This document shows, piece by piece, positions 1 to 64,000 of a stretch of DNA of 64,000 nucleotides. The position numbers and the translations under genes were made by a program. The notes below the pieces were generated by a model. The model had not been told where the DNA came from. It did no database searches and was given only the letters and a program-made list of their open reading frames with translations. This stretch comes from a virus. The stretch covers positions 62,001-126,000 of IMG/VR virus record IMGVR_UViG_3300031603_000001; one strand, 5' to 3'. Numbering within the stretch: the stretch's first letter is position 1; every line of letters starts with the position of its first letter.

Positions 1-1122
1 TGGAACGGCGTTGACGCCTTTGCTGATGTAGCAGGACAGACAGTTGTCATTAATGCCACGACCCCGTCCCAGGTACGCCAAGTTTCTTTCGGAGATCTAG
101 ATCCAGCAGAAGTATACCGAATACACATTATAACTGCAGCCAAAGGTAACACTACAGACGGTGATGGTGATGACGATTACGCATACCATATACCAAGCAA
201 CACAGGTACAGCTTACACACAAGCTAATGCTGAGCTGGCGATTACTAACCTGTTCTCAGATGTATCAGCAGTTATATCACAAGCAGGCGCTAAATCTTTA
301 GACTCACCTGCTTTTAGATTACTAGAACGTGTTGGAGCAAACAACACCAGCTACACTATTGCACCTAATGCTACAGACCCTGCTAAGTTTGACCTTAGCT
401 TTACAGTAAGCGGGCTATCATCAGTCAGTACTTTGACTATTACGTCCGGTACAAACACAGATACATCAGATGTTTCAGCAGTGTCAGAGAAGACTGTTGT
501 CTTTACAGCACTCACAGAGGCTGAGATTGAAAGCAATTGGAATTTCACTGCAGCATATGGAACATACAATATACAATTCGCCTACACTATAGGCGCAGAT
601 TCTATAGGGTCCCTTGAGGCTACAGCTGACGGAGTGTTCTCCTTGAGTAACACTGCAGGGGTGACCTCTATATCCATGCTCAATAGTCTGCCGGCAGTAT
701 ACAGTACCAAGACTATCACTTTAGCAGGTAAGCTCACGGCCAGTAAGGTTCAGTACAGCCAAACATCCACTAGGGATTTGTCATACAATCTACCTACAGG
801 GCAGATAATCCAAGCCTTATCAATAGAAACAGAAGAGTACAGCCCCTTCGGACCGAACTATATTCAATACAGTATCGTAGCAAACGATATTGAGTATCCT
901 ATTACTCCGCTAAACCAGGACGGAACCTGGCCTAAGGTATACCATTTTAATAGCACAGTACCTGAAGAGGATAGAGCTGTTATGGTAGGCCAAGGTTTTA
1001 TCGACACAGACGTAGTAGGGTCGTACACAATCAGAATAGGGCTAAGCAGGCCCGCAGGATCCTTATTCACCAGTCCCTTAGTAACAGGGATAGGTACTAT
1101 GGAAATTAGGACGGACAGCTAA
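1..1122 (+). CDS. virion-type structural protein, 5' end outside window
   Basis: Frame 1 is open from the first base to a TAA at 1120, so the gene starts upstream and only its last 373 residues are visible. They are rich in Thr, Ser, Ala and Val in short alternating stretches, as in beta-rich tail or fibre proteins, with an acidic Asp/Gly run near visible residues 52-58. No named domain was recognised. The next gene starts on the last base of its stop (TAATG), so the two are probably translationally coupled. A structural role is inferred from composition and position only. Confidence 0.7.
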   Translation, partial: WNGVDAFADVAGQTVVINATTPSQVRQVSFGDLDPAEVYRIHIITAAKGNTTDGDGDDDYAYHIPSNTGTAYTQANAELAITNLFSDVSAVISQAGAKSLDSPAFRLLERVGANNTSYTIAPNATDPAKFDLSFTVSGLSSVSTLTITSGTNTDTSDVSAVSEKTVVFTALTEAEIESNWNFTAAYGTYNIQFAYTIGADSIGSLEATADGVFSLSNTAGVTSISMLNSLPAVYSTKTITLAGKLTASKVQYSQTSTRDLSYNLPTGQIIQALSIETEEYSPFGPNYIQYSIVANDIEYPITPLNQDGTWPKVYHFNSTVPEEDRAVMVGQGFIDTDVVGSYTIRIGLSRPAGSLFTSPLVTGIGTMEIRTDS

Positions 1123-2936
1123 TGCCTCGTATAGAACAAAAACTACGTACATTCGTTAAGAATTATATAGCAGACAACCAACGCTTGCCTACTCAACGTG
1201 AGATCAAGCAGGCATTAGAAAAGCCATTCCAATTCACAACACGTCCACTGCTTCCAAAAGTGAATGCCACTTCGGATGCAGCAGCTGTAAAACAAACCCT
1301 TACCGGGTTACTGCAGGACACAAACGATATCATTGAACTACTAAGAGAGTACGATGATGACATGGATCAACTGACACGGAGTTTAACTAAGGAAAAAGAA
1401 GAGTTAGGTACTAAGTCAAGTGAGATCATGGATGTCCTTCAGTCTTTATCAGACGCAGAAGAAGCAGTGAGTCTAGTGTATGCCGGGCTACCTTCACCTG
1501 CTGGATGCTCTACTAACATTAATGTGTCTGCAACTGATGTCAGCCTAGACCACAACCTTACAGAACTCACAGGATGGACAGCGGATGCCACCCCTATCAG
1601 TTCCAATAAGATTTTAAGTGAACAAGTAATTACAGATCCTATGAAGCTGGCTGAACAGGGTGTATTTAAAGCCTCTGTACGCAGTAATGAAGCAGTGTGG
1701 ACTGGGGTAGAGCTGTTTATTAACTTCCCAATTTACTCCGACCCTGACATCCCGAACGCGGACCCATTTCAAGACATCAGAGCCGTTGAAATTAAGGGTA
1801 CCCCTGCTATGCTATCATTCGGAACAGCAGATCCTGAGACTGAAGTATGGGAATGGTCAGATCCTATAGAATTTGATGGAGCAATAACTTACTACGTAAA
1901 TGAACATACAAGCAACATGCGCGTACGCGTATGGGTACAAGGTACTGAGTCACATATTACTATCAACTCAATGAAATGGTTAGTAGGAGAGTATGCCCCA
2001 CGTGGTACCTACGTCAGTATGCCTTTACTTCTACAATCCCATGGTGATTTATCAGCAGACCTGCCCTATAGAGGCAACTATCTACTAGATGTACGCAGCT
2101 TCCTTCCAGAAGAAACCAACATGACTGTAGAGTACTGCCCCCTATCAGCAGGGGATCTGTTTACATATTACCGAGCAGACATCGGAGGCGCGCTGTTGAA
2201 TAACTCCGCTCTGAACTACTTACCAGTAGAAGACGCCCGTATGCCTCTGCCGATAGGATACTCTGATGTATTGCATGAGAATACACTACGGTACAATGGA
2301 GACCCAACACCAACCTTCGTAGGTGTAGGAAATGATATAGACATCTCATTAATAAGTGAGACACCGGCATGGGTACAGACTTCTGCAGAACGTTCCAACG
2401 GCGGACGTGACATGTGGGAGACACACTTGGTTGTACAAGATGCCGACGCGTCCACTATCACCTTAGGGGAACTCGCAGACTATTATGTCATTAAGCGAAT
2501 GACAGGATCAGGGCAAGCCCTTTATAAAGGTGAAGGAACTCACACCTTAACACCTGGGATTTACAAAATTGTATTTAGTATTTCAGCAGACTCTTCAGAG
2601 TTAGGACCTACTGCTACTCCTTCTAGTCCCGAAGTCGCAGGCATGACCATCGACACAGTAGATAGTATTAGTATGCAAGCATTCCCGATACCGTTCACTC
2701 CTATAGATAACCCTATCACAGTGACCACTCCGCTTACTGCATATAGATTAGCGTCAGGTGCACTGACATACCAACATATTGAAGGCCTTGAGTACAAACT
2801 TGCCTCACGGTCTCCCCTCACAACAGCTGTACCGGTAGCCGTTATCTTACGTGTGACGATGTCCACAGATAACCCAGGGGTAACCCCATTGGTACGTAGA
2901 GTACGTCTTATGGCAACTACAGATATAAAGGTTTAA
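1122..2936 (+). CDS. large virion-type structural protein
   Basis: 604 residues. The first 35 residues are basic and helical (start MPRIEQKLRTF), residues about 60-115 form a charged heptad-like segment (E-L-L-R-E-Y, K-E-K-E-E-L) likely to be a coiled coil, and the remainder is a long Thr/Pro/Asp-rich beta-type region without recognisable enzyme motifs. This build is common in tail, baseplate or neck proteins. The start is the ATG overlapping the upstream TAA. Assignment as a structural protein is inference; no family was recognised. Confidence 0.7.
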   Translation: MPRIEQKLRTFVKNYIADNQRLPTQREIKQALEKPFQFTTRPLLPKVNATSDAAAVKQTLTGLLQDTNDIIELLREYDDDMDQLTRSLTKEKEELGTKSSEIMDVLQSLSDAEEAVSLVYAGLPSPAGCSTNINVSATDVSLDHNLTELTGWTADATPISSNKILSEQVITDPMKLAEQGVFKASVRSNEAVWTGVELFINFPIYSDPDIPNADPFQDIRAVEIKGTPAMLSFGTADPETEVWEWSDPIEFDGAITYYVNEHTSNMRVRVWVQGTESHITINSMKWLVGEYAPRGTYVSMPLLLQSHGDLSADLPYRGNYLLDVRSFLPEETNMTVEYCPLSAGDLFTYYRADIGGALLNNSALNYLPVEDARMPLPIGYSDVLHENTLRYNGDPTPTFVGVGNDIDISLISETPAWVQTSAERSNGGRDMWETHLVVQDADASTITLGELADYYVIKRMTGSGQALYKGEGTHTLTPGIYKIVFSISADSSELGPTATPSSPEVAGMTIDTVDSISMQAFPIPFTPIDNPITVTTPLTAYRLASGALTYQHIEGLEYKLASRSPLTTAVPVAVILRVTMSTDNPGVTPLVRRVRLMATTDIKV

Positions 2937-2937
2937 C

Positions 2938-3192
2938 ATGCCAAACACTAAGACACATGAAGTAGCACCCGGCATGCCACTGTCGGCATATGATTTCAAT
3001 ATCATGTTTGCCGAAGTTGTAGCTGATTGCTTAGAGATATTTACCACAGTGATACCTACCCAGGCTAACCCGGGAGTAGGGCCTCTTGCTTACATAGAAG
3101 ATCTAGCAGAGCTCACGAATACAACAGCATTCCTCACAGAATCTACTACAGATACAGAGGGTGATCATACTACCAATTGGAGATTGATTTAA
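2938..3192 (+). CDS. small virion-module protein
   Basis: 84 residues, starting one base after the previous stop. The centre (S-A-Y-D-F-N-I-M-F-A-E-V-V-A-D-C-L-E) looks helical and the C-terminus is acidic and Thr-rich. The TAA stop overlaps the ATG of the next gene (TAATG at 3190-3194), giving tight coupling within the rightward run. Function unknown. Confidence 0.65.
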   Translation: MPNTKTHEVAPGMPLSAYDFNIMFAEVVADCLEIFTTVIPTQANPGVGPLAYIEDLAELTNTTAFLTESTTDTEGDHTTNWRLI

Positions 3193-4235
3193 TGAAGTAC
3201 TTCAAACAGAATGATAACATCGATCCAACGATCGTAAATCAAAACTTCAGTGAAATAGAGATACTTACAGCACGTGCCGCGCAATTCGTTAAAGAATTAT
3301 CACAACGCCATACAATGACAAACATGCTACTGAATAACCATAGTCTGATAAAGACATACGATGGCGCCTTGGCTACTGCTGTGATTGAATCTATGACAGG
3401 CGGTACAGATTATATATACATGCCTGGTATTACATTCATGACAGGACCAACCTCAATGGAACATATCCAATTAGAGAATGGGTACCTTTCGTTAGCATTC
3501 CAGTCAGAGACATCACGTATAGCCAGTCGTACCAATAAGTTCCAAGAACGTATTCCATCTGAGAATACTGTCTACGCCGCTGACAATAGCCAGACCATGG
3601 TATCGCCGGAGCTTATATTTTCTCAAGATGCAGCATGGGCTGAATCGTTAGAAGCATCTGATGTAAACATCACTGCCACCTTCCCTCCTAGTCTTGAGAC
3701 TAAATATAATTACGTTAAGATGCTTCCAGTACTACCGGATACATCTCTTGAACTAATTACACCAAACCTTTCTCCTATTGTACGTAACACCATAGGGCAC
3801 TTCCCTGAAGGACATTTTGGTTCACAACTTGTAGTTAAGTCTACTGGACGTGGAACCGGCGCCGGTGCTTTCTTACACAATGCAGGCCTAGTTGATGTAG
3901 GTTGGAGAGACTTCTACGAAGCAGGATCCGTTACTAAAAGGATCACGGTAAATGCAACAGAGTACGCGTCAATCACTTCAGCAGAGCTGTCTATTGCCTT
4001 TGGCCTTAATTACTCCCGCTTAGGACAGATAGCGCAACTCAAGATTAAACAATTCGATGCAGGTAATAGTCTGGTAGGTACAGTGTATGACTCAGACGTC
4101 GACACGTACCCTCTAGCATCCTCTGTCGCAATAGATGCCAATACTACGAGCATCAGTGTCACTGTGTCCCTGAAGCGGTACGCAAACTCTAGCGCCATTA
4201 TTAAAGGCGTAGTACTAAACCTATTAAGAAGCTAA
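3192..4235 (+). CDS. virion-type structural protein
   Basis: 347 residues. I start it at the ATG overlapping the upstream TAA; an in-frame TTG at 3177 would add five residues but is the weaker choice. The N-terminus (M-K-Y-F-K-Q-N-D) and a His/Thr/Asn-rich helical segment are followed by a Ser/Thr-rich beta-type body ending in V-V-L-N-L-L-R-S. Its context between other structural-type genes suggests a tail or baseplate component. No family recognised. Confidence 0.65.
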   Translation: MKYFKQNDNIDPTIVNQNFSEIEILTARAAQFVKELSQRHTMTNMLLNNHSLIKTYDGALATAVIESMTGGTDYIYMPGITFMTGPTSMEHIQLENGYLSLAFQSETSRIASRTNKFQERIPSENTVYAADNSQTMVSPELIFSQDAAWAESLEASDVNITATFPPSLETKYNYVKMLPVLPDTSLELITPNLSPIVRNTIGHFPEGHFGSQLVVKSTGRGTGAGAFLHNAGLVDVGWRDFYEAGSVTKRITVNATEYASITSAELSIAFGLNYSRLGQIAQLKIKQFDAGNSLVGTVYDSDVDTYPLASSVAIDANTTSISVTVSLKRYANSSAIIKGVVLNLLRS

Positions 4236-4246
4236 GGTAATTACTT

Positions 4247-4600
4247 ATGACAGCTCCAACATTAGATTCCCTTGATGGGAGAATCACCTTACTTACTGGT
4301 AAGGTAAACGCAATGCAAATCCAGTTTGATGGATTAGAAGAAGCACTTCGTGCTGTATTCGCATCCAAGACTGAGCTTGCCTCTGTTAACAACGCATTGT
4401 TATCGCAGATTACTAGTATAGGCACGCAAGTGTCGGAACTAACCGAACGTTACGCAACGATCGTAAGCCCAACGGCTACTAAGTTCTATCTCTCCGAAGC
4501 TGACATGAATGAATTACAAGAGGTAATACGCACCTGGCGGGCGCTGCTAACAGAAGTACAAAACGTCGTAGCAAACGCTGTGACTTCCCAAGCGAGATAA
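4247..4600 (+). CDS. small coiled-coil protein
   Basis: 117 residues, almost entirely predicted helical with heptad spacing of Leu, Ile and Val (L-D-G-R-I-T-L-L-T-G-K-V near residue 8, then Q-I-T-S-I-G-T-Q-V-S-E-L). AAGG lies 11 nt before the ATG. It resembles short trimeric coiled-coil proteins that brace phage tail fibres or necks; that reading rests on shape, not on a recognised family. Confidence 0.6.
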   Translation: MTAPTLDSLDGRITLLTGKVNAMQIQFDGLEEALRAVFASKTELASVNNALLSQITSIGTQVSELTERYATIVSPTATKFYLSEADMNELQEVIRTWRALLTEVQNVVANAVTSQAR

Positions 4601-4603
4601 ACA

Positions 4604-5284
4604 ATGAAACTTAAGACTGCCTTTAGCCTGAGTGGCTGGCTACTCGTTATACTGCTTATGGCATATAACATTTTCTTTAATACAGCGGGCCCTCCACCTG
4701 TGTCAGACACAACAGCAATTGTGGATGTTATACCGGACATAGATGATGACGATAGTTTCACATGGTTCCCTGACACTATAAAAGTCGCTGTGCCATTTGC
4801 AGTCCCGGGTCCGATTAGGTATCTACCTACCGACCCGGATACTGTCTATGTTGATTCCTCCAAGGAACAAGTGATCGCATTGAAAGATTACATCGCTAGA
4901 CAGTACATATTTAAGTTACGTTACGTACAACCTAAGCTACAGGTGTCGTATATTTCAGCCGACACTACCAGTGCTGACTCGTTAAATCCATATTATATAC
5001 TTGCCGAGTACGAACTGCCACCAGCATTCCAGCTTGTCCCATTAAGGGACGGAACATACGATGTCCAAAGAATGGAACTCGTAAATAAACCACCAATCTA
5101 TACGCCACCGGCGTACACTATAAAGCATTATGCTGGTATTAGATTATTAGCTAAAGACACTCCCATTGCGGCCTATTACCAGAGCCGCCTTCTCTGGAAA
5201 AAGACAGAGACTAATCTAGGCCTATACCTAGGAACCAATGCTGCAGTGACAGCTAACCTCAGCGTTTCAGTACGCATACGATAG
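4604..5284 (+). CDS. membrane-anchored protein of the virion module
   Basis: 226 residues. Residues about 8-27 form one hydrophobic segment (S-G-W-L-L-V-I-L-L-M-A-Y-N-I-F-F) after a Lys pair, giving an N-terminal anchor or signal sequence. A Pro/Asp-rich linker follows, then a beta-type domain with many Tyr and Pro. It starts three bases after the coiled-coil gene. A periplasmic or envelope-facing role (spanin-like or fibre-associated) is possible, but no family was recognised. Confidence 0.6.
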   Translation: MKLKTAFSLSGWLLVILLMAYNIFFNTAGPPPVSDTTAIVDVIPDIDDDDSFTWFPDTIKVAVPFAVPGPIRYLPTDPDTVYVDSSKEQVIALKDYIARQYIFKLRYVQPKLQVSYISADTTSADSLNPYYILAEYELPPAFQLVPLRDGTYDVQRMELVNKPPIYTPPAYTIKHYAGIRLLAKDTPIAAYYQSRLLWKKTETNLGLYLGTNAAVTANLSVSVRIR

Positions 5285-5293
5285 GATATTAGA

Positions 5294-5800
5294 ATGACAT
5301 TAACTAAATTAGCCAAACTAGATGGAGTAGATACCTCGTTAGAGTTTGAAGACCCAGAAGGACGCGACGTACAAGCCATAGCAGTAATAGACGAAAACGG
5401 GGAACACGCAGGGGTTACTGGCACACCCATTAAAGTACAAATAGAAGGCCAAGGAGACGTAGTACTTGGCACAGCTGAAAACCCCCTTGAAGTAAAGGGA
5501 GGCCCCCCTCGCGCCTCCGTAGTCGAAAACCTCGACATGACTACAACTACAGCAGCGGCGGTACAGAGTGCTTTCGCAACCTTAACCCTCGCAGCAGTAC
5601 GGGACGTTCTAATTCAGAACCTCTCTACTTTTGATTGTTACGTAACCTTTGGGGGGACCGCAGTGACTGCAGTAGTAGCCACACATACACTCCTTCGTGC
5701 TAGTGGATCGATCAACCTGGAGAACGTAAAGTTCAACAACTTCTCGGTAATACGAATCGCCGACAACGTAAACGTACGCATCACCGGAATAGGTGGATAA
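5294..5800 (+). CDS. virion-type decoration or structural protein
   Basis: 168 residues, preceded by AGGA nine bases before the ATG. A charged N-terminal half (P-I-K-V-Q-I-E-G-Q-G-D) is followed by an Ala/Thr/Val-rich beta-type half ending in V-R-I-T-G-I-G-G, a composition often seen in small capsid or tail decoration proteins. No domain recognised. Confidence 0.6.
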   Translation: MTLTKLAKLDGVDTSLEFEDPEGRDVQAIAVIDENGEHAGVTGTPIKVQIEGQGDVVLGTAENPLEVKGGPPRASVVENLDMTTTTAAAVQSAFATLTLAAVRDVLIQNLSTFDCYVTFGGTAVTAVVATHTLLRASGSINLENVKFNNFSVIRIADNVNVRITGIGG

Positions 5801-5802
5801 AC

Positions 5803-5991
5803 GTGCCTATTAATGAATCAGCTATTATACCTACAGTATATGAATACTCAAGCTCTCATAACGAGCAGGCCTTTGCTCTTGCTGCCGTTGCCGATATTTC
5901 GGCTGGAAATGATATAGCCGTACAACTAACTTCCACGCTCGGTACGGCAACGATGCTAAATAGGGGTATATTTGCCATAAAGGTGAGTTAA
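5803..5991 (+). CDS. small virion-module protein, GTG start
   Basis: 62 residues from a GTG two bases after the preceding stop, with a purine-rich GGTGGA stretch just before it. The sequence is Ala/Ser/Thr-rich and ends K-V-S; the next ATG follows the stop directly. Function unknown. Confidence 0.5.
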   Translation: MPINESAIIPTVYEYSSSHNEQAFALAAVADISAGNDIAVQLTSTLGTATMLNRGIFAIKVS

Positions 5992-6510
5992 ATGCTGATT
6001 GATGACGGCGGACCCACAGATCACCCAGCCAAACTGATTGCCCCACGGAGACGCCGCCGCCGAACACCTAAACGAACCTGTATCTCTAAATTCCAGAGAC
6101 ATGTTGCAGGTTTATTCAGGCAAGTGCTTGGTGATAGTTACATGCGCTACGAACTTAATTGGTCCTGGTTAAAGAACGAGGATGGTAATGATCTTTACCT
6201 TGATATTTACTTCCCGAGCTACTCGCTTGCAATTGAAGCGCACGGTGCCCAGCACTACACCTACCCCAACTTCTACCATAAAACCTATCCTGATTACGAA
6301 CGGCAGCGTTCTAACGACAGAACAAAACGACGACTCCTCAAAGAACACGGAATAAAGTACATAGCTGTACGTGAAACCCCGAAACCTAAGTTAGAGGACG
6401 TGGTTAAACTACTTAAGTCAATAGGAATAGTACCTGGAGTACCTCCTCTTGTACAAGTAAACAATACTATGTTCACTGATGGACCACAACGTCGCAACAA
6501 ACGGAAATAA
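5992..6510 (+). CDS. PD-(D/E)XK-type nuclease, Vsr/DUF559-like
   Basis: 172 residues. An arginine-rich stretch (R19-R24) precedes a compact nuclease-like core: D71 in L-D-I-Y-F, then I-E82-A-H84-G-A-Q-H88, then a basic helix R-S-N-D-R-T-K-R-R-L-L-K (about 106-117) and G-I-K-Y-I-A-V. This order (Asp, strand, Glu-x-x-Gly-x-Gln-His, basic helix, beta strand with G-I) is typical of small restriction-like endonucleases of the Vsr/DUF559 kind, some of which are phage homing enzymes. It is the only enzyme-like gene in the rightward module, so it may be a free-standing homing nuclease or a DNA-end factor. Confidence 0.65.
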   Translation: MLIDDGGPTDHPAKLIAPRRRRRRTPKRTCISKFQRHVAGLFRQVLGDSYMRYELNWSWLKNEDGNDLYLDIYFPSYSLAIEAHGAQHYTYPNFYHKTYPDYERQRSNDRTKRRLLKEHGIKYIAVRETPKPKLEDVVKLLKSIGIVPGVPPLVQVNNTMFTDGPQRRNKRK

Positions 6511-6511
6511 C

Positions 6512-6766
6512 ATGTCCCCATATATTAGTAAACAATCTTCTGAGTACGTCTCAGGAAGCTGGAATCGCTCTACTATCGCTAAAGGAATAAAGAGTGCAAC
6601 CTTCGTCTGTCCGACATGCAAAGGCACTATGTCTTTGTCTCATCACCTCATAACCAAGATAGGTGCAGTTACACCCAGTGTCATGTGTCCTTACGACTGT
6701 ACATTTCACAAATGGGTAGTACTAGCAGGCTGGTACGAACCTATAATTCCTACAGGCTCTGTGTGA
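6512..6766 (+). CDS. zinc-ribbon protein
   Basis: 84 residues from the ATG at 6512, which sits one base after the upstream stop; an in-frame ATG at 6479 would force a 32-base overlap. It has C-P-T-C and C-P-Y-D-C pairs about 25 residues apart, consistent with one zinc ribbon, and it is the last rightward gene. Its 3' end contains the first copy of a 15-bp repeat whose second copy lies just past the stop. Function unknown. Confidence 0.55.
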   Translation: MSPYISKQSSEYVSGSWNRSTIAKGIKSATFVCPTCKGTMSLSHHLITKIGAVTPSVMCPYDCTFHKWVVLAGWYEPIIPTGSV

Positions 6767-6783
6767 ATACCTATAATTCCTAC
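6739..6783. repeat. 15-bp direct repeat across the end of the last rightward gene
   Basis: ACCTATAATTCCTAC occurs at 6739-6753 and again at 6769-6783, an exact copy 30 bp apart. The first copy encodes the protein's last residues, the second lies after the TGA. It looks like a short tandem duplication at the gene end. Confidence 0.85.
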
Positions 6784-6799
6784 GTAATATCTGTTATTC

Positions 6800-6880
6800 A
6801 CACTCCCGCCCACTTATCCCGATTATAAATAAATAAAGAACCGCTTTGGTTCTCTAACACTCCCGCCCACTTATCCCGAT
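6800..6880. repeat. 24-bp direct repeat at the convergent junction
   Basis: An identical 24-bp GC-rich block beginning ACACTCCCGCCCACTT is present at 6800-6823 and 6857-6880, each just before an AT-rich stretch in an otherwise AT-rich junction. On the minus strand each copy lies downstream of a terminator-like hairpin or its U-tract. Exact repetition outside coding sequence suggests duplication of a terminator unit or a protein-binding site. Confidence 0.85.
6837..6853 (-). terminator. leftward terminator-like hairpin
   Basis: On the minus strand AGAACC-AAAGC-GGTTCT is followed by TTATTTATTTATA, a U-rich tail, so it reads as a second, weaker terminator behind the one at 6893-6919. On the plus strand no U-tract follows. 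Confidence 0.6.
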
Positions 6881-6892
6881 GGTTAATAAAAA

Positions 6893-6919
6893 AGAGGACC
6901 CTGTAGATTAGGGCCCTCT
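6893..6919 (-). terminator. intrinsic terminator of the leftward transcription unit
   Basis: On the minus strand a 10-bp stem (AGAGGGCCCT / AGGGTCCTCT, one mismatch, 7-nt loop) runs into TTTTTT. It lies 26 bp beyond the stop of the last leftward gene (stop at 6945), the expected place. The plus strand lacks a U-tract here. Confidence 0.8.
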
Positions 6920-6944
6920 TAGTAAAGCTATGACTCAAGTGTCT

Positions 6945-7214
6945 CTAGTCAGGAGACTCGTCATTCCAATACCTCTGTGGAGGATTGGCGTGTACATTTG
7001 TAGGTCTACTCGGTTGGTTAGGACCTCTCTTGTGAAAAGGCTGCTGACCGTTTGTTGGCAGCTTCTTACCATAGCGTCGTTCACTGTAAGCTTCTCTCTC
7101 ACGATCTGCTTTATAACCTTTAACAGTATAATGAACTGACTGTGCCTCTCGGGCAACCGAACCTATAGCTTGTATAATCCGAGCTACAAACAGGACTTTC
7201 TTCCATCCACTCAT
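6945..7214 (-). CDS. small basic protein, last leftward gene
   Basis: 89 residues. GGAG lies five bases before the ATG. A short hydrophobic helix (V-L-F-V-A-R-I-I-Q-A-I-G) is followed by a basic, then Pro/Asn-rich and probably disordered C-terminus (P-N-Q-P-S-R-P-T-N). It ends just upstream of the leftward terminator. No family recognised. Confidence 0.6.
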   Translation of the reverse strand: MSGWKKVLFVARIIQAIGSVAREAQSVHYTVKGYKADREREAYSERRYGKKLPTNGQQPFHKRGPNQPSRPTNVHANPPQRYWNDESPD

Positions 7215-7233
7215 TGTATCTCCTTACAGCTTC

Positions 7234-7698
7234 CTACTCCTCGTGTATGATTTCCCAGGTTAGGGTACTCATAACGCGGTGTGTTTGTTGGTTACAGTTT
7301 TCACACTCAAAGACTACATGAATCTCGTCTTCACTGCGTGTCCACGGTGACCCTTCAACGTGTTCTTCAACTGCCACAACCTTCATTGGAAGTAAACAAT
7401 CGTTACACTCTGCATCTCCGTAATCCTCTACATCAAGTCGTACTAGGACATCCTTCTTACATGCATTCTCGGTAAACATCAGTGCGATGCCATTGATGAG
7501 CATGGTGCCAGGTTTGGCCATAATGATTCCAGCAGTGTTCGAGTACACTGTCCAGATCTTGTTAAGAGATATTGCGGTTTGAACTGTATTGTAAGCGCCT
7601 TCTATCTCAGCATAGTCCTGCCATAGGGTAACTTCCTCATCCCCACGGCCTATTGGTCTATACTTGCGATTGAATTCATCGAACGCTAATACTATCAC
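7234..7698 (-). CDS. unrecognised protein with two CxxC pairs
   Basis: 154 residues. C-N-D-C near residue 98 and C-E-N-C near residue 134 could bind one zinc ion around a beta-type domain. Its ATG overlaps the stop of the upstream two-helix membrane protein (positions 7695-7698). Function unknown. Confidence 0.6.
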   Translation of the reverse strand: MIVLAFDEFNRKYRPIGRGDEEVTLWQDYAEIEGAYNTVQTAISLNKIWTVYSNTAGIIMAKPGTMLINGIALMFTENACKKDVLVRLDVEDYGDAECNDCLLPMKVVAVEEHVEGSPWTRSEDEIHVVFECENCNQQTHRVMSTLTWEIIHEE

Positions 7699-7955
7699 GG
7701 CTTCGCAGGCGAGTTACCGCCATATCGATTCATGAAAGATGACACAACACTGTTGTACTGACTTCCATTGAGGAAGTAGAATACCCATACTATTCCAGTC
7801 AGGGCATTTGTGCCGACAGGTACTGGTGCTCCACTAATAGAAGCACTAATGTACAAGCCACAGACAACCATAGTCCACACCAACGTAATGAAACGTCGGA
7901 AGGAAACTTCGTTATCCTTATGAAGTAAATGATTCTTAGTCAAATCGCTCTCCAT
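7695..7955 (-). CDS. small two-helix membrane protein, holin candidate
   Basis: 86 residues with a charged N-terminus, two hydrophobic segments (about 22-43, V-W-T-M-V-V-C-G-L-Y-I, and 48-65, A-L-T-G-I-V-W-V-F-Y-F) and a polar C-terminus. Size and topology fit a class II-type holin, but many small phage membrane proteins look alike and no endolysin lies directly beside it. Confidence 0.55.
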   Translation of the reverse strand: MESDLTKNHLLHKDNEVSFRRFITLVWTMVVCGLYISASISGAPVPVGTNALTGIVWVFYFLNGSQYNSVVSSFMNRYGGNSPAKP

Positions 7956-8498
7956 TTACACCGGGTTAAACCCCGGATTTGTTATGAGGAAGTCTCTTAC
8001 TTTAGCTTTAAGCAAAGTACGAGCTTCTCTCTCTGTGTGTATAAATCTATCAGCAAAGAACTCTACCCTAGTACAATCATTACGTGCATAAGCCTTGGCA
8101 GAAGCCGAGCCCATTACAAAGATAGGTGTAATCTGATCATAAATATTACGCACAATGCATTTCTTAAACTCAAGAATTACCGCAGGCACCTCTACCGTAT
8201 CACCGGTAGCAATATGAACACCAGTTGTAGCTGCTACAGCTACATCTATATTCAACTGTCCATCTAGGTCTTTCATTGCTTTAAGTACATTAGGAGCGAT
8301 ATGCTCCATACCAGCTCTACCAAGCATGCTGATCTTTATTTCAAGGTAAGGCTTATGATCATCAATACAGATAGAATCTATCTTAACGTCACCTTCCCTC
8401 GGTGCCCAGGAGTGTACCTTGGAGTCTTCAGTTGTAACGGTTACGAAATCAACCGTACAATCCTCCTCCCATATGTTACGACCTGCAACACTAATCAT
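7956..8498 (-). CDS. unrecognised protein of a three-gene set
   Basis: 180 residues, beta-rich in the first half (C-T-V-D-F-V-T-V-T-T) and helical and basic toward the end (R-E-A-R-T-L-L-K-A-K-V-R-D-F). It overlaps the next upstream gene by 8 bp. The three neighbours (7956, 8491, 9003) each end with a short F-L-[IV] motif (D-F-L-I-T, D-F-L-V-V, D-F-L-V-H) near the C-terminus, hinting at a common build. Function unknown. Confidence 0.6.
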   Translation of the reverse strand: MISVAGRNIWEEDCTVDFVTVTTEDSKVHSWAPREGDVKIDSICIDDHKPYLEIKISMLGRAGMEHIAPNVLKAMKDLDGQLNIDVAVAATTGVHIATGDTVEVPAVILEFKKCIVRNIYDQITPIFVMGSASAKAYARNDCTRVEFFADRFIHTEREARTLLKAKVRDFLITNPGFNPV

Positions 8499-9003
8499 AA
8501 AAGATCATCACTTCCTCAGTTTCTACGACAAGGAAGTCACTGAGCTTAGGCTTGATTGTAATATCCATAACTATGTGCTCTAGGGGAGTAGGCTCAGCAG
8601 GTACTGCATAGAAAGCTTTGCCATGTATTAGCATGTCTATCTCCATTACATTAGAAGAAGCGCTCATACCGGTGCTATGGCTATGAGTATACCCTTCGCA
8701 TATAAATGCAGAAGATGTCATAGAACCAGACGCCACCTCACGTCGCGTCTCTAAGGTGACCTTTATGTCACCAACATTGAACATACATTCGTACAAGATA
8801 GGGTAGTCCTCTTGTATGAGACTGTACATAGCAGGACACACCTTTAGTTTTAACTCAAAGCTTGTCTGTCCAGACGCGTCCGCTGTGCCACTGAATCCAT
8901 CAACAGTCACTTGGTTACCAGGCCTTATAGTCTGCTGTACGCCCTCTTGCACACAACTAATTTCAACTACACTAGTGTAGTCCCGATGTGCGAAAAGTGC
9001 CAT
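8491..9003 (-). CDS. unrecognised beta-rich protein
   Basis: 170 residues. An N-terminal beta-rich region with Gly/Thr/Ser (V-D-G-F-S-G-T-A-D-A-S-G) is followed by more strands and a C-terminal D-F-L-V-V segment resembling the ends of both flanking genes. Its ATG overlaps the upstream TAA region by one base. A tail or baseplate role is possible; nothing specific was recognised. Confidence 0.6.
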   Translation of the reverse strand: MALFAHRDYTSVVEISCVQEGVQQTIRPGNQVTVDGFSGTADASGQTSFELKLKVCPAMYSLIQEDYPILYECMFNVGDIKVTLETRREVASGSMTSSAFICEGYTHSHSTGMSASSNVMEIDMLIHGKAFYAVPAEPTPLEHIVMDITIKPKLSDFLVVETEEVMIFYD

Positions 9004-9362
9004 TATAGATCCAAGGTTGGTTCATGTACCAAGAAATCTGTGATCTTAAGGTCGTTAGCAAATCCTTTTCTACGTACCTGACGATTAAGTTCTATTTGAT
9101 TGTCAACAATCCAACTCTTAACCTTCTTGAATATAGAATGAGTATCTGGTACAAACTTATAACCTTTAGCCCTCTTCTTACCGATCATGGTATTCGCATT
9201 ACCCTTGTCGTAAACATGGGTCTGTGGTCCAATGTTATCGGTGTTCTTTCCGTACAATGCAAGGCCGGCCCCGTTGATGGGAAAAGGAAGTATAGCATAA
9301 AACTTATCACTAGTATCTTCTTTATAATGCATCACGGTCAGACCTTTAATATCTGCAGGCAT
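9003..9362 (-). CDS. unrecognised protein with D-F-L-V-H C-terminal motif
   Basis: 119 residues; basic middle (K-K-R-A-K-G-Y-K) and a C-terminal helix followed by K-I-T-D-F-L-V-H-E-P. GGAGG (positions 9366-9370 on the complement) precedes the ATG. Part of the overlapping set 7956-9362. Function unknown. Confidence 0.6.
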   Translation of the reverse strand: MPADIKGLTVMHYKEDTSDKFYAILPFPINGAGLALYGKNTDNIGPQTHVYDKGNANTMIGKKRAKGYKFVPDTHSIFKKVKSWIVDNQIELNRQVRRKGFANDLKITDFLVHEPTLDL

Positions 9363-9371
9363 GCTGCCTCC

Positions 9372-9506
9372 TTACTTAGAAAAGATGTCTGCTATTAGAA
9401 CGCAGACAATAATAAGAATTGCAATCCAGGTGAGCACCCGATTAATCTTACGATTAGTCTTATCCTCTGGGGAAGTACATCCCAGATCGCAATTCTCACA
9501 ACTCAT
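9372..9506 (-). CDS. 44-residue single-helix membrane protein with Cys cluster
   Basis: The ATG directly follows the stop of the 285-residue gene (no gap) and the stop is followed by the GGAGG of the next gene. The product starts M-S-C-E-N-C-D-L-G-C, a CxxCxxxC cluster, then has basic residues and one hydrophobic helix (L-T-W-I-A-I-L-I-I-V-C-V-L-I-A). Perfect fit between two accepted genes supports it as real. Function unknown. Confidence 0.6.
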   Translation of the reverse strand: MSCENCDLGCTSPEDKTNRKINRVLTWIAILIIVCVLIADIFSK

Positions 9507-10364
9507 TTAGAGCTTTGGAGTACTAATGAAGCGTTCCATCATTTCCGAATCACGAAGGGCCGGCATATCTGAGCAAATGCCCAGGATCATAGCCTTAGGG
9601 CCTTTGTGATCCAACTCACTGTCAAACATAAGACGATAGTCTGACATATCATCCACTAGCATCTCACGAACCTGGCTAAGCCAGTCATCAATACGGGATT
9701 CGAACAAGTTTTCAGCTTCTAATGCCTCTTCAGCAGCAATCTCTTCGTCAACCTCCTTCTGTGCTAATGCTATTTGAGCTTCGATTTCTTTCTCAATCTT
9801 AGCGATCAAGATCCATTCCATAATAGTTTCGCCTAGTACTTCGGCAATACATACACTGAAAGGTTCGACACCCAGTTGGTGCACTTCACACAGAGAGAAT
9901 TCATCTGAATCAAGAATCTCACCATCGGTGGTGTCTTTAACGACATAATAGAACTTGTCATTACATCTGTTAACTAGTAACAGAATATTACCCGGAAGGA
10001 TAACACTTGTACGGTCTTCAAAGATCTTGTAACGACCGAAGTCTACTTTGTATCCCATGCTTATACCTCTTTCACTTCGTGCATAGGCCGCTAATCCCAA
10101 CGAATGTCGGTCGGAGAGGTCTAATGCAGGATAAATAGCTGAAAGTAAATCATCATCCGAGAGCCGGTATTCTCCGAAGACATTCTTAGCTTCGAGTACT
10201 CCCGGTAGGACGATTAATTCAGCGGCAGACCATCCGCGTGCGGAGTCTGCGTTATAGATAGGACGAAACCTATCTGTTCGGGGGGCAGCTCTATGCAATT
10301 CTGCATTATAAAAGCTAGCGTATTGAGCGCCGTCAGTCGCCAACACGAATATTGGATTGTACAT
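9507..10364 (-). CDS. unrecognised protein with acidic coiled coil
   Basis: 285 residues. Residues 1-170 are a mixed alpha/beta region; about 185-225 form a strongly charged helix (I-E-K-E-I-E-A-Q-I-A, V-D-E-E-I-A-A-E-E-A-L-E-A) likely to be a coiled coil. It overlaps the zinc-ribbon gene upstream by 32 bp, using a GGA-containing site before its ATG. Function unknown. Confidence 0.6.
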   Translation of the reverse strand: MYNPIFVLATDGAQYASFYNAELHRAAPRTDRFRPIYNADSARGWSAAELIVLPGVLEAKNVFGEYRLSDDDLLSAIYPALDLSDRHSLGLAAYARSERGISMGYKVDFGRYKIFEDRTSVILPGNILLLVNRCNDKFYYVVKDTTDGEILDSDEFSLCEVHQLGVEPFSVCIAEVLGETIMEWILIAKIEKEIEAQIALAQKEVDEEIAAEEALEAENLFESRIDDWLSQVREMLVDDMSDYRLMFDSELDHKGPKAMILGICSDMPALRDSEMMERFISTPKL

Positions 10365-10641
10365 CTATCCATTTTCCTTCAGGTAATTCCAACGCCCTGC
10401 CTCGTAATATATCATTGAGGACATCGTTGTCAACACCATATTTAATCAGGGTATCCCACTTTACTCTGTGGAATGTCTCTGGTTTACCACAGTACTTACA
10501 CCCACAGTGTACTCTAAACTCCTCAGAGAAGTTAGACGACACCGGGTGTATTGAATGCATCTGTTGTCTGTGATCTTCCTGGACTATCCATTTGAATATC
10601 CAGAAGTTCTTTGTGATCCTAGGACCTTTGGGGCATTTCAT
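10333..10641 (-). CDS. small zinc-ribbon-like protein
   Basis: 102 residues with H-C-G-C-K-Y-C-G near residue 45, a compact metal-binding cluster, in a basic aromatic context (K-N-F-W-I-F-K-W-I-V). Start overlaps the stop of the next upstream gene by 4 bp. Function unknown. Confidence 0.55.
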   Translation of the reverse strand: MKCPKGPRITKNFWIFKWIVQEDHRQQMHSIHPVSSNFSEEFRVHCGCKYCGKPETFHRVKWDTLIKYGVDNDVLNDILRGRALELPEGKWIDVQSNIRVGD

Positions 10642-10880
10642 ACTCGCTGTACCCCCGGATCGCCATCTTCAACTAAGAAGTCTGACGGCTTAAGCGCAGC
10701 CAGGCGTTTACGCTCTTCCTGCTTAACGAGAAGATCTGCGGCTTGTCTGCTCCATAGATCATCCTGCAACACACGTACAGAAGCTTCCGCCCTTTGTAAA
10801 TCAATACTGTTCTTACAATGTGGGCATGTAATGTCCCCACCAGAACTATTCTCCGTATAGAAATCAGTATCATGTGCCAT
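10638..10880 (-). CDS. small zinc-motif protein with helical tail
   Basis: 80 residues. C-P-H-C at residues 19-22 followed by a long charged helix (R-A-E-A-S-V-R-V-L-Q-D-D-L). Only one Cys pair is visible, so a zinc site would need dimerisation. Its ATG overlaps a TAA of the 26-codon ORF upstream (TAATG at 10878-10882). Function unknown. Confidence 0.55.
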   Translation of the reverse strand: MAHDTDFYTENSSGGDITCPHCKNSIDLQRAEASVRVLQDDLWSRQAADLLVKQEERKRLAALKPSDFLVEDGDPGVQRV

Positions 10881-10960
10881 TAGTTACCACAATTGGGATT
10901 TACACAATCATCAGTTGGCCAACCAAATGGACCGCACTCTTGAAACTTCAGATCATTCAT
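10880..10960 (-). CDS. possible 26-residue Cys-containing microprotein
   Basis: ATG at 10960 overlaps the end of the 118-residue gene, and its TAA overlaps the next ATG (TAATG). The product contains E-C-G-P-F-G-W-P-T-D-D-C and N-P-N-C-G. The gap of 72 bp between accepted genes is otherwise unexplained in this tightly packed region. No strong Shine-Dalgarno is visible, so this is tentative. Confidence 0.35.
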   Translation of the reverse strand: MNDLKFQECGPFGWPTDDCVNPNCGN

Positions 10961-11309
10961 CGTACGGAGTCTTTCCCCGAATCATACCACGAGAATGACG
11001 GTACTCCTGTGCCATTAGCATCATACACATCTTATGTAGTAAATCAAATGATTGAATATACTGTCTACTCTTCAGTCCATATGTTGCGTAAGCCGATCTT
11101 ACGATATGCCGCTGACTATTAATGTCATCATGCGTAATCAATAGATCTTGTTTTACTATGTACTTGTTGTGCTCTACTCGGGCATTAGTAGATAAAGCAT
11201 CAGGTGTACTGAGCTCAAGGTATTCTTTGATATGATTATTACGACCATGGTTATATGCCACGAGGTAAAGTATAATATCAATCAGAATAGCTATAAATAT
11301 GTAAGGCAT
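10953..11309 (-). CDS. membrane-anchored small protein
   Basis: 118 residues beginning with a hydrophobic helix (I-F-I-A-I-L-I-D-I-I-L-Y-L-V-A-Y) that would anchor it, followed by a polar His/Arg-rich helical part. Function unknown. Confidence 0.55.
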   Translation of the reverse strand: MPYIFIAILIDIILYLVAYNHGRNNHIKEYLELSTPDALSTNARVEHNKYIVKQDLLITHDDINSQRHIVRSAYATYGLKSRQYIQSFDLLHKMCMMLMAQEYRHSRGMIRGKTPYDE

Positions 11310-11313
11310 TAGG

Positions 11314-11625
11314 CTACCTTCTCCAAAAAGCTCGACCAGAGCTTTGCGAACCCACGTTTAGGGGTTCAGGCTTCACAGGATCCACAAGGTGGGTCATACC
11401 CATTATGTCCCAGGTGCTGACACGTTTTGCATAGTACGTGCCCTTCTCGGTCCATACCTGGTGCATACCTGTGCGCATTCCATCAGCAACAGCACATTGA
11501 TACCCAACGAAACAATAAATGTTTCTAGGTACTAACTCGGCTTCGATGTACACGATGTGTCCATTTCTGCAAATGCAGTACTTTCCAACCGCAGGGCTGA
11601 TGGTATCACTATGTAATGCTGTCAT
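11314..11625 (-). CDS. unrecognised small protein
   Basis: 103 residues, beta-type, with C-I-C-R-N-G-H-I-V-Y near residue 17 and a basic C-terminus (R-A-F-W-R-R). Overlaps the upstream gene by 17 bp. Function unknown. Confidence 0.55.
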   Translation of the reverse strand: MTALHSDTISPAVGKYCICRNGHIVYIEAELVPRNIYCFVGYQCAVADGMRTGMHQVWTEKGTYYAKRVSTWDIMGMTHLVDPVKPEPLNVGSQSSGRAFWRR

Positions 11626-11920
11626 GATGCAAGGGCTCCTTTATGAATTCAGGGAATGGTGTTAGGCCGCGAGTCTTTAACTCGGCGACGATGCTGATGA
11701 CGTCTGCACGTCTCAGCATTTCTTCTTCAGCATCTTTACACAGCGCAATGATATTCTTTTGCTCCCTGGCTATAATAATTAGGGCGCTCGAGGTCTCTAA
11801 GGCGTAATCACGTGTAAAGACTTGCTCAGAGCATACCCACCCTCCATATAAAGTTACTTTTACTGGAGATTTAAGGGTGCATATCTGCTCCATCATATAC
11901 TGAATATTCTCCTTGCTCAT
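11609..11920 (-). CDS. unrecognised small protein
   Basis: 103 residues starting M-S-K-E-N-I-Q-Y. This ATG at 11920 has GGAGG seven bases upstream; an in-frame ATG at 11941 has none. The start overlaps the TGA of the 33-codon ORF before it (ATGA). The body contains a helical E-E-E-M-L-R-R segment. Function unknown. Confidence 0.6.
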   Translation of the reverse strand: MSKENIQYMMEQICTLKSPVKVTLYGGWVCSEQVFTRDYALETSSALIIIAREQKNIIALCKDAEEEMLRRADVISIVAELKTRGLTPFPEFIKEPLHHDSIT

Positions 11921-12018
11921 GATTTGCCTCCAAGACAACAATCTGCATGATTCGTCTGCGTAGTTAAATATCCAACTGTGAATAAATATAAATATGATTT
12001 ATCGGTTAGTGTTTTCAT
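11917..12018 (-). CDS. 33-residue ORF coupled to its neighbour
   Basis: ATG at 12018 has GGAGG seven bases upstream, and the TGA overlaps the next ATG (ATGA at 11917-11920). The product (start M-K-T-L-T-D-K-S-Y) has a short hydrophobic stretch and ends near C-C-L-G-G-K-S; the last codons double as the Shine-Dalgarno of the following gene. Good translation signals on both sides support it. Confidence 0.5.
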   Translation of the reverse strand: MKTLTDKSYLYLFTVGYLTTQTNHADCCLGGKS

Positions 12019-12021
12019 GAT

Positions 12022-12195
12022 TTACCCTCCAATATCCATTTGTGCATCATTGTCCTCCTCATCTTCATCCTGTGTTGCATTACAGCATTTATCACAAAAC
12101 ACCTCGCTCCCCATGTGCCATAATTTCTCACCATCTTCAGGAGTTTGCCCACATATATCACATGTATAAATCTTTTGAATTATTATATTACCCAT
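12022..12195 (-). CDS. small zinc-ribbon protein, acidic tail
   Basis: 57 residues from the ATG at 12195, chosen because GGAGG lies six bases upstream; other in-frame ATGs (12198, 12201, 12213) overlap that site. C-D-I-C and C-D-K-C pairs 22 residues apart form a zinc ribbon, followed by an acidic tail (D-E-D-E-E-D-N-D). Function unknown. Confidence 0.55.
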   Translation of the reverse strand: MGNIIIQKIYTCDICGQTPEDGEKLWHMGSEVFCDKCCNATQDEDEEDNDAQMDIGG

Positions 12196-12544
12196 CATCA
12201 TCCTCCATCTCATTCAACCCAAGCAGTATAAATTCACCATATAAAGCATTGGGCAAATTAGTTATTATGTTTGTACTCCCTGTATATGCAATGTCAACTG
12301 GAATACCATTAGCCATTTTGACTTTAAGGGCCGTGAGTTCATTATCCATGTCAATAAGATTATCAATTGTACGCTCAATCCACTCATTGAAAAGTATATT
12401 CATGCTGTGACACTGATCGTGTACCAACTCTTCAATTATAGACTTAAATGCTGGATGATTTTTCCACTTATTATACATCAAAACCATTGACCTACTGCTC
12501 GTTGCTTTCAATCGTTTATTCTCATCCTTCATCCGTTTAAACAC
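12188..12544 (-). CDS. unrecognised helical protein, GTG start
   Basis: 118 residues from a GTG at 12544 (an in-frame ATG at 12532 gives 114). Mostly helical with a basic N-terminus (K-R-M-K-D-E-N-K-R-L-K) and an acidic end (M-E-D-D-D-G). Function unknown. Confidence 0.5.
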   Translation of the reverse strand: MFKRMKDENKRLKATSSRSMVLMYNKWKNHPAFKSIIEELVHDQCHSMNILFNEWIERTIDNLIDMDNELTALKVKMANGIPVDIAYTGSTNIITNLPNALYGEFILLGLNEMEDDDG

Positions 12545-12608
12545 TCCAATGTTGGTTTACGACTTCTTCTTTCGATAATGGTATAGAGCGAATGAATAAG
12601 CTTTCCAT
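12537..12608 (-). CDS. possible 23-residue ORF
   Basis: Starts inside the stop of the membrane-protein gene (TGATG at 12606-12610) and ends overlapping the GTG of the next gene. Product begins M-E-S-L-F-I-R-S-I-P. It fills a 63-bp gap between genes but has no clear Shine-Dalgarno, so it may only be a coupling leader. Confidence 0.3.
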   Translation of the reverse strand: MESLFIRSIPLSKEEVVNQHWSV

Positions 12609-12868
12609 CAAGTAAACCCGTATTTCTTTCTCCTGCGCATCAAGTACAGACTGAACAGAATCATGTACGTCAAGGATGTAAGCAGGGTAGCCATACCTTT
12701 CACGGGAAGGAGTAGGAGGGCTACTCCCGTGAAGAACAAATCACTGAGTAAGTAATGCTTGAAGACAAGTCGCCTCAAAGTCATAGGAACCTTCTCAATA
12801 ATTATGGCTGTACCGATAACTGCCAGTACACCTGCAAACAATCCTGTTTGTATCATGCTGTTAATCAT
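12608..12868 (-). CDS. small integral membrane protein
   Basis: 86 residues with three likely hydrophobic segments (about 5-24, 40-58 and 60-77) and a strongly basic end (R-R-R-K-K-Y). Positive-inside logic puts the C-terminus in the cytoplasm. Holin or antiholin roles are possible but unsupported. ATG region overlaps the upstream stop by 4 bp. Confidence 0.55.
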   Translation of the reverse strand: MINSMIQTGLFAGVLAVIGTAIIIEKVPMTLRRLVFKHYLLSDLFFTGVALLLLPVKGMATLLTSLTYMILFSLYLMRRRKKYGFT

Positions 12869-13245
12869 TTAATACTCGCTGCACCCTTTTTAATAGGGGA
12901 CTTGCGCTTGCGTTTAGGCTTAACCGAAAGGTCAGTAGCCTTAGTCGTCGCAGTACGATGCCCTTTGATACTCTCAACAAGCTTAGTGTTGAAAGCATTA
13001 GATGTACGCGTAGGCATTTCGACGATGGCAAACACTATACCTGGAGCAGTCTTCAAATCTGCCTCAACAGACGGGAAGAATTCAATCATCCCCTCTACTG
13101 CATCAATCATCTGCTCTTGGGTAGTGATAGCATTCTCACCATCCGGGCTTTGGGTAAAAACATGACCCTTCAGTCCCGTTTTATACAGATAACCAACCGC
13201 CTTAGCCGAAGCCGAAGGGGCTGGGAACTTAGTTTTAGCCATCAA
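12865..13245 (-). CDS. unrecognised protein with basic tail
   Basis: 126 residues; an alpha/beta first part and a Lys/Arg-rich C-terminal tail (V-K-P-K-R-K-R-K-S-P-I-K-K) that could contact nucleic acid. The start may be the first or second ATG (M-M-A-K-T-K). Overlaps both neighbours by 4 bp. Function unknown. Confidence 0.55.
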   Translation of the reverse strand: MMAKTKFPAPSASAKAVGYLYKTGLKGHVFTQSPDGENAITTQEQMIDAVEGMIEFFPSVEADLKTAPGIVFAIVEMPTRTSNAFNTKLVESIKGHRTATTKATDLSVKPKRKRKSPIKKGAASIK

Positions 13246-13487
13246 TTAATCTCCAATTCACCAGCTTCATCAGATATACCAGACAACTCTCCTAGGAAAG
13301 TATCTAAGGCCTTCTGTATTTCTGGTGCGATTTCTACACTAGGATTAAACTTAGTTGCAGGATAGATTTGCTTTGAAACAGCAAGAGCCAGCCCACACAG
13401 GGCCGGCCTATTCATCCAATCTTGCAACAACGGTATAATCTTACTAAGCGCTTCCTGATCCTGCTGTGCCAGTTTCTCCAGGTTCAT
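13242..13487 (-). CDS. unrecognised small helical protein
   Basis: 81 residues, helical with heptad-like Leu spacing (L-E-K-L-A-Q-Q-D, I-I-P-L-L-Q-D-W) and an acidic C-terminus. AAGGAGACAG lies before the ATG. It overlaps the upstream disordered protein by 44 bp. Function unknown. Confidence 0.55.
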   Translation of the reverse strand: MNLEKLAQQDQEALSKIIPLLQDWMNRPALCGLALAVSKQIYPATKFNPSVEIAPEIQKALDTFLGELSGISDEAGELEIN

Positions 13488-13800
13488 TTACTGTCTCCTT
13501 CTTAACTGTAGCGGGCGTGCGGTTGGATGCGCGAGGTGTAGATCTTTTACGTTTCTTAGGAGCAGCTTTAACAGGCTCATCCTTTACCATTGGCGTAACA
13601 ACTTCGTTGTCAATCTCAAATGGTGCTGTGATAGGAGCTGTGATCTCCTCTATTACTGTGGCCTCCGAGACTACTGCCTCTTCTGTCACAGTCGGTTCGA
13701 TTACTGCTTGTGGTATGGGCACGCCGGCACTAGGTGGCATGACGGCCCGGGGTATAGGTACAGGCGTTGCCACGTGACGTGGCGGAACTTTTGTTACCAT
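13444..13800 (-). CDS. disordered Pro/Val/Glu-rich protein with basic motif
   Basis: 118 residues of low complexity: Pro/Val-rich N-terminus, an acidic Thr/Val/Glu middle (V-T-E-E-A-V-V-S-E-A) and a basic stretch A-P-K-K-R-K-R-S-T-P-R-A-S that resembles DNA-contacting tails. Ends G-S-G-S-A. Likely flexible linker or scaffold protein; no family recognised. Confidence 0.55.
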   Translation of the reverse strand: MVTKVPPRHVATPVPIPRAVMPPSAGVPIPQAVIEPTVTEEAVVSEATVIEEITAPITAPFEIDNEVVTPMVKDEPVKAAPKKRKRSTPRASNRTPATVKKETVNEPGETGTAGSGSA

Positions 13801-13809
13801 ATTTACTCC

Positions 13810-14106
13810 TTAGTATTCACTCTCGCTCTGAGAACCAAAGCTCTCAAAGACATCCTCAGACTGATCCCAGTCAACGGTCACACCGTCGGGACTAATATGA
13901 CCACCCTCACCCTTGTACGACTGACGTATGTCAGAACGGATCTGAGTGATCCAATCATTCACTACCTCAACTTTAACTTTGAGTTTAGATGAAATCACCT
14001 GCGGAGAGTGACCATAATAAAGTACACCCAAGAAGGCAAACACTGCCCCTGGACTATACTTTTGCAGAACCTTCAGAATCTGGGCCCTAATATCTATGGG
14101 CATCAT
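13810..14106 (-). CDS. helix-turn-helix-like small protein
   Basis: 98 residues. After a helical N-terminus, S-P-Q-V-I-S-S-K-L-K-V-K-V-E-V-V-N-D-W-I (about 50-69) matches the helix, tight turn, recognition-helix pattern of simple DNA-binding domains. The C-terminus is acidic and Ser-rich. It overlaps the nuclease-like gene upstream by 20 bp. A transcriptional regulator is possible. Confidence 0.45.
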   Translation of the reverse strand: MMPIDIRAQILKVLQKYSPGAVFAFLGVLYYGHSPQVISSKLKVKVEVVNDWITQIRSDIRQSYKGEGGHISPDGVTVDWDQSEDVFESFGSQSESEY

Positions 14107-14794
14107 ATTCTCCTTTTACTGTTGGTAAAATTGTGTACTGCATCGGACATGCTGAGCATGTATCACAACCCGGCCCAGGAACACCTGGTGTCGCGTTGAT
14201 GCGGATTAGCTCCGCAACGGCTTCTAGCTTAGCTTCGGGGTTATACGTAAACGTAAGGAACTCCCCAAGCATTGGCATAAAGTATGTTAATTGGAAGGGG
14301 CGCTTACCGCGGCTAAGCTCGTAGAGCCTACCATTCCATTGGGCAGCCATGTAGAGTTTAACTCTCTCTTCGGCTGAAGGGTACTCAGTTCTGTAATCAA
14401 ACCATACCATCTGCAACAGCTTAGCCTGTTTTAGACGAACGAGATCAACCTCTCCGAGTAATCCATCGTGATCAATCACGAGATCCTCATCGACTATCTC
14501 TGAACTGTACAACTGAGCTATCATTAGAGTACTCTGCGTTAGCATAATGGTGGAAGCTTTCACGAGGGTCGCTGTCATATTCTGAGGCAACGACGCATCT
14601 TTGAGCTTCTTCAACACATAATCATATGCATTTTCCACGGGACTACCTTTGAACATCGATAGTAACACGGGACCGAGTATCTCTCTATAAAGTAAATACA
14701 GAGGGGGCTTCTCTATAACAAGATCAGCCCTCCTCTTAAGGGGACAGTCATACAAAAACCAATAGACTTGGTCGAATACAACTTGCTTACTCAT
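14087..14794 (-). CDS. Cas4/RecB-like PD-(D/E)XK nuclease with Cys cluster
   Basis: 235 residues. G-E-V-D-L-V-R (about 114-120) supplies the active-site Asp, then L-L-Q-M-V-W-F-D-Y-R-T (about 125-135) fits the strand with D-x-[KR]-T, and K-L-Y-M-A-A-Q-W-N-G-R-L-Y recalls the Q-x-x-x-Y motif of RecB-family nucleases. C-D-T-C-S-A-C near residue 210 could supply an iron-sulfur site as in Cas4 and AddB. The usual catalytic Lys is Arg here. It lies immediately after the AAA+ and VWA pair, suggesting joint action on DNA. Family call by motif pattern only. Confidence 0.5.
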   Translation of the reverse strand: MSKQVVFDQVYWFLYDCPLKRRADLVIEKPPLYLLYREILGPVLLSMFKGSPVENAYDYVLKKLKDASLPQNMTATLVKASTIMLTQSTLMIAQLYSSEIVDEDLVIDHDGLLGEVDLVRLKQAKLLQMVWFDYRTEYPSAEERVKLYMAAQWNGRLYELSRGKRPFQLTYFMPMLGEFLTFTYNPEAKLEAVAELIRINATPGVPGPGCDTCSACPMQYTILPTVKGEYDAHRY

Positions 14795-16671
14795 GAACGG
14801 AGAATGTCTTTCAACATTGATTGAAAGTACTTAGACAGATTAGAAGGATCTGACACAAATGTATAACCATCTGCGTAGTCAACCTTCTTATGCTTAGGTG
14901 CTTTATCAATACCAAACACAAGGACATGAATGCCCTTACGCTTAGCCCATTGATAGACATCTTGTAAATTAACTGAACCCCACTCGTCGCCGTCCATTAG
15001 AAGTACAACATACTTCTTCTTTGCACGTGAGTGAAGCAACATGTCAACACCGTACTTCATAGCAGCAGGAAGGTCATTCCCTCCTGCGGGTGTCAACACT
15101 CTGTGGATCTCAGCAAGAGTTACTTCTTTAGACTGCTTCTTAGGAACTAAATCAATGAAACCAGCACCTTCACTAGCACAGCCGTAGCCGCCCATGGTCA
15201 GGTTAATTTCTTTGATGTCCTTAGTGGCTAGATACATCTGAGCCATCACATTACGTGCGACATCAGAACTCTCACCCCAAGCATTAGTAGTACTCATAGA
15301 ACCTGATCTATCAAACAGCAGTACAAAGTCAGCCGATGCATCACCATTACGGATCTCCATCACATCTGTCTTAATCTGTGCACGTTTGATATCAGTCTTG
15401 ATCTGATAGAAGTTTGGTGGGTACAGAGTGTCCCCCGTACGACTGGCACTGCGCCCAGCAAGCTTACGCTCACTTATAAGCACCTTGACATAACGTCGTA
15501 GGTTCATTACACCAGCCATACTGATGTTCTCAACAGTCTGTTTACTCACATGCTTTGGAGGAGCAACATATCCACCACCAGAGCCTTTTGCACCGGCCTT
15601 AGGTGTTTTCTTGTACTCCGATCCCTCCATCTCCTGGTCCTTCTTAGCGAATTCTCCACGAGCTGCGGTATCTTCCTCTGCGGCTTTGTCTTCTTTCATC
15701 TCTTCAAGTTCGCCGGCTCCGTCTTCGTCACCAAGTGCATCCATCGCTTCTTTCAAAGCTTCCTTGTCTGCATCTGACATCTCGTCGAAGTCAAACATTC
15801 CGAGACCACCACCACCCATGCCACCAGGCATTCCGCTACCGGAACCCTTAGCAGGAGGTGGATCTGGCGGATCAAAAGTATCCTCATCTTGACCCATTTC
15901 CTCTACCCACCACTCAAGTATTCTGTCGTACAGAGCCTGAGAGATATCAATGCGTTCCTCACGGAACTCATCTGGGTCTTCTACCCAATAACGTCTTGCG
16001 TAGGTAATAGTTGGTACGGTATCTTCGAACACTTTCTCAAGTGGATGTCCGGCCGGGAAGGTTGTAACCATCTCGTCTTCCCACTTGAACTCTAATACAC
16101 CGCGGTAAATACGATACGTATTGTGAAGCATCTCTCTGTAGTAAGCAGCCTCTTCAAAAGAGCCAGCTACCAGAGTAGTCTCATCAAATAAGTTACCCTC
16201 TTCGTCGACTACTACTTCGTTCTGATTAGTAGTTAGCGCTTTGGCTAACTTATACAGCTCAGTAAAGTATGAACCTGATCCCATCCAATGTCTGGGACAG
16301 ACTGTAGTTTCGTTACAGTCATAGATAATGTTTTCATAGAACATAAACAACTGTGTCTCTGTTCCGTTGCCGAATGTTTCAGGACTTACAATATGACCAA
16401 GCTCATGATAGATGAGAGCGCCTAGAATAGTCCAGTACGCCTCATCCGACATCTTCATAGCAATATCTTCGCTCCACATCTTAGCAAGAGTCTTCCGTGT
16501 TACGGGTAGTTGCATATGCATCATACCCTTTTTATCACGGTACGGCTCTTTTGTCTTTGGGTCAATCTTGACCGACGCACCAGGGTAATCGTTAACAGTT
16601 ATGTCACCAAACCCCAATACCTTATTAAGATAGTTGTACACATAGTACGTCATATCCGTGATAGTGTTCAC
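14791..16671 (-). CDS. metallopeptidase-like VWA protein (CobT-like)
   Basis: 626 residues from a GTG directly after the stop of the AAA+ gene. An N-terminal domain has H89-E-L-G-H93, a zinc metallopeptidase signature, with E-N-I-I-Y-D about 20 residues later as likely third-ligand region. A Gly/Met-rich and acidic linker (about 265-370) leads to a von Willebrand A domain with MIDAS motif D454-R-S-G-S458 and later L-M-D-G-D-E. This is the build of the putative metallopeptidase/VWA proteins often labelled CobT in phages. Its AAA+ partner is the next gene upstream, as in MoxR-VWA pairs that remodel protein complexes. A role in cobalt chelation is not implied. Confidence 0.75.
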   Translation of the reverse strand: MNTITDMTYYVYNYLNKVLGFGDITVNDYPGASVKIDPKTKEPYRDKKGMMHMQLPVTRKTLAKMWSEDIAMKMSDEAYWTILGALIYHELGHIVSPETFGNGTETQLFMFYENIIYDCNETTVCPRHWMGSGSYFTELYKLAKALTTNQNEVVVDEEGNLFDETTLVAGSFEEAAYYREMLHNTYRIYRGVLEFKWEDEMVTTFPAGHPLEKVFEDTVPTITYARRYWVEDPDEFREERIDISQALYDRILEWWVEEMGQDEDTFDPPDPPPAKGSGSGMPGGMGGGGLGMFDFDEMSDADKEALKEAMDALGDEDGAGELEEMKEDKAAEEDTAARGEFAKKDQEMEGSEYKKTPKAGAKGSGGGYVAPPKHVSKQTVENISMAGVMNLRRYVKVLISERKLAGRSASRTGDTLYPPNFYQIKTDIKRAQIKTDVMEIRNGDASADFVLLFDRSGSMSTTNAWGESSDVARNVMAQMYLATKDIKEINLTMGGYGCASEGAGFIDLVPKKQSKEVTLAEIHRVLTPAGGNDLPAAMKYGVDMLLHSRAKKKYVVLLMDGDEWGSVNLQDVYQWAKRKGIHVLVFGIDKAPKHKKVDYADGYTFVSDPSNLSKYFQSMLKDILRS

Positions 16672-18147
16672 TTAGACCCCCTGTTTAACCATATGAGGTG
16701 GTATTTTAATACCAAGCTGATCATCTATACGTGCGGCAATAACCTCACGAATGCTGATGTCAGTGATCTTGGTAATAATGAAATCATGAATGGCAGTCTT
16801 CCATGCCTCAGGTGTATTCCCATTAGCGGCAGCCCAGAAAGCGGCAGACGCTACAGGAGTGTAACCTGCATCAAAGCCAAGAGATACACCATGGCCATCC
16901 GTTGAATGAATCAACTGGAATAACTTAACAGCATACTTATAACTAGGTTTGTTCGTGCCAAGTCTACCGAAATTAGGACGAGCCTCAACGATACACTTCA
17001 TGATCTTGCCTAATTGCGCAGGACTCTTAGGATAATCAAGATACATACTTGTGATTCTACGTTGTTCAGCAGCAGACAGTGGTTGTAAATCATCAGTAAT
17101 GTACTGATCTGTCATAGGATTGGCAGTCAGCAAGAACTGTACGTGTGAGAAATCTACTGTATCAACAAAGGAACTATCCTTCGTAGACATAATGTCGTAT
17201 ACACGGTCACGATCATTTAATAGTCGATAGAACTCTCTACGAGTCTTATCATTAAAAGCATTCCACTCTTCAGTAATAACTAAGAGTTTGATACCAAGCT
17301 TTTTAGTATCACGAGCGGCTTTTAGCAGTACACCTTCTAGAATAAAGGTACCTTCTTCGTTGAAATCATCACGTTCAAACAACCGGTCACCCTGTAGACG
17401 TCCATTTGCATCAATGATAATAGCACCGTAACCGTACTTCTCTAAGGTACCGGCCAGATACCGAGCAAGGTGGGACTTACCAGAGCCAGTAGGCCCGATG
17501 AATCCGACAGCTGCGGCACCATCTAAGATGTATGACTCAGCACGTTTGTTAAACACTTTATCGACAATGATATCGTTAGGTACCTTGACCCGGAAGTGAT
17601 TAGGAATAGTCACCTTACCTGCAGGTAGGAAGCTCTTGTGAAAGGTTTCGTCTTTAATACGTTTACCTTTATCATCATAGAACTCTTGCTTAGTATACGG
17701 TTGCATCTTAGGCAACGTGGTAGGATCTTCTTGCCACATTTTATAAGTTGCTTCGATGTCAGCCTTAGGTATGTCCTCAATTATTAAGTCCAATACCTCA
17801 CGGCACATTTCTGGTATACCAGAGACACTTGAATCAGAAAGTAATTGATCCAAGGTGACAGCACCTGTTTCATACTTCTTAATATCAGAACTCTCGATGT
17901 CCAAGTTAGTTGTAGCGACGGTGACACTAGTGTCTTCCTCCTCCACACTGGCCTGTAGGACATACTTATCCTTCTTACCAGTAACACTAACAACCAGTGC
18001 CTTAAATACAACTAAATAATCAGTTGCTACCTTAGCACCTGCAGTAGGTTTAATTTGTAGACTTACTGAAGGCCATACAGATTTCATGAATGCATCATGA
18101 TTATCAGGTGAAAGTAAAGCAGTAGCTTTCTTTTTTGCAGCAGGCAT
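16672..18147 (-). CDS. MoxR/CobS-like AAA+ ATPase
   Basis: 491 residues. An N-terminal 190 residues of no known type precede an AAA+ module: Walker A G218-P-T-G-S-G-K-S225, a Walker B-like strand L-L-V-I-T-E-E-W about residue 280, and sensor 1 region F-L-L-T-A-N-P-M-T. The Asp of Walker B is replaced by Thr-Glu-Glu, which can still supply the acidic residue. Its TAA is followed directly by the GTG of the VWA gene, and its ATG overlaps the clamp-loader stop (TAATG). Likely forms a hexamer that works with the VWA protein. Confidence 0.8.
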   Translation of the reverse strand: MPAAKKKATALLSPDNHDAFMKSVWPSVSLQIKPTAGAKVATDYLVVFKALVVSVTGKKDKYVLQASVEEEDTSVTVATTNLDIESSDIKKYETGAVTLDQLLSDSSVSGIPEMCREVLDLIIEDIPKADIEATYKMWQEDPTTLPKMQPYTKQEFYDDKGKRIKDETFHKSFLPAGKVTIPNHFRVKVPNDIIVDKVFNKRAESYILDGAAAVGFIGPTGSGKSHLARYLAGTLEKYGYGAIIIDANGRLQGDRLFERDDFNEEGTFILEGVLLKAARDTKKLGIKLLVITEEWNAFNDKTRREFYRLLNDRDRVYDIMSTKDSSFVDTVDFSHVQFLLTANPMTDQYITDDLQPLSAAEQRRITSMYLDYPKSPAQLGKIMKCIVEARPNFGRLGTNKPSYKYAVKLFQLIHSTDGHGVSLGFDAGYTPVASAAFWAAANGNTPEAWKTAIHDFIITKITDISIREVIAARIDDQLGIKIPPHMVKQGV

Positions 18148-19424
18148 TATTTGCCTCCAATAATAGTGGGAACACTCTCACTTTCTATGAGAGCCTCCAG
18201 TACGGCCAGCACCAACGCATCATCAGAATGGTTGAATACTAACTGGTCTTTCAATGTCTTTTCAAACACTGAGATAGATTTAATCAATGGCATAAGCTGT
18301 TGTACAGAAAGGTTACCCTTCCTAACAGCCGCCTTAAAGTTTGCACGCATACGTTTAGCTAATCCAAAAGCAAAGTTTCTGGTTGCAGTAGTGCGATCAT
18401 TCTTTTCTAAGCCCTTTTCCAGGGCAGGTATTACAGTTTCAAACAAGGTATGTAAAGCGCCGTCGCTTTGGCCCTTCATAATTTGTGCAGCAAACTTATT
18501 AGTAATAGCATACGAGACTGTACCAGGAGCTACAGATTTAATCATCTCAGCAGCATCAATTACTGCAGTTTTATGATCACCGTCTATCTCTTGGTACACA
18601 CGAGTCATCAAAAGGTTCACGGCGAGGCGAACATTTAGATCACAATTCTCAGAGATAAGCTTAAGGACTTCCTCAGGAATATGAGGTTGAGTCTCGCGGA
18701 TCTCTTCGTTAGCTGCTATGTCCTTCAAGACATCAAGTATTTCTTTTGACTTCCATGAGCGAATATGATATCGATCAAGGCGTGACATCAGCGCAGTGTT
18801 ACGCTCAAGAGTCTTAGGATCCGAGGACACCAAGAACATATACTGTGTAGGAGTTAACTTCTCAGTCCAAGTCAGCAGCAACTGCTGAGTCTTAGCATGA
18901 AAGTTCTGGGCCTCTTCGAAGATCAGTACAGTATTCTTATGACTCATCATGCCTACACCACCGAAGTATTCCTGCAGTACAGCACTAACGTCCCCAGTCT
19001 TTTCCTGTGCACTATCGATGTAACGCGTGCCCATGTCCCTGCCGGCCATGACATTCCTGTCCGCAGCGCGGCACCATTGGCATTCATTACAAGCGACTAA
19101 CAGTCCATCCTCTTCCTCAGGAGAAGCACAGTTAAGCAGTTTGCCTAACGCAACAGCGACAGATGTCTTTCCACTTCCCGGGTCTCCAGTCAGTAGATAG
19201 GAATGTAACAGCCCATCAGAGCCATCCCCACCTGCCTCACGTTTCTTTTGATTGTCCATCAAAGTCTTTGAGAACTTACGAAGGAATACAGCAGAAGGTC
19301 CATAGAATTCAGAGGTACTTAGCGGACGATACCATCCCCAGAGTGATTGATTGTGAGGATATTCATCCCCACCACGGTACTTAAGCTTAAGCTTTGTAAG
19401 TCCGTATGGTAGTGTGGTAGCCAT
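18147..19424 (-). CDS. DnaX-like clamp-loader ATPase
   Basis: 425 residues. Walker A G80-D-P-G-S-G-K-T87, a zinc-type segment C112-N-E-C-Q-W-C118 in the place where DnaX has its Cys cluster, Walker B V-L-I-F-E-E-A-Q, sensor 1 F-L-V-S-S-D-P, and S-R-L-D-R-Y-H-I following it (arginine-finger region). This order matches gamma/tau-type clamp loaders. It should load the sliding clamp for the PolA-type polymerase; the candidate clamp is at 50265. No separate small clamp-loader subunit was recognised. Confidence 0.75.
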   Translation of the reverse strand: MATTLPYGLTKLKLKYRGGDEYPHNQSLWGWYRPLSTSEFYGPSAVFLRKFSKTLMDNQKKREAGGDGSDGLLHSYLLTGDPGSGKTSVAVALGKLLNCASPEEEDGLLVACNECQWCRAADRNVMAGRDMGTRYIDSAQEKTGDVSAVLQEYFGGVGMMSHKNTVLIFEEAQNFHAKTQQLLLTWTEKLTPTQYMFLVSSDPKTLERNTALMSRLDRYHIRSWKSKEILDVLKDIAANEEIRETQPHIPEEVLKLISENCDLNVRLAVNLLMTRVYQEIDGDHKTAVIDAAEMIKSVAPGTVSYAITNKFAAQIMKGQSDGALHTLFETVIPALEKGLEKNDRTTATRNFAFGLAKRMRANFKAAVRKGNLSVQQLMPLIKSISVFEKTLKDQLVFNHSDDALVLAVLEALIESESVPTIIGGK

Positions 19425-19433
19425 AGCTACTCC

Positions 19434-19931
19434 TTAATTAAATATTTCATAGAAACGTGAGTTGTCTCCGCCCTCTATAATATCAACATCCTTACGTTCT
19501 TTAAAGAACGAGAATGCCTTAGGGACGTCTAGCAACATTGGTTCGTATTGATTCTGCATAAGCAGAGCACGAACTGTATTCAATTGTCGGTCGGGTAATT
19601 CAATACGTACAGCTGACCGTTTATCTTTGTATATACGATAGGCAACTAGGATAGAAGCAGCACCGCGTTTCAAATCCATTAGGATTACTCTACGCTTGGT
19701 GTTCAATTGCTCCAAAGCAACAACACGAAGTACAGTACTCTTGTCCGCCCGTGACATCTTTACACCCATGTCGCCTAAACTAAAACAATCAATAGGCTTT
19801 TTATCGTCTACAATGTCTTCCATAGCTCTTTTACTTCCACCTTTATATGTGTAATGCAACGTTGTCGGGCAGGACAGAGCCTTAGCCAGATCACTCTTGT
19901 GTAACACAATTCTCCGTACTTTACTTGGCAC
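19434..19931 (-). CDS. unrecognised basic protein
   Basis: 165 residues, basic N-terminus (S-K-V-R-R-I-V-L-H-K-S-D-L) and an alpha/beta core ending G-G-D-N-S-R-F-Y-E-I-F-N. It overlaps the RecD2-type helicase stop by 11 bp and sits between it and the clamp loader, so a replication role is plausible. No motif recognised. Confidence 0.55.
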   Translation of the reverse strand: MPSKVRRIVLHKSDLAKALSCPTTLHYTYKGGSKRAMEDIVDDKKPIDCFSLGDMGVKMSRADKSTVLRVVALEQLNTKRRVILMDLKRGAASILVAYRIYKDKRSAVRIELPDRQLNTVRALLMQNQYEPMLLDVPKAFSFFKERKDVDIIEGGDNSRFYEIFN

Positions 19932-22125
19932 GAAGAGCCTCGGCTCGTTGTCTCATTTTCAGCTCATTGAGCTTAGTACCCAGACCGGTAAATCGTTCCA
20001 CAGATTCCTTTGTGTTGATAGCCTTATTCACTTCACGCGATCTGGCTATTACAACACAGTGCTTTGAAGCGCGCGTCACTGCAGTGTACAGTAAATTACG
20101 TCTTAACATAATATCACCGCGTCTATCAGGTGGTAGTATAATAACTACATACGGATATTCTCCACCCTGTGATTTATGGGCAGTAACTGCGTACGCTAAA
20201 TCTAATTGTCTCCACTCTCTGAAGTGATAATCCACCTCACGTCCGTCTATTTCTACTACGAAGTAGCCTTCCATACCGACGTACCCGGGCTCAATTCTCT
20301 TGAGCATTCCGATGTCGCCGTTAAATACAGCCTTCTCGTAATCATTTTTACTTTGTATCAGCTTGTCGCCTACTCTGAACATACAATCCTCAATAGGGAT
20401 CTTAAATCCCCGGGGATTCATCATGTCTTGCATGACTTCGTTCAACGTAGTGATATTGAAATCAGTTATCCGCTTACGAAACGGAGTAACTATCTGGATA
20501 TCTTTCATGTCCGTGACTTTATACTTCGTAATGAATCTCTCGATTACACCCCGAAGGACCGACGTCGTAGGGTTTTGTATCCAATGAAAGTCTTCGTTGT
20601 CTTTACCGTTTACCAAGGGAAGCCCAGTATTAATATTCTGTGCATTCGTAATAATCTTAGAAGCAGCAGCTTGCCGAAAGATCTTCCGTAAGTGTGTGAT
20701 ATGAAACATGTTAGAGGCTATGATATCGTGTAATACATTACCTGCACCAACACTCTCCAACTGATCGGGATCCCCTGCTAACACCAGGTGACACCCAGGC
20801 TTAAGTGCATCTGCTAAGGCTGCCATAATTTGTGTATCAACCATAGACATCTCATCAACGATAAGCATCTCAAGATCTAATTTGTTATCTGCATTACGCA
20901 TAAACATACCACGACCGGTCTCACCTGCAGCTAAAGGTCTGAATTCTAACAACCGGTGCAGAGTGAAAGCAGGCTTCCCTGTACTCTCTGTAATTCTCTT
21001 AGCAGCTCGACCAGTAGGCGCAGCTAAGGAGTACTTCATCTCCGCTTTCTCAGCGAGAGCAATGATACCTTGTATGGTTTTTGTTTTACCTGTGCCGGGT
21101 CCGCCAGTAAGAATGCTGACTCCACAATGGTAGGCTAATCCAATACCCTTACGTTGTCCATCAGAGAATTCAGTATCATTACGCTTCTCGTATTGAGTAA
21201 CCCAAGCATCCATCTTTTTTACGTCAGCCTTAGGTATTTTATAACTATCTAACTCTACAAGTTTCTTAGCAATAGTTTTCTCAGCAAAGAAGTGATCCTT
21301 ATGGTACACCCCTTCTGAGGTAACAACAATCTGCTTAGCTTCTTCTAGGAATGTTAAGGATTCCAGTAACAGCTCTTCATTATCATCAAATGATATCTGA
21401 GCTGTGCCTTCGGTATTACCACGGAGTAGCTCCAATGGTAAGTAAGTGTGGCCATGACTAGCATGGAGTAGGCTGTACATAACAGCGGCCCGTATTCGGC
21501 GAGGATCATCATGTGCGATCTTCAAGTCTTTAGCGAACTTGTCCGCTCGAGCCCAGCCAATTCCAGGTGCCCAGGCAATCCTATATGGATCATTCCTTAA
21601 GGCTAACTCAGGGTTAGGTTGAAATTTATCTATAAGCATCTTTGACTGACGCAGATTGAACCCAGCGTTCAAAAAGAACGTGAGTACATGAGCTTGATCG
21701 CGGTATTCTTTCCAGCCGGCTATGATACGCTTCGCTTTCGCACGTCCAATACCAGAGATAGCTTTAAGTTCCTTCTCAGAGCCACTCTCTAGAACATCAA
21801 TGATCCTGCCACCATACATGTTAACCATGCGTTCGGCAGTGACCTTTCCTACACCTGCGACCATCCCAGACCCAAGTAGGGCTGTGATATTATCCGCCTG
21901 CTTAGGTAATGTTTTTGAGAACTGTGATACAATAAATCTTGTACCATAGTGCTCGTGGTCCTGGTAATAACCAGAAACTTTGAGAACCTCTCCGGGGAAG
22001 CTTGGAAACTTCCCCAGGTAGGTAATCAATGGTAAATCTCCGGCTGGTTGCAGAGTGCCAATCGAAAAGCTTTCACGGTTTACGTAAACGCTTTGGATGA
22101 CACCTTCAATCAACAGGTTGGACAT
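19921..22125 (-). CDS. RecD2-type SF1 DNA helicase
   Basis: 734 residues. N-terminal helix-hairpin-helix repeats (V-A-G-V-G-K near 89-94, I-S-G-I-G-R-A-K near 123-130) precede the motor: Walker A G341-G-P-G-T-G-K-T, motif Ia A-A-P-T-G-R-A-A-K-R, Walker B I-V-D-E-M-S-M-V, motif III L-A-G-D-P-D-Q-L, and motif V/VI A-Y-A-V-T-A-H-K-S-Q-G. The long N-terminal extension with HhH repeats is the mark of RecD2 rather than the RecBCD RecD subunit. It would move 5' to 3' on DNA. The upstream gene overlaps its start by one base. Confidence 0.85.
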   Translation of the reverse strand: MSNLLIEGVIQSVYVNRESFSIGTLQPAGDLPLITYLGKFPSFPGEVLKVSGYYQDHEHYGTRFIVSQFSKTLPKQADNITALLGSGMVAGVGKVTAERMVNMYGGRIIDVLESGSEKELKAISGIGRAKAKRIIAGWKEYRDQAHVLTFFLNAGFNLRQSKMLIDKFQPNPELALRNDPYRIAWAPGIGWARADKFAKDLKIAHDDPRRIRAAVMYSLLHASHGHTYLPLELLRGNTEGTAQISFDDNEELLLESLTFLEEAKQIVVTSEGVYHKDHFFAEKTIAKKLVELDSYKIPKADVKKMDAWVTQYEKRNDTEFSDGQRKGIGLAYHCGVSILTGGPGTGKTKTIQGIIALAEKAEMKYSLAAPTGRAAKRITESTGKPAFTLHRLLEFRPLAAGETGRGMFMRNADNKLDLEMLIVDEMSMVDTQIMAALADALKPGCHLVLAGDPDQLESVGAGNVLHDIIASNMFHITHLRKIFRQAAASKIITNAQNINTGLPLVNGKDNEDFHWIQNPTTSVLRGVIERFITKYKVTDMKDIQIVTPFRKRITDFNITTLNEVMQDMMNPRGFKIPIEDCMFRVGDKLIQSKNDYEKAVFNGDIGMLKRIEPGYVGMEGYFVVEIDGREVDYHFREWRQLDLAYAVTAHKSQGGEYPYVVIILPPDRRGDIMLRRNLLYTAVTRASKHCVVIARSREVNKAINTKESVERFTGLGTKLNELKMRQRAEALRAK

Positions 22126-23177
22126 CAGAAGTTCATATCGTCTAGTCCGCCGCCAGTACTGTCAGCTGCCATAGGAGTAATTACATCTTCCACAGGTAGT
22201 TCAGGTTCTGAAGATAGACTTTCTATAACAGTAACTTCTGGTTCTACAACGAGATCAGTTTCGGCGGAACCTTCTAAGACGGATGTGTTCATCTTATTAT
22301 CTTCATCAAATGTGTCAAAAGAGACAACAGTAGACTTAGCTTCACATGATGGACAAATGTAATCAGTATCACCATCTTCACAGAGGTTACAGTCTACGTA
22401 CTCATCTTGAACTACTTCAGGATCTGGATCAGGAGAGTCGTCCTTGTCATCCCCTTCGGGGATAACATCAGATTCGTCAGTAATTTGACTAGCATCATCA
22501 TCGGTAGTTTCTTGAGTCTCTGTAACAACTTCATCAATATCCTGACTACCCTCTTGCTTAGGTTCATCAACAGCACCTTCGGTGTTAACCTCAGTATTAA
22601 CTTCGGTGTCTACTTCGGTGTTAACCTCAATATCAGCTTTCATGGTAGCAGTAGCAACTGCCACAGCTGCAGTGGCAGTTGCCTCCTCGTCACCAAACCA
22701 TGCATTCAAACGAGCGTTAGTCAGTGAACCTTCTGGGAAGATATAACTGATGTCTACACTGGTAGCAAGTACCATAGGAAGCAATGTTTGGATTGTATGA
22801 GTCTTCTGACCTAACAGACGAAGCATACGTACACGTACGCTGTCCTCTTTGATACCTAAGGCCTTGCCTATTTCAACATTAGTCTTGGTGAAATGCATGA
22901 AAGCCCACAGACGATAGATGGGATTCAAGCTCTTAGGTAGAGCTTCTAAGACATCAGCTTTCGCTAGTGCCTTTGCGGGGGTAGTATTAGACTCGATCGT
23001 ATGTCCACTGTCCTTGAGGGCAGAGGAGATAGTCTTATCCATATCCTTAAATTCAGCCGTGGTCTTTGACTTCGTACCATCCGGCTTTACAAGGAACAAT
23101 TCCTGTATATTCTCACGGGTTAAACCCCTGCGAGTAAAATAGGTCAGTGCCTCATCAACTGTCGTTAAGCGTACCAT
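22125..23177 (-). CDS. acidic modular protein with helix-turn-helix, zinc ribbon and Phe-ended tail
   Basis: 350 residues. About 95-130 look like a helix-turn-helix (T-N-V-E-I-G-K-A-L-G-I-K-E-D-S-V-R). Residues about 185-205 are a short repeat built on E-V-[ND]-T. A long acidic, probably disordered part follows, interrupted by a zinc ribbon C-N-L-C and C-P-S-C near 262-278. The C-terminus ends G-G-G-L-D-D-M-N-F, which resembles the acidic Phe-ended tip of SSB proteins. It sits between helicase and ribonucleotide reductase. Possibly a replication-recruitment factor; inference only. Confidence 0.55.
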   Translation of the reverse strand: MVRLTTVDEALTYFTRRGLTRENIQELFLVKPDGTKSKTTAEFKDMDKTISSALKDSGHTIESNTTPAKALAKADVLEALPKSLNPIYRLWAFMHFTKTNVEIGKALGIKEDSVRVRMLRLLGQKTHTIQTLLPMVLATSVDISYIFPEGSLTNARLNAWFGDEEATATAAVAVATATMKADIEVNTEVDTEVNTEVNTEGAVDEPKQEGSQDIDEVVTETQETTDDDASQITDESDVIPEGDDKDDSPDPDPEVVQDEYVDCNLCEDGDTDYICPSCEAKSTVVSFDTFDEDNKMNTSVLEGSAETDLVVEPEVTVIESLSSEPELPVEDVITPMAADSTGGGLDDMNF

Positions 23178-23191
23178 TCAGGTATCCTTTC

Positions 23192-25468
23192 TTAACATCG
23201 CTGCCATGGGCAAGCGATACATCTTTCGCATCCATTCTCATGGATAACGCTCAAGTCATGACAATCAGGACATTGAGTATATTCTGTAGTAGAGGAAGCC
23301 TCTACTACCTTTGGGACTTCAACGATAGCGCCTATTATAGGCACTGCGGTTCTGTCCGCCAAATAACGTTCAAGAGTTTTAGCAACTCCATCTGGTGTGG
23401 ACAAAATACGTGTAGACTTTGTGTCCCCGGGGAAGGTATGGAAGACTGGTATAGAAGAGATACCCTTCAGCTGTTTAATTAACACAGCAGGGTCCACTCC
23501 TGATCTAGCAGCAACACTTATCAGACGACCTAAGGCCTCTGATAATGCAGCTTCATTACCTCCAGCTTTACCTACCCTGGCTATTACTTCTACAAGTCTG
23601 CCTAGCTCATCTTCATTAATAGTAACGAGCATATCACCTGCGCCGGTAAATACTTTCTCCGTAATACCAGCCACACGTTGTGGTCTTGGTGTAGGATGCA
23701 GTAAGTTACCTGAATCATACGGGTGTACAAACTTGGCAGCAACAGTAGCAGGTTTTTCATCCATACTTTTAAGAATCCCATCACGGGAGCCTTCTCGATA
23801 AACAGTGATACCTTTTAGACCTTTGTCGTACGCAAACTCATAGATATTACGTACATCTGCAATTGTTGCAGAGGAAGGAAGATTAACTGTTGACGAGATA
23901 GAAGTATCTATATACTTCTGTACAACACCTTGCATCCTCACCCGAAAGTGTGGATCTATTTGATGTGATACTCGTACATAGTCAGGAATTGGTAACCCAT
24001 TAAGGATAAACCATTGGTGCACTAGTGGATGGTATGCAACAAAATGCTTCTTACCGCCTTCGACTTTCTCGTCGATGACTGTGCGTTTATATTGTGTTTG
24101 GAAGAGGGGTTCGATACCACTTGAGGTACCGGCCACTATACTTCCTGTTCCAACTGGTGCTACAGTTAACAATGTCCCATTACGAAGTCCGTGTTCCTTG
24201 ATAGCCGTTCTAATAGGCTGAGGCAGAGTCTTAAAGAAAGCACTCTTACGGAGTCCTGCTAGATCAAAGGCAGGGAAGGATCCCTTTTCTTTGGCCAAGT
24301 GTATGGACGCACGGTAGGTATTGTCACGGATAAATTCCATAACCTTTTCTACTATATCCAGGGCTTCCTCGGAATCATACTTGACATGTAACTTGATTAG
24401 CATATCTGCCAGTCCAGTGATACCGAACCCAACTCTACGTTGCTCAAGTGCACTTATCTTTTGTTGTTCCAAGGGATGGCGATCAGCATTATAGTCAATA
24501 ACATTGTCCATGTACCTTACGCCTATAAAGATAGTCTTCTTTAACACATCCCAATCAATGCCATGCTTACCCGGGGTGCCGTTCTGTTTAGTCATCTTGG
24601 ATAGATTAATCGCACCAAGATTACAGTTGCCACCATCAGGAAGTGGTTGTTCGCCACAGGGATTTGTACTTACTAATGGAGCACAATACTCCAGGTTATG
24701 AAACTGTTTCATCCTGTCCCAGAAAATGATTCCTGGTTCAGCACTGGCGTGTGCCATGTTGATGATCTTGTCCCATAATTCACGTGCATTGATCTGACGA
24801 TAGACTTTGCCGCCCCACCGTAGTGGGAAGTCTGAGTTTTTCTCCAATGCTTTCATGAACTCATCAGTAATAAGAACACTAATATTTGAATACTGTACCA
24901 TACTACGACTGGCGTCGTTCTTAACATGAATGAATTCTTCAATGTCAGGGTGGTCTACACGCAGTGTCTGCATGTTAGCTCCACGTCGACCGTGCTGGCT
25001 GATGGTATTTGTATTCACAGAGAATAGATCCATGAACCCTACGGGCCCGCAGGATTCTCCACCGGTTCCGCCTATTTTTTCACCACGTGGACGTAGGACT
25101 GACAAGTCATGCCCAACACCTCCCCCCGCTTTATAGGTCCTTGCTTCATCACGTATGGTATCATAAATAGCATTAATACTATCAGACTTGATTTCAATTA
25201 CATAACAATTAGTTAAGGTTGACTTAAAGTCCGTGCCCGCACCATGCATGATGCGGCCACCTGGAATGAAGCGCCAATCAGTAAGCGCCCAGAGAAAATC
25301 AGCATTGACCTGCTCACGTACATCAGGTTTTTCAACCTCTGCTATGGCTTGGGCTCCGCGTCTCCAGATATCTGCCGGTTCTGATTCTTCACCGTATATG
25401 TACTTTGCTTTGAGAGTACTTTCTCCTAGGCCTCCGTCACCGAAGTCCTTGTAATATTCTATTGGCAT
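23192..25468 (-). CDS. nrdJ: adenosylcobalamin-dependent ribonucleotide reductase (class II)
   Basis: 758 residues. Converts ribonucleotides to deoxyribonucleotides. Seen: L-T-N-C88-Y-V, N-P-C271-G-E273-Q-P-L with the thiyl Cys and the conserved Glu, N-C282-N-L, and a C-terminal Cys-rich tail (C-P-D-C ... G-C-E-R-C-I-A-C) typical of NrdJ thioredoxin-exchange tails. No class I radical-generating small subunit and no class III glycyl-radical motif is visible. AAGGA precedes the ATG. There is no space upstream for a cobalamin riboswitch (17 bp). It works with ThyX and the dNMP kinase in dNTP supply, and requires host B12. Confidence 0.88.
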   Translation of the reverse strand: MPIEYYKDFGDGGLGESTLKAKYIYGEESEPADIWRRGAQAIAEVEKPDVREQVNADFLWALTDWRFIPGGRIMHGAGTDFKSTLTNCYVIEIKSDSINAIYDTIRDEARTYKAGGGVGHDLSVLRPRGEKIGGTGGESCGPVGFMDLFSVNTNTISQHGRRGANMQTLRVDHPDIEEFIHVKNDASRSMVQYSNISVLITDEFMKALEKNSDFPLRWGGKVYRQINARELWDKIINMAHASAEPGIIFWDRMKQFHNLEYCAPLVSTNPCGEQPLPDGGNCNLGAINLSKMTKQNGTPGKHGIDWDVLKKTIFIGVRYMDNVIDYNADRHPLEQQKISALEQRRVGFGITGLADMLIKLHVKYDSEEALDIVEKVMEFIRDNTYRASIHLAKEKGSFPAFDLAGLRKSAFFKTLPQPIRTAIKEHGLRNGTLLTVAPVGTGSIVAGTSSGIEPLFQTQYKRTVIDEKVEGGKKHFVAYHPLVHQWFILNGLPIPDYVRVSHQIDPHFRVRMQGVVQKYIDTSISSTVNLPSSATIADVRNIYEFAYDKGLKGITVYREGSRDGILKSMDEKPATVAAKFVHPYDSGNLLHPTPRPQRVAGITEKVFTGAGDMLVTINEDELGRLVEVIARVGKAGGNEAALSEALGRLISVAARSGVDPAVLIKQLKGISSIPVFHTFPGDTKSTRILSTPDGVAKTLERYLADRTAVPIIGAIVEVPKVVEASSTTEYTQCPDCHDLSVIHENGCERCIACPWQRC

Positions 25469-25485
25469 ATTATCCTTTTAATAAA

Positions 25486-26226
25486 TTACACTTCCAGTAG
25501 ATTAAACTCGAATCCTGAGTCTATCCAGAAGTCAATATACATAACTACGGCATTAGCTAACACAGCGTCTTTGACTTGAGTTAGTATCATGTTACGTACT
25601 TTTAGCATGTCCTCTGTAAGTACATGCAGAACAGACCTGCCCTTAGGCAGTAAGTCCAACAACTTAGGTACTTCGGAAATTAAACTATCCAGATTCATTC
25701 CTGTTAAACTGTCTTGTACAACAAGAGGAAGTGCTACTTCAGGCATCAGCCCTGGTACAGCTTCCGGACTTGATGCACCTTCCAGTACAGGCATGCCTTT
25801 TAGTTGTTTGTAAATGTCCATAAATGGACGATCCCAAAACTCCTGTCCCTTTTCATTGAGTGTAGATAGTATAACTTGTTGATCATCATACACTCCCTCG
25901 AATAAGGAAAAAGCTGCCCTATCTACTCCAATAATTGGTATATCTAGAATAGAATTAGGATCAACAGTGATTTCATTAATCTTCTCTAGAACACTATCGA
26001 ACTCAGATTTTAGAGCCCTAGCTTCCGGGCTTTCCAAGTAAGTACTTAAGTAACTATCCTGTATCATTTGTGGCATACTGATTAGGTTCTTCTCGTCAAG
26101 TCCGTCAATATAAATCTCTAAACTACGGAGCTTTATCTTTCTGATAGAAATGAGTACTTCTCGTAATACTAGGAACTCATCCTCCGAACCAGGGCTTGGT
26201 ACCCTGGCCGGTTCAATGATTAACAC
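25486..26226 (-). CDS. unrecognised protein, GTG start
   Basis: 246 residues from the GTG that overlaps the upstream TAG (TAGTG at 26224-26228); an ATG at 26298 would overlap the annealing-protein gene by 73 bp. Mainly helical, with Asp/Glu-rich loops (P-S-P-G-S-E-D-E-F) and a Leu-rich C-terminal half. It lies between the annealing protein and the reductase. No family recognised. Confidence 0.55.
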   Translation of the reverse strand: MLIIEPARVPSPGSEDEFLVLREVLISIRKIKLRSLEIYIDGLDEKNLISMPQMIQDSYLSTYLESPEARALKSEFDSVLEKINEITVDPNSILDIPIIGVDRAAFSLFEGVYDDQQVILSTLNEKGQEFWDRPFMDIYKQLKGMPVLEGASSPEAVPGLMPEVALPLVVQDSLTGMNLDSLISEVPKLLDLLPKGRSVLHVLTEDMLKVRNMILTQVKDAVLANAVVMYIDFWIDSGFEFNLLEV

Positions 26227-26867
26227 TAAGCCCCAGCCCCAGTTGGAACCCTTCGCCGCAAGTACGCATTGTACTTGTGTGCTTTTTCGATAGTCCAAAG
26301 GCCTTCGTTCTTCATTTGCTCAACTGCAGTTTCGGGTAATGTATCCCCGACCTTTTCAATAAGCTCTTTGAACTCAGCCATCTGGTCGTCACGAATTGCG
26401 TACAGATTGCTAACCTGTGGCGCTGTTTCGTGGTCTTCTCCACGATACAAATATGCACCTAGTCCGAATGATGCAGCACATCTACGCAGCAATGAAGCGC
26501 GCGCGATAGTTGCAGGTGGAATATTACCACCACCATCCATAGAGGTTGGAGCATTAGCGTCATAGTACCCGACGTTGTCACGCCGTACACCATAAATATC
26601 AAGGTGTCCGTACAAAGTAAGCCACTTGCTACCCTTGGTCTCCTCAGTAATGATAAGCTTCCACCCCGGTACGACAGTGTTCAGTACGGCTTCAATATCT
26701 ATCCACTTAATATAACTAAGTGCATGCCCAGTGTGTGGGTCATTGAAAGTACTAATCAATTCGACAGGCAGGGGCATACCTAGCGCATCAAGGATTTGTG
26801 TATCCCATTTGAGAAAACGCTTGGTAGGTACCGGCAGCTTAAGATCAGCTATTGTTATCTTGGCCAT
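26226..26867 (-). CDS. Rad52/22-type single-strand annealing protein
   Basis: 213 residues from the ATG at 26867, which has AGGAGG eight bases upstream. The core shows G-W-K-L-I-I-T, then W-L-T-L-Y-G-H-L-D-I-Y-G-V-R-R-D-N-V-G-Y, then A-R-A-S-L-L-R-R-C-A-A-S-F-G-L-G-A-Y-L-Y, the strand, strand and helix pattern of Rad52/Rad22 recombinases. Such proteins anneal complementary single strands during phage recombination. Start overlaps the dNMP kinase stop. A RecA-family protein is encoded separately at 41646. Confidence 0.72.
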   Translation of the reverse strand: MAKITIADLKLPVPTKRFLKWDTQILDALGMPLPVELISTFNDPHTGHALSYIKWIDIEAVLNTVVPGWKLIITEETKGSKWLTLYGHLDIYGVRRDNVGYYDANAPTSMDGGGNIPPATIARASLLRRCAASFGLGAYLYRGEDHETAPQVSNLYAIRDDQMAEFKELIEKVGDTLPETAVEQMKNEGLWTIEKAHKYNAYLRRRVPTGAGA

Positions 26868-27543
26868 TAGCGGCCCTCCTTGTTTCGACTTCCGGAAGCA
26901 CATCTTCCAGAGTTCGTTTAAACAGCTCCGACTTGTTATACCGAGCCGTAGCTGTTATGTCTTTCTTATGAGGTTCTTTGTACAGCTGAACCCCAAACCC
27001 TGTGTCCACTATCAAAGCATCCCAAGGCATATCTTTATACCCTAAGTCCAGTGATAGTTCAGAGACGTCGTCGTCCACTCCGGGAGTGAAGGTATACCCA
27101 CGTCGGATACGTTCTTGTAGAACTGTTTCTATCCGGATAGAGTACACCAATATATCATCAAGCTTCTTGAAATATTCAATCTCATTTAGGAACCTGCAAT
27201 CCGGTACGATAATAATGTCCGCACCGCCTGCTTCGGCTACATCTTGTAGCTTAATACACCAGTAATCCACATCCTCAGCGCGCCTTTGTTGACCTAAAGA
27301 GATCATAGCAGGACGCCACTTCTTTTTGATAGGGCTACTGTTGTCTTGGATAGATTTAATTGATGGTATCTCATCAGGATAAGTATCCATCAACTCCTGC
27401 CGTATAGCATCTGCTAGATGATGTATAGCAGGGTCCTCCGGTGTCGCAGTACTCCAGCGCATGGCATTAGTAAGTGCCTCGGCTAGAGTATCTTTGCCAT
27501 TCAACCGCTTCCCTGATATCAACACATAGATTTGTTTTGACAT
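26845..27543 (-). CDS. deoxynucleoside monophosphate kinase (T4 gp1-like)
   Basis: 232 residues. P-loop S-G-K-R-L-N-G-K17-D-T near the N-terminus, then L-G-Q-Q-R-R-A-E-D-V-D-Y-W, V-P-D-C-R-F-L-N-E-I, and a lid-like basic helix L-Q-E-R-I-R-R-G. This matches the phage dNMP kinase group that phosphorylates several dNMPs, including modified ones. Its ATG overlaps the stop of the ThiF-like gene by one base, and it feeds the NrdJ/ThyX dNTP pathway. Confidence 0.72.
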   Translation of the reverse strand: MSKQIYVLISGKRLNGKDTLAEALTNAMRWSTATPEDPAIHHLADAIRQELMDTYPDEIPSIKSIQDNSSPIKKKWRPAMISLGQQRRAEDVDYWCIKLQDVAEAGGADIIIVPDCRFLNEIEYFKKLDDILVYSIRIETVLQERIRRGYTFTPGVDDDVSELSLDLGYKDMPWDALIVDTGFGVQLYKEPHKKDITATARYNKSELFKRTLEDVLPEVETRRAANGQDNNS

Positions 27544-28148
27544 CAGAAACTACAGCGGAGTTTTAAAGGCTTCTTTACACCACGATAGTGATTCATCAGA
27601 GCCTGTGCACCGAACAGCGCCGCCATCCGGTTACCAAGCTGAAGTAATCCAGCCTGTAAATCTGCTTCAATAGCACAACCGCGTGTGTTATTCTCAGGCT
27701 TAAGCGATTCCTGAGTAATCTCCAGCAGCTGATCGACAGTCATCTTTGAATCCTTATTGATACAAATAGACTCTCTACCTTCTGCCCGTAGATCAATCCA
27801 GTACGGAACCTTGTCCTGTGCTTTGAACACCATACGTCTAAACGCAACGTTATCCACAGCAATCATGACTACATCGAAGTCAGCTAATTGATCCATAGTA
27901 TTAACACGTTCACGTACAACTTCATCAATAGCATACCCTTGCTCGACCAATGCATCAACCTTATACATCATACCATCTGCATGAAACTCGTCAAAGTTTT
28001 GATACAATACATTCCTACGTTCAACAAGATCATCGTCGAACACAGTTAAATGCATGTCAGGCATTTGACTTGACTTGATCTCTTCATCTGCAATTATATC
28101 CACTGCATATGAACCGATTCCGCCAGCACCTACCAGTGCTACCTTCAT
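27543..28148 (-). CDS. ThiF/MoeB/E1-like adenylyltransferase
   Basis: 201 residues, near the minimum for the fold. Rossmann motif G7-A-G-G-I-G12; acidic F-D-D-D40 followed by V-E-R-R-N46-V-L-Y-Q50, matching the D-x-V-x-x-x-N-x-x-x-Q segment that holds ATP; K63-V equals the conserved Lys of MoeB; A-V-D99-N100 with R104 equals the D-N-x-x-x-R that binds magnesium. The Arg of the family's R-Q pair is Tyr here. The two CxxC zinc pairs of MoeB and ThiF are absent; Cys129, Cys158 and Cys199 are thiolation candidates. Starts directly after a gene ending Gly-Gly. Expected to adenylate that Gly-Gly protein. Confidence 0.78.
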   Translation of the reverse strand: MKVALVGAGGIGSYAVDIIADEEIKSSQMPDMHLTVFDDDLVERRNVLYQNFDEFHADGMMYKVDALVEQGYAIDEVVRERVNTMDQLADFDVVMIAVDNVAFRRMVFKAQDKVPYWIDLRAEGRESICINKDSKMTVDQLLEITQESLKPENNTRGCAIEADLQAGLLQLGNRMAALFGAQALMNHYRGVKKPLKLRCSF

Positions 28149-28361
28149 CTATCCGCCTACTACTTGGGCGATCAATTCGATAAATGGTTCAGCATCTATC
28201 ATAGGCTGAGTCAACGACTCAGGAAGTACACGTTTGCCGTCCAGGATAATCCAGGCTTCATGCTTAATAGCATCGGCTTTGATGGCTTCAATAGCCTCTA
28301 TAGAAGGAACATTATGCGCCTTTACAGATTGGTTCACGAAATATTCAGTAAGACCTGTCAT
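28149..28361 (-). CDS. ThiS/MoaD-like ubiquitin-fold protein ending Gly-Gly
   Basis: 70 residues. The second half, A-W-I-I-L-D-G-K-R-V-L-P (36-47), then A-E-P-F-I-E-L-I-A-Q-V-V-G-G (57-70), aligns with the ThiS C-terminal pattern (strand, N-G-x-x-V-P, D-G-D-x-I-E, V-x-G-G). The chain stops exactly at the double Gly, the adenylation and thiocarboxylation site in this family. GGAG precedes the ATG, and the stop is immediately followed by the ATG of the ThiF-like gene. Sulfur carrier or protein-modifier roles are both possible. Confidence 0.72.
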   Translation of the reverse strand: MTGLTEYFVNQSVKAHNVPSIEAIEAIKADAIKHEAWIILDGKRVLPESLTQPMIDAEPFIELIAQVVGG

Positions 28362-28397
28362 ATTTTCTCCAATATAAACATTAATAGTGACAATGCA

Positions 28398-28446
28398 AAG
28401 TATTATTTACACTAATGTACACAGTGTGAAGTATTCTTTACGTTAA
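28398..28446 (-). promoter_or_regulatory. 18-bp direct repeats before the ThiS-like gene
   Basis: On the minus strand TTAACGTAAAGAATACTT and TTAGTGTAAATAATACTT (15 of 18 identical) lie 31 bp apart, about three helical turns, in the 91-bp gap before the ThiS-like/ThiF-like genes. A partial palindrome TACACAGTGTGA sits between them. This is one of the few real gaps in the leftward run and looks like an operator or promoter with paired protein sites. Confidence 0.5.
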
Positions 28447-28452
28447 TCAATT

Positions 28453-31005
28453 CTACAGGGTATCGATGTCAGTCGACAGCCGCATATCATTTGCCAGAAC
28501 ATACAATCTGGAGACCAGTTTCTGTTCAGGATAAATGTATTCAGCTTTATCAACCATACATATATACTCACCTGTTTTGTACCGAAAGACACTAGCATAG
28601 CTGTTTGATTCAGTACTCAATAGGTAGTCATCCAGACCGCCTTTGATTCTGTATCCGTTAATCGCGGATTGATTTAATGGTGTACACACTGCAGGTACAG
28701 CAGAGGTTAGCTTAACAGCACGAACAATAGAGCTTGCCAGAATAATCTTAGTGGCACGATATCTTTCAGCAGCTTCTTGATACAGCATATTATGCAGTCC
28801 CATCATCCGATCTTGAAATCGAAGGGCACGTGCAGCTAACTTAGCTTTACTAGGCTTACGACGTAGTGCAATAATCTTGCCGTCGGATCCCCTATTAGCT
28901 TTGTGTGTCTTACGTTTCTTAGGACGACACACTCTGTCCATTAGAGTGGAAAGCGCTAGAGGCCCAAGTCCTCTGTCCTGCTTCTTAGTAAACCAGGACG
29001 CACCCCCGCAGTGGAACGTACCGTACTTACTCTCTAGTTGAATAGACTTTCCGTCCTTAGTAGGTTCAAATTCAAATAGAATTCCACCATCCATACCAAC
29101 GTTCTGAAACTGTAACCCACGGGCTACAATGTTACGAAACGCTACAGACATCTTCGATACCTGAGAGAGGTACTCATCGAAATCTGATTGTGTATTACAC
29201 ATGAAAGCATAACGAACAACTTCTTTGAAGTCATCGTTTCTTATCTTCACACCATTAACTATAAGAGGACTGCCAATTTGATAGGTAGTGAAGCGTAACT
29301 TCACATCCCCAAGTTGTACCATCATTGCATGTATCTGATGCAGGCTGCTTTCTTTCCAACCAGCCATGGTTACCGCTTTAGGACCTTCTATTGGATATCT
29401 ATCCAAACGATGCCCACTGTACTCTTTGTATACAGTGGGAAGATGTGCCTCAACTGATGACATTACCAAGTCATAAGTTAACTTAGATATCTCAGCGCCG
29501 GAGGCGGAGTAACCAAGCACGGAACATGCGCCCATAGGTACGTTAACGATAGCAATATCATCAGAATCTTTCGAAGCCGCACCCTGACGGATAGAAATGA
29601 TAGTACCTGAGACTTCCTGTCCTTGGTACATCACACGGTTCTCTTCGTAGATCATATCATTATAGGCTAGTCTATTGTGACCATTGATACGGTCATCATA
29701 AACAGCTTTAAGACTTTTCGTAGATAATCCATGAACTCCAGAGCCACTCGCCATTTGGGCAAGACGTTGACTAGAACGTTGATTTAATACAATCAACTCA
29801 ACAGCAACATCTTTAGGCATGAAACCTGACATAGAAGAGTCAGCACTAATCATGGTTTTACCAGGCACCTCGTAAATATCTTTATCGACACTCCAATTAT
29901 AGATTGCCTTTACATTTCTACGGTTGGTACTTAAGCGGCGCGCAGTATCTCGGAGATCTTTCTGAGCCCAGTTCAATCCAGAACTTAACTCATGACCTGC
30001 CAAGGAACTTAATATCACAGTCCACTTATCGGAACTTGTATCCAAGTATGAATACATCAACTGATCAGGATCCAGAGCATTGTATAGCGCAGCCTGTGAG
30101 GAATGTACAACTAGGTACTGTTCCATACTCCCATTGATATCGTAACATCTAGTTATCCTAAGGTTGTTATCCATCGGATGTACTTTAATCTTACACTTAT
30201 GACGGTAGCTTACTATAGTAGACATCTCTCCGGTATCACCGTAGAATGCTACATTACAATTGTCCAGCTTACCAGTAGTAGTAGCGCCTCGTCTCCAGAA
30301 ATGGAAAGGCTCAACCTTACTGACAAGACGATTAACCATCTTCTCATTAGAGGTTTGTCCATCAGCATGCTGCAGCTGTACACTACCTGTTGCATCCACA
30401 TCAACGTGCACTCCTTTAACAGTGCCCAGGGTTGTTTGCAGGGTTTTAGTAGACGCTAAAGCTTCTTCAGTCTTAGCAATCCCCTTGTCGTAATCAAACT
30501 CCACCGGTACAACCAGGTGGCCATTTGGGAAATACAAACAAGGGCCTACTTTGCCTAACGTGTATGCCAGTTGCTTAAGAGCAGCCTGTTGATAGATATC
30601 ACTCCACTTAAGGATAACACCTCTTTGCATGATAGGTATAGTGAGAGCATCAGCGTTGCTGTAGCTTCTCCCAGGGTTCCTTAGAACAATCAATTCAAAC
30701 TGAAGTTGTTCTAGCTGCTTAGGATCAATGGTACCGTCGATGATTGCATCTAGATCCGCAGCGGACTTAATAAAAGGATTCTCTGAAGCAGAGACATCGA
30801 TGAATCGCAAGCCAGCTACGATCGAAGAGTTGTCTGGATTTAACAGCTTAGATATCAGCAGTATCTCGAGGGCTTTGTAGTACTCCTCGCTCTCTTCGAT
30901 GGATGTTGTGTAGTTCTGTAAGAACATAGCAATGCCAGGCATCTGCGCTAAGTGGGGTCCATCACCAACGCGCAGTGCCTCCCAATAATGTCTATTCAGT
31001 TTCAT
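28453..31005 (-). CDS. 850-residue protein of unknown function
   Basis: 850 residues, overlapping the primase stop by 14 bp. No Walker, zinc, nuclease or polymerase motif was found. A strongly basic segment about residues 690-740 (R-P-K-K-R-K-T-H-K, R-R-K-P-S-K-A-K) would suit nucleic acid binding, and S-A-D-S-S-M-S-G and G-A-C-S-V-L-G-Y-S-A-S-G mark Gly/Ser-rich turns in a mixed alpha/beta body. Position just after primase, sigma factor and polymerase suggests a replication or transcription role. Large and unassigned, so worth structural comparison. Confidence 0.75.
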   Translation of the reverse strand: MKLNRHYWEALRVGDGPHLAQMPGIAMFLQNYTTSIEESEEYYKALEILLISKLLNPDNSSIVAGLRFIDVSASENPFIKSAADLDAIIDGTIDPKQLEQLQFELIVLRNPGRSYSNADALTIPIMQRGVILKWSDIYQQAALKQLAYTLGKVGPCLYFPNGHLVVPVEFDYDKGIAKTEEALASTKTLQTTLGTVKGVHVDVDATGSVQLQHADGQTSNEKMVNRLVSKVEPFHFWRRGATTTGKLDNCNVAFYGDTGEMSTIVSYRHKCKIKVHPMDNNLRITRCYDINGSMEQYLVVHSSQAALYNALDPDQLMYSYLDTSSDKWTVILSSLAGHELSSGLNWAQKDLRDTARRLSTNRRNVKAIYNWSVDKDIYEVPGKTMISADSSMSGFMPKDVAVELIVLNQRSSQRLAQMASGSGVHGLSTKSLKAVYDDRINGHNRLAYNDMIYEENRVMYQGQEVSGTIISIRQGAASKDSDDIAIVNVPMGACSVLGYSASGAEISKLTYDLVMSSVEAHLPTVYKEYSGHRLDRYPIEGPKAVTMAGWKESSLHQIHAMMVQLGDVKLRFTTYQIGSPLIVNGVKIRNDDFKEVVRYAFMCNTQSDFDEYLSQVSKMSVAFRNIVARGLQFQNVGMDGGILFEFEPTKDGKSIQLESKYGTFHCGGASWFTKKQDRGLGPLALSTLMDRVCRPKKRKTHKANRGSDGKIIALRRKPSKAKLAARALRFQDRMMGLHNMLYQEAAERYRATKIILASSIVRAVKLTSAVPAVCTPLNQSAINGYRIKGGLDDYLLSTESNSYASVFRYKTGEYICMVDKAEYIYPEQKLVSRLYVLANDMRLSTDIDTL

Positions 31006-32275
31006 GAACGTTCACCGTGATACCCAGCTTTAAAGTGTTAGGGTCTGCTTCACTTATGGTTTGGAGTAGCACCTGTAGGCGCCATCTCTGGTATAATTGT
31101 TCTTCTTTCTCTACAGCAGCTTCGACCTCCTCAATAGAGATCTCTGTCATGTAAGAAAGTGCGGCAATATAACGAGGCCTCAGCAGAGGACTAGCCTTAG
31201 CAATTAACCTGCAGGCTTCCACCATCTGTTGTCTATTACGATACGCCCCATTAATTAACTCCCATCCAAATAGATCCCACTCTTCAAGGTTAAGGAATGC
31301 TTCCATACCTTTCTTTTTAATGTAATCATCTGGGTCTGACTCCTTAGGAATCAATATGGCAGTAGCATTAGGGAGCAATGCCAACAGCTTGGTAGCCTTA
31401 GTAACACCACCCTTGTCACCGTCAAATGCGATGACAACTTTAGGAAAAGCTTTTAGTACCTCAACTTGCCCATCAGTTACATTATTTGATAGTACTCCTA
31501 TCGTATTAGGTAACTTGTTTGTGCAAGCGGTGATAACATCTGTTTGACCTTCCATCATGTATAACACTTCGTAATGCTTAGCGCGTGACATGTTATAGAA
31601 CGTACGACCTTTATTAAACACCTCATTGTTAGGACTATTAATGTACTTAGATAAGTCTTCGCCTTTAGATTTCTCTGAGACCCGACCACTGAATGCAATG
31701 GGTACACCATTGTAATCACGCAGTGTGAACATCATTCGTTCATTACCGTACAACTCTTTGTTACGTAAGCCTGCTTTCCACACCGCCTGCTTACCGTACT
31801 GGGTCTCCGCAGCCTTAAGCAAGGCCTCGTACCCTATAATCCAACCAATTCCGTACCGCTTAGCTACTTTAGGTGTGTAACCTCTCTTAGCTAAGAGATC
31901 CTCATATCCTTCTGAACTTAAGTTCTGAGAGATGAGACGGTATACACCTTTGATCTGCTGGGATACTGATAGTTGCCTTCCTTTAGGGGGACTGTATGGA
32001 ATACCATATCGATCCGCTAAGGTCTGCACTGTTGTCTCCATGAAGCCTGGGCCACCTGGCTCAGGTAATCCTTCGAGGAACGCGGCCAGATGGAAGATAT
32101 TACCACCCATGCCGCAGCCGAAGCAGTGCCAAATAGGCCCACTCACGTGGAAGGACGGACCAGTGTCGTCATGTATTGGGCAACGGCCCAATGAAGAACT
32201 GTTAAGAGCGATACCCATTTCCCGTAGGTAATCAGGTAACTTCTCACCAAGTGCTTTAATCACATCAACAGCCAT
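30992..32275 (-). CDS. DnaG-type DNA primase
   Basis: 427 residues. CHC2 zinc finger C32-P-I-H35 ... H-C51-F-G-C54, then the primase N-terminal fold with F-T-L-R-D-Y-N-G-V-P-I-A-F-S-G-R, then a TOPRIM core with M-M-E-G-Q-T-D (catalytic Glu) and V-I-A-F-D-G-D-K-G-G (D-x-D). It synthesises RNA primers for replication. AAGGA precedes the ATG. No DnaB-type helicase domain is attached and none was recognised in this window. Confidence 0.9.
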   Translation of the reverse strand: MAVDVIKALGEKLPDYLREMGIALNSSSLGRCPIHDDTGPSFHVSGPIWHCFGCGMGGNIFHLAAFLEGLPEPGGPGFMETTVQTLADRYGIPYSPPKGRQLSVSQQIKGVYRLISQNLSSEGYEDLLAKRGYTPKVAKRYGIGWIIGYEALLKAAETQYGKQAVWKAGLRNKELYGNERMMFTLRDYNGVPIAFSGRVSEKSKGEDLSKYINSPNNEVFNKGRTFYNMSRAKHYEVLYMMEGQTDVITACTNKLPNTIGVLSNNVTDGQVEVLKAFPKVVIAFDGDKGGVTKATKLLALLPNATAILIPKESDPDDYIKKKGMEAFLNLEEWDLFGWELINGAYRNRQQMVEACRLIAKASPLLRPRYIAALSYMTEISIEEVEAAVEKEEQLYQRWRLQVLLQTISEADPNTLKLGITVNVHETE

Positions 32276-32286
32276 TCAAATTGTCC

Positions 32287-33057
32287 TTATGTAAGTTTAT
32301 TGATTACACGAGAGGAGAGTTCATTCTCTACTGGACTCTGTAAACAAAGGATCACTTCTTCTAGCTCATATTTTGAGAGTGATGCTTTTAATTGAAGAAT
32401 CTCTAGGGTCATCTGAATGATTTCCCCATCAGGTCCTTCTGCACCTTCGCCAGTGCCATCGGTAGGTGTACCAACAGCTTTGAACTGATCAATATACTCA
32501 GTAGGGTGACACCATACATCCATATACAACCAGGACTTCTTAATGAACTCCTCTGTGTGTGGGATCTTCGCTACTAAGACAGGTAACGACTCTTCGAAAT
32601 CCATAGGCCTACCTGCTTCTGCAGTCAAGTCATTCATGATCTTATGAATCTTGAATACTACCTGCTGCATCAGTGGTGTACCTTGAGGTATGAGTTGATC
32701 ATACTTCTGTAGATAACGAAAGAGCGTCGTCTTGATCTCTCGGGTATAATATGTTGTTAACCTATACCCAGAGTCTAATTTATAATCCTCAAGCTTCTCT
32801 ATGAATCTTAGTACAGCTACCTGTAAGAGATCTAAATGAGAAAGACCGTGATACTTATTGTCATTGGGGTAAACTCCACGGACAAGCTTAGCCAGGTACA
32901 CCATGTGGTATTGAGTCAGCTCCTTAAGAGCTGTTCTCTTCTCCGCATCGGTACCCGTTAGAAATGCAGTCATGCATTCCAGCTCGTGGCCAGCTTCCAT
33001 ACGTTGCTTACCTGCTGAAAGTTTATGTAAAACCTTCGTGAATTCACCAGGGGTCAT
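32287..33057 (-). CDS. RNA polymerase sigma factor, phage type
   Basis: 256 residues. Residues about 71-120 match sigma-70 region 2: G-L-S-H-L-D-L-L-Q-V-A-V-L-R-F-I-E-K-L-E, then S-G-Y-R-L-T-T-Y-Y-T-R-E-I-K-T-T. Residues about 122-165 resemble region 3 (P-x-x-x-x-x-x-x-V-x-K-I, A-G-R-P-M-D-F-E-E). The C-terminal 60 residues contain a helical K-Y-E-L-E-E-V-I-L-C-L that could be a reduced region 4. It probably redirects host RNA polymerase to phage promoters, as T4 gp55 or SPO1 gp28 do. Overlaps the polymerase gene start region by 4 bp. Confidence 0.78.
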   Translation of the reverse strand: MTPGEFTKVLHKLSAGKQRMEAGHELECMTAFLTGTDAEKRTALKELTQYHMVYLAKLVRGVYPNDNKYHGLSHLDLLQVAVLRFIEKLEDYKLDSGYRLTTYYTREIKTTLFRYLQKYDQLIPQGTPLMQQVVFKIHKIMNDLTAEAGRPMDFEESLPVLVAKIPHTEEFIKKSWLYMDVWCHPTEYIDQFKAVGTPTDGTGEGAEGPDGEIIQMTLEILQLKASLSKYELEEVILCLQSPVENELSSRVINKLT

Positions 33058-36000
33058 GCAGCTTTCTCCAACTTAATAGTGTGAACCTTCTCTCCCTTAG
33101 AAAGGGTCTTCACACGCAGCTCAGGCTCCGCTGTTAGCCTTACTGGCACAACACCAGGGGCAACAACATTCATGTAGTCATACATGGCTTGTGCCATCTC
33201 ACGTTCATCAACGAGTCTGTATTCTAATACAACCTCGTCGTGAATTAGATTAGTAATGTACACATCTCTGCCATCAAAGTGTCTAGACAACTGTCCCATC
33301 ACCTTCTTGGCAACGTTAGCGCCGGGCCCTTGGATCAGGAAGTTCAGAGCTGATAAGGTGTTATCCACAAAAGGAGTGTGTCTTACACGTCCATAAATGT
33401 TAACTAACTTACGTTTAACCTTAAGCTCTCTCTTCTTATCATCAAGGAATGCTTTAACACCAGGAAACAACTCGTACCAAGCAGCGATGTCCCCCTCTGC
33501 ATCTTCAAAGGTCTTGTCAACCAGACCCATGTTACGATACGTCGTGTACAATCCTGCCGGCCCTGAGCCGTACATGATACCGAAGTTAACCGGTTTAGCA
33601 TTCTTACGTTTCTTTTTAGCAGCAATTTTAATCAATGGATCTTTCGAATGCATATCAATAAAGATTTGCTGAGGAGTAGTATCGTTAATTTTAGCTGCGG
33701 TCACTGTATGGAGGTCTCCCTCTGGATCCGGGCCAAACTTAGCGTCTTCCTTCTTACAAGTAGGACAAGCATTGACGCCTGTCTTCCTGTATTTAATAGG
33801 AGCCGTAGCACAGCACGTGCTTACGATACGAGATTGATCATCACGAATCTGTACCAAACGCGTCAAGACAGGACAGCCTGAGGCTGCTGCCATTAGCGAT
33901 ACTTCTTGAGCATCCCAATCCGCTTTGGCAAAGTAGTACCCAGCATGTGGTGTATACATACGACGAGCGTCGTACATATGGATCTTAGTGACCTCAGTGC
34001 ATATTGTACATGTCCACCTACTCTGGGTTACATCTGTTTTAGAATTGATATCATCAAATACGACACTACAATGTCCGCACTTCTCTGGACGTTCGGGTAC
34101 TTCTGCAGTTAAATTCTGCAGGTTTGGATCGATAGAGGATGTCCTTCCACTAGCCGCACCGTTAGGTTTCAGACTACCATGGATAATATCCTGGTAAGCC
34201 TTCATCTCTGTTGCAACAAGCTTAGCGTCGATAGGATCCGGAGGTGTGTCCCAACTAGGAACAATCTCTCCGTATATCACACGCCAACCGGCGGTATATA
34301 CTGCCTTTACCTTTCCAGTAACAGGTTCAATGCCTGCAATTACATTGTAAGACATAGTCTCCACGAACCGTTCTACCTTCAGTGTTTCCACGTAAGTAGA
34401 CAGAAGCTTATCAACCTTCTTAGTCGTGTTCAATGTAAGCATCCATGCATCAAATTCATCAGGTGTCCACTTAGAAAGTACAGTAGTACCCTTAGTGATA
34501 GCGGCCTTATACTCTTGTCGATAGAACCTAATTAGGTTAGCCCGAGCAACAGAGTCAAACTTCTCCCCGTATTCCTCTTCAAACCTGCCAAAGAATGTGG
34601 GATCCAGAAACATGGAGATGAGATTCTTCTTGATCTCTGCGTCCTTGTTTATGCTCAGCACAGGGGCGCCCAATTCTGACAACTTGTTTAGCAAACCCTG
34701 TCGGTCTTCCCTCAGTACGTGCTTAAGTTTAGTACGATACCTCTGGTCAAATCCCATTCCGCGCTGGTTAAGATCCATAGCTACCAGGGCGACTTCCATT
34801 TCCTCAGGATAAATCTGAGACAATAGCTTGCCGGCGGTAAACGCATCGGATTCTTTCTTAACCTTAGCATAAAACAACTGAGTTAGCTCCCAGGTATCCA
34901 CTGCGTCATCTGCAGCATACTCAAGTGAGTCCTCAGGTGTTACGAATTCAAACGTCACACTCTCATTACCAGTTACTTCAGCATAGGTCTTACGAGTCCT
35001 ATCCAGAAAAGTACGGGCACCGTTCTTCAACGTGCGAGCGTATGACTTATCTTTACTATCTTTATCTGATATATTCTCATCAATGAGATACCAGAGAGTC
35101 CATGCATCATGCCACATAGGCACGTCATGTTCATCTCGATAGAAGATCTTACTAATATCAAAACCACTAGCCTTTAGTACACCGTAGTCGAAACCAACGT
35201 TGAACCAGCAGGTAGCGGGTTTATTCTCAAGGATTTTATACACCGCACGTTTCAGCCAATCCAACGGAAGGTTGGTAGGTTGCTTACCCATGAAGTTTCG
35301 TGGGTCTAAGCGGTGAGCCACCGGTACGTAGTACCCGCGTTCCTTACCTTTAGCAAATGACATACCAACTATTTGAAACTTGGAATGCCATGTACGTAAA
35401 TCATTAGTCTCTGTATCAATACCAATTAGATTAGCATCCTTACTCAGGTCTTCGACCATAGCTATCAGCTTCTCTTTAGTATCAACAAGAATGTACTCAC
35501 GTTTAAATTGTTCTCTCTTAGTAACTGTGACTTCCCTGTCTTTGTATACTTCAGTATTCTCCGCCAGCCATTCCTTTAGAATAGTAAACTGACGTTTAAT
35601 CTCTGTGTACATAGAAGTAGAGGATATCATTGCAGTAATGTTATTCATTACATAACAAGGGTACTCGCGACCACCTATGTTAAAGGTCTCGAGCCTGCCT
35701 ATCTTATACTTCTGGCGTCCCAGTACAGTCTTAGCAGACTGTGCTCCTAAGAATACTACGATCTCCGGCTCAACCATAGCAATTTCACTAAGTAAATGAA
35801 GACCACAAGTTCTCATATCCTTAGACGTTACACGCTGTTCGATGTTACCACGACACTTAACCAGGTTCGTTAGGTAACAGTCATTCTTTGTAGATAACTG
35901 TAAGTATTTCTGAATGAACTTGTCAGCTTGCATGCCACCCTGTGCAGTAAAAGGTTCACTGGATTTATGTTCATCAGGTAGCACAGTGTTACCAACAAAC

Positions 36001-36146
36001 ATTACCCTGCCATTCCCACGGGATACGACAGGATATAGAAAGCTGTTTGCCAGGGTAGCTGACATGTTACAGTTATTACATGACGTACGTGAAAGTTTCT
36101 CTCTCCACGTATTCAGCTTCTCTAGATTTCTAATGGTGACTGACAC
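33054..36146 (-). CDS. DNA polymerase I-type, UDG-like and 3'-5' exonuclease domains fused
   Basis: 1030 residues from a GTG. Residues 1-200 resemble family 4 uracil-DNA glycosylases: S-C-N-N-C, T-N-L-V-K-C and T-C-G-L-H keep the four iron-sulfur cysteines, but the catalytic G-E-A-P-G motif reads V-G-N-T-V-L-P. Next comes a DEDDy exonuclease (G-I-D-T-E-T-N-D, C-W-F-N-V-G-F-D, Y-A-A-D-D). The polymerase has motif A A-D-W-D-A-Q-E-V-S, motif B K-P-V-N-F-G-I-M-Y-G and motif C I-H-D-E-V-V. Cys pairs C-G-H-C/C-T-I-C before motif A and C-C/C-P-T-C after it suggest two inserted zinc ribbons. Replicative polymerase of the phage; SPO1-type phage polymerases also carry a UDG-like N-terminus. Confidence 0.88.
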   Translation of the reverse strand: MSVTIRNLEKLNTWREKLSRTSCNNCNMSATLANSFLYPVVSRGNGRVMFVGNTVLPDEHKSSEPFTAQGGMQADKFIQKYLQLSTKNDCYLTNLVKCRGNIEQRVTSKDMRTCGLHLLSEIAMVEPEIVVFLGAQSAKTVLGRQKYKIGRLETFNIGGREYPCYVMNNITAMISSTSMYTEIKRQFTILKEWLAENTEVYKDREVTVTKREQFKREYILVDTKEKLIAMVEDLSKDANLIGIDTETNDLRTWHSKFQIVGMSFAKGKERGYYVPVAHRLDPRNFMGKQPTNLPLDWLKRAVYKILENKPATCWFNVGFDYGVLKASGFDISKIFYRDEHDVPMWHDAWTLWYLIDENISDKDSKDKSYARTLKNGARTFLDRTRKTYAEVTGNESVTFEFVTPEDSLEYAADDAVDTWELTQLFYAKVKKESDAFTAGKLLSQIYPEEMEVALVAMDLNQRGMGFDQRYRTKLKHVLREDRQGLLNKLSELGAPVLSINKDAEIKKNLISMFLDPTFFGRFEEEYGEKFDSVARANLIRFYRQEYKAAITKGTTVLSKWTPDEFDAWMLTLNTTKKVDKLLSTYVETLKVERFVETMSYNVIAGIEPVTGKVKAVYTAGWRVIYGEIVPSWDTPPDPIDAKLVATEMKAYQDIIHGSLKPNGAASGRTSSIDPNLQNLTAEVPERPEKCGHCSVVFDDINSKTDVTQSRWTCTICTEVTKIHMYDARRMYTPHAGYYFAKADWDAQEVSLMAAASGCPVLTRLVQIRDDQSRIVSTCCATAPIKYRKTGVNACPTCKKEDAKFGPDPEGDLHTVTAAKINDTTPQQIFIDMHSKDPLIKIAAKKKRKNAKPVNFGIMYGSGPAGLYTTYRNMGLVDKTFEDAEGDIAAWYELFPGVKAFLDDKKRELKVKRKLVNIYGRVRHTPFVDNTLSALNFLIQGPGANVAKKVMGQLSRHFDGRDVYITNLIHDEVVLEYRLVDEREMAQAMYDYMNVVAPGVVPVRLTAEPELRVKTLSKGEKVHTIKLEKAA

Positions 36147-36531
36147 TAGCAGCCTCAGTTAGAACTTCCTGCGCTTTAGGCCGATTCAAATACAGAATCT
36201 TGTGACCGTCGTGCGGAGTGATTCGAGTGATACGTACCAAAGGAATCCGGTACAAATGCTCACCGATAACAGTGCCATCAGTGAGAACCTTGTCGGCTAA
36301 CACAGCACTAAGGTTATCGAATGGAGTAGCATCTTTTATTTCTACTATCTTATACAGACCATTGCCGCGAATGACACCACTGTCATCTGGTACACTGACT
36401 GAAGACTCAGCCTGTACATGATAGACACGGAATGTTTCACCAACCTTTAGGACATCTAAGACTTTCTGTCCTACCTTAAGACCGGCTGTTTCGTATACTT
36501 GGAGTGCAGTTGGGCGTGATTGATATAACAT
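36130..36531 (-). CDS. unrecognised beta-type protein
   Basis: 133 residues, beta-rich with several V-G and P-D turns (V-G-Q-K-V-L-D-V-L-K-V-G-E), overlapping the polymerase start by 17 bp. The context is purely replicative. Could be a small SH3- or KOW-like accessory protein; no family recognised. Confidence 0.55.
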   Translation of the reverse strand: MLYQSRPTALQVYETAGLKVGQKVLDVLKVGETFRVYHVQAESSVSVPDDSGVIRGNGLYKIVEIKDATPFDNLSAVLADKVLTDGTVIGEHLYRIPLVRITRITPHDGHKILYLNRPKAQEVLTEAASVSHH

Positions 36532-36537
36532 AATACC

Positions 36538-36891
36538 TTATCCGTTGCGATACTCATTCATGAACAGAGTAGCAACTGTTTGTGCGTCCTTGCGTGCAAT
36601 TTCAATCTGACGTTGCATTTGGTCGCCTGCTTTAAGTAAATCCACATCCTTACCGTACGCTGATGATAGCACTGCTCGTACATTGAATGCTCTGACCTCA
36701 TTAGAGAGCTCAGCTAATTCAAGTACAGCCTCACCTATGATAACATGTTCTCTGCTCCGAAGATCATTTAAACATTTGTTAATCTTAGCCTTAAGCTGCA
36801 GTGCGTACTTCTGTAACTGTTTATAAATCTCACGACGTGCATTCAGGTCATCCCCGAATGCAGTCGTTAGATCAAACTTCTCTTCAGCCAT
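36538..36891 (-). CDS. unrecognised helical protein
   Basis: 117 residues, mainly long amphipathic helices (I-Y-K-Q-L-Q-K-Y-A-L-Q-L-K, L-E-L-A-E-L-S-N-E-V). Its start overlaps the stop of the Whirly-like gene by one base. Likely a small dimeric or accessory factor of the replication group; function unknown. Confidence 0.55.
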   Translation of the reverse strand: MAEEKFDLTTAFGDDLNARREIYKQLQKYALQLKAKINKCLNDLRSREHVIIGEAVLELAELSNEVRAFNVRAVLSSAYGKDVDLLKAGDQMQRQIEIARKDAQTVATLFMNEYRNG

Positions 36892-37448
36892 TAGATCTTT
36901 GGCTCCTCAAATGAGGTGGCTGGAGGAGTAGCAGCAGGCTTACCGCTGAGGTCGTGTTGTTTAACAAACTCCACGTCCAAAGCTTCGGGCCAACCGTACA
37001 ATGAGGGAATAACAGATTCAGATAGAATCTTAAGTAGCAACAGGTCGGGCCCGCTTACTACTATATTCTGAAACTCCGAAGCCTCCCCCTTCTTAACATT
37101 GATTGTAATACCAATGCCGCCGTTACCTACCGCCTTCGCAGACATAGTCTTAACGACCTTGCCTTTGTTAACACTGCCGGCGCCGGGATCATGGATGGCT
37201 TTGAATCCAGCCTCAGTTTTGAGGGCAGGAAACATTGACACCATCTCTAAGGGATTGAGTGCTATCACTACTTTCTTATCCCAGTCATAGGCAAGACGGC
37301 CTTTTGCAGGGGCAATCTCTATAAAGAATGAGCCAGTTTTGGCTACACTATAATGACCGTTAGATCCGAGCTCCCATTGGGCGCGCATAGGTGATACACG
37401 TAAAGCTGCTTTGTTTCTGAACACTGTGTGTTGTTGTGGAAACTTCAA
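36891..37448 (-). CDS. Whirly-like single-stranded DNA-binding protein
   Basis: 185 residues. R-N-K-A-A-L-R-V-S-P (11-20) parallels the K-G-K-A-A-L-S-V-x-P signature of Whirly proteins; K-T-G-S-F-F-I-E-I-A-P-A-K-G-R then Y-D-W-D-K-K-V-V-I-A-L parallels their R-x-G-x-x-x-x-x-F-x-P-A-x-G and Y-D-W-x-K-K-Q-x-F-A-L; H-D-P-G-A-G-S-V-N-K-G-K-V-V-K and a late L-Y-G-W also fit. Plant Whirly proteins are ssDNA-binding tetramers. Lying between polymerase and ligase, it is the best candidate for the phage SSB. Call rests on motif order, no search was run. Confidence 0.6.
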   Translation of the reverse strand: MKFPQQHTVFRNKAALRVSPMRAQWELGSNGHYSVAKTGSFFIEIAPAKGRLAYDWDKKVVIALNPLEMVSMFPALKTEAGFKAIHDPGAGSVNKGKVVKTMSAKAVGNGGIGITINVKKGEASEFQNIVVSGPDLLLLKILSESVIPSLYGWPEALDVEFVKQHDLSGKPAATPPATSFEEPKI

Positions 37449-37460
37449 GTAAGTTTCTCC

Positions 37461-38834
37461 TTAAGCTTTGCCGGTGAATAGAACTGGTTCATCTTCCAGT
37501 GTACATTCACGGCAGGTTTTATCCGGTCTCATCATTAAGAGAACGGGGTGTTCCAATGCGAGGCTGCCTGGCTGCTTAGAGCTGAACTTTACCTCGACTA
37601 CTTGAGGACGAGGTACTTGTACTTCGCCAGGACCTATGTCCTCAATGCTTCTCAATGTTCCGAACAATAAGGTAAATACCTCATCTAAATACTTAGTAGA
37701 GAATGTTCCAGGGCCTGCCCATGTACAGAAGACTAGCTTACCATCTGCGTCTTCTTTAGACAATGCAAACCGTGCTAGCTTTCCGTTTAGACGTCCACTG
37801 TTTCCAACCTCTACGGCTGTGATGATGTACTCATCAGTATTTTGGAACTTAAACTTCCAGGCACCACGTCGTTGTGGCTTACCGTTGAGTGTAAATGTTA
37901 CATGAGACTCCGTACCAGTGAGCTTCCGAAGGACAAAGCCTTCCCACCCAGCACCATACGCAGCGTCGATGATTCTTTTATCAAGAACCTTAAAAGTAGC
38001 AGAACGATATTCAGGATGTGTTATCCAATAAGCAACATTCAGAACAGCCCTACGGTACATATAGTTTTGATCACCAAGGAATTCCTTGTCCCAATACAGA
38101 ACATCAAAGGCCTTGACCTCAAACTTCATACTAGATTCAATGAATTCGTTATAACGTATGAGTGCCTTCTTATTTGAGGTACGGTCATTGACTATACCTT
38201 TAATTTTACCAGGTACTTCACGTCCCTTTTCATCAAACAAGATGAACTCTACACTAACTAGGGATCCAGGCGGATCCTTGTGAGCTTTGGAGAAATCTTC
38301 TAAAGGAGTAACACCTCTTACGATATTAGTAATCTTCTTAGCACCACGAGTGTACCAGTCGACGTTGTCATCCAATGTAGTAACTTTCCATAAGTTAACT
38401 CCATTGTTCTTACGTTCCGCAAAGTAATCTTCATAACCACCATCAAAGGTAACACCTTTAGGAGGATCATTGTGAGGTTTACTAGGAGCGAATGCAGATG
38501 ACACAGGGTCAAACGAGAAGACAAACTCTACTGGTTCGTCTGCTTCTTCAATCTCTTCCTGCTCCGTATCAAATGTGCTAGCAGCTTTGTAACCCTGGCG
38601 AACCTTACGGTCCCAGACAGCAGTAGCTTCCTTGATAGCCTGGGCGTTAGGTGTAGTCTCATTGGCACGACCAATGTTCTTACCCTGTACAACCTTCTCA
38701 GCAGTCTGCATCTTGTGACCACGTAGGCCCCATATGCGTTGTATAATATTGCTACCTTCTTCGACGAAGATAGTCAGCTCTTTAATCCCACCCTTGGTAG
38801 AGTGCTGAGCTAGTTCAACTTTAAATGAACTCAA
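37461..38834 (-). CDS. ATP-dependent DNA ligase with N-terminal WGR domain
   Basis: 457 residues. Residues about 25-85 fit a WGR domain (I-I-Q-R-I-W-G-L-R-G ... K-V-R-Q-G-Y). The nucleotidyltransferase core follows: likely motif I E-R-K-N-N-G-V-N (the Lys is present, the usual D of K-x-D-G is N), W-Y-T-R-G-A-K-K as motif Ia, V-E-F-I-L-F-D as motif III, F-E-V-K-A-F-D-V-L-Y as IIIa, W-E-G-F-V-L-R-K as IV and W-K-F-K as V. C-terminal Cys pair C-R-E-C. Seals nicks for replication and repair. WGR domains attached to bacterial DNA ligases are known. Confidence 0.78.
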   Translation of the reverse strand: MSSFKVELAQHSTKGGIKELTIFVEEGSNIIQRIWGLRGHKMQTAEKVVQGKNIGRANETTPNAQAIKEATAVWDRKVRQGYKAASTFDTEQEEIEEADEPVEFVFSFDPVSSAFAPSKPHNDPPKGVTFDGGYEDYFAERKNNGVNLWKVTTLDDNVDWYTRGAKKITNIVRGVTPLEDFSKAHKDPPGSLVSVEFILFDEKGREVPGKIKGIVNDRTSNKKALIRYNEFIESSMKFEVKAFDVLYWDKEFLGDQNYMYRRAVLNVAYWITHPEYRSATFKVLDKRIIDAAYGAGWEGFVLRKLTGTESHVTFTLNGKPQRRGAWKFKFQNTDEYIITAVEVGNSGRLNGKLARFALSKEDADGKLVFCTWAGPGTFSTKYLDEVFTLLFGTLRSIEDIGPGEVQVPRPQVVEVKFSSKQPGSLALEHPVLLMMRPDKTCRECTLEDEPVLFTGKA

Positions 38835-38843
38835 ATGAACTCC

Positions 38844-39044
38844 TTATAATGATTCAACTATCACAATAAGGTGAGGAACCTTAGTGATGTAATGTTCAGT
38901 TCGCATAGTTCTGTTGGGTTTAATCCTTGCCATTGTAGGAGTGAACCCAACTATGGTGCCACTAGCTATACTCTTACTTTGGTATCCGTACACATATGCA
39001 ACTGGTTGATCGAGCAATAGCTCTTTTCCTAATGCATCTTTCAT
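38844..39044 (-). CDS. small SH3/KOW-like protein, copy 3 of a tandem triplet
   Basis: 66 residues: M-K-D-A-L-G-K-E-L-L-L-D-Q-P-V-A-Y-V, then G-T-I-V-G-F-T-P-T-M-A-R-I-K-P. The same layout is found in the two genes upstream. Each gene overlaps the next by 4 bp. Short beta proteins of this kind resemble KOW or SH3-like RNA/protein-binding folds; function unknown. Confidence 0.65.
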   Translation of the reverse strand: MKDALGKELLLDQPVAYVYGYQSKSIASGTIVGFTPTMARIKPNRTMRTEHYITKVPHLIVIVESL

Positions 39045-39244
39045 ATGCCGGCCACCTTAGCTACTTGTGAAGCAAACTGCCTTGTCCGGTGTTTTGAATT
39101 CATATCATAACCTTTAGGTAGAATACGCACCATCTTTGGAGTGAACCCTGTTACGGTTCCCCTACCTAAGTCTTTATAATGACCAGGTTTTACATAAACC
39201 ACCGGGTCACCTATCTGCAACTCTGTTCCAGTAACATCTTTCAT
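39041..39244 (-). CDS. small SH3/KOW-like protein, copy 2 of a tandem triplet
   Basis: 67 residues: M-K-D-V-T-G-T-E-L-Q-I-G-D-P-V-V-Y-V and G-T-V-T-G-F-T-P-K-M-V-R-I-L-P, followed by a basic tail. Paralogous to both neighbours. The G-D-P-V-V-Y-V and G-x-V-x-G-F-T strands resemble the first strands of KOW/SH3 barrels. Function unknown. Confidence 0.65.
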   Translation of the reverse strand: MKDVTGTELQIGDPVVYVKPGHYKDLGRGTVTGFTPKMVRILPKGYDMNSKHRTRQFASQVAKVAGI

Positions 39245-39441
39245 GGGTTCCTCACTACAACTAAGTTAGGAGTACGTAACGTAGGGCGTATATCACCGCC
39301 AGAACCGTCTTCTCTTATCCTGACTTTCTTTTCAGTAAACCCGGCGACCGTTCCTTTAAGGAACCATCTAGTATTATCGTACCCGGTTATAAAAACAACC
39401 TCTTGATCATGTACGAGTTCTACCCCAAAAGCATCCTGCAT
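39241..39441 (-). CDS. small SH3/KOW-like protein, copy 1 of a tandem triplet
   Basis: 66 residues from the ATG at 39441, which overlaps the upstream TAA (TAATG); an ATG at 39459 is less likely. M-Q-D-A-F-G-V-E-L-V-H-D-Q-E-V-V-F-I and G-T-V-A-G-F-T-E-K-K-V-R-I-R-E match the two following genes. Function unknown. Confidence 0.65.
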   Translation of the reverse strand: MQDAFGVELVHDQEVVFITGYDNTRWFLKGTVAGFTEKKVRIREDGSGGDIRPTLRTPNLVVVRNP

Positions 39442-39773
39442 TATGGAGTCTCTTTCCAATCATCGAAGTCACCAGAGTCTTGCTTAGCTTGTACAGCTAG
39501 CCACTGTGCTACTTGTTCTTCTTTGTGTTGTACAGAACGAGAAGGCCAGTCAATTAGATCCTGTTGAAGGTCATAAGAAGGTTCCCCTTCTGCTAACCAT
39601 GCAAGATCTCCATGTAGTAACTGTCCAATAAATGCTTGACGCATGTCGGTATTACAACGATAATCATTACGCATATCAGCAATAGATTCTTCACAGATGG
39701 TTTGATAAAACATCATCAGCTCAAGGTCTTTGAGTTGATTCACCACCGCAATAGCTTGTTCAACTTTATTCAT
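39441..39773 (-). CDS. unrecognised helical protein
   Basis: 110 residues, predominantly helical and acidic at the end (D-S-G-D-F-D-D-W-K). Overlaps the next upstream gene by 8 bp and the triplet by one base. Function unknown. Confidence 0.55.
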   Translation of the reverse strand: MNKVEQAIAVVNQLKDLELMMFYQTICEESIADMRNDYRCNTDMRQAFIGQLLHGDLAWLAEGEPSYDLQQDLIDWPSRSVQHKEEQVAQWLAVQAKQDSGDFDDWKETP

Positions 39774-39996
39774 TAGTTTTCCTTAAAAAGGTTTGGTAAT
39801 CATCTGGGTCCCACCCAATGAGCTTACTCAGGGCAGTGGTGTATCCCCCAGCTTCGGTATAACGTTCCCGAATTGTATCCATAATAGCAGTCTCCCAAGG
39901 ATTACCTGGGCTAGGTAAGAACCGATGGTAGTAACATAACATGCCACGATCTGCATCTTCAGCTTCTTCAGGTGTAGGGTACTGTATTCGTATCAT
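39766..39996 (-). CDS. unrecognised small protein with duplicated start region
   Basis: 76 residues (M-I-R-I-Q-Y-P-T-P-E-E-A-E). The 20 bases around its ATG are exactly repeated 22 bp upstream, where they form a five-codon ORF. Function unknown. Confidence 0.55.
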   Translation of the reverse strand: MIRIQYPTPEEAEDADRGMLCYYHRFLPSPGNPWETAIMDTIRERYTEAGGYTTALSKLIGWDPDDYQTFLRKTNE

Positions 39997-40021
39997 TAGG
40001 CTACTGTATTCGTATCATTAG
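39980..40021. repeat. tandem 20-bp repeat duplicating a start codon
   Basis: TACTGTATTCGTATCATTAG is present at 39980-39999 and 40002-40021. On the minus strand each copy carries an ATG: the lower one starts the 76-residue gene, the upper one starts ATG-ATA-CGA-ATA-CAG-TAG, overlapping the TAA of the upstream gene (TAATG). Confidence 0.9.
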
Positions 40022-40245
40022 TATATCCGTTGCCAGGAAATAATAATAATTGTACCTTCGAAATCATTCTTAAGGTACTCACTTATTTTAAGAGTAACAT
40101 AATCAATAGAAGCGCTATCCCGTATGGGTTTACTTAGATTAATTACTACATACCCATGAGAACTTTGTGTCTGATAACTAACATAATACCCAGGATTATT
40201 TAAGAACCACAGCTTCCTTACTATTCTTGGTAACCAAAGTGTCAT
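40018..40245 (-). CDS. unrecognised small beta-type protein
   Basis: 75 residues, basic N-terminus (R-I-V-R-K-L-W-F-L) and hydrophobic C-terminus (T-I-I-I-I-S-W). Its ATG overlaps the stop of the 380-residue gene by one base and its own TAA overlaps the ATG of the small duplicated ORF. Function unknown. Confidence 0.55.
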   Translation of the reverse strand: MTLWLPRIVRKLWFLNNPGYYVSYQTQSSHGYVVINLSKPIRDSASIDYVTLKISEYLKNDFEGTIIIISWQRIY

Positions 40246-41387
40246 TAGATTCTTCCTGTTAATTCATCAGTTATCGCCAAGAAGTTTGGATATGACATAC
40301 GCCTACCGTCTATACTAAGCATAGCCCCCCAGCGATTATAGCAGTCACCTATAGTGTCAGCTTGCCGCGGTGTAGGAACTATCCCACCGGTCTCAATGCG
40401 TTGCATAGAGAGTTTGATCCAGCCGTCAGCTTCGAGATCTTTCTGAGAGTCTTGACTATCATCAGGCCTCTTCAGTATCTCATGAGCGATATCACTGTGT
40501 CCTGTATCAGGACAACCATAAAAGTTCCCATTGGGTTTAATCCAACCAGACCTATAAATAGTATCTTCAATAGATTCTGGTGTAACACCATTCTTATTGA
40601 ATGTTGCATGTTGTTCAATATAATCGTCAAGATCCGGTACAAGATTAGCAAATTCCTTATTCTTCATCCACTTCTGATTCATAGCATTAACTATTTGCTC
40701 AGGAGATGTGCCTTCTGGGTATTCCTCTGGGGTAAACCCAGTTAGAGATGTACGAGCAAGCTGATCCAGTACACCAACCGTGGTGTCCGGGTCTTCGAAG
40801 TACGAGACAGTCTCCTCTTCAGGGACTGCTTCAACCTCAGCACGCCATGTTTCCATTTCATCTTCCGAAGCATTGTACAACGCCATCGGGTCAATAGCAG
40901 TTACGTTGTAGAAAGGGACAGAGCTTAGTGGTTTACCAAGCCATGCGTACACAGTACTCAGTTGCTTTAGATAATCAGCAATCCGTTCCTGTATATGGTA
41001 CACATATCCTTTAGTATCCCAGTCATAGTCGGAGTTCTTCCAACCATCTTCAGCATACATTTCTAGCTTACGCCATTCCATTCCTACTTTGAGGAAGACA
41101 TCAAGATGTGCATCCTGAATCTTCTTCTCGAGGCATGCTCCCATCTCTTCCATAGAGATAAGCATTTCATCTTCGAAATCATCGTCTTCGATATTAATAC
41201 CTACATTTGAGTCATCAACAAGACGACGTTTGCCTAAGATAATAGGCATATACTCTTTCTTAGGCATACCAATCATACTCTTGAGTAACTCAATAGCACT
41301 GTAAGGTAACCGGGAAGACCACATGTCACGTACTGTAGTAGTGACAAACTCACCAGTAATAGTAAAACTTAATGTCTGTGTTGCCAT
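40245..41387 (-). CDS. unrecognised 380-residue protein
   Basis: 380 residues, acidic, Trp- and Tyr-rich, with a segment N-I-E-D-D-D-F-E-D-E and repeated G-W-K/G-W-I turns (E-D-G-W-K-N, R-S-G-W-I-K-P-N-G, A-D-G-W-I-K). GGAGGC precedes the ATG. It follows the RecA-type gene and a zinc-ribbon gene. No enzyme motif recognised. Confidence 0.65.
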   Translation of the reverse strand: MATQTLSFTITGEFVTTTVRDMWSSRLPYSAIELLKSMIGMPKKEYMPIILGKRRLVDDSNVGINIEDDDFEDEMLISMEEMGACLEKKIQDAHLDVFLKVGMEWRKLEMYAEDGWKNSDYDWDTKGYVYHIQERIADYLKQLSTVYAWLGKPLSSVPFYNVTAIDPMALYNASEDEMETWRAEVEAVPEEETVSYFEDPDTTVGVLDQLARTSLTGFTPEEYPEGTSPEQIVNAMNQKWMKNKEFANLVPDLDDYIEQHATFNKNGVTPESIEDTIYRSGWIKPNGNFYGCPDTGHSDIAHEILKRPDDSQDSQKDLEADGWIKLSMQRIETGGIVPTPRQADTIGDCYNRWGAMLSIDGRRMSYPNFLAITDELTGRI

Positions 41388-41399
41388 TATGCCTCCTTA

Positions 41400-41645
41400 C
41401 TAAGACTTTGGATTTGCATTACTTGTTTCCTTAATAACAAGATCAAGACCAGGAGCAACGCTCCTGGTCTTGATCAATTCATCAGTACGTCGTGCAAAAT
41501 GCAAGATAGTATTGTACTTTCTATAAGCCATGTCGGTTTCTTCAGCAGTTAATACACAGCCCCCTGCGCATTCTAAAACGTCTACTTCAGAGATTGGACT
41601 AGCACATTTAGGGCATCTTGGTCTTACTTCTGCCAGTTCTCCCAT
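41400..41645 (-). CDS. small zinc-ribbon protein with internal perfect hairpin
   Basis: 81 residues. C-P-K-C (11-14) and C-A-G-G-C (26-30) form a ribbon; the rest is helical. Its ATG follows the RecA stop without a gap, suggesting a recombination accessory. The coding region for residues near 57-68 contains a 16-bp perfect inverted repeat that looks like a terminator. Confidence 0.6.
   Translation of the reverse strand: MGELAEVRPRCPKCASPISEVDVLECAGGCVLTAEETDMAYRKYNTILHFARRTDELIKTRSVAPGLDLVIKETSNANPKS
41441..41475 (-). terminator. perfect 16-bp hairpin inside the zinc-ribbon gene, terminator-like
   Basis: GATCAAGACCAGGAGC, a three-base loop, then its exact complement, followed on the minus strand by TTGTTATT. 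It lies about 170 bp past the RecA stop, inside the next coding region. It could terminate or attenuate part of the transcripts, or protect the RNA 3' end. Confidence 0.5.
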
Positions 41646-42965
41646 TTAGATGACTTCGTCTTCTTCGGGGGACTGGCCAGTAATCTGCATACGCAGGTCA
41701 TTGAGTAAGCCCAGTTCTTCCATTATAGCTTTGACTTTATACTCTTTACCGGCTTTAATCTTATGCACTTCGCCTTTGCTATCTGTGTACGAATGACCAG
41801 CGGCACTAGTCTTAACCAGTATCCCCTGTTTAATACCCATGATAACATACTCATACATCGGATCAAATCCTTTGTCATTCCAGAATATGGTACGAACTTC
41901 TTCACCTTCACGAATGCCACTGATCTTAGACTTCTTACACTTCATGACGAATTCATAACCAAGTGGTTGGTTGTCATCATCAACAGGAGTGTTAGCTTTC
42001 GGCCCTCTACGGACTTCCAATGTCAGAGTATCAAAGAACTTCCTGGCGTTACCACCAGATACATCTTCGTGAACCCACGCTGTTCCCATACCTGTAGTAC
42101 GGGTTTGCGCAATAAGACCAAACCCAATATGGTTTGTCTTAAGGTAATGTAATATACGAGGAAAGAAATCGGACATAACACGTGCACGAAGAGCAACATC
42201 AGCGTTGTCTAAGTCGCGTTCTGTACCAGATTTCTTGGCAATCTTACCTCGAGGTAATCCTGCACTGAGTGAATCATAAAATATGAAATCAACAGCGCCC
42301 GACTCGGCAAGTTTAAGGACCCAATTGAGTTGGTCTTCCATCACATGGTCTTGATTAATGAGTAATTCATCAACGTTAACACCACGAGAGGCTGCCCACT
42401 CACGATCCAATGTATGTTCTGCATCTGCTATAGCTACTACGTAACCGGCACGTTGCAGTGCCCCGGTCAGATACAACAGAGTAGTTGTCTTACCTGCAGA
42501 CTCTCCACCATAAATAGTGAAAGGTGCAGTTGGGAATCCACCACCCAAGAACAAATCAAGGCTTGGCACACCTATACCAGCACGGTACACGGTCAAGTCA
42601 TGTTCATCAAAGTCCTTACCAAATCCTAATCGGGCAGTTTGGCCCTTCTTCTCTACGATTTTCTCATGACGCTTGGTAATACTTTCAAGAACTTTCATCC
42701 GTTCTTTCTTATCTTTAACAGGTTTCTTCATCAATTTGAATAGTTCCTTGTCTTCGATCCTAATTTCAGACAACATGGACATGTGCTTTGTGTACGCATC
42801 CTGCCATTTAGCTACAGGATTAAGTTTAATCCTGCAGTTAGGTGTCTTCTTAGTTCGAGGGTAATCACGGAGACAAATATCATCTCCGTACATTTCATGC
42901 TCTTCGGCAGTTCCATCATATAAACATGTGACGCAACGATCACGCCAGAGAGGTAACGTTTCCAA
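41646..42965 (-). CDS. RecA/UvsX-family recombinase with N-terminal Cys region
   Basis: 439 residues. Residues 1-50 hold C11-V-T-C14, C31 and C44, a possible metal site absent from standard RecA. The ATPase core has Walker A G153-G-E-S-A-G-K-T, a Walker B-like strand V-D-F-I-F-Y-D-S-L, and the L2 region after G-L-I-A-Q-T-R-T. Catalyses strand exchange for recombination-dependent replication and repair. Overlaps the DEDDh exonuclease gene by 26 bp. Confidence 0.85.
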   Translation of the reverse strand: METLPLWRDRCVTCLYDGTAEEHEMYGDDICLRDYPRTKKTPNCRIKLNPVAKWQDAYTKHMSMLSEIRIEDKELFKLMKKPVKDKKERMKVLESITKRHEKIVEKKGQTARLGFGKDFDEHDLTVYRAGIGVPSLDLFLGGGFPTAPFTIYGGESAGKTTTLLYLTGALQRAGYVVAIADAEHTLDREWAASRGVNVDELLINQDHVMEDQLNWVLKLAESGAVDFIFYDSLSAGLPRGKIAKKSGTERDLDNADVALRARVMSDFFPRILHYLKTNHIGFGLIAQTRTTGMGTAWVHEDVSGGNARKFFDTLTLEVRRGPKANTPVDDDNQPLGYEFVMKCKKSKISGIREGEEVRTIFWNDKGFDPMYEYVIMGIKQGILVKTSAAGHSYTDSKGEVHKIKAGKEYKVKAIMEELGLLNDLRMQITGQSPEEDEVI

Positions 42966-43551
42966 ATGAATTCACCAACCTCTCAACGTCAATATATTTA
43001 TTGAGTAACCACAATATGTGGTGTGCTTCAGCAGCATCATACAACGCGTTGTGTGCACCCAGATCATGAATCTCTGGATTAATTCGACGCATCATAGCCG
43101 CGGCTTCCTTTTTAAGGGACCCCTTAGCTATCTCAGCTCTCTCTTGCCCAAGTAGACCTCTGAGGATAGCGTTCAGATCTATTGTATAGTGACTGAACTT
43201 AGAGATAGTCCTGCCTTGTACAGTACGTTCAAGGAATGGCCTATCAAAACTACCTACATTAAAGCCTACTATGACAACCTTATTGACGCTGTTATGTTTA
43301 TCAAACTGCCCCAGGTTGTCGTTAATCCAGGCGTGAAGCTCTTTACTAAATACATTAACAGACACGCCTTGATCAAGATCCTGTGCGCGCATCTTATTGA
43401 CACGCATAGCAGCAGGACTTATCAACACATTTGAATGAGCAATATTCCAATGCTTATATGTGTCTCTGTTAATATACATACCCCAGGATAACATCTGATG
43501 GTCATCAGTAGTCCCAGAGGTTTCACAATCCGCTCCAACAGGTATTAACAT
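42940..43551 (-). CDS. DEDDh 3'-5' exonuclease (DnaQ/RNase T-like)
   Basis: 203 residues. Exo I G-A-D8-C-E10-T-S-G, Exo II V-G-F-N-V-G-S-F-D-R, Exo III G-A-H-N-A-L-Y-D-A-A-E, the DEDDh set in order. A free-standing proofreading, single-strand or RNA-trimming exonuclease; the polymerase carries its own proofreading domain, so repair or RNA trimming is more likely. The start overlaps the nucleotidyltransferase gene by 7 bp. Confidence 0.75.
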   Translation of the reverse strand: MLIPVGADCETSGTTDDHQMLSWGMYINRDTYKHWNIAHSNVLISPAAMRVNKMRAQDLDQGVSVNVFSKELHAWINDNLGQFDKHNSVNKVVIVGFNVGSFDRPFLERTVQGRTISKFSHYTIDLNAILRGLLGQERAEIAKGSLKKEAAAMMRRINPEIHDLGAHNALYDAAEAHHILWLLNKYIDVERLVNSFGNVTSLA

Positions 43552-44432
43552 GTGCCTCCTAGTCCGTATGAGTTTAGCATCTCAAATAAGATACCAATCT
43601 CTGCATTTAATTGTATTAATTGCTCCTCTGTTATAGGAGCCGCTGTCTCTGACATTACGGGTTCAGGTCTAATAAACCCATCTAATAGTTTTCGAATGTC
43701 ATCTTTACTGGAGACATCACGTAGAGAGCTGAGCTTTCTGGCTTCCTCTGCCTTCGGTATCTCAACAGTAGTTAACATATTCTCAAGAACATCAAAGCCG
43801 GAGCTACTTCCATCTCTAATATTTAGAAGAGCCTGGCTATTACTACCCAGGTCTAATTTACCAGTTGTGGCCAATTGCTGTGCTTGTAGTACAGCACGGA
43901 AGGCGTGATACATATCTTTACGCCACTCCTTGCCGGTTTGCATTGCTCTGCTAGCATTCAATACTTTGTTTCCAGCGTAACTTAAGTACGCATTACACAC
44001 GTGCTTAGATACAAATAGCTCTTTAGCTTTTAACAAAGCCAGGCCTACATCGTTTAACTGCAGTACAGCATGATTTGGAACAAATAAGGTATCAATTACA
44101 TTAGGGCTAGCGTCTAATGCTAGCTTTATGAAGTGCACAATACTGTACACCTTCACATCGTAGGACTTATCACCGTAGATAATATGATGCTGTTGGTACG
44201 TACGGAAGGGATCCACCTTGGCATCGAAGACAGGTATCTCTCCGGCCAAGTACGGAAACATCATATGTACCGGAGGTACACATACTGCATAGATATCTAT
44301 GTCTGACTCGTCAGTAGTAGCACCGTACACTGATGAACCCATCAGTACTTCCAGTACTATATTATTCCGAACGAATGCAGGCATGTCATCCAGAAAACCT
44401 TTTGAATACAGCTTTTGAAGTAAACTTTCCAT
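43545..44432 (-). CDS. YcgL/RlaP-like nucleotidyltransferase
   Basis: 295 residues. M-G-S-S-V-Y-G near residue 32 followed by S-D-I-D-I-Y-A is the nucleotidyltransferase G-S and D-x-D signature; the aromatic and His-rich region after it (Q-Q-H-H-I-I-Y-G-D-K-S-Y-D-V-K) supplies a third acidic residue. The remainder is a long helical domain, as in the predicted nucleotidyltransferases grouped with RlaP of RNA repair. In a genome with tRNAs and a Thg1-like enzyme, an RNA end-modifying role is plausible. Confidence 0.65.
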   Translation of the reverse strand: MESLLQKLYSKGFLDDMPAFVRNNIVLEVLMGSSVYGATTDESDIDIYAVCVPPVHMMFPYLAGEIPVFDAKVDPFRTYQQHHIIYGDKSYDVKVYSIVHFIKLALDASPNVIDTLFVPNHAVLQLNDVGLALLKAKELFVSKHVCNAYLSYAGNKVLNASRAMQTGKEWRKDMYHAFRAVLQAQQLATTGKLDLGSNSQALLNIRDGSSSGFDVLENMLTTVEIPKAEEARKLSSLRDVSSKDDIRKLLDGFIRPEPVMSETAAPITEEQLIQLNAEIGILFEMLNSYGLGGTC

Positions 44433-44520
44433 TTACGTTATTCCGATTTTTATAAACCTACTTTTTAGATCCTCTTACACGAGGCTTGCTTTCAGCGATT
44501 ACGGTGCTGAAGTATATATT

Positions 44521-44673
44521 TCATATTGTGTATATGAACAACAACGCTAGCGCCATACTCAGGGCATGTACAGATTGCAGTTCTTTCTGCATCCACGCCC
44601 GTCCGCCCAGGCTGGGTTCGACGTCAATAACGCGAACCCTGTCACCTGTAGCAAACTTAGACGCTTTATGCAT
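44521..44673 (-). CDS. possible 50-residue protein
   Basis: ATG at 44673 lies inside the end of the 158-residue gene (8-bp overlap). The product starts M-H-K-A-S-K-F-A-T-G-D-R-V-R-V-I-D-V, which resembles the first strands of SH3/KOW proteins, and ends in a hydrophobic helix (M-A-L-A-L-L-F-I-Y-T-I). No clear Shine-Dalgarno. Confidence 0.4.
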   Translation of the reverse strand: MHKASKFATGDRVRVIDVEPSLGGRAWMQKELQSVHALSMALALLFIYTI

Positions 44674-45142
44674 CTTCGTATTCGGCAGCCAGGGCACTAG
44701 GGATACGTGTTCCCAATTGCTCTAATGTAGCTACCGCTAGATTTACCTTAGCTTTACGAGATTTAGCGGTACTCAGCGCTGTAGCTGCTGTGACATCCGA
44801 CTTAATCTGGGCAATACCGTCGGTATAGCCTTCTAGTTGTTCCAAAACATGTTCCGGAATAGCTACGCTAAGACGCATCATTGATGCTACTGCGCGTTCT
44901 AGTGACCTTTGACGACCCTCTAGTTCAGAGTAAACATCATCACCGGCACAGTATGAGAATCCAAAGAAACGAGCACCACCGTAGGTGATGTTCTCTTTAT
45001 TGACTTCGTCAATTTCTTTAATCTCACAGATAGTGACAGATTGAATCTCTGGTGGAAACTTTGCATCAGGAAACTCCTGAGCAAATAAGGCTTCTACCAT
45101 GTACAACTGATCACCATTATACTCTACAAAAGTAGTCTTCAT
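44666..45142 (-). CDS. unrecognised protein
   Basis: 158 residues from the ATG at 45142, which has GGAGG four bases upstream; the in-frame ATG at 45169 has none. An alpha/beta N-terminal half is followed by helices rich in Ala and Lys (S-T-A-K-S-R-K-A-K-V-N-L-A). Function unknown. Confidence 0.55.
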   Translation of the reverse strand: MKTTFVEYNGDQLYMVEALFAQEFPDAKFPPEIQSVTICEIKEIDEVNKENITYGGARFFGFSYCAGDDVYSELEGRQRSLERAVASMMRLSVAIPEHVLEQLEGYTDGIAQIKSDVTAATALSTAKSRKAKVNLAVATLEQLGTRIPSALAAEYEDA

Positions 45143-45205
45143 ACTACCTCCATCTTTAGTTAGTCGCACATAGCGACACCGGCCGTATTGGCCGTATTCA
45201 TGATA

Positions 45206-45535
45206 TCACGATCCAAGAGCTATGCTCTCAAATGATTCAACAGCGCGTATCATCTTCTCCAACTCTTCAATGAGTTCTGGAGCAGATGTATTATATATGC
45301 TAGATCTAAAATACAAGATATTAGGCGTACTACTGTTGCTAGGGCAATAACATCTAACATACGCCATATTGGTTAATGAAATCTCAACCGTAAGTTTAGT
45401 TTGGGCATATTGCTTAGTATAGTACCATTCCTTGGTTTTAACACCATCGTACAAATATGAATGAGTGGCAGAGAATCCACGTACTAACAGATCTCCAATT
45501 ATCCTATCTTTGGCAATTTCGAGTTTAGCGCCCAT
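45206..45535 (-). CDS. unrecognised protein, paralogue B
   Basis: 109 residues beginning M-G-A-K-L-E-I-A-K-D-R-I-I-G-D-L-L-V-R-G. The same opening pattern and overall order (Y-x-x-G-x-x-x-x-x-W/F-Y, a central beta region, a C-terminal helix) occur in the gene directly upstream, so the two are a tandem duplicate. Function unknown. Confidence 0.55.
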   Translation of the reverse strand: MGAKLEIAKDRIIGDLLVRGFSATHSYLYDGVKTKEWYYTKQYAQTKLTVEISLTNMAYVRCYCPSNSSTPNILYFRSSIYNTSAPELIEELEKMIRAVESFESIALGS

Positions 45536-45909
45536 TACCTGACCGCATTAAACTGCATATTATCAATAAACACTGCCATAGCTAGTTTTACTTGTTCCCA
45601 GACTGCAGCTAATTCATGAACATCTGCAATATAAATACCAGTACCGTAATCAACAATGTTATTACTCCACTTGCCATTTACAACAAAAGCAAGACTTACA
45701 CTAACACCAGCGTCAATACAAAGGTAAGCATGCGCAGTACATTGATTCTTCTTTTTACGCTTCATGCCGAATGTACCAAGGTTCTTTTGTAGAAAGTAAA
45801 ACCTCGCTTTACTATCATGGCCGCGATAACGAACGCCTGAAGTAGGATACCCTAATTCAAGGAAATCATCAATTACGAGTTCTTTGACTGCATCAGCTTT
45901 AGCTCCCAT
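45535..45909 (-). CDS. unrecognised protein, paralogue A
   Basis: 124 residues beginning M-G-A-K-A-D-A-V-K-E-L-V-I-D-D-F-L-E-L-G. It overlaps the downstream paralogue by one base and the ThyX gene by 11 bp. A basic loop K-R-K-K-K-N distinguishes it. Function unknown. Confidence 0.55.
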   Translation of the reverse strand: MGAKADAVKELVIDDFLELGYPTSGVRYRGHDSKARFYFLQKNLGTFGMKRKKKNQCTAHAYLCIDAGVSVSLAFVVNGKWSNNIVDYGTGIYIADVHELAAVWEQVKLAMAVFIDNMQFNAVR

Positions 45910-46687
45910 CAGGAGCTCCTGGATCCATTGCTCTTGCTAACAGATGTGACCATTCTTCTTTATTCCATTGCCAGGCTTTAGCCATGGCCATTACGGAAAT
46001 GGGAGCAACCTCTTCAGCTTTATCAAGTAGAGCACCAGCGTACAGTTGCATCTCAAATTGTGCATGCGGTGAAAAACGTAACCCGATGAAATGCATCAGA
46101 TTGTGTAAATTCACAGTAGCGTAAAACTCTGTGTACATATTCTGAGGCAGAACCATACGAGCTTGTTCACGAGCAACACCTTGTTTAATCAATAGATTGT
46201 ACAAGCCCAGGCCCTCAAGAGCGTGATTACGTAAAACCTGATGAACAGGCTGTTTCTGTATATCGGAATAAAGTAAATCACTAATTTCGATATCCAGCGT
46301 ACGAATCATAGAAGAACCACCAACAGATTGTTGTTTGTCTTCTCCGTCACTTTGTGAACGTAATCCCTCAGGAAGGAAGAACTCAATGTTCTCGCCAGTG
46401 TATCTGCGACTTACTTCGTTGTATGACCATGTACGATGCCTATGCCACTGCCTGGCAATGAACAGAGGGCATTTCACATGAAAAGTGAAGGTAACATGCT
46501 CAAAAGGAGATGTATGACGTTCCTGCGCCAAATAGACGATTAACTTCTCATCTTTCTTAGTGAGCAAATCCGCACGTTTACCGAATGATACCCGAGCTGC
46601 ATTTACGACATCGATGTCTCCACCAGATGCTTTAACAAGATTGACGAAGCCTATGTCATCGTGTAATACGAAAGTTTCTTTACTCAT
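45899..46687 (-). CDS. thyX: flavin-dependent thymidylate synthase
   Basis: 262 residues. The ThyX motif is clear: R79-Q-W-H-R83-H84-R85-T-W-S88-Y-N-E-V-S-R94-R-Y. It methylates dUMP to dTMP using FAD, NADPH and methylenetetrahydrofolate. Length is typical. Overlaps its neighbours by 4-11 bp. Works in the same pathway as NrdJ and the dNMP kinase. Confidence 0.93.
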   Translation of the reverse strand: MSKETFVLHDDIGFVNLVKASGGDIDVVNAARVSFGKRADLLTKKDEKLIVYLAQERHTSPFEHVTFTFHVKCPLFIARQWHRHRTWSYNEVSRRYTGENIEFFLPEGLRSQSDGEDKQQSVGGSSMIRTLDIEISDLLYSDIQKQPVHQVLRNHALEGLGLYNLLIKQGVAREQARMVLPQNMYTEFYATVNLHNLMHFIGLRFSPHAQFEMQLYAGALLDKAEEVAPISVMAMAKAWQWNKEEWSHLLARAMDPGAPDGS

Positions 46688-47028
46688 AGTTCACACTCCA
46701 CCCATACTTTTGTTATAACATGATCCATGGAATCAAATCCACCCTCTTCTGGGAAATAGGCTATTGCCATTTGACGGATCTTTTGATCTTGTACATCAGC
46801 AGGGCATGTATATTCTTCTATTGGAATAGTAATTGCATATTCATAATCGTCAGATGTAAATACCCATTTCTGTTCTTTAGTCTTACGATCACGCCAGGCT
46901 ATGCCTAGCTTTACATAAACAAGCTCATCATCAATAAATTGAGCATGATCTTTGCATTGTGCACAGATGTCGGATTCATCCATGTCCATCCAATGACCTG
47001 CTGTACAGCATAAGCTTACATCACTCAT
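46684..47028 (-). CDS. unrecognised protein with N-terminal Cys/His motif
   Basis: 114 residues. C-C-T-A-G-H-W near residue 7 and C-A-Q-C near 22 could bind zinc; the rest is beta-type. Start overlaps the HAD gene by 8 bp. Function unknown. Confidence 0.55.
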   Translation of the reverse strand: MSDVSLCCTAGHWMDMDESDICAQCKDHAQFIDDELVYVKLGIAWRDRKTKEQKWVFTSDDYEYAITIPIEEYTCPADVQDQKIRQMAIAYFPEEGGFDSMDHVITKVWVECEL

Positions 47029-47524
47029 CGGTTAACGCCTCCACAGTTTGTATACCTACATGAGGTAAATTTGTAGTATAATTAGAAACTATACCAATTC
47101 TAACATAATCAGGATCTTTATCCGGCCATGCAGTGGATGCAGCAACGACATTACCGTTTTTATAAACCCAAAGTACATAACTAGGTTTGAGTTCATGCCC
47201 GTGCTCTTTGAGCATTGCTTTTACATTAGAAGCCCTGTACGTGATGTCAGTATGATCTTGATGAATAAACTCAGGCTTATCATCAACCCATATGTCTATT
47301 TTAATACCAGCAGCTTCCATTACAGGGATCTTAGCTTTACGGTCAGTGTAGAACACGCCTTGTACATGTGCAGTATGCTGTTCCGGTATGTGCTCGTCGA
47401 CATTGTCGAAACGAGCTGTAACCAGGTAACACTTATGGCCGTATCTGTTGAAAGTGCTTATTACTTTACTGAAGGTACCGGGATCTGCAGAATAAGTGTC
47501 ATCGTAATCGATGGCTATATTCAA
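47021..47524 (-). CDS. HAD-like phosphatase
   Basis: 167 residues. A-I-D6-Y-D8-D-T near the N-terminus is the HAD nucleophile motif, V-T-A-R the second and W-V-D-D-K-P the fourth acidic motif. Small size and no long cap fit 5'-nucleotidase or polynucleotide 3'-phosphatase-like members. The C-terminal 45 residues are an extra beta segment. Substrate not predictable. Confidence 0.65.
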   Translation of the reverse strand: MNIAIDYDDTYSADPGTFSKVISTFNRYGHKCYLVTARFDNVDEHIPEQHTAHVQGVFYTDRKAKIPVMEAAGIKIDIWVDDKPEFIHQDHTDITYRASNVKAMLKEHGHELKPSYVLWVYKNGNVVAASTAWPDKDPDYVRIGIVSNYTTNLPHVGIQTVEALTDE

Positions 47525-47751
47525 TGAAATCGCCCAGGAGGAGGATTAATAACTTCAACGGTCTTACCCTCGCGTAATGCCTTTAGAATACGTAAAGCGT
47601 ATTCTAAATCTGTGCCGAAACCGGCTTGATAGCAGTCCTCATCAGTTTGGCCTTCGAAACCTTTACAGTTATCACTGTAATCGTTACAACGGTTTTCTAA
47701 TGCTTGAATACTATTCTCTAGTTGTTCCTTTGATACTAATGTTATACTCAT
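47521..47751 (-). CDS. unrecognised small protein
   Basis: 76 residues from the ATG at 47751 (AGGA five bases upstream, ATGA overlap with the previous stop). Helical with a C-terminal N-P-P-P-G-R-F-H. Function unknown. Confidence 0.55.
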   Translation of the reverse strand: MSITLVSKEQLENSIQALENRCNDYSDNCKGFEGQTDEDCYQAGFGTDLEYALRILKALREGKTVEVINPPPGRFH

Positions 47752-48275
47752 CTTTGTCCTGCCTGATTTCCGCCCAACCATGCTACCATCTCAGCAGCCT
47801 TGTAAACATCGGGCACTATATAATGTGCAGTTCCTCGCACAAATGGGTGTAGAGCAGGAGCTCCTGCTAATTCAGGATCCGCAATGACAATAACAGTCTT
47901 AGATGGATCATCATACGCCCATGCTAATTCATAGATTGTACCCAGAATGATCTTCTCAGGTAAATAATGATTCAGATTTGCAACAATCACGTTGGACTGC
48001 TTTACCATCTCACGATCTTTGCTAAGGATCAATGATCCCTTCCAATTATTATGAGCTGATTTAATCGCCTCTTTAACAGTAACATCCTCATCCCAGGCTT
48101 CGCCTTCGGTCGGGTCCAATACAGTTATAGTACGCTGCCAAGGGAGTTGATCTCGGAATTCATAAGTTAATGTTTCCTTAAACTCATTACGCCATAACGT
48201 AGTTGGGTTCTGAGGATGTGGCCAGTCTTTAGGCCTAGGGCCCATCTGCCCAGCAAGGTACACAGTCACTTTCAT
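47748..48275 (-). CDS. nucleoside 2-deoxyribosyltransferase-like protein
   Basis: 175 residues from the ATG at 48275, with GGAG six bases upstream. V-Y-L-A-G-Q-M at the N-terminus, D-R-E-M-V-K-Q-S-N-V-I-V-A-N-L and G-T-I-Y-E-L-A-W-A-Y match the pattern of the family (substrate Tyr/Asp region, S-D/N-x-x-V, catalytic Glu in G-T-x-x-E). These enzymes swap bases on deoxyribosides or act as hydrolases in nucleotide salvage. ATGA overlap with ORF 48272. Confidence 0.6.
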   Translation of the reverse strand: MKVTVYLAGQMGPRPKDWPHPQNPTTLWRNEFKETLTYEFRDQLPWQRTITVLDPTEGEAWDEDVTVKEAIKSAHNNWKGSLILSKDREMVKQSNVIVANLNHYLPEKIILGTIYELAWAYDDPSKTVIVIADPELAGAPALHPFVRGTAHYIVPDVYKAAEMVAWLGGNQAGQR

Positions 48276-48409
48276 TGATATCTCCATTCACATACGACCA
48301 TAGTGCCGTCTGCGGGAGCAAACTCCTTTTTGGGCATATTATCGTAATTTACGGTTAAAGCTAGGAATACTATTCCGTATAGAATAATAAGAAGTTGTAT
48401 ATATGTCAT
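48272..48409 (-). CDS. 45-residue membrane protein
   Basis: Start overlaps the lipoprotein stop (ATGA at 48406-48409) and its stop overlaps the next ATG (ATGA at 48272-48275). One N-terminal hydrophobic helix (Q-L-L-I-I-L-Y-G-I-V-F-L-A-L) then about 25 polar residues. The pairing with a lipoprotein ORF recalls spanin pairs, but both are short. Confidence 0.55.
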   Translation of the reverse strand: MTYIQLLIILYGIVFLALTVNYDNMPKKEFAPADGTMVVCEWRYQ

Positions 48410-48576
48410 GTCATAACACCATTCAAACAAGCGTGTATAATAGTAATGCCAAATACATCACCCATAGTCATCTCGCTGATTAACTTAGCGGATTCAATAT
48501 TACCTAATATAGGGTCACAGCCAGCAATAAGAAATAAAACTACACTTAAAAGTGCAACATAACGCTTACGTTTCAT
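48406..48576 (-). CDS. 56-residue lipoprotein
   Basis: M-K-R-K-R-Y then a hydrophobic stretch ending L-I-A-G-C20, a clear lipobox with the Cys to be lipidated. GGAG lies seven bases before the ATG, which overlaps the previous stop (ATGA). Candidate envelope protein (superinfection exclusion or spanin partner). Confidence 0.6.
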   Translation of the reverse strand: MKRKRYVALLSVVLFLIAGCDPILGNIESAKLISEMTMGDVFGITIIHACLNGVMT

Positions 48577-48815
48577 TTGATTCTCTCCACTTTGAGATCT
48601 GAACGATCTCCAATAATAGATTCTCCATTATAAACAGTCATCCCTGTAGTAAGAAGAGTAAAAGCTTTTCCCATTCTAGCAGGAGTCCCCTGTGGTAGGC
48701 AAGCCGCCACAGAGAGCTTATCAGAGGAGTCAAGAGCGATGTACGCAATTAAGATAGCGCCACCTTCTTTGACTACCTCGTCTTTAATTTGTTTTAGTAG
48801 TTTTGTCGACAGCAT
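48573..48815 (-). CDS. unrecognised small protein
   Basis: 80 residues, helical N-terminus (S-T-K-L-L-K-Q-I-K-D-E-V-V-K-E-G), then beta strands. It overlaps the GroES-like gene by 32 bp. Function unknown. Confidence 0.5.
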   Translation of the reverse strand: MLSTKLLKQIKDEVVKEGGAILIAYIALDSSDKLSVAACLPQGTPARMGKAFTLLTTGMTVYNGESIIGDRSDLKVERIK

Positions 48816-49329
48816 CTGCCGCTACCTCTTCAACTTTCGGATCTGCCGCTACCTCTCCTATTGGATTAGCATCGACGTAGCCGGCTATCTCCATAACAAT
48901 CATAGCATCATCGCCTTCAAAATCAATGTGATTTGTGTTAAGATACTCCATAACACCACGAAGGTACTTATCAGAAGCCTCATTACCACCACCAGCCTTG
49001 GCGATTATAGTCACAACATCGGCCATAGAAGGTAGATTAAATATGTACTTAGCTAAGACAGATTCTGTCTTTAAAAGCGTTGCATCTAATCCCATGTATT
49101 CCATAGCAAATCCTGCCATACGCATTGTCATAACGCGTTCACCAGGACTGTACAACGAGGATGCCTCACTATCAGGATTGGTAGCTAATACAGTAGCACC
49201 TAAAGGGCGATTGCGTTCAGCCGTGGTATCAAGAAGATCGATACCACCGTCACTCTTGTTTTGTTTAGGATCACGTAGTACAATGATGTGATCATTCATG
49301 GGTTTTGGGGTTAAAACATTAACAGTCAT
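48784..49329 (-). CDS. GroES-like co-chaperonin
   Basis: 181 residues, about 85 longer than GroES. Residues 8-95 follow the Cpn10 pattern: P-M-N-D-H-I-I-V-L at the start, S-D-G-G-I-D-L-L as the mobile-loop region, P-L-G-A-T-V-L-A-T, then Y-S-P-G-E-R-V-M, and V-L-A-K-Y at the end. The C-terminal 85 residues are extra, ending in an acidic and Lys/Thr-rich tail. Probably replaces host GroES for phage protein folding, as T4 gp31 does. Function call by pattern, moderate certainty. Confidence 0.58.
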   Translation of the reverse strand: MTVNVLTPKPMNDHIIVLRDPKQNKSDGGIDLLDTTAERNRPLGATVLATNPDSEASSLYSPGERVMTMRMAGFAMEYMGLDATLLKTESVLAKYIFNLPSMADVVTIIAKAGGGNEASDKYLRGVMEYLNTNHIDFEGDDAMIVMEIAGYVDANPIGEVAADPKVEEVAADAVDKTTKTN

Positions 49330-49336
49330 AATATTC

Positions 49337-49876
49337 CTATATACGAAATGTCGTATTAGCTATGCCGGTGATTAATACAGCGGCAGCGTCAAGTTGATGC
49401 TCAACTATGGTTTTAGCAGTTGGCCACTTAACAGTTGGGAATCTCTTACGCACAGCATCGGCGACGTCCTTTTTAGACGCATTAGAGTTCCCGGTCATTT
49501 TCTTTTTAACATCCCCTGCTGATAACCACATAACGGGTATGCCATACATGCGAGGAATGATGGTGGTGAAAGACTTAGCAATAGCTAAACCAATGGCCGC
49601 TCTTGAAGACTTTGCCCCACCTGATACTGTTTCTACATAAAAGACTGAAGGACGATACTTCTCTATGAGAGTTACCATCTCGTCAGTAATATCACTGATT
49701 CTGCGGGCTGTGTCATCCGCGACGTAAATACCCCGCTTCTTTGACTCATTCTTTGTTCTGATATTACCGTGAGCCTTTAATGACTTACGTCCACTATCAA
49801 ATACCACATAACCAGTATTGGTAAACGAAGGATCCAAGGCTATTGCCATATTTGGATCTGGTATATATTTCATCAT
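49337..49876 (-). CDS. RuvC-like Holliday junction resolvase
   Basis: 179 residues. RNase H-fold acidic set: A-L-D15-P-S-F-T-N-T-G, Y-V-E82-T-V, S-K-K-D-V-A-D, and H160-Q-L-D163-A-A-A-V at the end, the RuvC order with the H-x-x-D ending. Cuts branched DNA before packaging or during recombination. Overlaps the next gene by 4 bp. Confidence 0.75.
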   Translation of the reverse strand: MMKYIPDPNMAIALDPSFTNTGYVVFDSGRKSLKAHGNIRTKNESKKRGIYVADDTARRISDITDEMVTLIEKYRPSVFYVETVSGGAKSSRAAIGLAIAKSFTTIIPRMYGIPVMWLSAGDVKKKMTGNSNASKKDVADAVRKRFPTVKWPTAKTIVEHQLDAAAVLITGIANTTFRI

Positions 49877-50268
49877 AACGTTAATGATCCCATACGCTCT
49901 TCGAGGTCATCTAGCGCAGACTGTGTTTGAAACAGTGAGCCTACTAGGCCCATCCAATCCTCAAGTCTCATGTGTGCCATTTCGCCTTTACCTTGAACAC
50001 CTGTAAAGAATACAGGTACAGCTCCCCCACGTACAATCTGTGACTCAGCCTTTTGCCATTCGACCCAAGGTATAGTATGATTTTTCCTAGCACCACTAGG
50101 AGAGTCTTTACATTCTCCCCCTAGTCTGATTGGATACGTACTGTCATGGGTCATACGCATATCTGCATTGCCTAACGCATTACCAGAACCAGCAGTACCA
50201 ATAAATGGAACTCCATGATCTTCTGCAAGCGCAAGTACTAGTGCTTCTAAGCGTTGGCGAGGACTCAT
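49873..50268 (-). CDS. Hjc/VRR-type PD-(D/E)XK nuclease
   Basis: 131 residues. G-S-G-N-A-L-G-N-A-D36-M-R then L-G-G-E52-C-K54-D is a compact PD-x(n)-ExK site, followed by W-V-E-W-Q-K-A-E and P-V-F-F strands as in Hjc-type and VRR nucleases. Directly next to the RuvC-like gene, so two unrelated junction-type nucleases are adjacent. Junction specificity is inferred. Confidence 0.62.
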   Translation of the reverse strand: MSPRQRLEALVLALAEDHGVPFIGTAGSGNALGNADMRMTHDSTYPIRLGGECKDSPSGARKNHTIPWVEWQKAESQIVRGGAVPVFFTGVQGKGEMAHMRLEDWMGLVGSLFQTQSALDDLEERMGSLTL

Positions 50269-51512
50269 GTGTCTAAACCATGTGCAAGTGAAAACACTAC
50301 GCGGAAAGCTACACCCTCGATAGGTTTATCAAAACAATCCAACATCCCTATATGGGGATGCCCGCCAAGATCTTCATTCTTAGTGTAATGGACTGTAATG
50401 TTTTCTACTTGCCCAGCAAGCTTATGCAACATATGCATGGTAATAGTATCGTACTGCATAGCGAATGCTTCTTTATGCTTTCCGATTTCAGTACCACTTA
50501 CCTCTACTGTCTCAGCAGCAGCATGCTTATTGTTACGAGTATACACATCAGCAACAGTCTTGCCTATAGGAACGCGTACGTTCATACGGCCAGCACTGAA
50601 TTGCTCGATTCGTTTCAAAGTAGCATGCATAAGATCAATGTTCCATGAGAACTCATTCTTAGGCTTACCCTTGAATTGCTCCAAAGCGTCGTCAACATCT
50701 TGGTTTGACTCAGGCTCGCATCCACATACCATACGCTTTAGCTTATCCTCTGATTCGAAACCAATCAGATTATCAGTCTTATGCTTAGGAAGTAGTACAC
50801 GAATATCCGCACTCTGCAGATTCTTAACCTTACGGAAAGTAAACAACGGTACGTATACCGTAAACTCTCTCTTAAGCTCAGGAGCCTCTACATAGAACAT
50901 ACCCATCATACGATGGGTACGAGTGAATATACGTAGATACCACTTCTTTGTTGTAGGTTGTTGAATAGCTTGTAGACGAATAAATTGAGTAGAATCATCC
51001 AGCATCAGACGCACTTTGTCAAACAAGCGCATCATTACACTGTAATCTACCATTCCGACGCAATCCATATCCCATGCTGGGACAATTAATGCATCCGGAT
51101 CCAGTAATCCTATTTGATACTTACCGTGTTTACTCTTAAGCTGAAGCTCAGAGATCATACCTGAAGAATCTTCCGGTACAGTAATATTAATAGTATCACC
51201 CTTATCAGTTAAATCCAGAGTAGTTTGAATCTGGTTGTACTGCATGATAAGCTTACGACCATGAGTAGTAATCTTCTCAAGAGGCACGAATGCTCTACAT
51301 TGAATAGCACCATTGAAGGTGGATACTTCTGCCATACGCTTCTTGGCATGTGTTCTGATAGTAATTAGATTAGCATCTGGACCAGCTGACGCTGATTTTA
51401 GCCCTGGTGCACAATATACAATTGAATTAAGCAATGCATCACGTTCCCCTACTAAAGACAATACTGTCGGAGTCGGAGTCGGAGAAGCAGGCTTAGGTGG
51501 TGTTGAGGTCAT
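50265..51512 (-). CDS. possible sliding clamp (DnaN-like)
   Basis: 415 residues. After a disordered Thr/Pro N-terminus, the layout of a helix (E-R-D-A-L-L-N-S-I-V-Y-C) followed by alternating beta blocks repeats roughly three times, as in DnaN beta clamps, and length is close to the bacterial clamp plus a tail. Individual motifs are weak. The phage has a clamp loader, so a clamp is expected. Confidence 0.4.
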   Translation of the reverse strand: MTSTPPKPASPTPTPTVLSLVGERDALLNSIVYCAPGLKSASAGPDANLITIRTHAKKRMAEVSTFNGAIQCRAFVPLEKITTHGRKLIMQYNQIQTTLDLTDKGDTINITVPEDSSGMISELQLKSKHGKYQIGLLDPDALIVPAWDMDCVGMVDYSVMMRLFDKVRLMLDDSTQFIRLQAIQQPTTKKWYLRIFTRTHRMMGMFYVEAPELKREFTVYVPLFTFRKVKNLQSADIRVLLPKHKTDNLIGFESEDKLKRMVCGCEPESNQDVDDALEQFKGKPKNEFSWNIDLMHATLKRIEQFSAGRMNVRVPIGKTVADVYTRNNKHAAAETVEVSGTEIGKHKEAFAMQYDTITMHMLHKLAGQVENITVHYTKNEDLGGHPHIGMLDCFDKPIEGVAFRVVFSLAHGLDT

Positions 51513-51774
51513 GTATTTCCTCTATCATCTTAAATATGTTTTCAACAATTTCCTGGTACCCAGAATCTGCTTGCTCTGTTATCACTTTACGAAGCAAATC
51601 TAAGTCATCTTTTGATACTACAGGGTAATTGAAATATCCGGCAATACTCTTAACTGCATTAGCTACAGTAACTTGTAGTGCCTCAGCTCTAGGAGTCCCT
51701 GCTTGTTCTTTACGGGACGCCTCAATCTTTATAATACCAATAATGGTATTAATGTACTCAGGTATATCAGGCAT
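51493..51774 (-). CDS. unrecognised small helical protein
   Basis: 93 residues, helical (Y-I-N-T-I-I-G-I-I-K-I-E-A-S-R-K) with an acidic C-terminus. Overlaps the clamp-like gene by 20 bp. Function unknown. Confidence 0.5.
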   Translation of the reverse strand: MPDIPEYINTIIGIIKIEASRKEQAGTPRAEALQVTVANAVKSIAGYFNYPVVSKDDLDLLRKVITEQADSGYQEIVENIFKMIEEIHDLNTT

Positions 51775-52096
51775 TAACTGCTTCTACACCCTTCATAAGG
51801 AAACCTAACTGAGCCTTAGCGGCATTGATAGACACCTCATTATGCACTTCAAGAAGTGTTCTTAATTCTTGTGAATTACTCTGAACAGCTGCTATATAAA
51901 TAAGCAGCATATTAAGATTATGCTCTAACGAAGTGCTAATAAACTCAGCAGCTAAGTCGTCCTCGGCAACAATCTCGTCTAGATTTGGAAATACTTTACT
52001 CACACTGAATGCCAATGTTGTATGGCTTTCTAGTGGAGAAGGGTCGGGAGAAAACACAATAGTGATATTCTCATCGGTTTGTGAAACATTAAGCAT
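51767..52096 (-). CDS. unrecognised protein with possibly masked ribosome site
   Basis: 109 residues, beta N-terminus then long helices (L-E-H-N-L-N-M-L-L-I-Y-I-A-A). The Shine-Dalgarno GAGAAGGAAT before its ATG can pair with ATTCCCTC just upstream. Function unknown. Confidence 0.5.
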   Translation of the reverse strand: MLNVSQTDENITIVFSPDPSPLESHTTLAFSVSKVFPNLDEIVAEDDLAAEFISTSLEHNLNMLLIYIAAVQSNSQELRTLLEVHNEVSINAAKAQLGFLMKGVEAVNA

Positions 52097-52098
52097 AG

Positions 52099-52121
52099 AT
52101 TCCTTCTCTCATGGAGGGAAT
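52099..52121 (-). promoter_or_regulatory. hairpin that can mask a Shine-Dalgarno
   Basis: On the minus strand ATTCC-CTC and GAG-A-AGGAAT flank a five-base loop, just before the ATG at 52096. Pairing would hide the ribosome site. Confidence 0.4.
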
Positions 52122-52131
52122 ATACATCTAA

Positions 52132-52161
52132 AAGCAACAGTACGCAAGCGTAAAGTTGCTT
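52132..52161 (-). terminator. hairpin between two leftward genes
   Basis: On the minus strand AAGCAAC pairs with GTTGCTT, with an inner ACGC/GCGT step, followed by TTTTAGATG. It lies 13 bp past the stop of the 166-residue gene and may be a weak terminator. Confidence 0.5.
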
Positions 52162-52173
52162 AATATAGATATA

Positions 52174-52674
52174 TTATTTAACCGAATACCCCTTGGTACC
52201 GGTATAACCCAGTAACCATGGAAGATTTGGCAATTGTGGCAAGAGTTCTACCTCTTCATCGACTATAGTCAAAAACTTCGACCACATCACAGTTACCTCT
52301 TGTAATGTAGTAGGACTAGGCATTGGAGATTTCCAGCCTAGATCTGATATAGGACACCTACGTGCTGAAGGTGACCAGGGAATAGTTAATGCAAACTCCC
52401 CTGAGGCACTGTCCACGATAGATGCGAGTAGTAGCGTCTTTGTAACAGTATTAACACCAAGTACTTCTGCATGGTTACCGTTATACCCTTCAGCGAAGGC
52501 TACAAATGAGAAATCCATTATAGATGTACCAGAATGTATAGGTTTCATCACTTTCCAAAAGGTATTGATTTGAACCTGTAGCTGTCTTTTTAACTCTACT
52601 TGATGTAAATACTCAAGGGCATCTGTTTGTTTAGAAATGATTCCCCAGATATCATTAATTGTAGGGCCCATCAT
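52174..52674 (-). CDS. unrecognised protein
   Basis: 166 residues from the ATG at 52674 (a second ATG follows directly). The in-frame ATG at 52722 would overlap the 3D-domain gene by 68 bp. AAGGGA lies about 14 bases upstream. Beta-type with Trp-rich C-terminus (L-P-W-L-L-G-Y). Function unknown. Confidence 0.5.
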   Translation of the reverse strand: MMGPTINDIWGIISKQTDALEYLHQVELKRQLQVQINTFWKVMKPIHSGTSIMDFSFVAFAEGYNGNHAEVLGVNTVTKTLLLASIVDSASGEFALTIPWSPSARRCPISDLGWKSPMPSPTTLQEVTVMWSKFLTIVDEEVELLPQLPNLPWLLGYTGTKGYSVK

Positions 52675-53173
52675 AGTGATATAGTTTCCCTTTTTTATGA
52701 CCAAACTGTACAGCTTCTGCATAGTTTATCATGTAGACATCGCCGCGTGAGATCCAACGTTTATTCATTGTGTCTTCCACAACCATCTCTAACATAACCA
52801 ACACGGTGTCACCGTATTCGATGTAAGCACCCCCATACCCATACGGAATTAGCATCTCACGACTAAGGGCTAGCCCTCCGCCGTATATCTGCTTATTACT
52901 TGCCGTTATGTTTGGCGTATCATCAGTCTGATTAACCAAAGCATTGTACGCAGTGAACACTAAAGGTTTACTGTTGGTCAGTATCCCAACGACTCTGCGT
53001 AAATCAGCATTTGCCGTGCGTTCTAAGAACAAGGCTTGCTCATACTCAGCGCCTTGCTGTACATATTGACTGTTCTTTACAGTAGCATTACCAAGGTGAT
53101 TGTTATGCATAAGTCCCATTGTAAACAATAGCCCTGTAATAACAATTCCACTAAATATATTAGATGCTTTCAT
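52655..53173 (-). CDS. 3D-domain (double-psi barrel) wall-type protein with N-terminal anchor
   Basis: 172 residues. An N-terminal hydrophobic segment (I-F-S-G-I-V-I-T-G-L-L-F-T-M) acts as signal or anchor. The domain from about 70 shows F-T-A-Y, T-P-N-I-T-A-S-N, a Gly-rich centre, P-Y-G, and D-T ... I-S-R-G-D-V-Y, the order found in 3D/MltA-type double-psi barrels that act on peptidoglycan. Candidate lysis or entry enzyme; catalytic Asp placement (G-D-V-Y) is typical. Call moderately supported. Confidence 0.55.
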   Translation of the reverse strand: MKASNIFSGIVITGLLFTMGLMHNNHLGNATVKNSQYVQQGAEYEQALFLERTANADLRRVVGILTNSKPLVFTAYNALVNQTDDTPNITASNKQIYGGGLALSREMLIPYGYGGAYIEYGDTVLVMLEMVVEDTMNKRWISRGDVYMINYAEAVQFGHKKGKLYHYDGPYN

Positions 53174-53176
53174 AGA

Positions 53177-53470
53177 TTACTCTGATAGAAATACGTCAAC
53201 AGCTTCGGCCTCTTCAGGACTGAGCAATTCGAGAGCTGGCGCATCTAATTTAAAGTTAAGCTTACGTTTGTCTCCTTCGTTAACAGTGTATCTAATTTGA
53301 GACACAATATGTTGTACAGAATCGAGAATGGTAGGCTTAGGTAATGTAGTAAACATCACCTGCTTGTTTTTAAACAAGTCAGTATCTGCAGGTCTTGACG
53401 TAGCAATCCAGCCTTCGTCATATCCCATACGGGTTTCGTGTTTTAAATGTATTACAATAAATTCACTCAT
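53177..53470 (-). CDS. unrecognised small protein
   Basis: 97 residues, beta N-terminus and acidic helical C-terminus (L-L-S-P-E-E-A-E-A-V-D-V-F-L-S-E). Start overlaps the upstream gene by 4 bp. Function unknown. Confidence 0.5.
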   Translation of the reverse strand: MSEFIVIHLKHETRMGYDEGWIATSRPADTDLFKNKQVMFTTLPKPTILDSVQHIVSQIRYTVNEGDKRKLNFKLDAPALELLSPEEAEAVDVFLSE

Positions 53471-53694
53471 AGATTTGCCTCTATTTGTGCATTAGGATTG
53501 ATCTTACTAAAACGCTTACGTAACATAATTACGGAAGAGCGTCTATGCCGATCAGCATCCACTAGTGATTTGATATATGTTAGTTCACCTAAACTTAAGG
53601 ATAATCTGGAACACCCATGTACCTTAGTAGTCTGTCGTTCCCACGCTAGCCCTAGTTTCTCTTGGGTAACCTGGGGTAAGCTAAACGTACTCAT
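53467..53694 (-). CDS. unrecognised small basic protein
   Basis: 75 residues, helical and basic near the end (D-A-D-R-H-R-R-S-S-V-I-M-L-R-K-R-F). Start overlaps the upstream stop by one base. Function unknown. Confidence 0.5.
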   Translation of the reverse strand: MSTFSLPQVTQEKLGLAWERQTTKVHGCSRLSLSLGELTYIKSLVDADRHRRSSVIMLRKRFSKINPNAQIEANL

Positions 53695-54086
53695 TATAGG
53701 CCGCTTAACTCGCCCATAATATCAATCTGACCTTGTTGAACCAAAGCTTCAGAAGCTGTCTGCCGTATCTTAGCGTCTTCATTTTTAGATAAATCACTAC
53801 GTTCCTTCAGATTAGCTTCGATAGATGTCCTAGCGCCCATACCGTAATTGTAAGCCGTGCCATCAACAGACTTACCTGGGGTACAGGTATAGAATGGTAT
53901 TTCACCCTCCTTTGCAGGTAAAGCTCTCCATGTCCCGCCATAATAGGCAGATAATAGAGTTACGACCTTTGCCCTTGCGGGTTTGGTCATATTCTTTGTT
54001 AGAGATTCAATATCTTCCAGTAAGTGTGTTAACGTACTTTGAACTGGGATCTCGAATCTCTTTGGATACTTCTTAGCTATAGCCAC
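53694..54086 (-). CDS. unrecognised protein
   Basis: 130 residues, helical N-terminal half (L-L-E-D-I-E-S-L-T-K-N-M-T-K-P-A-R), then Y-Y-G-G-T-W and C-T-P-G-K-S-V-D turns. Overlaps the FmdB-type gene by 14 bp. Function unknown. Confidence 0.5.
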   Translation of the reverse strand: MAIAKKYPKRFEIPVQSTLTHLLEDIESLTKNMTKPARAKVVTLLSAYYGGTWRALPAKEGEIPFYTCTPGKSVDGTAYNYGMGARTSIEANLKERSDLSKNEDAKIRQTASEALVQQGQIDIMGELSGL

Positions 54087-54426
54087 TGCTGTAACCGTCC
54101 TTAGCCCATCCGGGCCCTTTAAGTTGGAAAGTCGATGAACTGACCTGTTTCTCGGCAGGTGCCTTACATTGAGGGCATATTACCGGAGTATCTCTCTCGC
54201 TGATCTTAAAGATCTTAATGAACTGGTGCTCACACTCAGTACATTTATATTCATAAACTGCCATTTCATGGCTCCTTAATGAATCCAACATTGAAGCAAA
54301 ACGACGTTGTGTCTGAAACACTTCTCGTTCCAATTCTTCGTATGACTTGATATCCCATAAGAGATCAAAGGTATACGGTAATTCATGGAAACGTCCAGTT
54401 TGTACGCCCTTAATTACCAGGGCCAT
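54073..54426 (-). CDS. FmdB-type zinc-ribbon protein with N-terminal extension
   Basis: 117 residues from an ATG at 54426, or 63 from an internal ATG at 54264 that has a perfect AAGGAG seven bases upstream. The C-terminal part, M-A-V-Y-E-Y-K-C-T-E-C, then C-P-Q-C, then S-S-S-T-F-Q-L-K-G-P-G-W, is the FmdB regulatory-protein family pattern. The first 54 residues form a charged helical segment (E-E-L-E-R-E-V-F-Q-T-Q-R-R-F). Which start is used is uncertain; both may be. Confidence 0.6.
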   Translation of the reverse strand: MALVIKGVQTGRFHELPYTFDLLWDIKSYEELEREVFQTQRRFASMLDSLRSHEMAVYEYKCTECEHQFIKIFKISERDTPVICPQCKAPAEKQVSSSTFQLKGPGWAKDGYSSGYS

Positions 54427-54566
54427 GCGGACTTGACTGTATAACCAAGCTGTGGCAACATAGGCAACGCTACCACTGTTATGACTCCCAATATAGTAAT
54501 AATAACCATCACTTCTGCAAGTGTGATAGTTTGATACCATTTACGCTTTTTGTAATAGTTGTACAT
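54414..54566 (-). CDS. 50-residue membrane peptide with prepilin-like N-terminus
   Basis: GGAA lies five bases before the ATG. The product has a basic leader (K-K-R-K), then I-T-L-A-E-V-M-V-I-I-T-I-L-G-V followed by V-V-A-L-P, and ends at a TAA after about 15 more residues. The T-L-x-E-V-M hydrophobic pattern recalls type IV prepilins, though the Gly before the cleavage site is missing. The whole chain is the length of a pilin N-terminal helix only. Confidence 0.45.
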   Translation of the reverse strand: MYNYYKKRKWYQTITLAEVMVIITILGVITVVALPMLPQLGYTVKSAWPW

Positions 54567-54656
54567 AATGAGTTCCTTTACTCTTTATTAATTAAGTGAA
54601 CGGCGAGGAACTCTAGATATACTTCGGGGAACATAAGTACCCTTTTCAATCCAGAA

Positions 54657-54764
54657 TCCCTCTGACGGGTCTCGAACCCGTAACCAGAAGCTGACGTACG
54701 ATAATCCACGGCGCGATGCCGCAACGACCGTACACTTCCGCTCTGCCAATTGAGCTACTGTGTT
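54657..54764 (-). other. tRNA-like sequence with long hairpin in place of the anticodon loop
   Basis: A normal D arm (GCTC/GAGC) and T arm (ACGGG-TTCGAGA-CCCGT) flank a stem GGAAG/CTTCT whose loop is 44 nt instead of 7 and folds again (TGTACG/CGTACG, then CGGC/GCCG). The acceptor strands AACACAG and CAGAGGG pair at only three of seven positions. No anticodon can be assigned. Confidence 0.5.
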
Positions 54765-54773
54765 CACAATAGG

Positions 54774-54877
54774 GGAGGAAGGCGGACTCGAACCACCAAC
54801 CGGGAATGATTGTACGTAAAGATAGTCGCAATGACTATCCGAGGTACATCCTGCTCTGCCAGTTGAGCTATACCTCC
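54774..54877 (-). other. tRNA-like sequence with long hairpin in place of the anticodon loop
   Basis: Acceptor GGAGGTA/TTCCTCC (one T-T mismatch), D arm GCTC/GAGC and T arm GGTGG-TTCGAGT-CCGCC are intact. Between them GGATG/CATTC encloses 38 nt containing TAC/GTA pairing and a perfect GATAGTC/GACTATC hairpin. The architecture matches the neighbour at 54657. No standard anticodon loop. Confidence 0.55.
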
Positions 54878-55016
54878 ATTAAGTGTCTATTTAGTTCCAG
54901 ACGGGAGTGCGAACATAACTATACCCCTTTCCGTCATTGTTTTGCAAATGACCTCGTCGAAATCTTTCTCTAAACTTCTTCTTAATACCCTTACACCTAG
55001 GGCCGGGTAAATCTTG

Positions 55017-55082
55017 GAGAGGAAGCAGGGTCAAACCTGCAACCAGGCGAAATGCCCGCTCTGCCTATTGAGCTGTACCCCT
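55017..55082 (-). other. short tRNA-like sequence with reduced anticodon arm
   Basis: 66 nt. Acceptor AGGGGTA/TTCCTCT (same T-T mismatch as the neighbour), D arm GCTC/GAGC and T arm GCAGG/CCTGC with a six-base loop. The anticodon arm is only GGGC-ATTTC-GCCT, so no seven-base loop exists. Confidence 0.5.
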
Positions 55083-55214
55083 CAACTCGTAGTCTCGCAT
55101 CAGACGGTTAAAAACCCTCAGATGCTTGATTTCGAATTCCTCCCAAAGGAGGCAATAAACCTATTAAAATGGCTTTAATATACTACCAATCGTTATACGG
55201 GGCTTAGTAAGAGT
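55083..55214 (-). other. non-coding spacer with two hairpins
   Basis: 132 bp with no supported gene. Contains an imperfect hairpin at 55097-55125 (GCATC arms, inner GGTT/AACC) directly before the short tRNA-like sequence and a five-pair CCTCC/GGAGG hairpin at 55139-55152. Possible RNA processing or termination sites. Confidence 0.45.
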
Positions 55215-55400
55215 TTAAATAGTAAACTCTTTATAAGAAGCCTCTGTTTCATATGTTACGTACCATTCAGTTACAGTGCTGTTAACAGTCTTTGATCTAA
55301 CCTCTGTGACCTTAAAAGGATGTTTATCATTAGCATGATAACAACCGGTCATTAAAATTATCACACTAAGCGGTACTAGTAGTTTCTTCAGTTTCTTCAT
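55215..55400 (-). CDS. 61-residue lipoprotein
   Basis: M-K-K-L-K-K then a hydrophobic stretch ending I-L-M-T-G-C20, a lipobox. About 40 polar, beta-type residues follow. Overlaps the next upstream gene by 35 bp. Second small lipoprotein of the window; envelope role likely, function unknown. Confidence 0.6.
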   Translation of the reverse strand: MKKLKKLLVPLSVIILMTGCYHANDKHPFKVTEVRSKTVNSTVTEWYVTYETEASYKEFTI

Positions 55401-55698
55401 TAACCTTTTCCTTTACTACAGTGAATTTGCCGTCTTTCTCTTCAATGAAGATTTTTCCACTAGTTTCTGCTGTAACTGTACCATCTAAAACCTCTTTCAT
55501 GTTTAAGAGGGTAGCCTGGCTCATGACGTAATTTATGACATGCACCTGCTTCCGGTCCAGTACAGTCTCGTCACCAATTCCTTTATAACGAGACTTCCAC
55601 GTAACCATAGGGAGGCGCTCACTCTCAGAGAGTTTGCCTTCGAGGGTCACTACGTTTCCCTCTTTATCCGTAATGGTTATCTTCTCATAGAAGAACAT
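55366..55698 (-). CDS. unrecognised beta-type protein
   Basis: 110 residues from the ATG at 55698 (AAGG six bases upstream, overlapping the previous TGA); an ATG three bases earlier is also possible. Beta strands with acidic, Thr/Glu-rich tail (V-N-E-E-T-E-E-T-T-S). Function unknown. Confidence 0.5.
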   Translation of the reverse strand: MFFYEKITITDKEGNVVTLEGKLSESERLPMVTWKSRYKGIGDETVLDRKQVHVINYVMSQATLLNMKEVLDGTVTAETSGKIFIEEKDGKFTVVKEKVNEETEETTSTA

Positions 55699-56261
55699 CA
55701 TACGCCTTGGTACAAATCCCAAGTTGCGCCACAGCCGTGCAGCTGTACTACCATTGCAGCTAATGCCTCAGGAATAGTATCCATAGTTGCAGATAGATGC
55801 CATTTGTTACAAGTCACCGTGACATTAGTATTATCAGGACGATTCCCCACGAACACATTAATAACTGGAAGATATTCCATCAATTCCACTACTGTGTACA
55901 CCGGGATAGCCTGAGTAATCAGACCAGCCACTTTCTCGGCATCATGCCTCGTAATAGGATCCCATAGATCACCGGATCCGGGTCTAGGAACATACACGAA
56001 GTACGAGTCCTTAGCATTAGGCATTATACGTGCAAGACTTTTAGCTTCGCTTACACCTCCGGCCGTCATGTGATAGATAGCACTGCCCAGGGATTCCACC
56101 TGTACCGCTGTGCTCATAGCCTGGCGTAAGCCAGTGAGTATAGCTAACTTAAGATGATATTCCTCGTATTCATCTCCGAACGCTTTCGACATAGTCTCAT
56201 AAAGATCTACAACCTTGTCAGCCAGTTCGCTGGCTTCTTGTATCAGTTTGTTATTATCCAC
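55698..56261 (-). CDS. unrecognised alpha/beta protein
   Basis: 187 residues; helical N-terminal half (E-A-S-E-L-A-D-K-V-V-D-L-Y-E-T-M), then strands (P-V-I-N-V-F-V-G) and a helix containing M-D-T-I-P-E-A-L-A-A-M-V. No family recognised. Confidence 0.55.
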   Translation of the reverse strand: MDNNKLIQEASELADKVVDLYETMSKAFGDEYEEYHLKLAILTGLRQAMSTAVQVESLGSAIYHMTAGGVSEAKSLARIMPNAKDSYFVYVPRPGSGDLWDPITRHDAEKVAGLITQAIPVYTVVELMEYLPVINVFVGNRPDNTNVTVTCNKWHLSATMDTIPEALAAMVVQLHGCGATWDLYQGV

Positions 56262-56286
56262 GATGATACTCCTGTATCTAAATTTT

Positions 56287-56377
56287 GATCCAAGGGGAGA
56301 GTCGAACTCACCGACCGGCGTCTACGACGCTGCTCTGCCACAATGGTCAGCTGATGCCATCACTGAGCTACTTGGAT
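56287..56377 (-). other. tRNA-like sequence with D-loop insertion and three-base anticodon loop
   Basis: Perfect acceptor ATCCAAG/CTTGGAT and a T arm GTGAG-TTCGACT-CTCCC (one mismatch). The D loop between GCTC and GAGC carries about 22 extra bases with an ATGG/CCAT hairpin, and the anticodon arm is GCGTC-GTA-GACGC, a triloop. No readable anticodon in the usual sense. Confidence 0.5.
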
Positions 56378-56646
56378 CGACGGGACGTGACCATAGGTCG
56401 GCCCCCGAAGTTTCTAGGAACCGGGTTTAGGTTCTTAGTACTCTTTGGGACTTCATCATCCGTCATGACGTTAGAGACCTCTGCATACTGCAACCGCAGT
56501 TCTGTACCAGCATGCCTCTTACGTGAATTCTTTAAAGCCGCGAGAGCTGTGCCTCTATTGAAGCCATACACCTTCTTAAGATGCCATACCCCTACATGTT
56601 TCATTTCAATCCAGTACACTTTGCTTGAATGAGCCTCGATTATCAT
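56368..56646 (-). CDS. unrecognised small basic protein
   Basis: 92 residues; start fixed by ATGA overlap with the 46-residue gene upstream. Helical and basic (N-S-R-K-R-H, V-T-S-R-R-S-K at the end). Its 3' end overlaps the 5' end of the tRNA-like sequence. Function unknown. Confidence 0.5.
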   Translation of the reverse strand: MIIEAHSSKVYWIEMKHVGVWHLKKVYGFNRGTALAALKNSRKRHAGTELRLQYAEVSNVMTDDEVPKSTKNLNPVPRNFGGRPMVTSRRSK

Positions 56647-56783
56647 TCGAGTAAGAAGTTTTTAAGCTTTTTGCTACGAATACCTCTCACCGCGGCGGCG
56701 AAGGTCGTTTGCCTACCATCTTCGCTATAAAGTAATACTACTGTAAATAAACCCCTTTGGTCTATTGTTTCAAGTTTAATCAT
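56643..56783 (-). CDS. 46-residue protein
   Basis: ATGA overlaps at both ends (56780-56783 and 56643-56646) tie it to its neighbours. Starts M-I-K-L-E-T-I-D-Q-R-G, ends with a basic helix (R-S-K-K-L-K-N-F-L-L-E). Function unknown. Confidence 0.55.
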   Translation of the reverse strand: MIKLETIDQRGLFTVVLLYSEDGRQTTFAAAVRGIRSKKLKNFLLE

Positions 56784-57211
56784 CGAAGAATACCAGACAT
56801 GTCTCTATCTGTTTCATTAGTGAGTGTTAAACATTTTGCATGATCAATGTGTACGTACTTGGGACTAACCCAAATAACTTTATCATTAAACACTACACCC
56901 AATTTGATCTTCTCCATTACGTAAGGCCCACCTGTGATGGGATCCAAATGTATATTATGACGCTGTACGGCGATACTCTGTGAGAATTTAGGTACAACTG
57001 TAGTTATAACGGCACCTGAATAGGATGCTTCTACATTTTTCCAATCGGCGTCGTGTATCTTTTGACCGTATTTCTTCCCTAGTATAAGCCAGGTAAGCTC
57101 ACCCTTAGCATTCATGCTAACGGACCATTCTCCGTCCTTAAGGCCGGAGATATAGGTTTCAAAGATTAAATATTCTTCGGATTCTACTATTAGTTTTGGT
57201 GTATTACTCAT
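56780..57211 (-). CDS. unrecognised beta-type protein
   Basis: 143 residues from the ATG at 57211 overlapping the MazG-like stop (TAATG). Mostly beta strands with conserved-looking G-G-P-Y and W-V-S-P-K-Y turns. Function unknown. Confidence 0.5.
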   Translation of the reverse strand: MSNTPKLIVESEEYLIFETYISGLKDGEWSVSMNAKGELTWLILGKKYGQKIHDADWKNVEASYSGAVITTVVPKFSQSIAVQRHNIHLDPITGGPYVMEKIKLGVVFNDKVIWVSPKYVHIDHAKCLTLTNETDRDMSGILR

Positions 57212-57477
57212 TACCAATCCATTCCATTTGATTTAATAGAGGCTATGCCATGTAGGCATGCGACTGCTACGTCCGTGAGCTCTTTCTCGACATTGTCGAT
57301 ATCATTGCTCTTGACGGTGTCTACGAGTTCATAGAACTCTTCAGTGACTATGCCTAAGATTTCGTGAGAGGACGCACAGATGTGCGGTCCCTTCTCCTGG
57401 AGCCTGCGGATCCACTCTTCGTAGATCTTCTTATGTGTTTCATTTATTAAACGAGGGGTAACTTCAGGACGTTCCAT
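57211..57477 (-). CDS. MazG-like NTP pyrophosphohydrolase
   Basis: 88 residues from the ATG at 57477 (AAGGAAG upstream). E-E-F-Y-E-L then V-E-K-E-L-T-D-V-A-V-A fits the E-x-x-E/E-x-x-D metal-binding helices of all-alpha NTP pyrophosphatases. Such enzymes clean nucleotide pools or lower (p)ppGpp. Sits next to the Thg1-like gene. Confidence 0.58.
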   Translation of the reverse strand: MERPEVTPRLINETHKKIYEEWIRRLQEKGPHICASSHEILGIVTEEFYELVDTVKSNDIDNVEKELTDVAVACLHGIASIKSNGMDW

Positions 57478-58198
57478 TAGTATCTTCCTTATCACAGTTA
57501 ACTAGGGGATCGATGATAGCATCGAGTATCTCGAACCGTGGTTTAATGTCGACACGTTGTATGATAGTCGACCTTACGAACTTAGTAATATAAGTCCCAT
57601 TCTTTCCCCGTTCGGAGATATCATGGGCCCATCGTAAGCCCTTGTCATGTAACATATCGTGCATAGCCTCTTGGTTCTTACCATGCAATTGCTTCTGAGA
57701 GTAATTAGCCTGGGCGTACATCTGTACAGAATTACGTTCCCAGTCTTTAGCTCTCCATAGGAAGTAATTAGTAACTTCTTCCCGCGGTACATTGAACGCA
57801 CGTGCATCGAAGCATGCTATTTTACCATTATCAATGTTTTCATAGGCTTCTTTAGCAAAGTAGGCAGTCATCATACTGGCTAGTACAGACTCGATCTTAT
57901 TCTGAACATATCCAAAATAAGCATCAGTATCGTGAGTAGCATAATCTGTTAACAGAATAGATACTTCATCACTTTGTACGAAAGCGAGTTGAAATCCCTG
58001 GATTTGTCTACACATGTTTTGCGCAGCAATAGCCATTGAACTCATAAATGGTTCATGGAACATTGGCATACCTCTGGTGTACGAGTGGAATGCTTTTCCA
58101 TCTAATCTGACGATAACAGGCATCCTACGAATAAGCTTGTGTTTTGCACGCTTCTCGTAGTTCTCCTTCATACGATCGCCAAGGCCTGTCTTATCCAA
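57464..58198 (-). CDS. Thg1-like 3'-5' RNA polymerase (tRNA guanylyltransferase family)
   Basis: 244 residues from a TTG (M10 is an alternative). V-I-V-R-L-D33-G-K-A-F-H-S-Y and V-Q-S-D77-E-V-S-I-L-L hold the two catalytic Asp of Thg1; the palm fold and the helical C-terminus have family length. Thg1 adds G-1 to tRNA-His, while Thg1-like proteins repair 5'-truncated tRNAs by adding nucleotides in the 3'-5' direction. In a genome with damaged-looking tRNAs, a repair role is attractive but unproven. Confidence 0.82.
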   Translation of the reverse strand: MDKTGLGDRMKENYEKRAKHKLIRRMPVIVRLDGKAFHSYTRGMPMFHEPFMSSMAIAAQNMCRQIQGFQLAFVQSDEVSILLTDYATHDTDAYFGYVQNKIESVLASMMTAYFAKEAYENIDNGKIACFDARAFNVPREEVTNYFLWRAKDWERNSVQMYAQANYSQKQLHGKNQEAMHDMLHDKGLRWAHDISERGKNGTYITKFVRSTIIQRVDIKPRFEILDAIIDPLVNCDKEDTNGTS

Positions 58199-58268
58199 TG
58201 TCCCATTTGGGATATGAAATCCCCATCAAGACGGGTGCAATCAATAAACTCTTTTCTTCTTCAGACAT
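58191..58268 (-). CDS. possible 25-residue ORF before the Thg1-like gene
   Basis: GGAG lies 13 bases before an ATG at 58268, and the TAA overlaps the TTG region of the Thg1-like gene. Product M-S-E-E-E-K-S-L-L-I-A-P. It may serve as a coupling leader for the weak TTG start. Confidence 0.35.
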   Translation of the reverse strand: MSEEEKSLLIAPVLMGISYPKWDIG

Positions 58269-58274
58269 GGTTTA

Positions 58275-58619
58275 CTATTTTCTCCATTTTAATACTCTAA
58301 GTACAAGTTTCTGAATCTTATTAAACTCAGGGGGATTAGGATCATCGAAATCATCGATGTATTCCCAGGGTGAGCCTATACTCTCCTCTTGCCCATCAGC
58401 ACGAATAGCTAATAGATAGAAATCCTCATCTATTAAGATGAGCTTCTCTACCGCGTCGACTATAGGGTCCCCGGGTGGCCAACGCCACTCCTCTAGTTCC
58501 CCAAAGATCCTACCTTTACGATATTTGATTGAATCCCAATCACTCTCAGGTATGATTTCAAATAGATCACGCTTATAATCTTGTGTGACACCTATTTGTA
58601 TATGATATTTATCAGACAT
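58275..58619 (-). CDS. unrecognised acidic protein
   Basis: 114 residues; Trp/Asp/Glu-rich (E-E-W-R-W-P-P-G-D-P) with a helical basic C-terminus. Function unknown. Confidence 0.5.
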   Translation of the reverse strand: MSDKYHIQIGVTQDYKRDLFEIIPESDWDSIKYRKGRIFGELEEWRWPPGDPIVDAVEKLILIDEDFYLLAIRADGQEESIGSPWEYIDDFDDPNPPEFNKIQKLVLRVLKWRK

Positions 58620-58663
58620 TCGTACCCTAACTTAGTATCAGGACTAAAGCGAGTACTAATAGC

Positions 58664-58918
58664 TCATATAGCTTCATCAATAGCCACGAGACGATCAATC
58701 TCGATCTCGAACTCATGATTACGTTTACTATTAGAGTAAACTCGAGCTGTTCCGAACTTCAACTTCACCTGGGCGAATTGAAAGTTAGAATTAGCCTCTA
58801 TCTCCTCGGCGAACACCCTATCTAGGTATTCAGTTACCGAAGGGTAATCAAACTCAAGACCATAGAACTTATCCTCAATATGATCTTTATACTTTTCGTT
58901 AAATTCTAATTCAGTCAT
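58664..58918 (-). CDS. unrecognised small protein
   Basis: 84 residues, alpha/beta with Tyr and Glu, start overlapping the upstream membrane-protein gene by 4 bp. Function unknown. Confidence 0.5.
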   Translation of the reverse strand: MTELEFNEKYKDHIEDKFYGLEFDYPSVTEYLDRVFAEEIEANSNFQFAQVKLKFGTARVYSNSKRNHEFEIEIDRLVAIDEAI

Positions 58919-59340
58919 ATAACAGTACCTATTAAAATAGTAATACCAATTACTACGAATGCCCAGATCTTTTTACCAGTAAACCATGGGATGTTGTAGC
59001 CAAGTATGTGCCACTTCCATCCAGTTTCTTTGTACATAGTAAGACTACATACATAATTCAAACTAGCTTCGTATAAGAATAATCCGATAAACCATGCTCC
59101 GATACCAGGCCAAAAGGCCGATGGCCCTATTAACATGGCGAGCATTACCGCTCCCCAGATGCCAACGTTTTCGAGTATTCTCCAAGCATGATAATCCATC
59201 AAACCATTATGCGCAGCGTTTGGATGAATCAACTTATTGAACAGTCTTTGTTTCTGACCTGCCCAGGTATAGCCTTCGGTAACTCCTTCAGCTAACCAGT
59301 ACAGTATTACTGCTAATATAAACGATATCATTAATATCAT
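58915..59340 (-). CDS. multi-span membrane protein
   Basis: 141 residues from the ATG at 59340 (AAGGA five bases upstream). Hydrophobic segments at about 3-20, 50-68, 70-90 and 120-139 suggest four helices; E-G-V-T-E-G-Y-T-W-A-G-Q lies in a loop. Function unknown. Confidence 0.55.
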   Translation of the reverse strand: MILMISFILAVILYWLAEGVTEGYTWAGQKQRLFNKLIHPNAAHNGLMDYHAWRILENVGIWGAVMLAMLIGPSAFWPGIGAWFIGLFLYEASLNYVCSLTMYKETGWKWHILGYNIPWFTGKKIWAFVVIGITILIGTVI

Positions 59341-59370
59341 ATACATTTCCTTATTTTGATATAACGTTAG

Positions 59371-59423
59371 TACCGAGAACAGGAGTCGAACCTGCATAGG
59401 AGTTACCCCACTGGATCCTCAGT
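59371..59423 (-). other. 53-nt minimal tRNA-like sequence
   Basis: Acceptor ACTGAGG/TCTCGGT (pairs with two G-T) and T arm GCAGG-TTCGACT-CCTGT are present, but D arm and anticodon arm are replaced by about 20 nt that can form GGGG-TAA-CTCC. It lies six bases from the tRNA-Leu gene. Confidence 0.5.
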
Positions 59424-59428
59424 ATATG

Positions 59429-59509
59429 TACCACTGGAGGGAGTCGAACCCCCACGCACTTAGCACTGCGCCCTAAACGCAGCGTGTCTACCAGTTTCAC
59501 CACAGTGGC
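59429..59509 (-). tRNA. tRNA-Leu (UAG)
   Basis: Class II tRNA: acceptor GCCACTG/CAGTGGT, anticodon stem CTGCG/CGCAG with loop TTTAGGG (anticodon TAG), a long variable arm and T arm GGGGG-TTCGACT-CCCTC. CCA is not encoded. Confidence 0.9.
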
Positions 59510-59517
59510 ATATTAAC

Positions 59518-59655
59518 TATACGGGTCCGATTTGATACGGACACCCACTTTTACCTCCGCCCGACGAATACACGTCTTTGCTACTGTTTTCACTATTAGT
59601 CCCTTCATAGGGAACATCCTGCTTCTGCCAGTTTGGGGCTCTCGGTCACCGCGGC
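59518..59655 (-). other. degenerate tRNA-like segment
   Basis: A D-arm stretch (AAACTGGCAGAAGCAGGATGT) resembles that of the tRNA-like sequence at 54774, followed by a GTTCCCT/AGGGAC hairpin in place of the anticodon arm and, 60 nt on, an extended T-arm-like hairpin with TATCAAAT loop (59523-59546). Acceptor pairing is not recognisable. Confidence 0.3.
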
Positions 59656-59776
59656 TAGACGTATCATAGAGCAACTATGAATTGCGCTACTTAAATCTGT
59701 GGGCTCACAAGCCATGAGAGGGGTTACTTACCGCACGGCCAGCCGGCCTAACGCTTACCCAACCATATGTTAATTC
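59656..59776. other. spacer without recognised feature
   Basis: No supported gene. Contains several GC-rich inverted repeats (GGCCGGC near 59740) but no clear terminator. Confidence 0.4.
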
Positions 59777-59995
59777 TTATTGATAATACAAAGCATCATA
59801 CTTTGATATATTCAAACTAAATCCAAGTACATCGTGGAAAAACCTACACGCACTACTAAATGGTGGCAACCCGGGATACATCCCATCCGTATCCAGTGCC
59901 TGGCTGACATCCGTCGTCCAGTACACGTGTAACTTATCAATAGTATCATTATGTATGAAGTATTTCATGTCGTACCAAATCTTATAGGCTTTCAT
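59777..59995 (-). CDS. unrecognised small protein
   Basis: 72 residues, GGAGAG two bases before the ATG. Tyr/Trp-rich. An eight-pair hairpin (GTCATCCT/AGGATGAC, 60016-60036) lies just upstream. Function unknown. Confidence 0.5.
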   Translation of the reverse strand: MKAYKIWYDMKYFIHNDTIDKLHVYWTTDVSQALDTDGMYPGLPPFSSACRFFHDVLGFSLNISKYDALYYQ

Positions 59996-60071
59996 TACTC
60001 TCCGTAGTACTGCCAGTCATCCTGTTTTAGGATGACGGGCAATCACTTTATATGCTATTATTTCATGTATG

Positions 60072-60148
60072 TGCCGTAAAATGGATTCGAACTCACATAC
60101 TCCCGTTTTGCACGCGGACGCCTGCCCAATCCAGCCATCTAGACAGAT
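60072..60148 (-). other. degenerate tRNA-Cys-like sequence
   Basis: D arm GCT/GGC and an anticodon loop GTGCAAA (anticodon GCA) on stem TCCGC/ACGGG with one mismatch; the T loop TTCGAAT is present but its stem and the acceptor stem do not pair. Probably a decayed tRNA. Confidence 0.4.
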
Positions 60149-60166
60149 TTCATAGATCCTGGTCTA

Positions 60167-60772
60167 TTAGTATGTATCTCCGAAACAAATAGTGATATCC
60201 TCGTTCAACATGTCCAGGACTTTAGAACCGCCCTTGACAAAGATCTCTGATAAATCACTTCTCATATGCCAAACATTTAGTATACGATTCATTATAAGTA
60301 AGCGAGCCGTAGCGTCAGACGTAGCTATAGCTTTGGTAGCTAACTCAAGTAAAGGACTAAGACCATAGTCAGATATAAATACCTGACGATCAAAATCATA
60401 AAACTGGAAACATTGAGGATCATACCACGCATCGTGCCAGTCCTCTACTTGTTTCGAAGTTAAATTAAAGTATTCCTCGGGATTAGTTTGAGTATGGCCA
60501 GCTAGTATAGTATTAGCATTGAGTTTAGCTATATTCCACAAAGACCTCTCGATAACCTTATGGACTTGTTTCTCATGACCATGCTGTAACACACCTACGT
60601 ATGAATACTGACGGAACAATCTTTGCAGAATCAAAGGATTTACAGGCCTCATTGGCATGTAACTCTTCTCTAATACTTTCTCCCGCAGTGCTTCCTTAAT
60701 AGGTTCTTCATATTGCTCGATCCAATCCCACATCGCATCATGATTCACGATGCTTGATGATAACTTCTTCAC
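60167..60772 (-). CDS. unrecognised helical protein, GTG start
   Basis: 201 residues from a GTG overlapping a TAG (TAGTG at 60770-60774). Mainly helical with Trp and His (E-D-W-H-D-A-W-Y-D). No family recognised. Confidence 0.55.
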   Translation of the reverse strand: MKKLSSSIVNHDAMWDWIEQYEEPIKEALREKVLEKSYMPMRPVNPLILQRLFRQYSYVGVLQHGHEKQVHKVIERSLWNIAKLNANTILAGHTQTNPEEYFNLTSKQVEDWHDAWYDPQCFQFYDFDRQVFISDYGLSPLLELATKAIATSDATARLLIMNRILNVWHMRSDLSEIFVKGGSKVLDMLNEDITICFGDTY

Positions 60773-60902
60773 TAATAAGATACGCTATGACCTCGTCGTT
60801 TCTCTATCACTACATGTGATATAAACCAGATTAGCATTGAGATTAACCCCATAATAAGTCATGTTTGGACTTTTTGTATGAGGGTTAAATGTGACAGATT
60901 TA
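60773..60902 (-). other. gap with possible micro-ORFs
   Basis: Three short ORFs could fill the gap: 15 codons starting at 60905 (ATGA overlap with the gene upstream), 25 codons overlapping its TGA, and 26 codons from 60852 whose TAG overlaps the next GTG (start M-G-L-I-S-M-L-I-W-F). None has a convincing Shine-Dalgarno. Confidence 0.3.
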
Positions 60903-61163
60903 TCATGCTTCGCCTGCCTCTTCGAGTTCTTCTTGATTAAAGTTCCAGAGCTTTTTCTTCATATCCTGAAGTCTACCCTGAGCTACGTGTTCCTCCGTAT
61001 AAGGTTCTCTGCTAGCGCGTAGTTCGTCGAGCTTTTCCTTAGTAGGATCAACGAAGTCAGCTCTAACTGAGGTTATTCCTACGTAATAACCACATGTTAT
61101 TGAACAACATAAGTAATCTTCTACTGCTCTAAAGCAGTCTTTAGTTATACATTTATATTCCAT
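60903..61163 (-). CDS. small Cys-rich protein next to tRNA-Asp
   Basis: 86 residues from the ATG at 61163, three bases past the tRNA-Asp 3' end; an earlier ATG lies inside the tRNA. C-I-T-K-D-C and C-C-S-I-T-C could bind zinc. The C-terminus is acidic and helical. Function unknown. Confidence 0.5.
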   Translation of the reverse strand: MEYKCITKDCFRAVEDYLCCSITCGYYVGITSVRADFVDPTKEKLDELRASREPYTEEHVAQGRLQDMKKKLWNFNQEELEEAGEA

Positions 61164-61165
61164 AG

Positions 61166-61241
61166 CGGGGCGTACGAGATTTGAACTCGTGGTTTCTACC
61201 TTGACAAGGTAGTGCATTAAGCCGGATTATGCTAACGTCCC
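61166..61241 (-). tRNA. tRNA-Asp (GUC), first copy
   Basis: Acceptor GGGACGT/ACGCCCC (one A-C mismatch at the fourth pair), D arm GCAT/ATGC, anticodon stem CTACC/GGTAG with loop TTGTCAA (GTC), T arm ACGAG-TTCAAAT-CTCGT, discriminator G. CCA not encoded. Confidence 0.85.
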
Positions 61242-61246
61242 TTAAA

Positions 61247-61456
61247 TCATACACTATTGAGTTTGTCCATCTGGAGCTTACTCCATCTAGACATGTACTC
61301 ATTTATATCAAGCGTCTCTGCTGGATCTTCCTCAGGCTGAGTAATAGCCCAGGGATCAAACACAGAGGTACCTACTTGTTCCAATGTAATTGGATTTGCA
61401 GGAAAACACATGAGGTCTATTTTAATAACCTTAACGAGATCTTTATACCTCGACAT
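61247..61456 (-). CDS. unrecognised small protein
   Basis: 69 residues from the ATG at 61456 (GAGG nine bases upstream, 14-bp overlap with the gene before). Pro/Asp/Glu-rich middle. Function unknown. Confidence 0.5.
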   Translation of the reverse strand: MSRYKDLVKVIKIDLMCFPANPITLEQVGTSVFDPWAITQPEEDPAETLDINEYMSRWSKLQMDKLNSV

Positions 61457-62147
61457 GATGTAATTCCTCTTTACCTTCACGTATTACACGAATACTCAGT
61501 GCACGTGCATGTTTGACCTTCTCATCGTCGTACCAACCGCGGTTATCATAACCTAGGTATGCGTACAACGGACCGTTACGGTCGTAAAGCTCATCATCAA
61601 TGGCTTCAATCTGGCGCCATATGACTTCATCAGATATACGGTAATGTGTTACCATATAAGGTTGAATCTTAAGTGCAAATCTCCATTGCTTATCTATTAT
61701 CCAGCGATGGGTAATACCAAAACGTTTAGAATGACTATACGATTTGAAGAAATACTTCTTTAAATGTTCAGGTACTTTATTGTAATCACGTTGTGATAGA
61801 GATTTGAGTACTTGAATAGTGTTAGTCTTAGTCTTAGGACGATTACGATAATGACGTCTGAACTTACTTCCCTTTACAGGTTTGATATGAGTAAAGCTTT
61901 TATCCCGACTGTACGTAGTGTGATTCACATACTTAAGTAGCTCTGTAAAGATAGCCGCCTGGCTGCTGCGTAGAACATCGTCCCGTACAACAAAGAACCG
62001 TTCGTACCCAACTTGTTCTGGTTTGTCTAGAATAATCCAATGTATGGATTTACTGTATTCTTTACGTAAGACTTTCTCGTTCTGCCGTAGGGTGTTAACT
62101 CTTGCTTCACGACTCTTATGAGTAGCTTGCCGTTCTAGCCTACCCAT
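61443..62147 (-). CDS. unrecognised strongly basic protein
   Basis: 234 residues, Arg/Lys/His-rich (K-F-R-R-H-Y-R-N-R-P-K-T-K) with Tyr-rich C-terminal half. Likely nucleic-acid binding; overlaps its upstream neighbour by one base. No family recognised. Confidence 0.55.
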   Translation of the reverse strand: MGRLERQATHKSREARVNTLRQNEKVLRKEYSKSIHWIILDKPEQVGYERFFVVRDDVLRSSQAAIFTELLKYVNHTTYSRDKSFTHIKPVKGSKFRRHYRNRPKTKTNTIQVLKSLSQRDYNKVPEHLKKYFFKSYSHSKRFGITHRWIIDKQWRFALKIQPYMVTHYRISDEVIWRQIEAIDDELYDRNGPLYAYLGYDNRGWYDDEKVKHARALSIRVIREGKEELHHVEV

Positions 62148-62404
62148 TAAGCTGCAATCTTTATAATACGAGGCCAGCCTTCGGCTTCTGTATTTGATTT
62201 ATTATCAACTACAGCTAAGGGTCCCTTCCGTCGCCAGAAGCGAGCAGGCGTATGTGCATCGCCCTCTCTATGCCAATATTTGCCTATACCACTAAGTTCT
62301 ACTTCTAATCCAAATTGAGTTTGTTCCTCTGCTTCGTTGAACGCAGCAATGGTGAATTCTGTAAACTGAACCTTACCATTCCTATCTTTATGAATTACTG
62401 GCAT
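62147..62404 (-). CDS. unrecognised small protein
   Basis: 85 residues from the ATG at 62404 (GAGG five bases upstream). Alpha/beta with W-P-R-I-I-K near the end. Function unknown. Confidence 0.5.
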   Translation of the reverse strand: MPVIHKDRNGKVQFTEFTIAAFNEAEEQTQFGLEVELSGIGKYWHREGDAHTPARFWRRKGPLAVVDNKSNTEAEGWPRIIKIAA

Positions 62405-62500
62405 AATATCCTCTATAGTTTTAGACTCCGGAGGGCATCGAATCTCCATACAATTAAGCGACGACGTTTAAAGCCGTTGCGTCTACTTATACAATAATTA

Positions 62501-62538
62501 TATGCAGATTGAGTCCTAACTAGGTCTCAATCTGCATA
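62501..62538. repeat. 38-bp near-perfect palindrome
   Basis: TATGCAGATTGAG and its complement flank TCCTAACTAGGT, which itself has CCTA/TAGG arms. Thirteen outer pairs plus four inner. One arm recurs at 63317-63329, three bases upstream of tRNA-Arg. Possible RNA processing or recombination site. Confidence 0.7.
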
Positions 62539-62575
62539 ATTCTTATCCGAAGACTGATTGACCTTCTAGGTTCGT
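62530..62575. repeat. copy 1 of a 40-bp imperfect repeat in the tRNA region
   Basis: The block ATCTGCATA ... TTATC ... GACTGATTGACCTTCT is repeated at about 63479-63515 as ATCTGCATA ... TTATC ... GACTGGTTGACCTTTT, about 75 percent identical. Both copies are intergenic and read into tRNA genes on the minus strand. Confidence 0.6.
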
Positions 62576-62793
62576 GTCTCCGGCATCTGAAGCCATGTAA
62601 CGAGTGACATAGCCCATTTGTACTCTTCCCAGCAACAATAGTTCCATACACTCTCACTATTGTGATTTGGTATGTATCTATTTATAGCGGTAAGGTATTT
62701 GTATAATATAGATTTAGAATGCGGGTCGACACCCGGGCGACTAGGGTTGCTGGAATTGGGTGTAGTCCTCACCAGCGTTGTCTTACCGGTCAT
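62566..62793 (-). CDS. doubtful 75-residue ORF
   Basis: Product begins M-T-G-K-T-T-L-V-R-T-T. GGGA touches the ATG, too close for a good ribosome site. It lies inside a tRNA and repeat region, so it may be spurious. Confidence 0.2.
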   Translation of the reverse strand: MTGKTTLVRTTPNSSNPSRPGVDPHSKSILYKYLTAINRYIPNHNSESVWNYCCWEEYKWAMSLVTWLQMPETRT

Positions 62794-62994
62794 TCCCTTT
62801 TCAGGGACAGTGAGCGGCGTGCATGTTTATACCGTATCTCCTTAGGATGGTGTCATTCGAGGCTACCCTCTTCCTACACTCAGTGCTAAGCACGATCCTA
62901 AATCTATAAAGGTCAGTACGAATGATTCGTGAACAGGCTCATTCAGGCCTTTATACGGCTGATCCATCAGTGTGTACTATCACGATGGGCCCAG
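62794..62994 (-). other. structured spacer before tRNA-Asp
   Basis: No gene supported. TATAAAGG/CCTTTATA (62905-62912 and 62948-62955) encloses an inner ACGAA/TTCGT hairpin, so the RNA here is probably folded. Confidence 0.4.
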
Positions 62995-63066
62995 CGGGGC
63001 GGACGGGGCTCGAACCCGTAACTTCCAGGTTGACAACCTGGTGCTCTACCATTGAACTACCGCCCC
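62995..63066 (-). tRNA. tRNA-Asp (GUC), second copy
   Basis: Perfect acceptor GGGGCGG/CCGCCCC, D arm GTTC/GAGC, anticodon stem CCAGG/CCTGG with loop TTGTCAA (GTC), T arm ACGGG-TTCGAGC-CCCGT, discriminator G. CCA not encoded. Confidence 0.95.
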
Positions 63067-63100
63067 AGATCTAGTGATTTTGTCACGGGGTCAAACATAT

Positions 63101-63231
63101 TATGAGCGACCGGATTCGAACTGGCGCACCTAGCTTAGATTATAGTGTGAGGTAGGTACCGTAATTCACACCTCTTACTAGTATATGACCGGGATTATGT
63201 TCCCGCGCTCTACCAATTGAGCTACACTCAC
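63101..63231 (-). other. tRNA-Met-like sequence with about 60-nt insertion in the variable region
   Basis: Acceptor GTGAGTG/CGCTCAT, D arm GCTC/GAGC, anticodon stem CGGGA/TCCCG with a six-base loop ACATAA (CAT in a shortened loop), then about 60 extra bases containing a GTGTGA/TCACAC hairpin, then a T arm GCCAG-TTCGAAT-CCGGT with one mismatch. Confidence 0.5.
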
Positions 63232-63238
63232 AATTTTG

Positions 63239-63313
63239 TACGCCAGGTAGGAATTGAACCCACGACCTTCCCGTCCGTAGCGGGGCACTCTATCCAGACT
63301 GAGCTACTGGCGC
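63239..63313 (-). tRNA. tRNA-Arg (ACG)
   Basis: Acceptor GCGCCAG/CTGGCGT, D arm GCTC/GAGT, anticodon arm loop CTACGGA (ACG) on stem CCCCG/CGGGA, T arm GTGGG-TTCAATT-CCTAC. CCA not encoded. Confidence 0.9.
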
Positions 63314-63526
63314 ATATATGCAGATTGAGATTTAGTTTGGACTTGCTCCAGGCAGCGGCACTGGTGTTACCCACTTCTGCTACCCTTGGCGTACCTTGTT
63401 ACATTCTGGATAGTTAACATCCCCAGAGCTACAATGATCGTGATCTCGGTTTTCCCGTGCTTACGACACTTATACCTATATCTGCATAGTTTTATCTAAT
63501 TGACTGGTTGACCTTTTACTTAAAAG
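63314..63526. repeat. tRNA-region spacer with repeat copies and hairpin
   Basis: Holds a copy of the palindrome arm at 63317-63329, copy 2 of the 40-bp repeat at about 63479-63515, and a perfect GACCTTTT-ACTT-AAAAGGTC hairpin at 63510-63529. No gene supported. Confidence 0.5.
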
Positions 63527-63529
63527 GTC

Positions 63530-63650
63530 ACTAGAGGGAGGGTTTGAACCTCCCCACCCACCAAACGTCTAGGCATGCCACCTTTGGTGAATTAACGTAA
63601 CAAGAGCTGCGTGTGCTTTGCAAATGCGATGCAGCCTGTCTGTCCAAGCG
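63530..63650 (-). other. tRNA-like T-arm remnant
   Basis: A good T arm GGAGG-TTCAAAC-CCTCC (63537-63553) is preceded on the minus strand by hairpins (CACC/GGTG, GCTGC/GCAGC) that do not form D or anticodon arms. Acceptor partner not found. Probably a decayed tRNA. Confidence 0.35.
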
Positions 63651-63652
63651 CG

Positions 63653-63725
63653 TGGACCACCGGGGGCTCGAACCCCGAACCTCCGCCTTGCAAGGGCGGC
63701 GCTCTCCCAATTGAGCTAGTGGCCC
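63653..63725 (-). tRNA. tRNA-Ala (UGC)
   Basis: Acceptor GGGCCAC/GTGGTCC, D arm GCTC/GAGC, anticodon stem CCGCC/GGCGG with loop CTTGCAA (TGC), T arm CGGGG-TTCGAGC-CCCCG, discriminator A. CCA not encoded. Confidence 0.95.
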
Positions 63726-63813
63726 AAATAATGCCAGAGCAACTTAGGATATCGATAGACTTCTGTATGGCCATACATATGCCGTACATCCTTCACGCAT
63801 TCTGGCAACGATT

Positions 63814-63963
63814 TTACTGCTCTACTACCCGAAACAATCTGTTTGCTCTAATGGTAGTAGTTCTTTGAGTAGTCTTCTTAAGTTCAACATTGTTTTCGTA
63901 AATAGAAGCATACGTTGACAGTACTTCTAACCTAACTGTCTTCTTTATACTATCTGCTGACAT
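63814..63963 (-). CDS. 49-residue basic protein
   Basis: GGGAG four bases before the ATG. Starts M-S-A-D-S-I-K-K-T-V-R-L, ends in a basic helix (T-T-I-R-A-N-R-L-F-R-V-V-E-Q). It is the first gene seen upstream of the tRNA cluster; function unknown. Confidence 0.6.
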   Translation of the reverse strand: MSADSIKKTVRLEVLSTYASIYENNVELKKTTQRTTTIRANRLFRVVEQ

Positions 63964-64000
63964 GGATCTCCCAAGTAAATTATGGGTAACCCCATTTGTA

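What the first reader, a model, noticed from the sequence alone, without database searches (positions are those of the whole stretch)
27543..28361. Phage-encoded ThiS-like/ThiF-like pair, a candidate ubiquitin-like system
A 70-residue protein that ends exactly at Gly-Gly and matches the ThiS C-terminal pattern lies directly before a minimal ThiF/MoeB/E1-type enzyme with the nucleotide-binding Asp-Asn and Lys intact but without the zinc CxxC pairs. No thiamin, molybdopterin or cysteine pathway gene, no JAB peptidase and no E2-like gene was seen nearby. The pair could thiolate a base, cofactor or tRNA, or conjugate the small protein to host or virion targets, perhaps as counter-defence.
Basis: partly seen in the sequence, partly recalled or inferred. 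Interest (0 to 1): 0.85.

Follow-up and report, generated by a model that had tools for sequence, protein, structure and literature searches.

The report
Virus-encoded ubiquitin-like tagging system
A large bacterial virus carries its own small ubiquitin-like protein and the enzyme that would activate it, and over a hundred related viruses of bacteria and archaea carry the same set, often with a tag-removing enzyme, which suggests that these viruses chemically tag proteins during infection.

Summary
On the minus strand of a 198-kb phage record, a 70-residue protein ending exactly in Gly-Gly (28149-28361) abuts a 201-residue E1/ThiF enzyme (27543-28148). Relatives missed by ordinary searches were found with a DNA pattern built on the E1's unusual Asn-x-x-Tyr-Gln motif: 122 related loci in IMG/VR. 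They show a conserved gene set. In large phages the order is big protein, Ubl ending in Gly-Gly, JAB peptidase, E1. In TFIIB-encoding, presumably archaeal, viruses the same four genes occur, more loosely spaced. With the window left out of the models, its Ubl, E1 and 850-residue neighbour are still recognised (E = 7e-7, 9e-43, 4e-29), each as the only hit in the genome. AlphaFold with the family alignment gives beta-grasp order (pLDDT 77, pTM 0.63), and structure matches are mostly ubiquitin, SUMO, NEDD8 and ThiS. The 'big' protein has one cysteine invariant in 45 of 45 members, in a motif weakly resembling the E2 active site. JAB is absent from this record and four related contigs. Best reading: a virus-encoded ubiquitin-like protein-modification system, unlike PRTRC, Bil and CBASS, and not found in the papers searched. 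Conjugation, substrates and biological role are untested.

The parts
28149..28361 (-). Ubl: 70-aa ubiquitin-like beta-grasp protein ending exactly at Gly-Gly (GG codons 28152-28157, stop 28149-28151)
   Evidence: Leave-one-out family HMM E = 6.7e-7, only hit in the six-frame genome; AF2 with MSA pLDDT 77, beta-beta-alpha-beta-beta-(alpha)-beta; Foldseek matches mostly Ub/SUMO/NEDD8/ThiS
27543..28148 (-). Minimal E1 (ThiF/MoeB/UBA-type adenylating enzyme), 201 aa, with Tyr49 in place of the NxxRQ Arg and conserved Cys158
   Evidence: Pfam ThiF 1.3e-8; leave-one-out HMM 9.4e-43; profile matches UBA5, Uba4, Cap2, ThiF and MoeB in the PDB
28453..31005 (-). 'Big' partner, 850 aa, with invariant C-terminal Cys816 (EYICMVDK); candidate E2-like/ligase component or acceptor
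   Evidence: Leave-one-out HMM 3.6e-29; same gene precedes the Ubl in type A relatives; Cys invariant in 45 of 45
28367..28370 (-). GGAG Shine-Dalgarno sequence of the Ubl gene
   Evidence: sequence
28146..28151 (-). Ubl stop TAG directly followed by E1 start ATG (translational coupling)
   Evidence: sequence
26845..27543 (-). Operon neighbour: deoxynucleoside-monophosphate-kinase-like gene whose start overlaps the E1 stop; not shown to belong to the system
   Evidence: PHROG 139 E = 1.3e-19; coordinates

Best explanation
The locus is a reduced member of a virus-encoded ubiquitin-like protein-modification system. Proposed steps: (1) the Ubl is made with a mature Gly-Gly end (shown by sequence), so no processing peptidase is needed; (2) the E1 binds ATP and adenylates the terminal glycine (inferred from conserved active-site residues); (3) the glycine is passed to a cysteine, probably Cys158 of E1, then perhaps Cys816 of the 850-aa partner acting like an E2 or ligase (inferred; weak E2-motif resemblance); (4) the Ubl is joined to lysines of viral or host proteins, most likely proteins of the replication takeover because the genes sit in the replication module (inferred). 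Relatives add a JAB peptidase to trim Ubl precursors and remove the tag; this phage lacks it, so its tagging would be irreversible or reversed by another enzyme.
For: 122 related E1 loci in IMG/VR. Fixed order big - Ubl-GG - JAB - E1 in type A relatives and the same four components in TFIIB-encoding viruses. Leave-one-out recognition of window Ubl, E1 and big. Terminal GG in all syntenic Ubl hits, listed before any GG filter was applied. Tails beyond GG occur only where JAB is present: 18 of 38 distinct Ubls with JAB, 0 of 8 without, Fisher p = 0.015. JAB genes match Pfam Prok-JAB at 8e-10 and 1.5e-11. Beta-grasp model with mainly Ub, SUMO, NEDD8 and ThiS structure matches. Ubl profile finds ubiquitin in the PDB with GG on GG. 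Ubl family vs ThiS-type profile beats 200 of 200 column-shuffled decoys. E1 profile matches UBA5, MccB, TcdA, Uba4, Cap2, ThiF and MoeB. Invariant Cys in big. No ThiS-family, ATP_bind_3, PAPS-reductase or rhodanese match in the record.
Against: No activity has been shown. E1 lacks the Arg that contacts ATP in MoeB-type enzymes (Tyr instead; role of the Arg from own knowledge). No JAB in this record. Structure evidence is moderate: best Foldseek E 9e-3, single-ubiquitin E 0.46; poly-ubiquitin E-values are inflated by repeats. MccB and TcdA show that E1-like enzymes also do other chemistry. The record may be incomplete.
Confidence: 0.65

Rival explanations
1. Sulfur-carrier system: E1 adenylates the Ubl, sulfur is added to form a thiocarboxylate, and the Ubl delivers sulfur to a nucleotide, tRNA or cofactor, as ThiS, MoaD, TtuB and Urm1 do; the big protein would be the sulfur-accepting enzyme.
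For: Terminal GG with no pro-peptide here; minimal E1; overlap with a dNMP-kinase-like gene and location among nucleotide and replication genes; invariant Cys in big could carry persulfide; Urm1-like proteins can do both jobs (PMC5349211).
Against: No rhodanese, PP-loop thiolase (ATP_bind_3) or PAPS-reductase in the record (host enzymes could serve). Relatives pair the Ubl with JAB and carry tails after GG, which fits modifiers; JAB next to ThiS/MoaD in sulfur operons is known, however (PMC1779556).
Confidence: 0.2
2. Decoy or counter-defence use: the phage pair captures or inhibits a host ubiquitin-like defence (Bil, CBASS E1-E2) rather than running its own cascade.
For: Bacteria use such cascades against phages (PMC10097602; Bil summarised in PMC11354881); E1 has weak similarity to PADLOC E1-E2 models (E 4e-4).
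Against: The set is self-contained, with its own E1, conserved partner and JAB, and lies with replication genes, not in a counter-defence island; E1 active-site residues are kept, unlike a pure decoy.
Confidence: 0.08
3. Non-ubiquitin chemistry: E1 adenylates a peptide C-terminus to make a modified peptide, as MccB does with the microcin C precursor.
For: MccB is among the best PDB matches of the E1 profile (E 1e-6).
Against: The partner is a folded 65-90 aa beta-grasp protein with conserved GG, not a short peptide; JAB co-occurs.
Confidence: 0.03

Closest known systems
PRTRC system (plasmid cassette: ThiF, protein A (JAB-like), protein B (E2-like), protein C (Ubl), ParB)
   Same: Best NCBIfam match of the E1 (TIGR03736, E 1e-10); also combines an E1, a small Ubl and a JAB-like protein on mobile DNA
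   Different: E1 scores 41 bits against a cut-off of 145; PRTRC C ends ..GTKG/GTKA, not GG; PRTRC keeps NxGRQ; its E2-like B and ParB genes are not recognised here, and the big protein is not PRTRC
BilABCD (bacterial ISG15-like antiphage conjugation operon)
   Same: Four-part logic Ubl + E1 + E2 + JAB, with JAB maturing a Ubl that has a C-terminal tail (PMC11354881)
   Different: Bil E1 is about 535 aa in the PDB with two adenylation domains and a Cys domain, BilA has two Ubl domains, and it is host-encoded; here E1 is 184-234 aa, the Ubl is single, and the system is virus-encoded
ThiS-ThiF / MoaD-MoeB / TtuB
   Same: Beta-grasp with free C-terminal GG and a compact E1; profile similarity
   Different: Ubl not matched by Pfam ThiS; E1 lacks zinc CxxC pairs and the NxxRQ Arg; JAB and big as partners, no biosynthesis genes
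crAss-like phage E1 + metalloprotease genes (crAss001 Gp76/Gp77)
   Same: Phage-encoded E1 next to a JAB-like protease, NxxRQ Arg also lost
   Different: Separate branch in the E1 tree; no GG-ending Ubl of this family found there
CBASS Cap2 (E1-E2) and Cap3 (JAB)
   Same: E1 profile matches Cap2 structures; uses JAB
   Different: Host defence conjugating cGAS; fused E1-E2; no separate Ubl

Membership tests
E1-like adenylating superfamily (PF00899) | Significant match to the ThiF profile with GxGGxG, DxD, N..Q, K, DN residues | tested here: met
   (34.8 bits, cut-off 28.1)
E1-like adenylating superfamily (PF00899) | ATP-contacting Arg in NxxRQ | tested here: not met
   Tyr49 here and Tyr throughout the type A/B family alignment
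Ubiquitin-like beta-grasp proteins | beta-beta-alpha-beta-beta-beta fold | tested here: met
   AF2 with MSA pLDDT 77, pTM 0.63; Foldseek matches mainly Ub/SUMO/NEDD8/ThiS, best E 9e-3; the single-sequence model was uninformative
Ubiquitin-like beta-grasp proteins | C-terminal Gly-Gly conserved in homologues | tested here: met
ThiS/MoaD family (PF02597) | Match to the PF02597 profile | tested here: not met
   only profile-profile similarity
ThiS/MoaD family (PF02597) | Thiocarboxylate formation and sulfur delivery | not testable with these tools
   needs mass spectrometry
PRTRC system | TIGR03736 above curated cut-off | tested here: not met
   41.4 bits against 144.75
PRTRC system | Protein C Ubl, protein B E2-like, ParB in one cassette | tested here: not met
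   None recognised among the neighbouring proteins scanned; compare
Bil system | Two-domain Ubl, large E1 with Cys domain, CEHH E2, JAB | tested here: not met
   201-aa E1, single-domain Ubl, no JAB in the record
Ubiquitin-type conjugation systems in general | E2-like carrier with catalytic Cys | tested here: inconclusive
   Invariant Cys in big, weak E2-motif match, hhalign P 0.036, 1 of 200 decoys higher
Ubiquitin-type conjugation systems in general | Covalent attachment to target proteins | not testable with these tools
   needs infection proteomics or reconstitution

The most novel reading that the evidence does not exclude
Large phages and archaeal head-tailed viruses share an undescribed, virus-specific ubiquitin-like conjugation cascade made of a Gly-Gly Ubl, a Tyr-type minimal E1, an optional JAB and a new class of E2/ligase (the big protein with the invariant GP[IV]CID / YICIVDK cysteine), used to tag replication or host proteins during infection.
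Probability: 0.4. Interest if true: 0.93.

Novelty: new variant of a known kind. Interest (0 to 1): 0.82.

Why it matters
Known prokaryotic ubiquitin-like cascades are mostly host-encoded, and several defend against phages. A conserved viral set of Ubl, E1, JAB and partner, nearly confined to viruses (122 loci in IMG/VR, 6 contigs among 84,980 species genomes), would mean viruses run their own protein tagging, and that viruses could have been a reservoir for such cascades. The minimal E1 (184-234 aa) and a possible new E2-type protein are small enough for direct biochemistry, and natural versions with and without JAB allow a test of what the peptidase is for.

Tried and rejected
Single-sequence searches of phage, plasmid, viral, Pfam, PHROG and PDB sets found nothing for the Ubl and only distant PRTRC/crAss E1s. 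Phage kinship through DNA polymerase or dNMP kinase found no relatives in viral contigs. A pattern for minimal E1s starting MK[VI] found other phage E1 systems, not this one; the Asn-x-x-Tyr-Gln pattern worked. The single-sequence AlphaFold model (pLDDT 61) was discarded. The first MAFFT alignments misplaced the window N-terminus; trimming to equal length gave a gapless 67-column alignment. Chance was rejected by shuffles and decoys. A non-coding explanation was rejected by codon usage and homology. The big protein has no significant Pfam, PHROG or PDB relative; DUF7737 (E 0.0035) is below its cut-off. Caution: the Ubl lists used were filtered for GG near the end; the unfiltered list shows the same. 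The IMG/VR search selected for Tyr in one of two patterns, so Tyr conservation is partly ascertained. One search's regex for the NxxYQ residue sometimes caught other sites, so the alignment is the one to use.

Full report
What is there. The window is bases 62001-126000 of a 197,958-base virus record, 44% GC. On the minus strand the genes run DNA polymerase, a sigma-factor-like gene (by inspection), primase, an 850-aa protein, the 70-aa Ubl, the 201-aa E1, a dNMP-kinase-like gene, a single-strand-annealing-like gene and ribonucleotide reductase (by inspection). The Ubl has a GGAG ribosome-binding site, its stop abuts the E1 start, and its codon usage is that of long phage genes. The E1 is a true ThiF-superfamily protein with a Tyr replacing the usual Arg of NxxRQ.

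How relatives were found. Sequence searches with each protein found only distant PRTRC and crAss-like E1s. A DNA pattern for DxDx[VLI]ExxNx[VLI]YQ retrieved about 28 viral E1s; an alignment of these (A2) retrieved 122 related loci, 80 of them kept. In 84,980 species genomes only six contigs matched. One of these (L183) also carries a sigma-70-like gene and a DNA-polymerase-like exonuclease gene (by inspection), so it looks like a phage contig binned into an archaeal MAG.

The system. Type A: bacteriophage-like contigs in the order big (552-804 aa) - Ubl - JAB - E1. The window's 850-aa gene is the same 'big' family. Type B: viruses with a TFIIB-like gene, so presumably archaeal, carry E1 and JAB together, with the Ubl and a big homologue some kilobases upstream. 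In the E1 tree types A and B form one group apart from crAss, PRTRC, ME3 and Arash E1s, and the window lies inside type A among JAB-bearing lineages (local supports 0.73-0.91), so JAB loss looks secondary. With the window left out of the models, its Ubl, E1 and big are each the only significant hit in its genome (E 6.7e-7, 9.4e-43, 3.6e-29).

The Ubl. All syntenic hits end in GG or GG plus at most nine residues, and the two glycines are invariant in the 37-member alignment. With a gapless 18-member alignment, AlphaFold gives E2-6, E9-13, H17-30, E33-37, E40-42, H49-54, E57-62 at pLDDT 77, pTM 0.63, the beta-grasp order. Foldseek's best matches are dominated by ubiquitin, SUMO, NEDD8, ISG15 and ThiS (best E 9e-3, TM about 0.6). 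Profile search of the PDB returns ubiquitin first, GG on GG, but only E 0.46 for single ubiquitin. Against a ThiS/TtuB-type profile the family beats 200 of 200 decoys.

JAB and tails. By distinct sequence, 18 of 38 Ubls with JAB have residues after GG and 0 of 8 without JAB do (Fisher p 0.015; related sequences, limited flanks). Whole-record searches find JAB in four control contigs but none in the L132, L133, L134 and L167 records or in the window's own. This fits JAB as a maturation and deconjugation enzyme, as in Bil (PMC11354881).

The big protein. It has no significant match in Pfam, PHROGs or the PDB. One cysteine is invariant in 45 of 45 sequences across types A and B: YIC[IM]VDK in A, GP[IV]CID in B, followed by a helix-like stretch. 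The type B alignment aligns this cysteine to the E2 active-site cysteine (GSICLDIL), with P 0.036; 1 of 200 decoys scores higher. An E2-like role is therefore a lead, not a finding.

Mechanism. Shown: gene set, homology, predicted fold, Gly-Gly, conserved E1 and partner cysteines. Inferred: adenylation, thioester transfer, isopeptide conjugation, targets in the replication takeover. Sulfur transfer is the main rival; no rhodanese, ATP_bind_3 or PAPS-reductase gene is recognised in the record, but host enzymes could serve.

Known or new. Prokaryotic Ubl/E1/E2/JAB operons have been described since 2006, including a Ubl and JAB in phage tail clusters (PMC1779556), and antiphage Bil and CBASS systems are known (PMC11354881, PMC10097602). 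No paper found in the held library describes this viral set, and two papers that discuss magroviruses (PMC10160649 and PMC5628999) do not mention these genes. Subscription literature was not searchable.

Noticed in passing
L036, L037, L039, L042, L045, L052: A second phage Ubl system: a minimal E1 with GNKAxxK and VDNHKTR motifs next to a protein with an N-terminal SAP-like part and a C-terminal Ubl-like part ending AGxKG, plus (in L036, L037, L039, L042, L045) a second E1-like protein ending ETGAA and (in most) a large upstream protein.
   Followed up: partly
L027 4773-8046; L034 7541-9834: Phage loci with a free 74-75-aa Ubl and a minimal E1 near an E2-like candidate (PNIYADGNICAGE / PNVYENGLICLGS); L027 also has a JAB-like gene.
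   Followed up: no
L099 (Acinetobacter phage ME3), L100 (Salmonella phage Arash), L101 (Vibrio phage D69): Cultured phages carry another E1 subfamily (NxxRQNF); ME3 has a gene annotated PRTRC protein A nearby and Arash and D69 a neighbour with weak JAB-profile similarity (E 0.009-0.04); they are tractable models for phage Ubl biology.
   Followed up: partly
L184, L185, L186: Contigs assigned to Aenigmatarchaeota, Omnitrophota and Methanoperedens BLZ2 carry big, E1 and a longer Ubl ending KGG (KMKGG/KVKGG/KGKGG), without JAB.
   Followed up: partly
L183: A contig binned as a Methanomassiliicoccaceae archaeon looks like phage DNA: it holds the full big-Ubl-JAB-E1 set next to a sigma-70-like gene and a DNA-polymerase-like exonuclease gene.
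   Followed up: partly
window phage, G000:C1:184930-187194: The large terminase has only distant cultured relatives: Moorella phage MTATph1, Acinetobacter phage ME3, Bacillus phage KLEB27-3 (24-29% identity), so the phage is an orphan lineage.
   Followed up: no
window 59428-63725: A cluster of five tRNA genes on the minus strand, two of them tRNA-Asp(gtc).
   Followed up: no
L064, L086: A 415-aa WGR-domain-like protein (by inspection) follows the E1 in these two loci.
   Followed up: no
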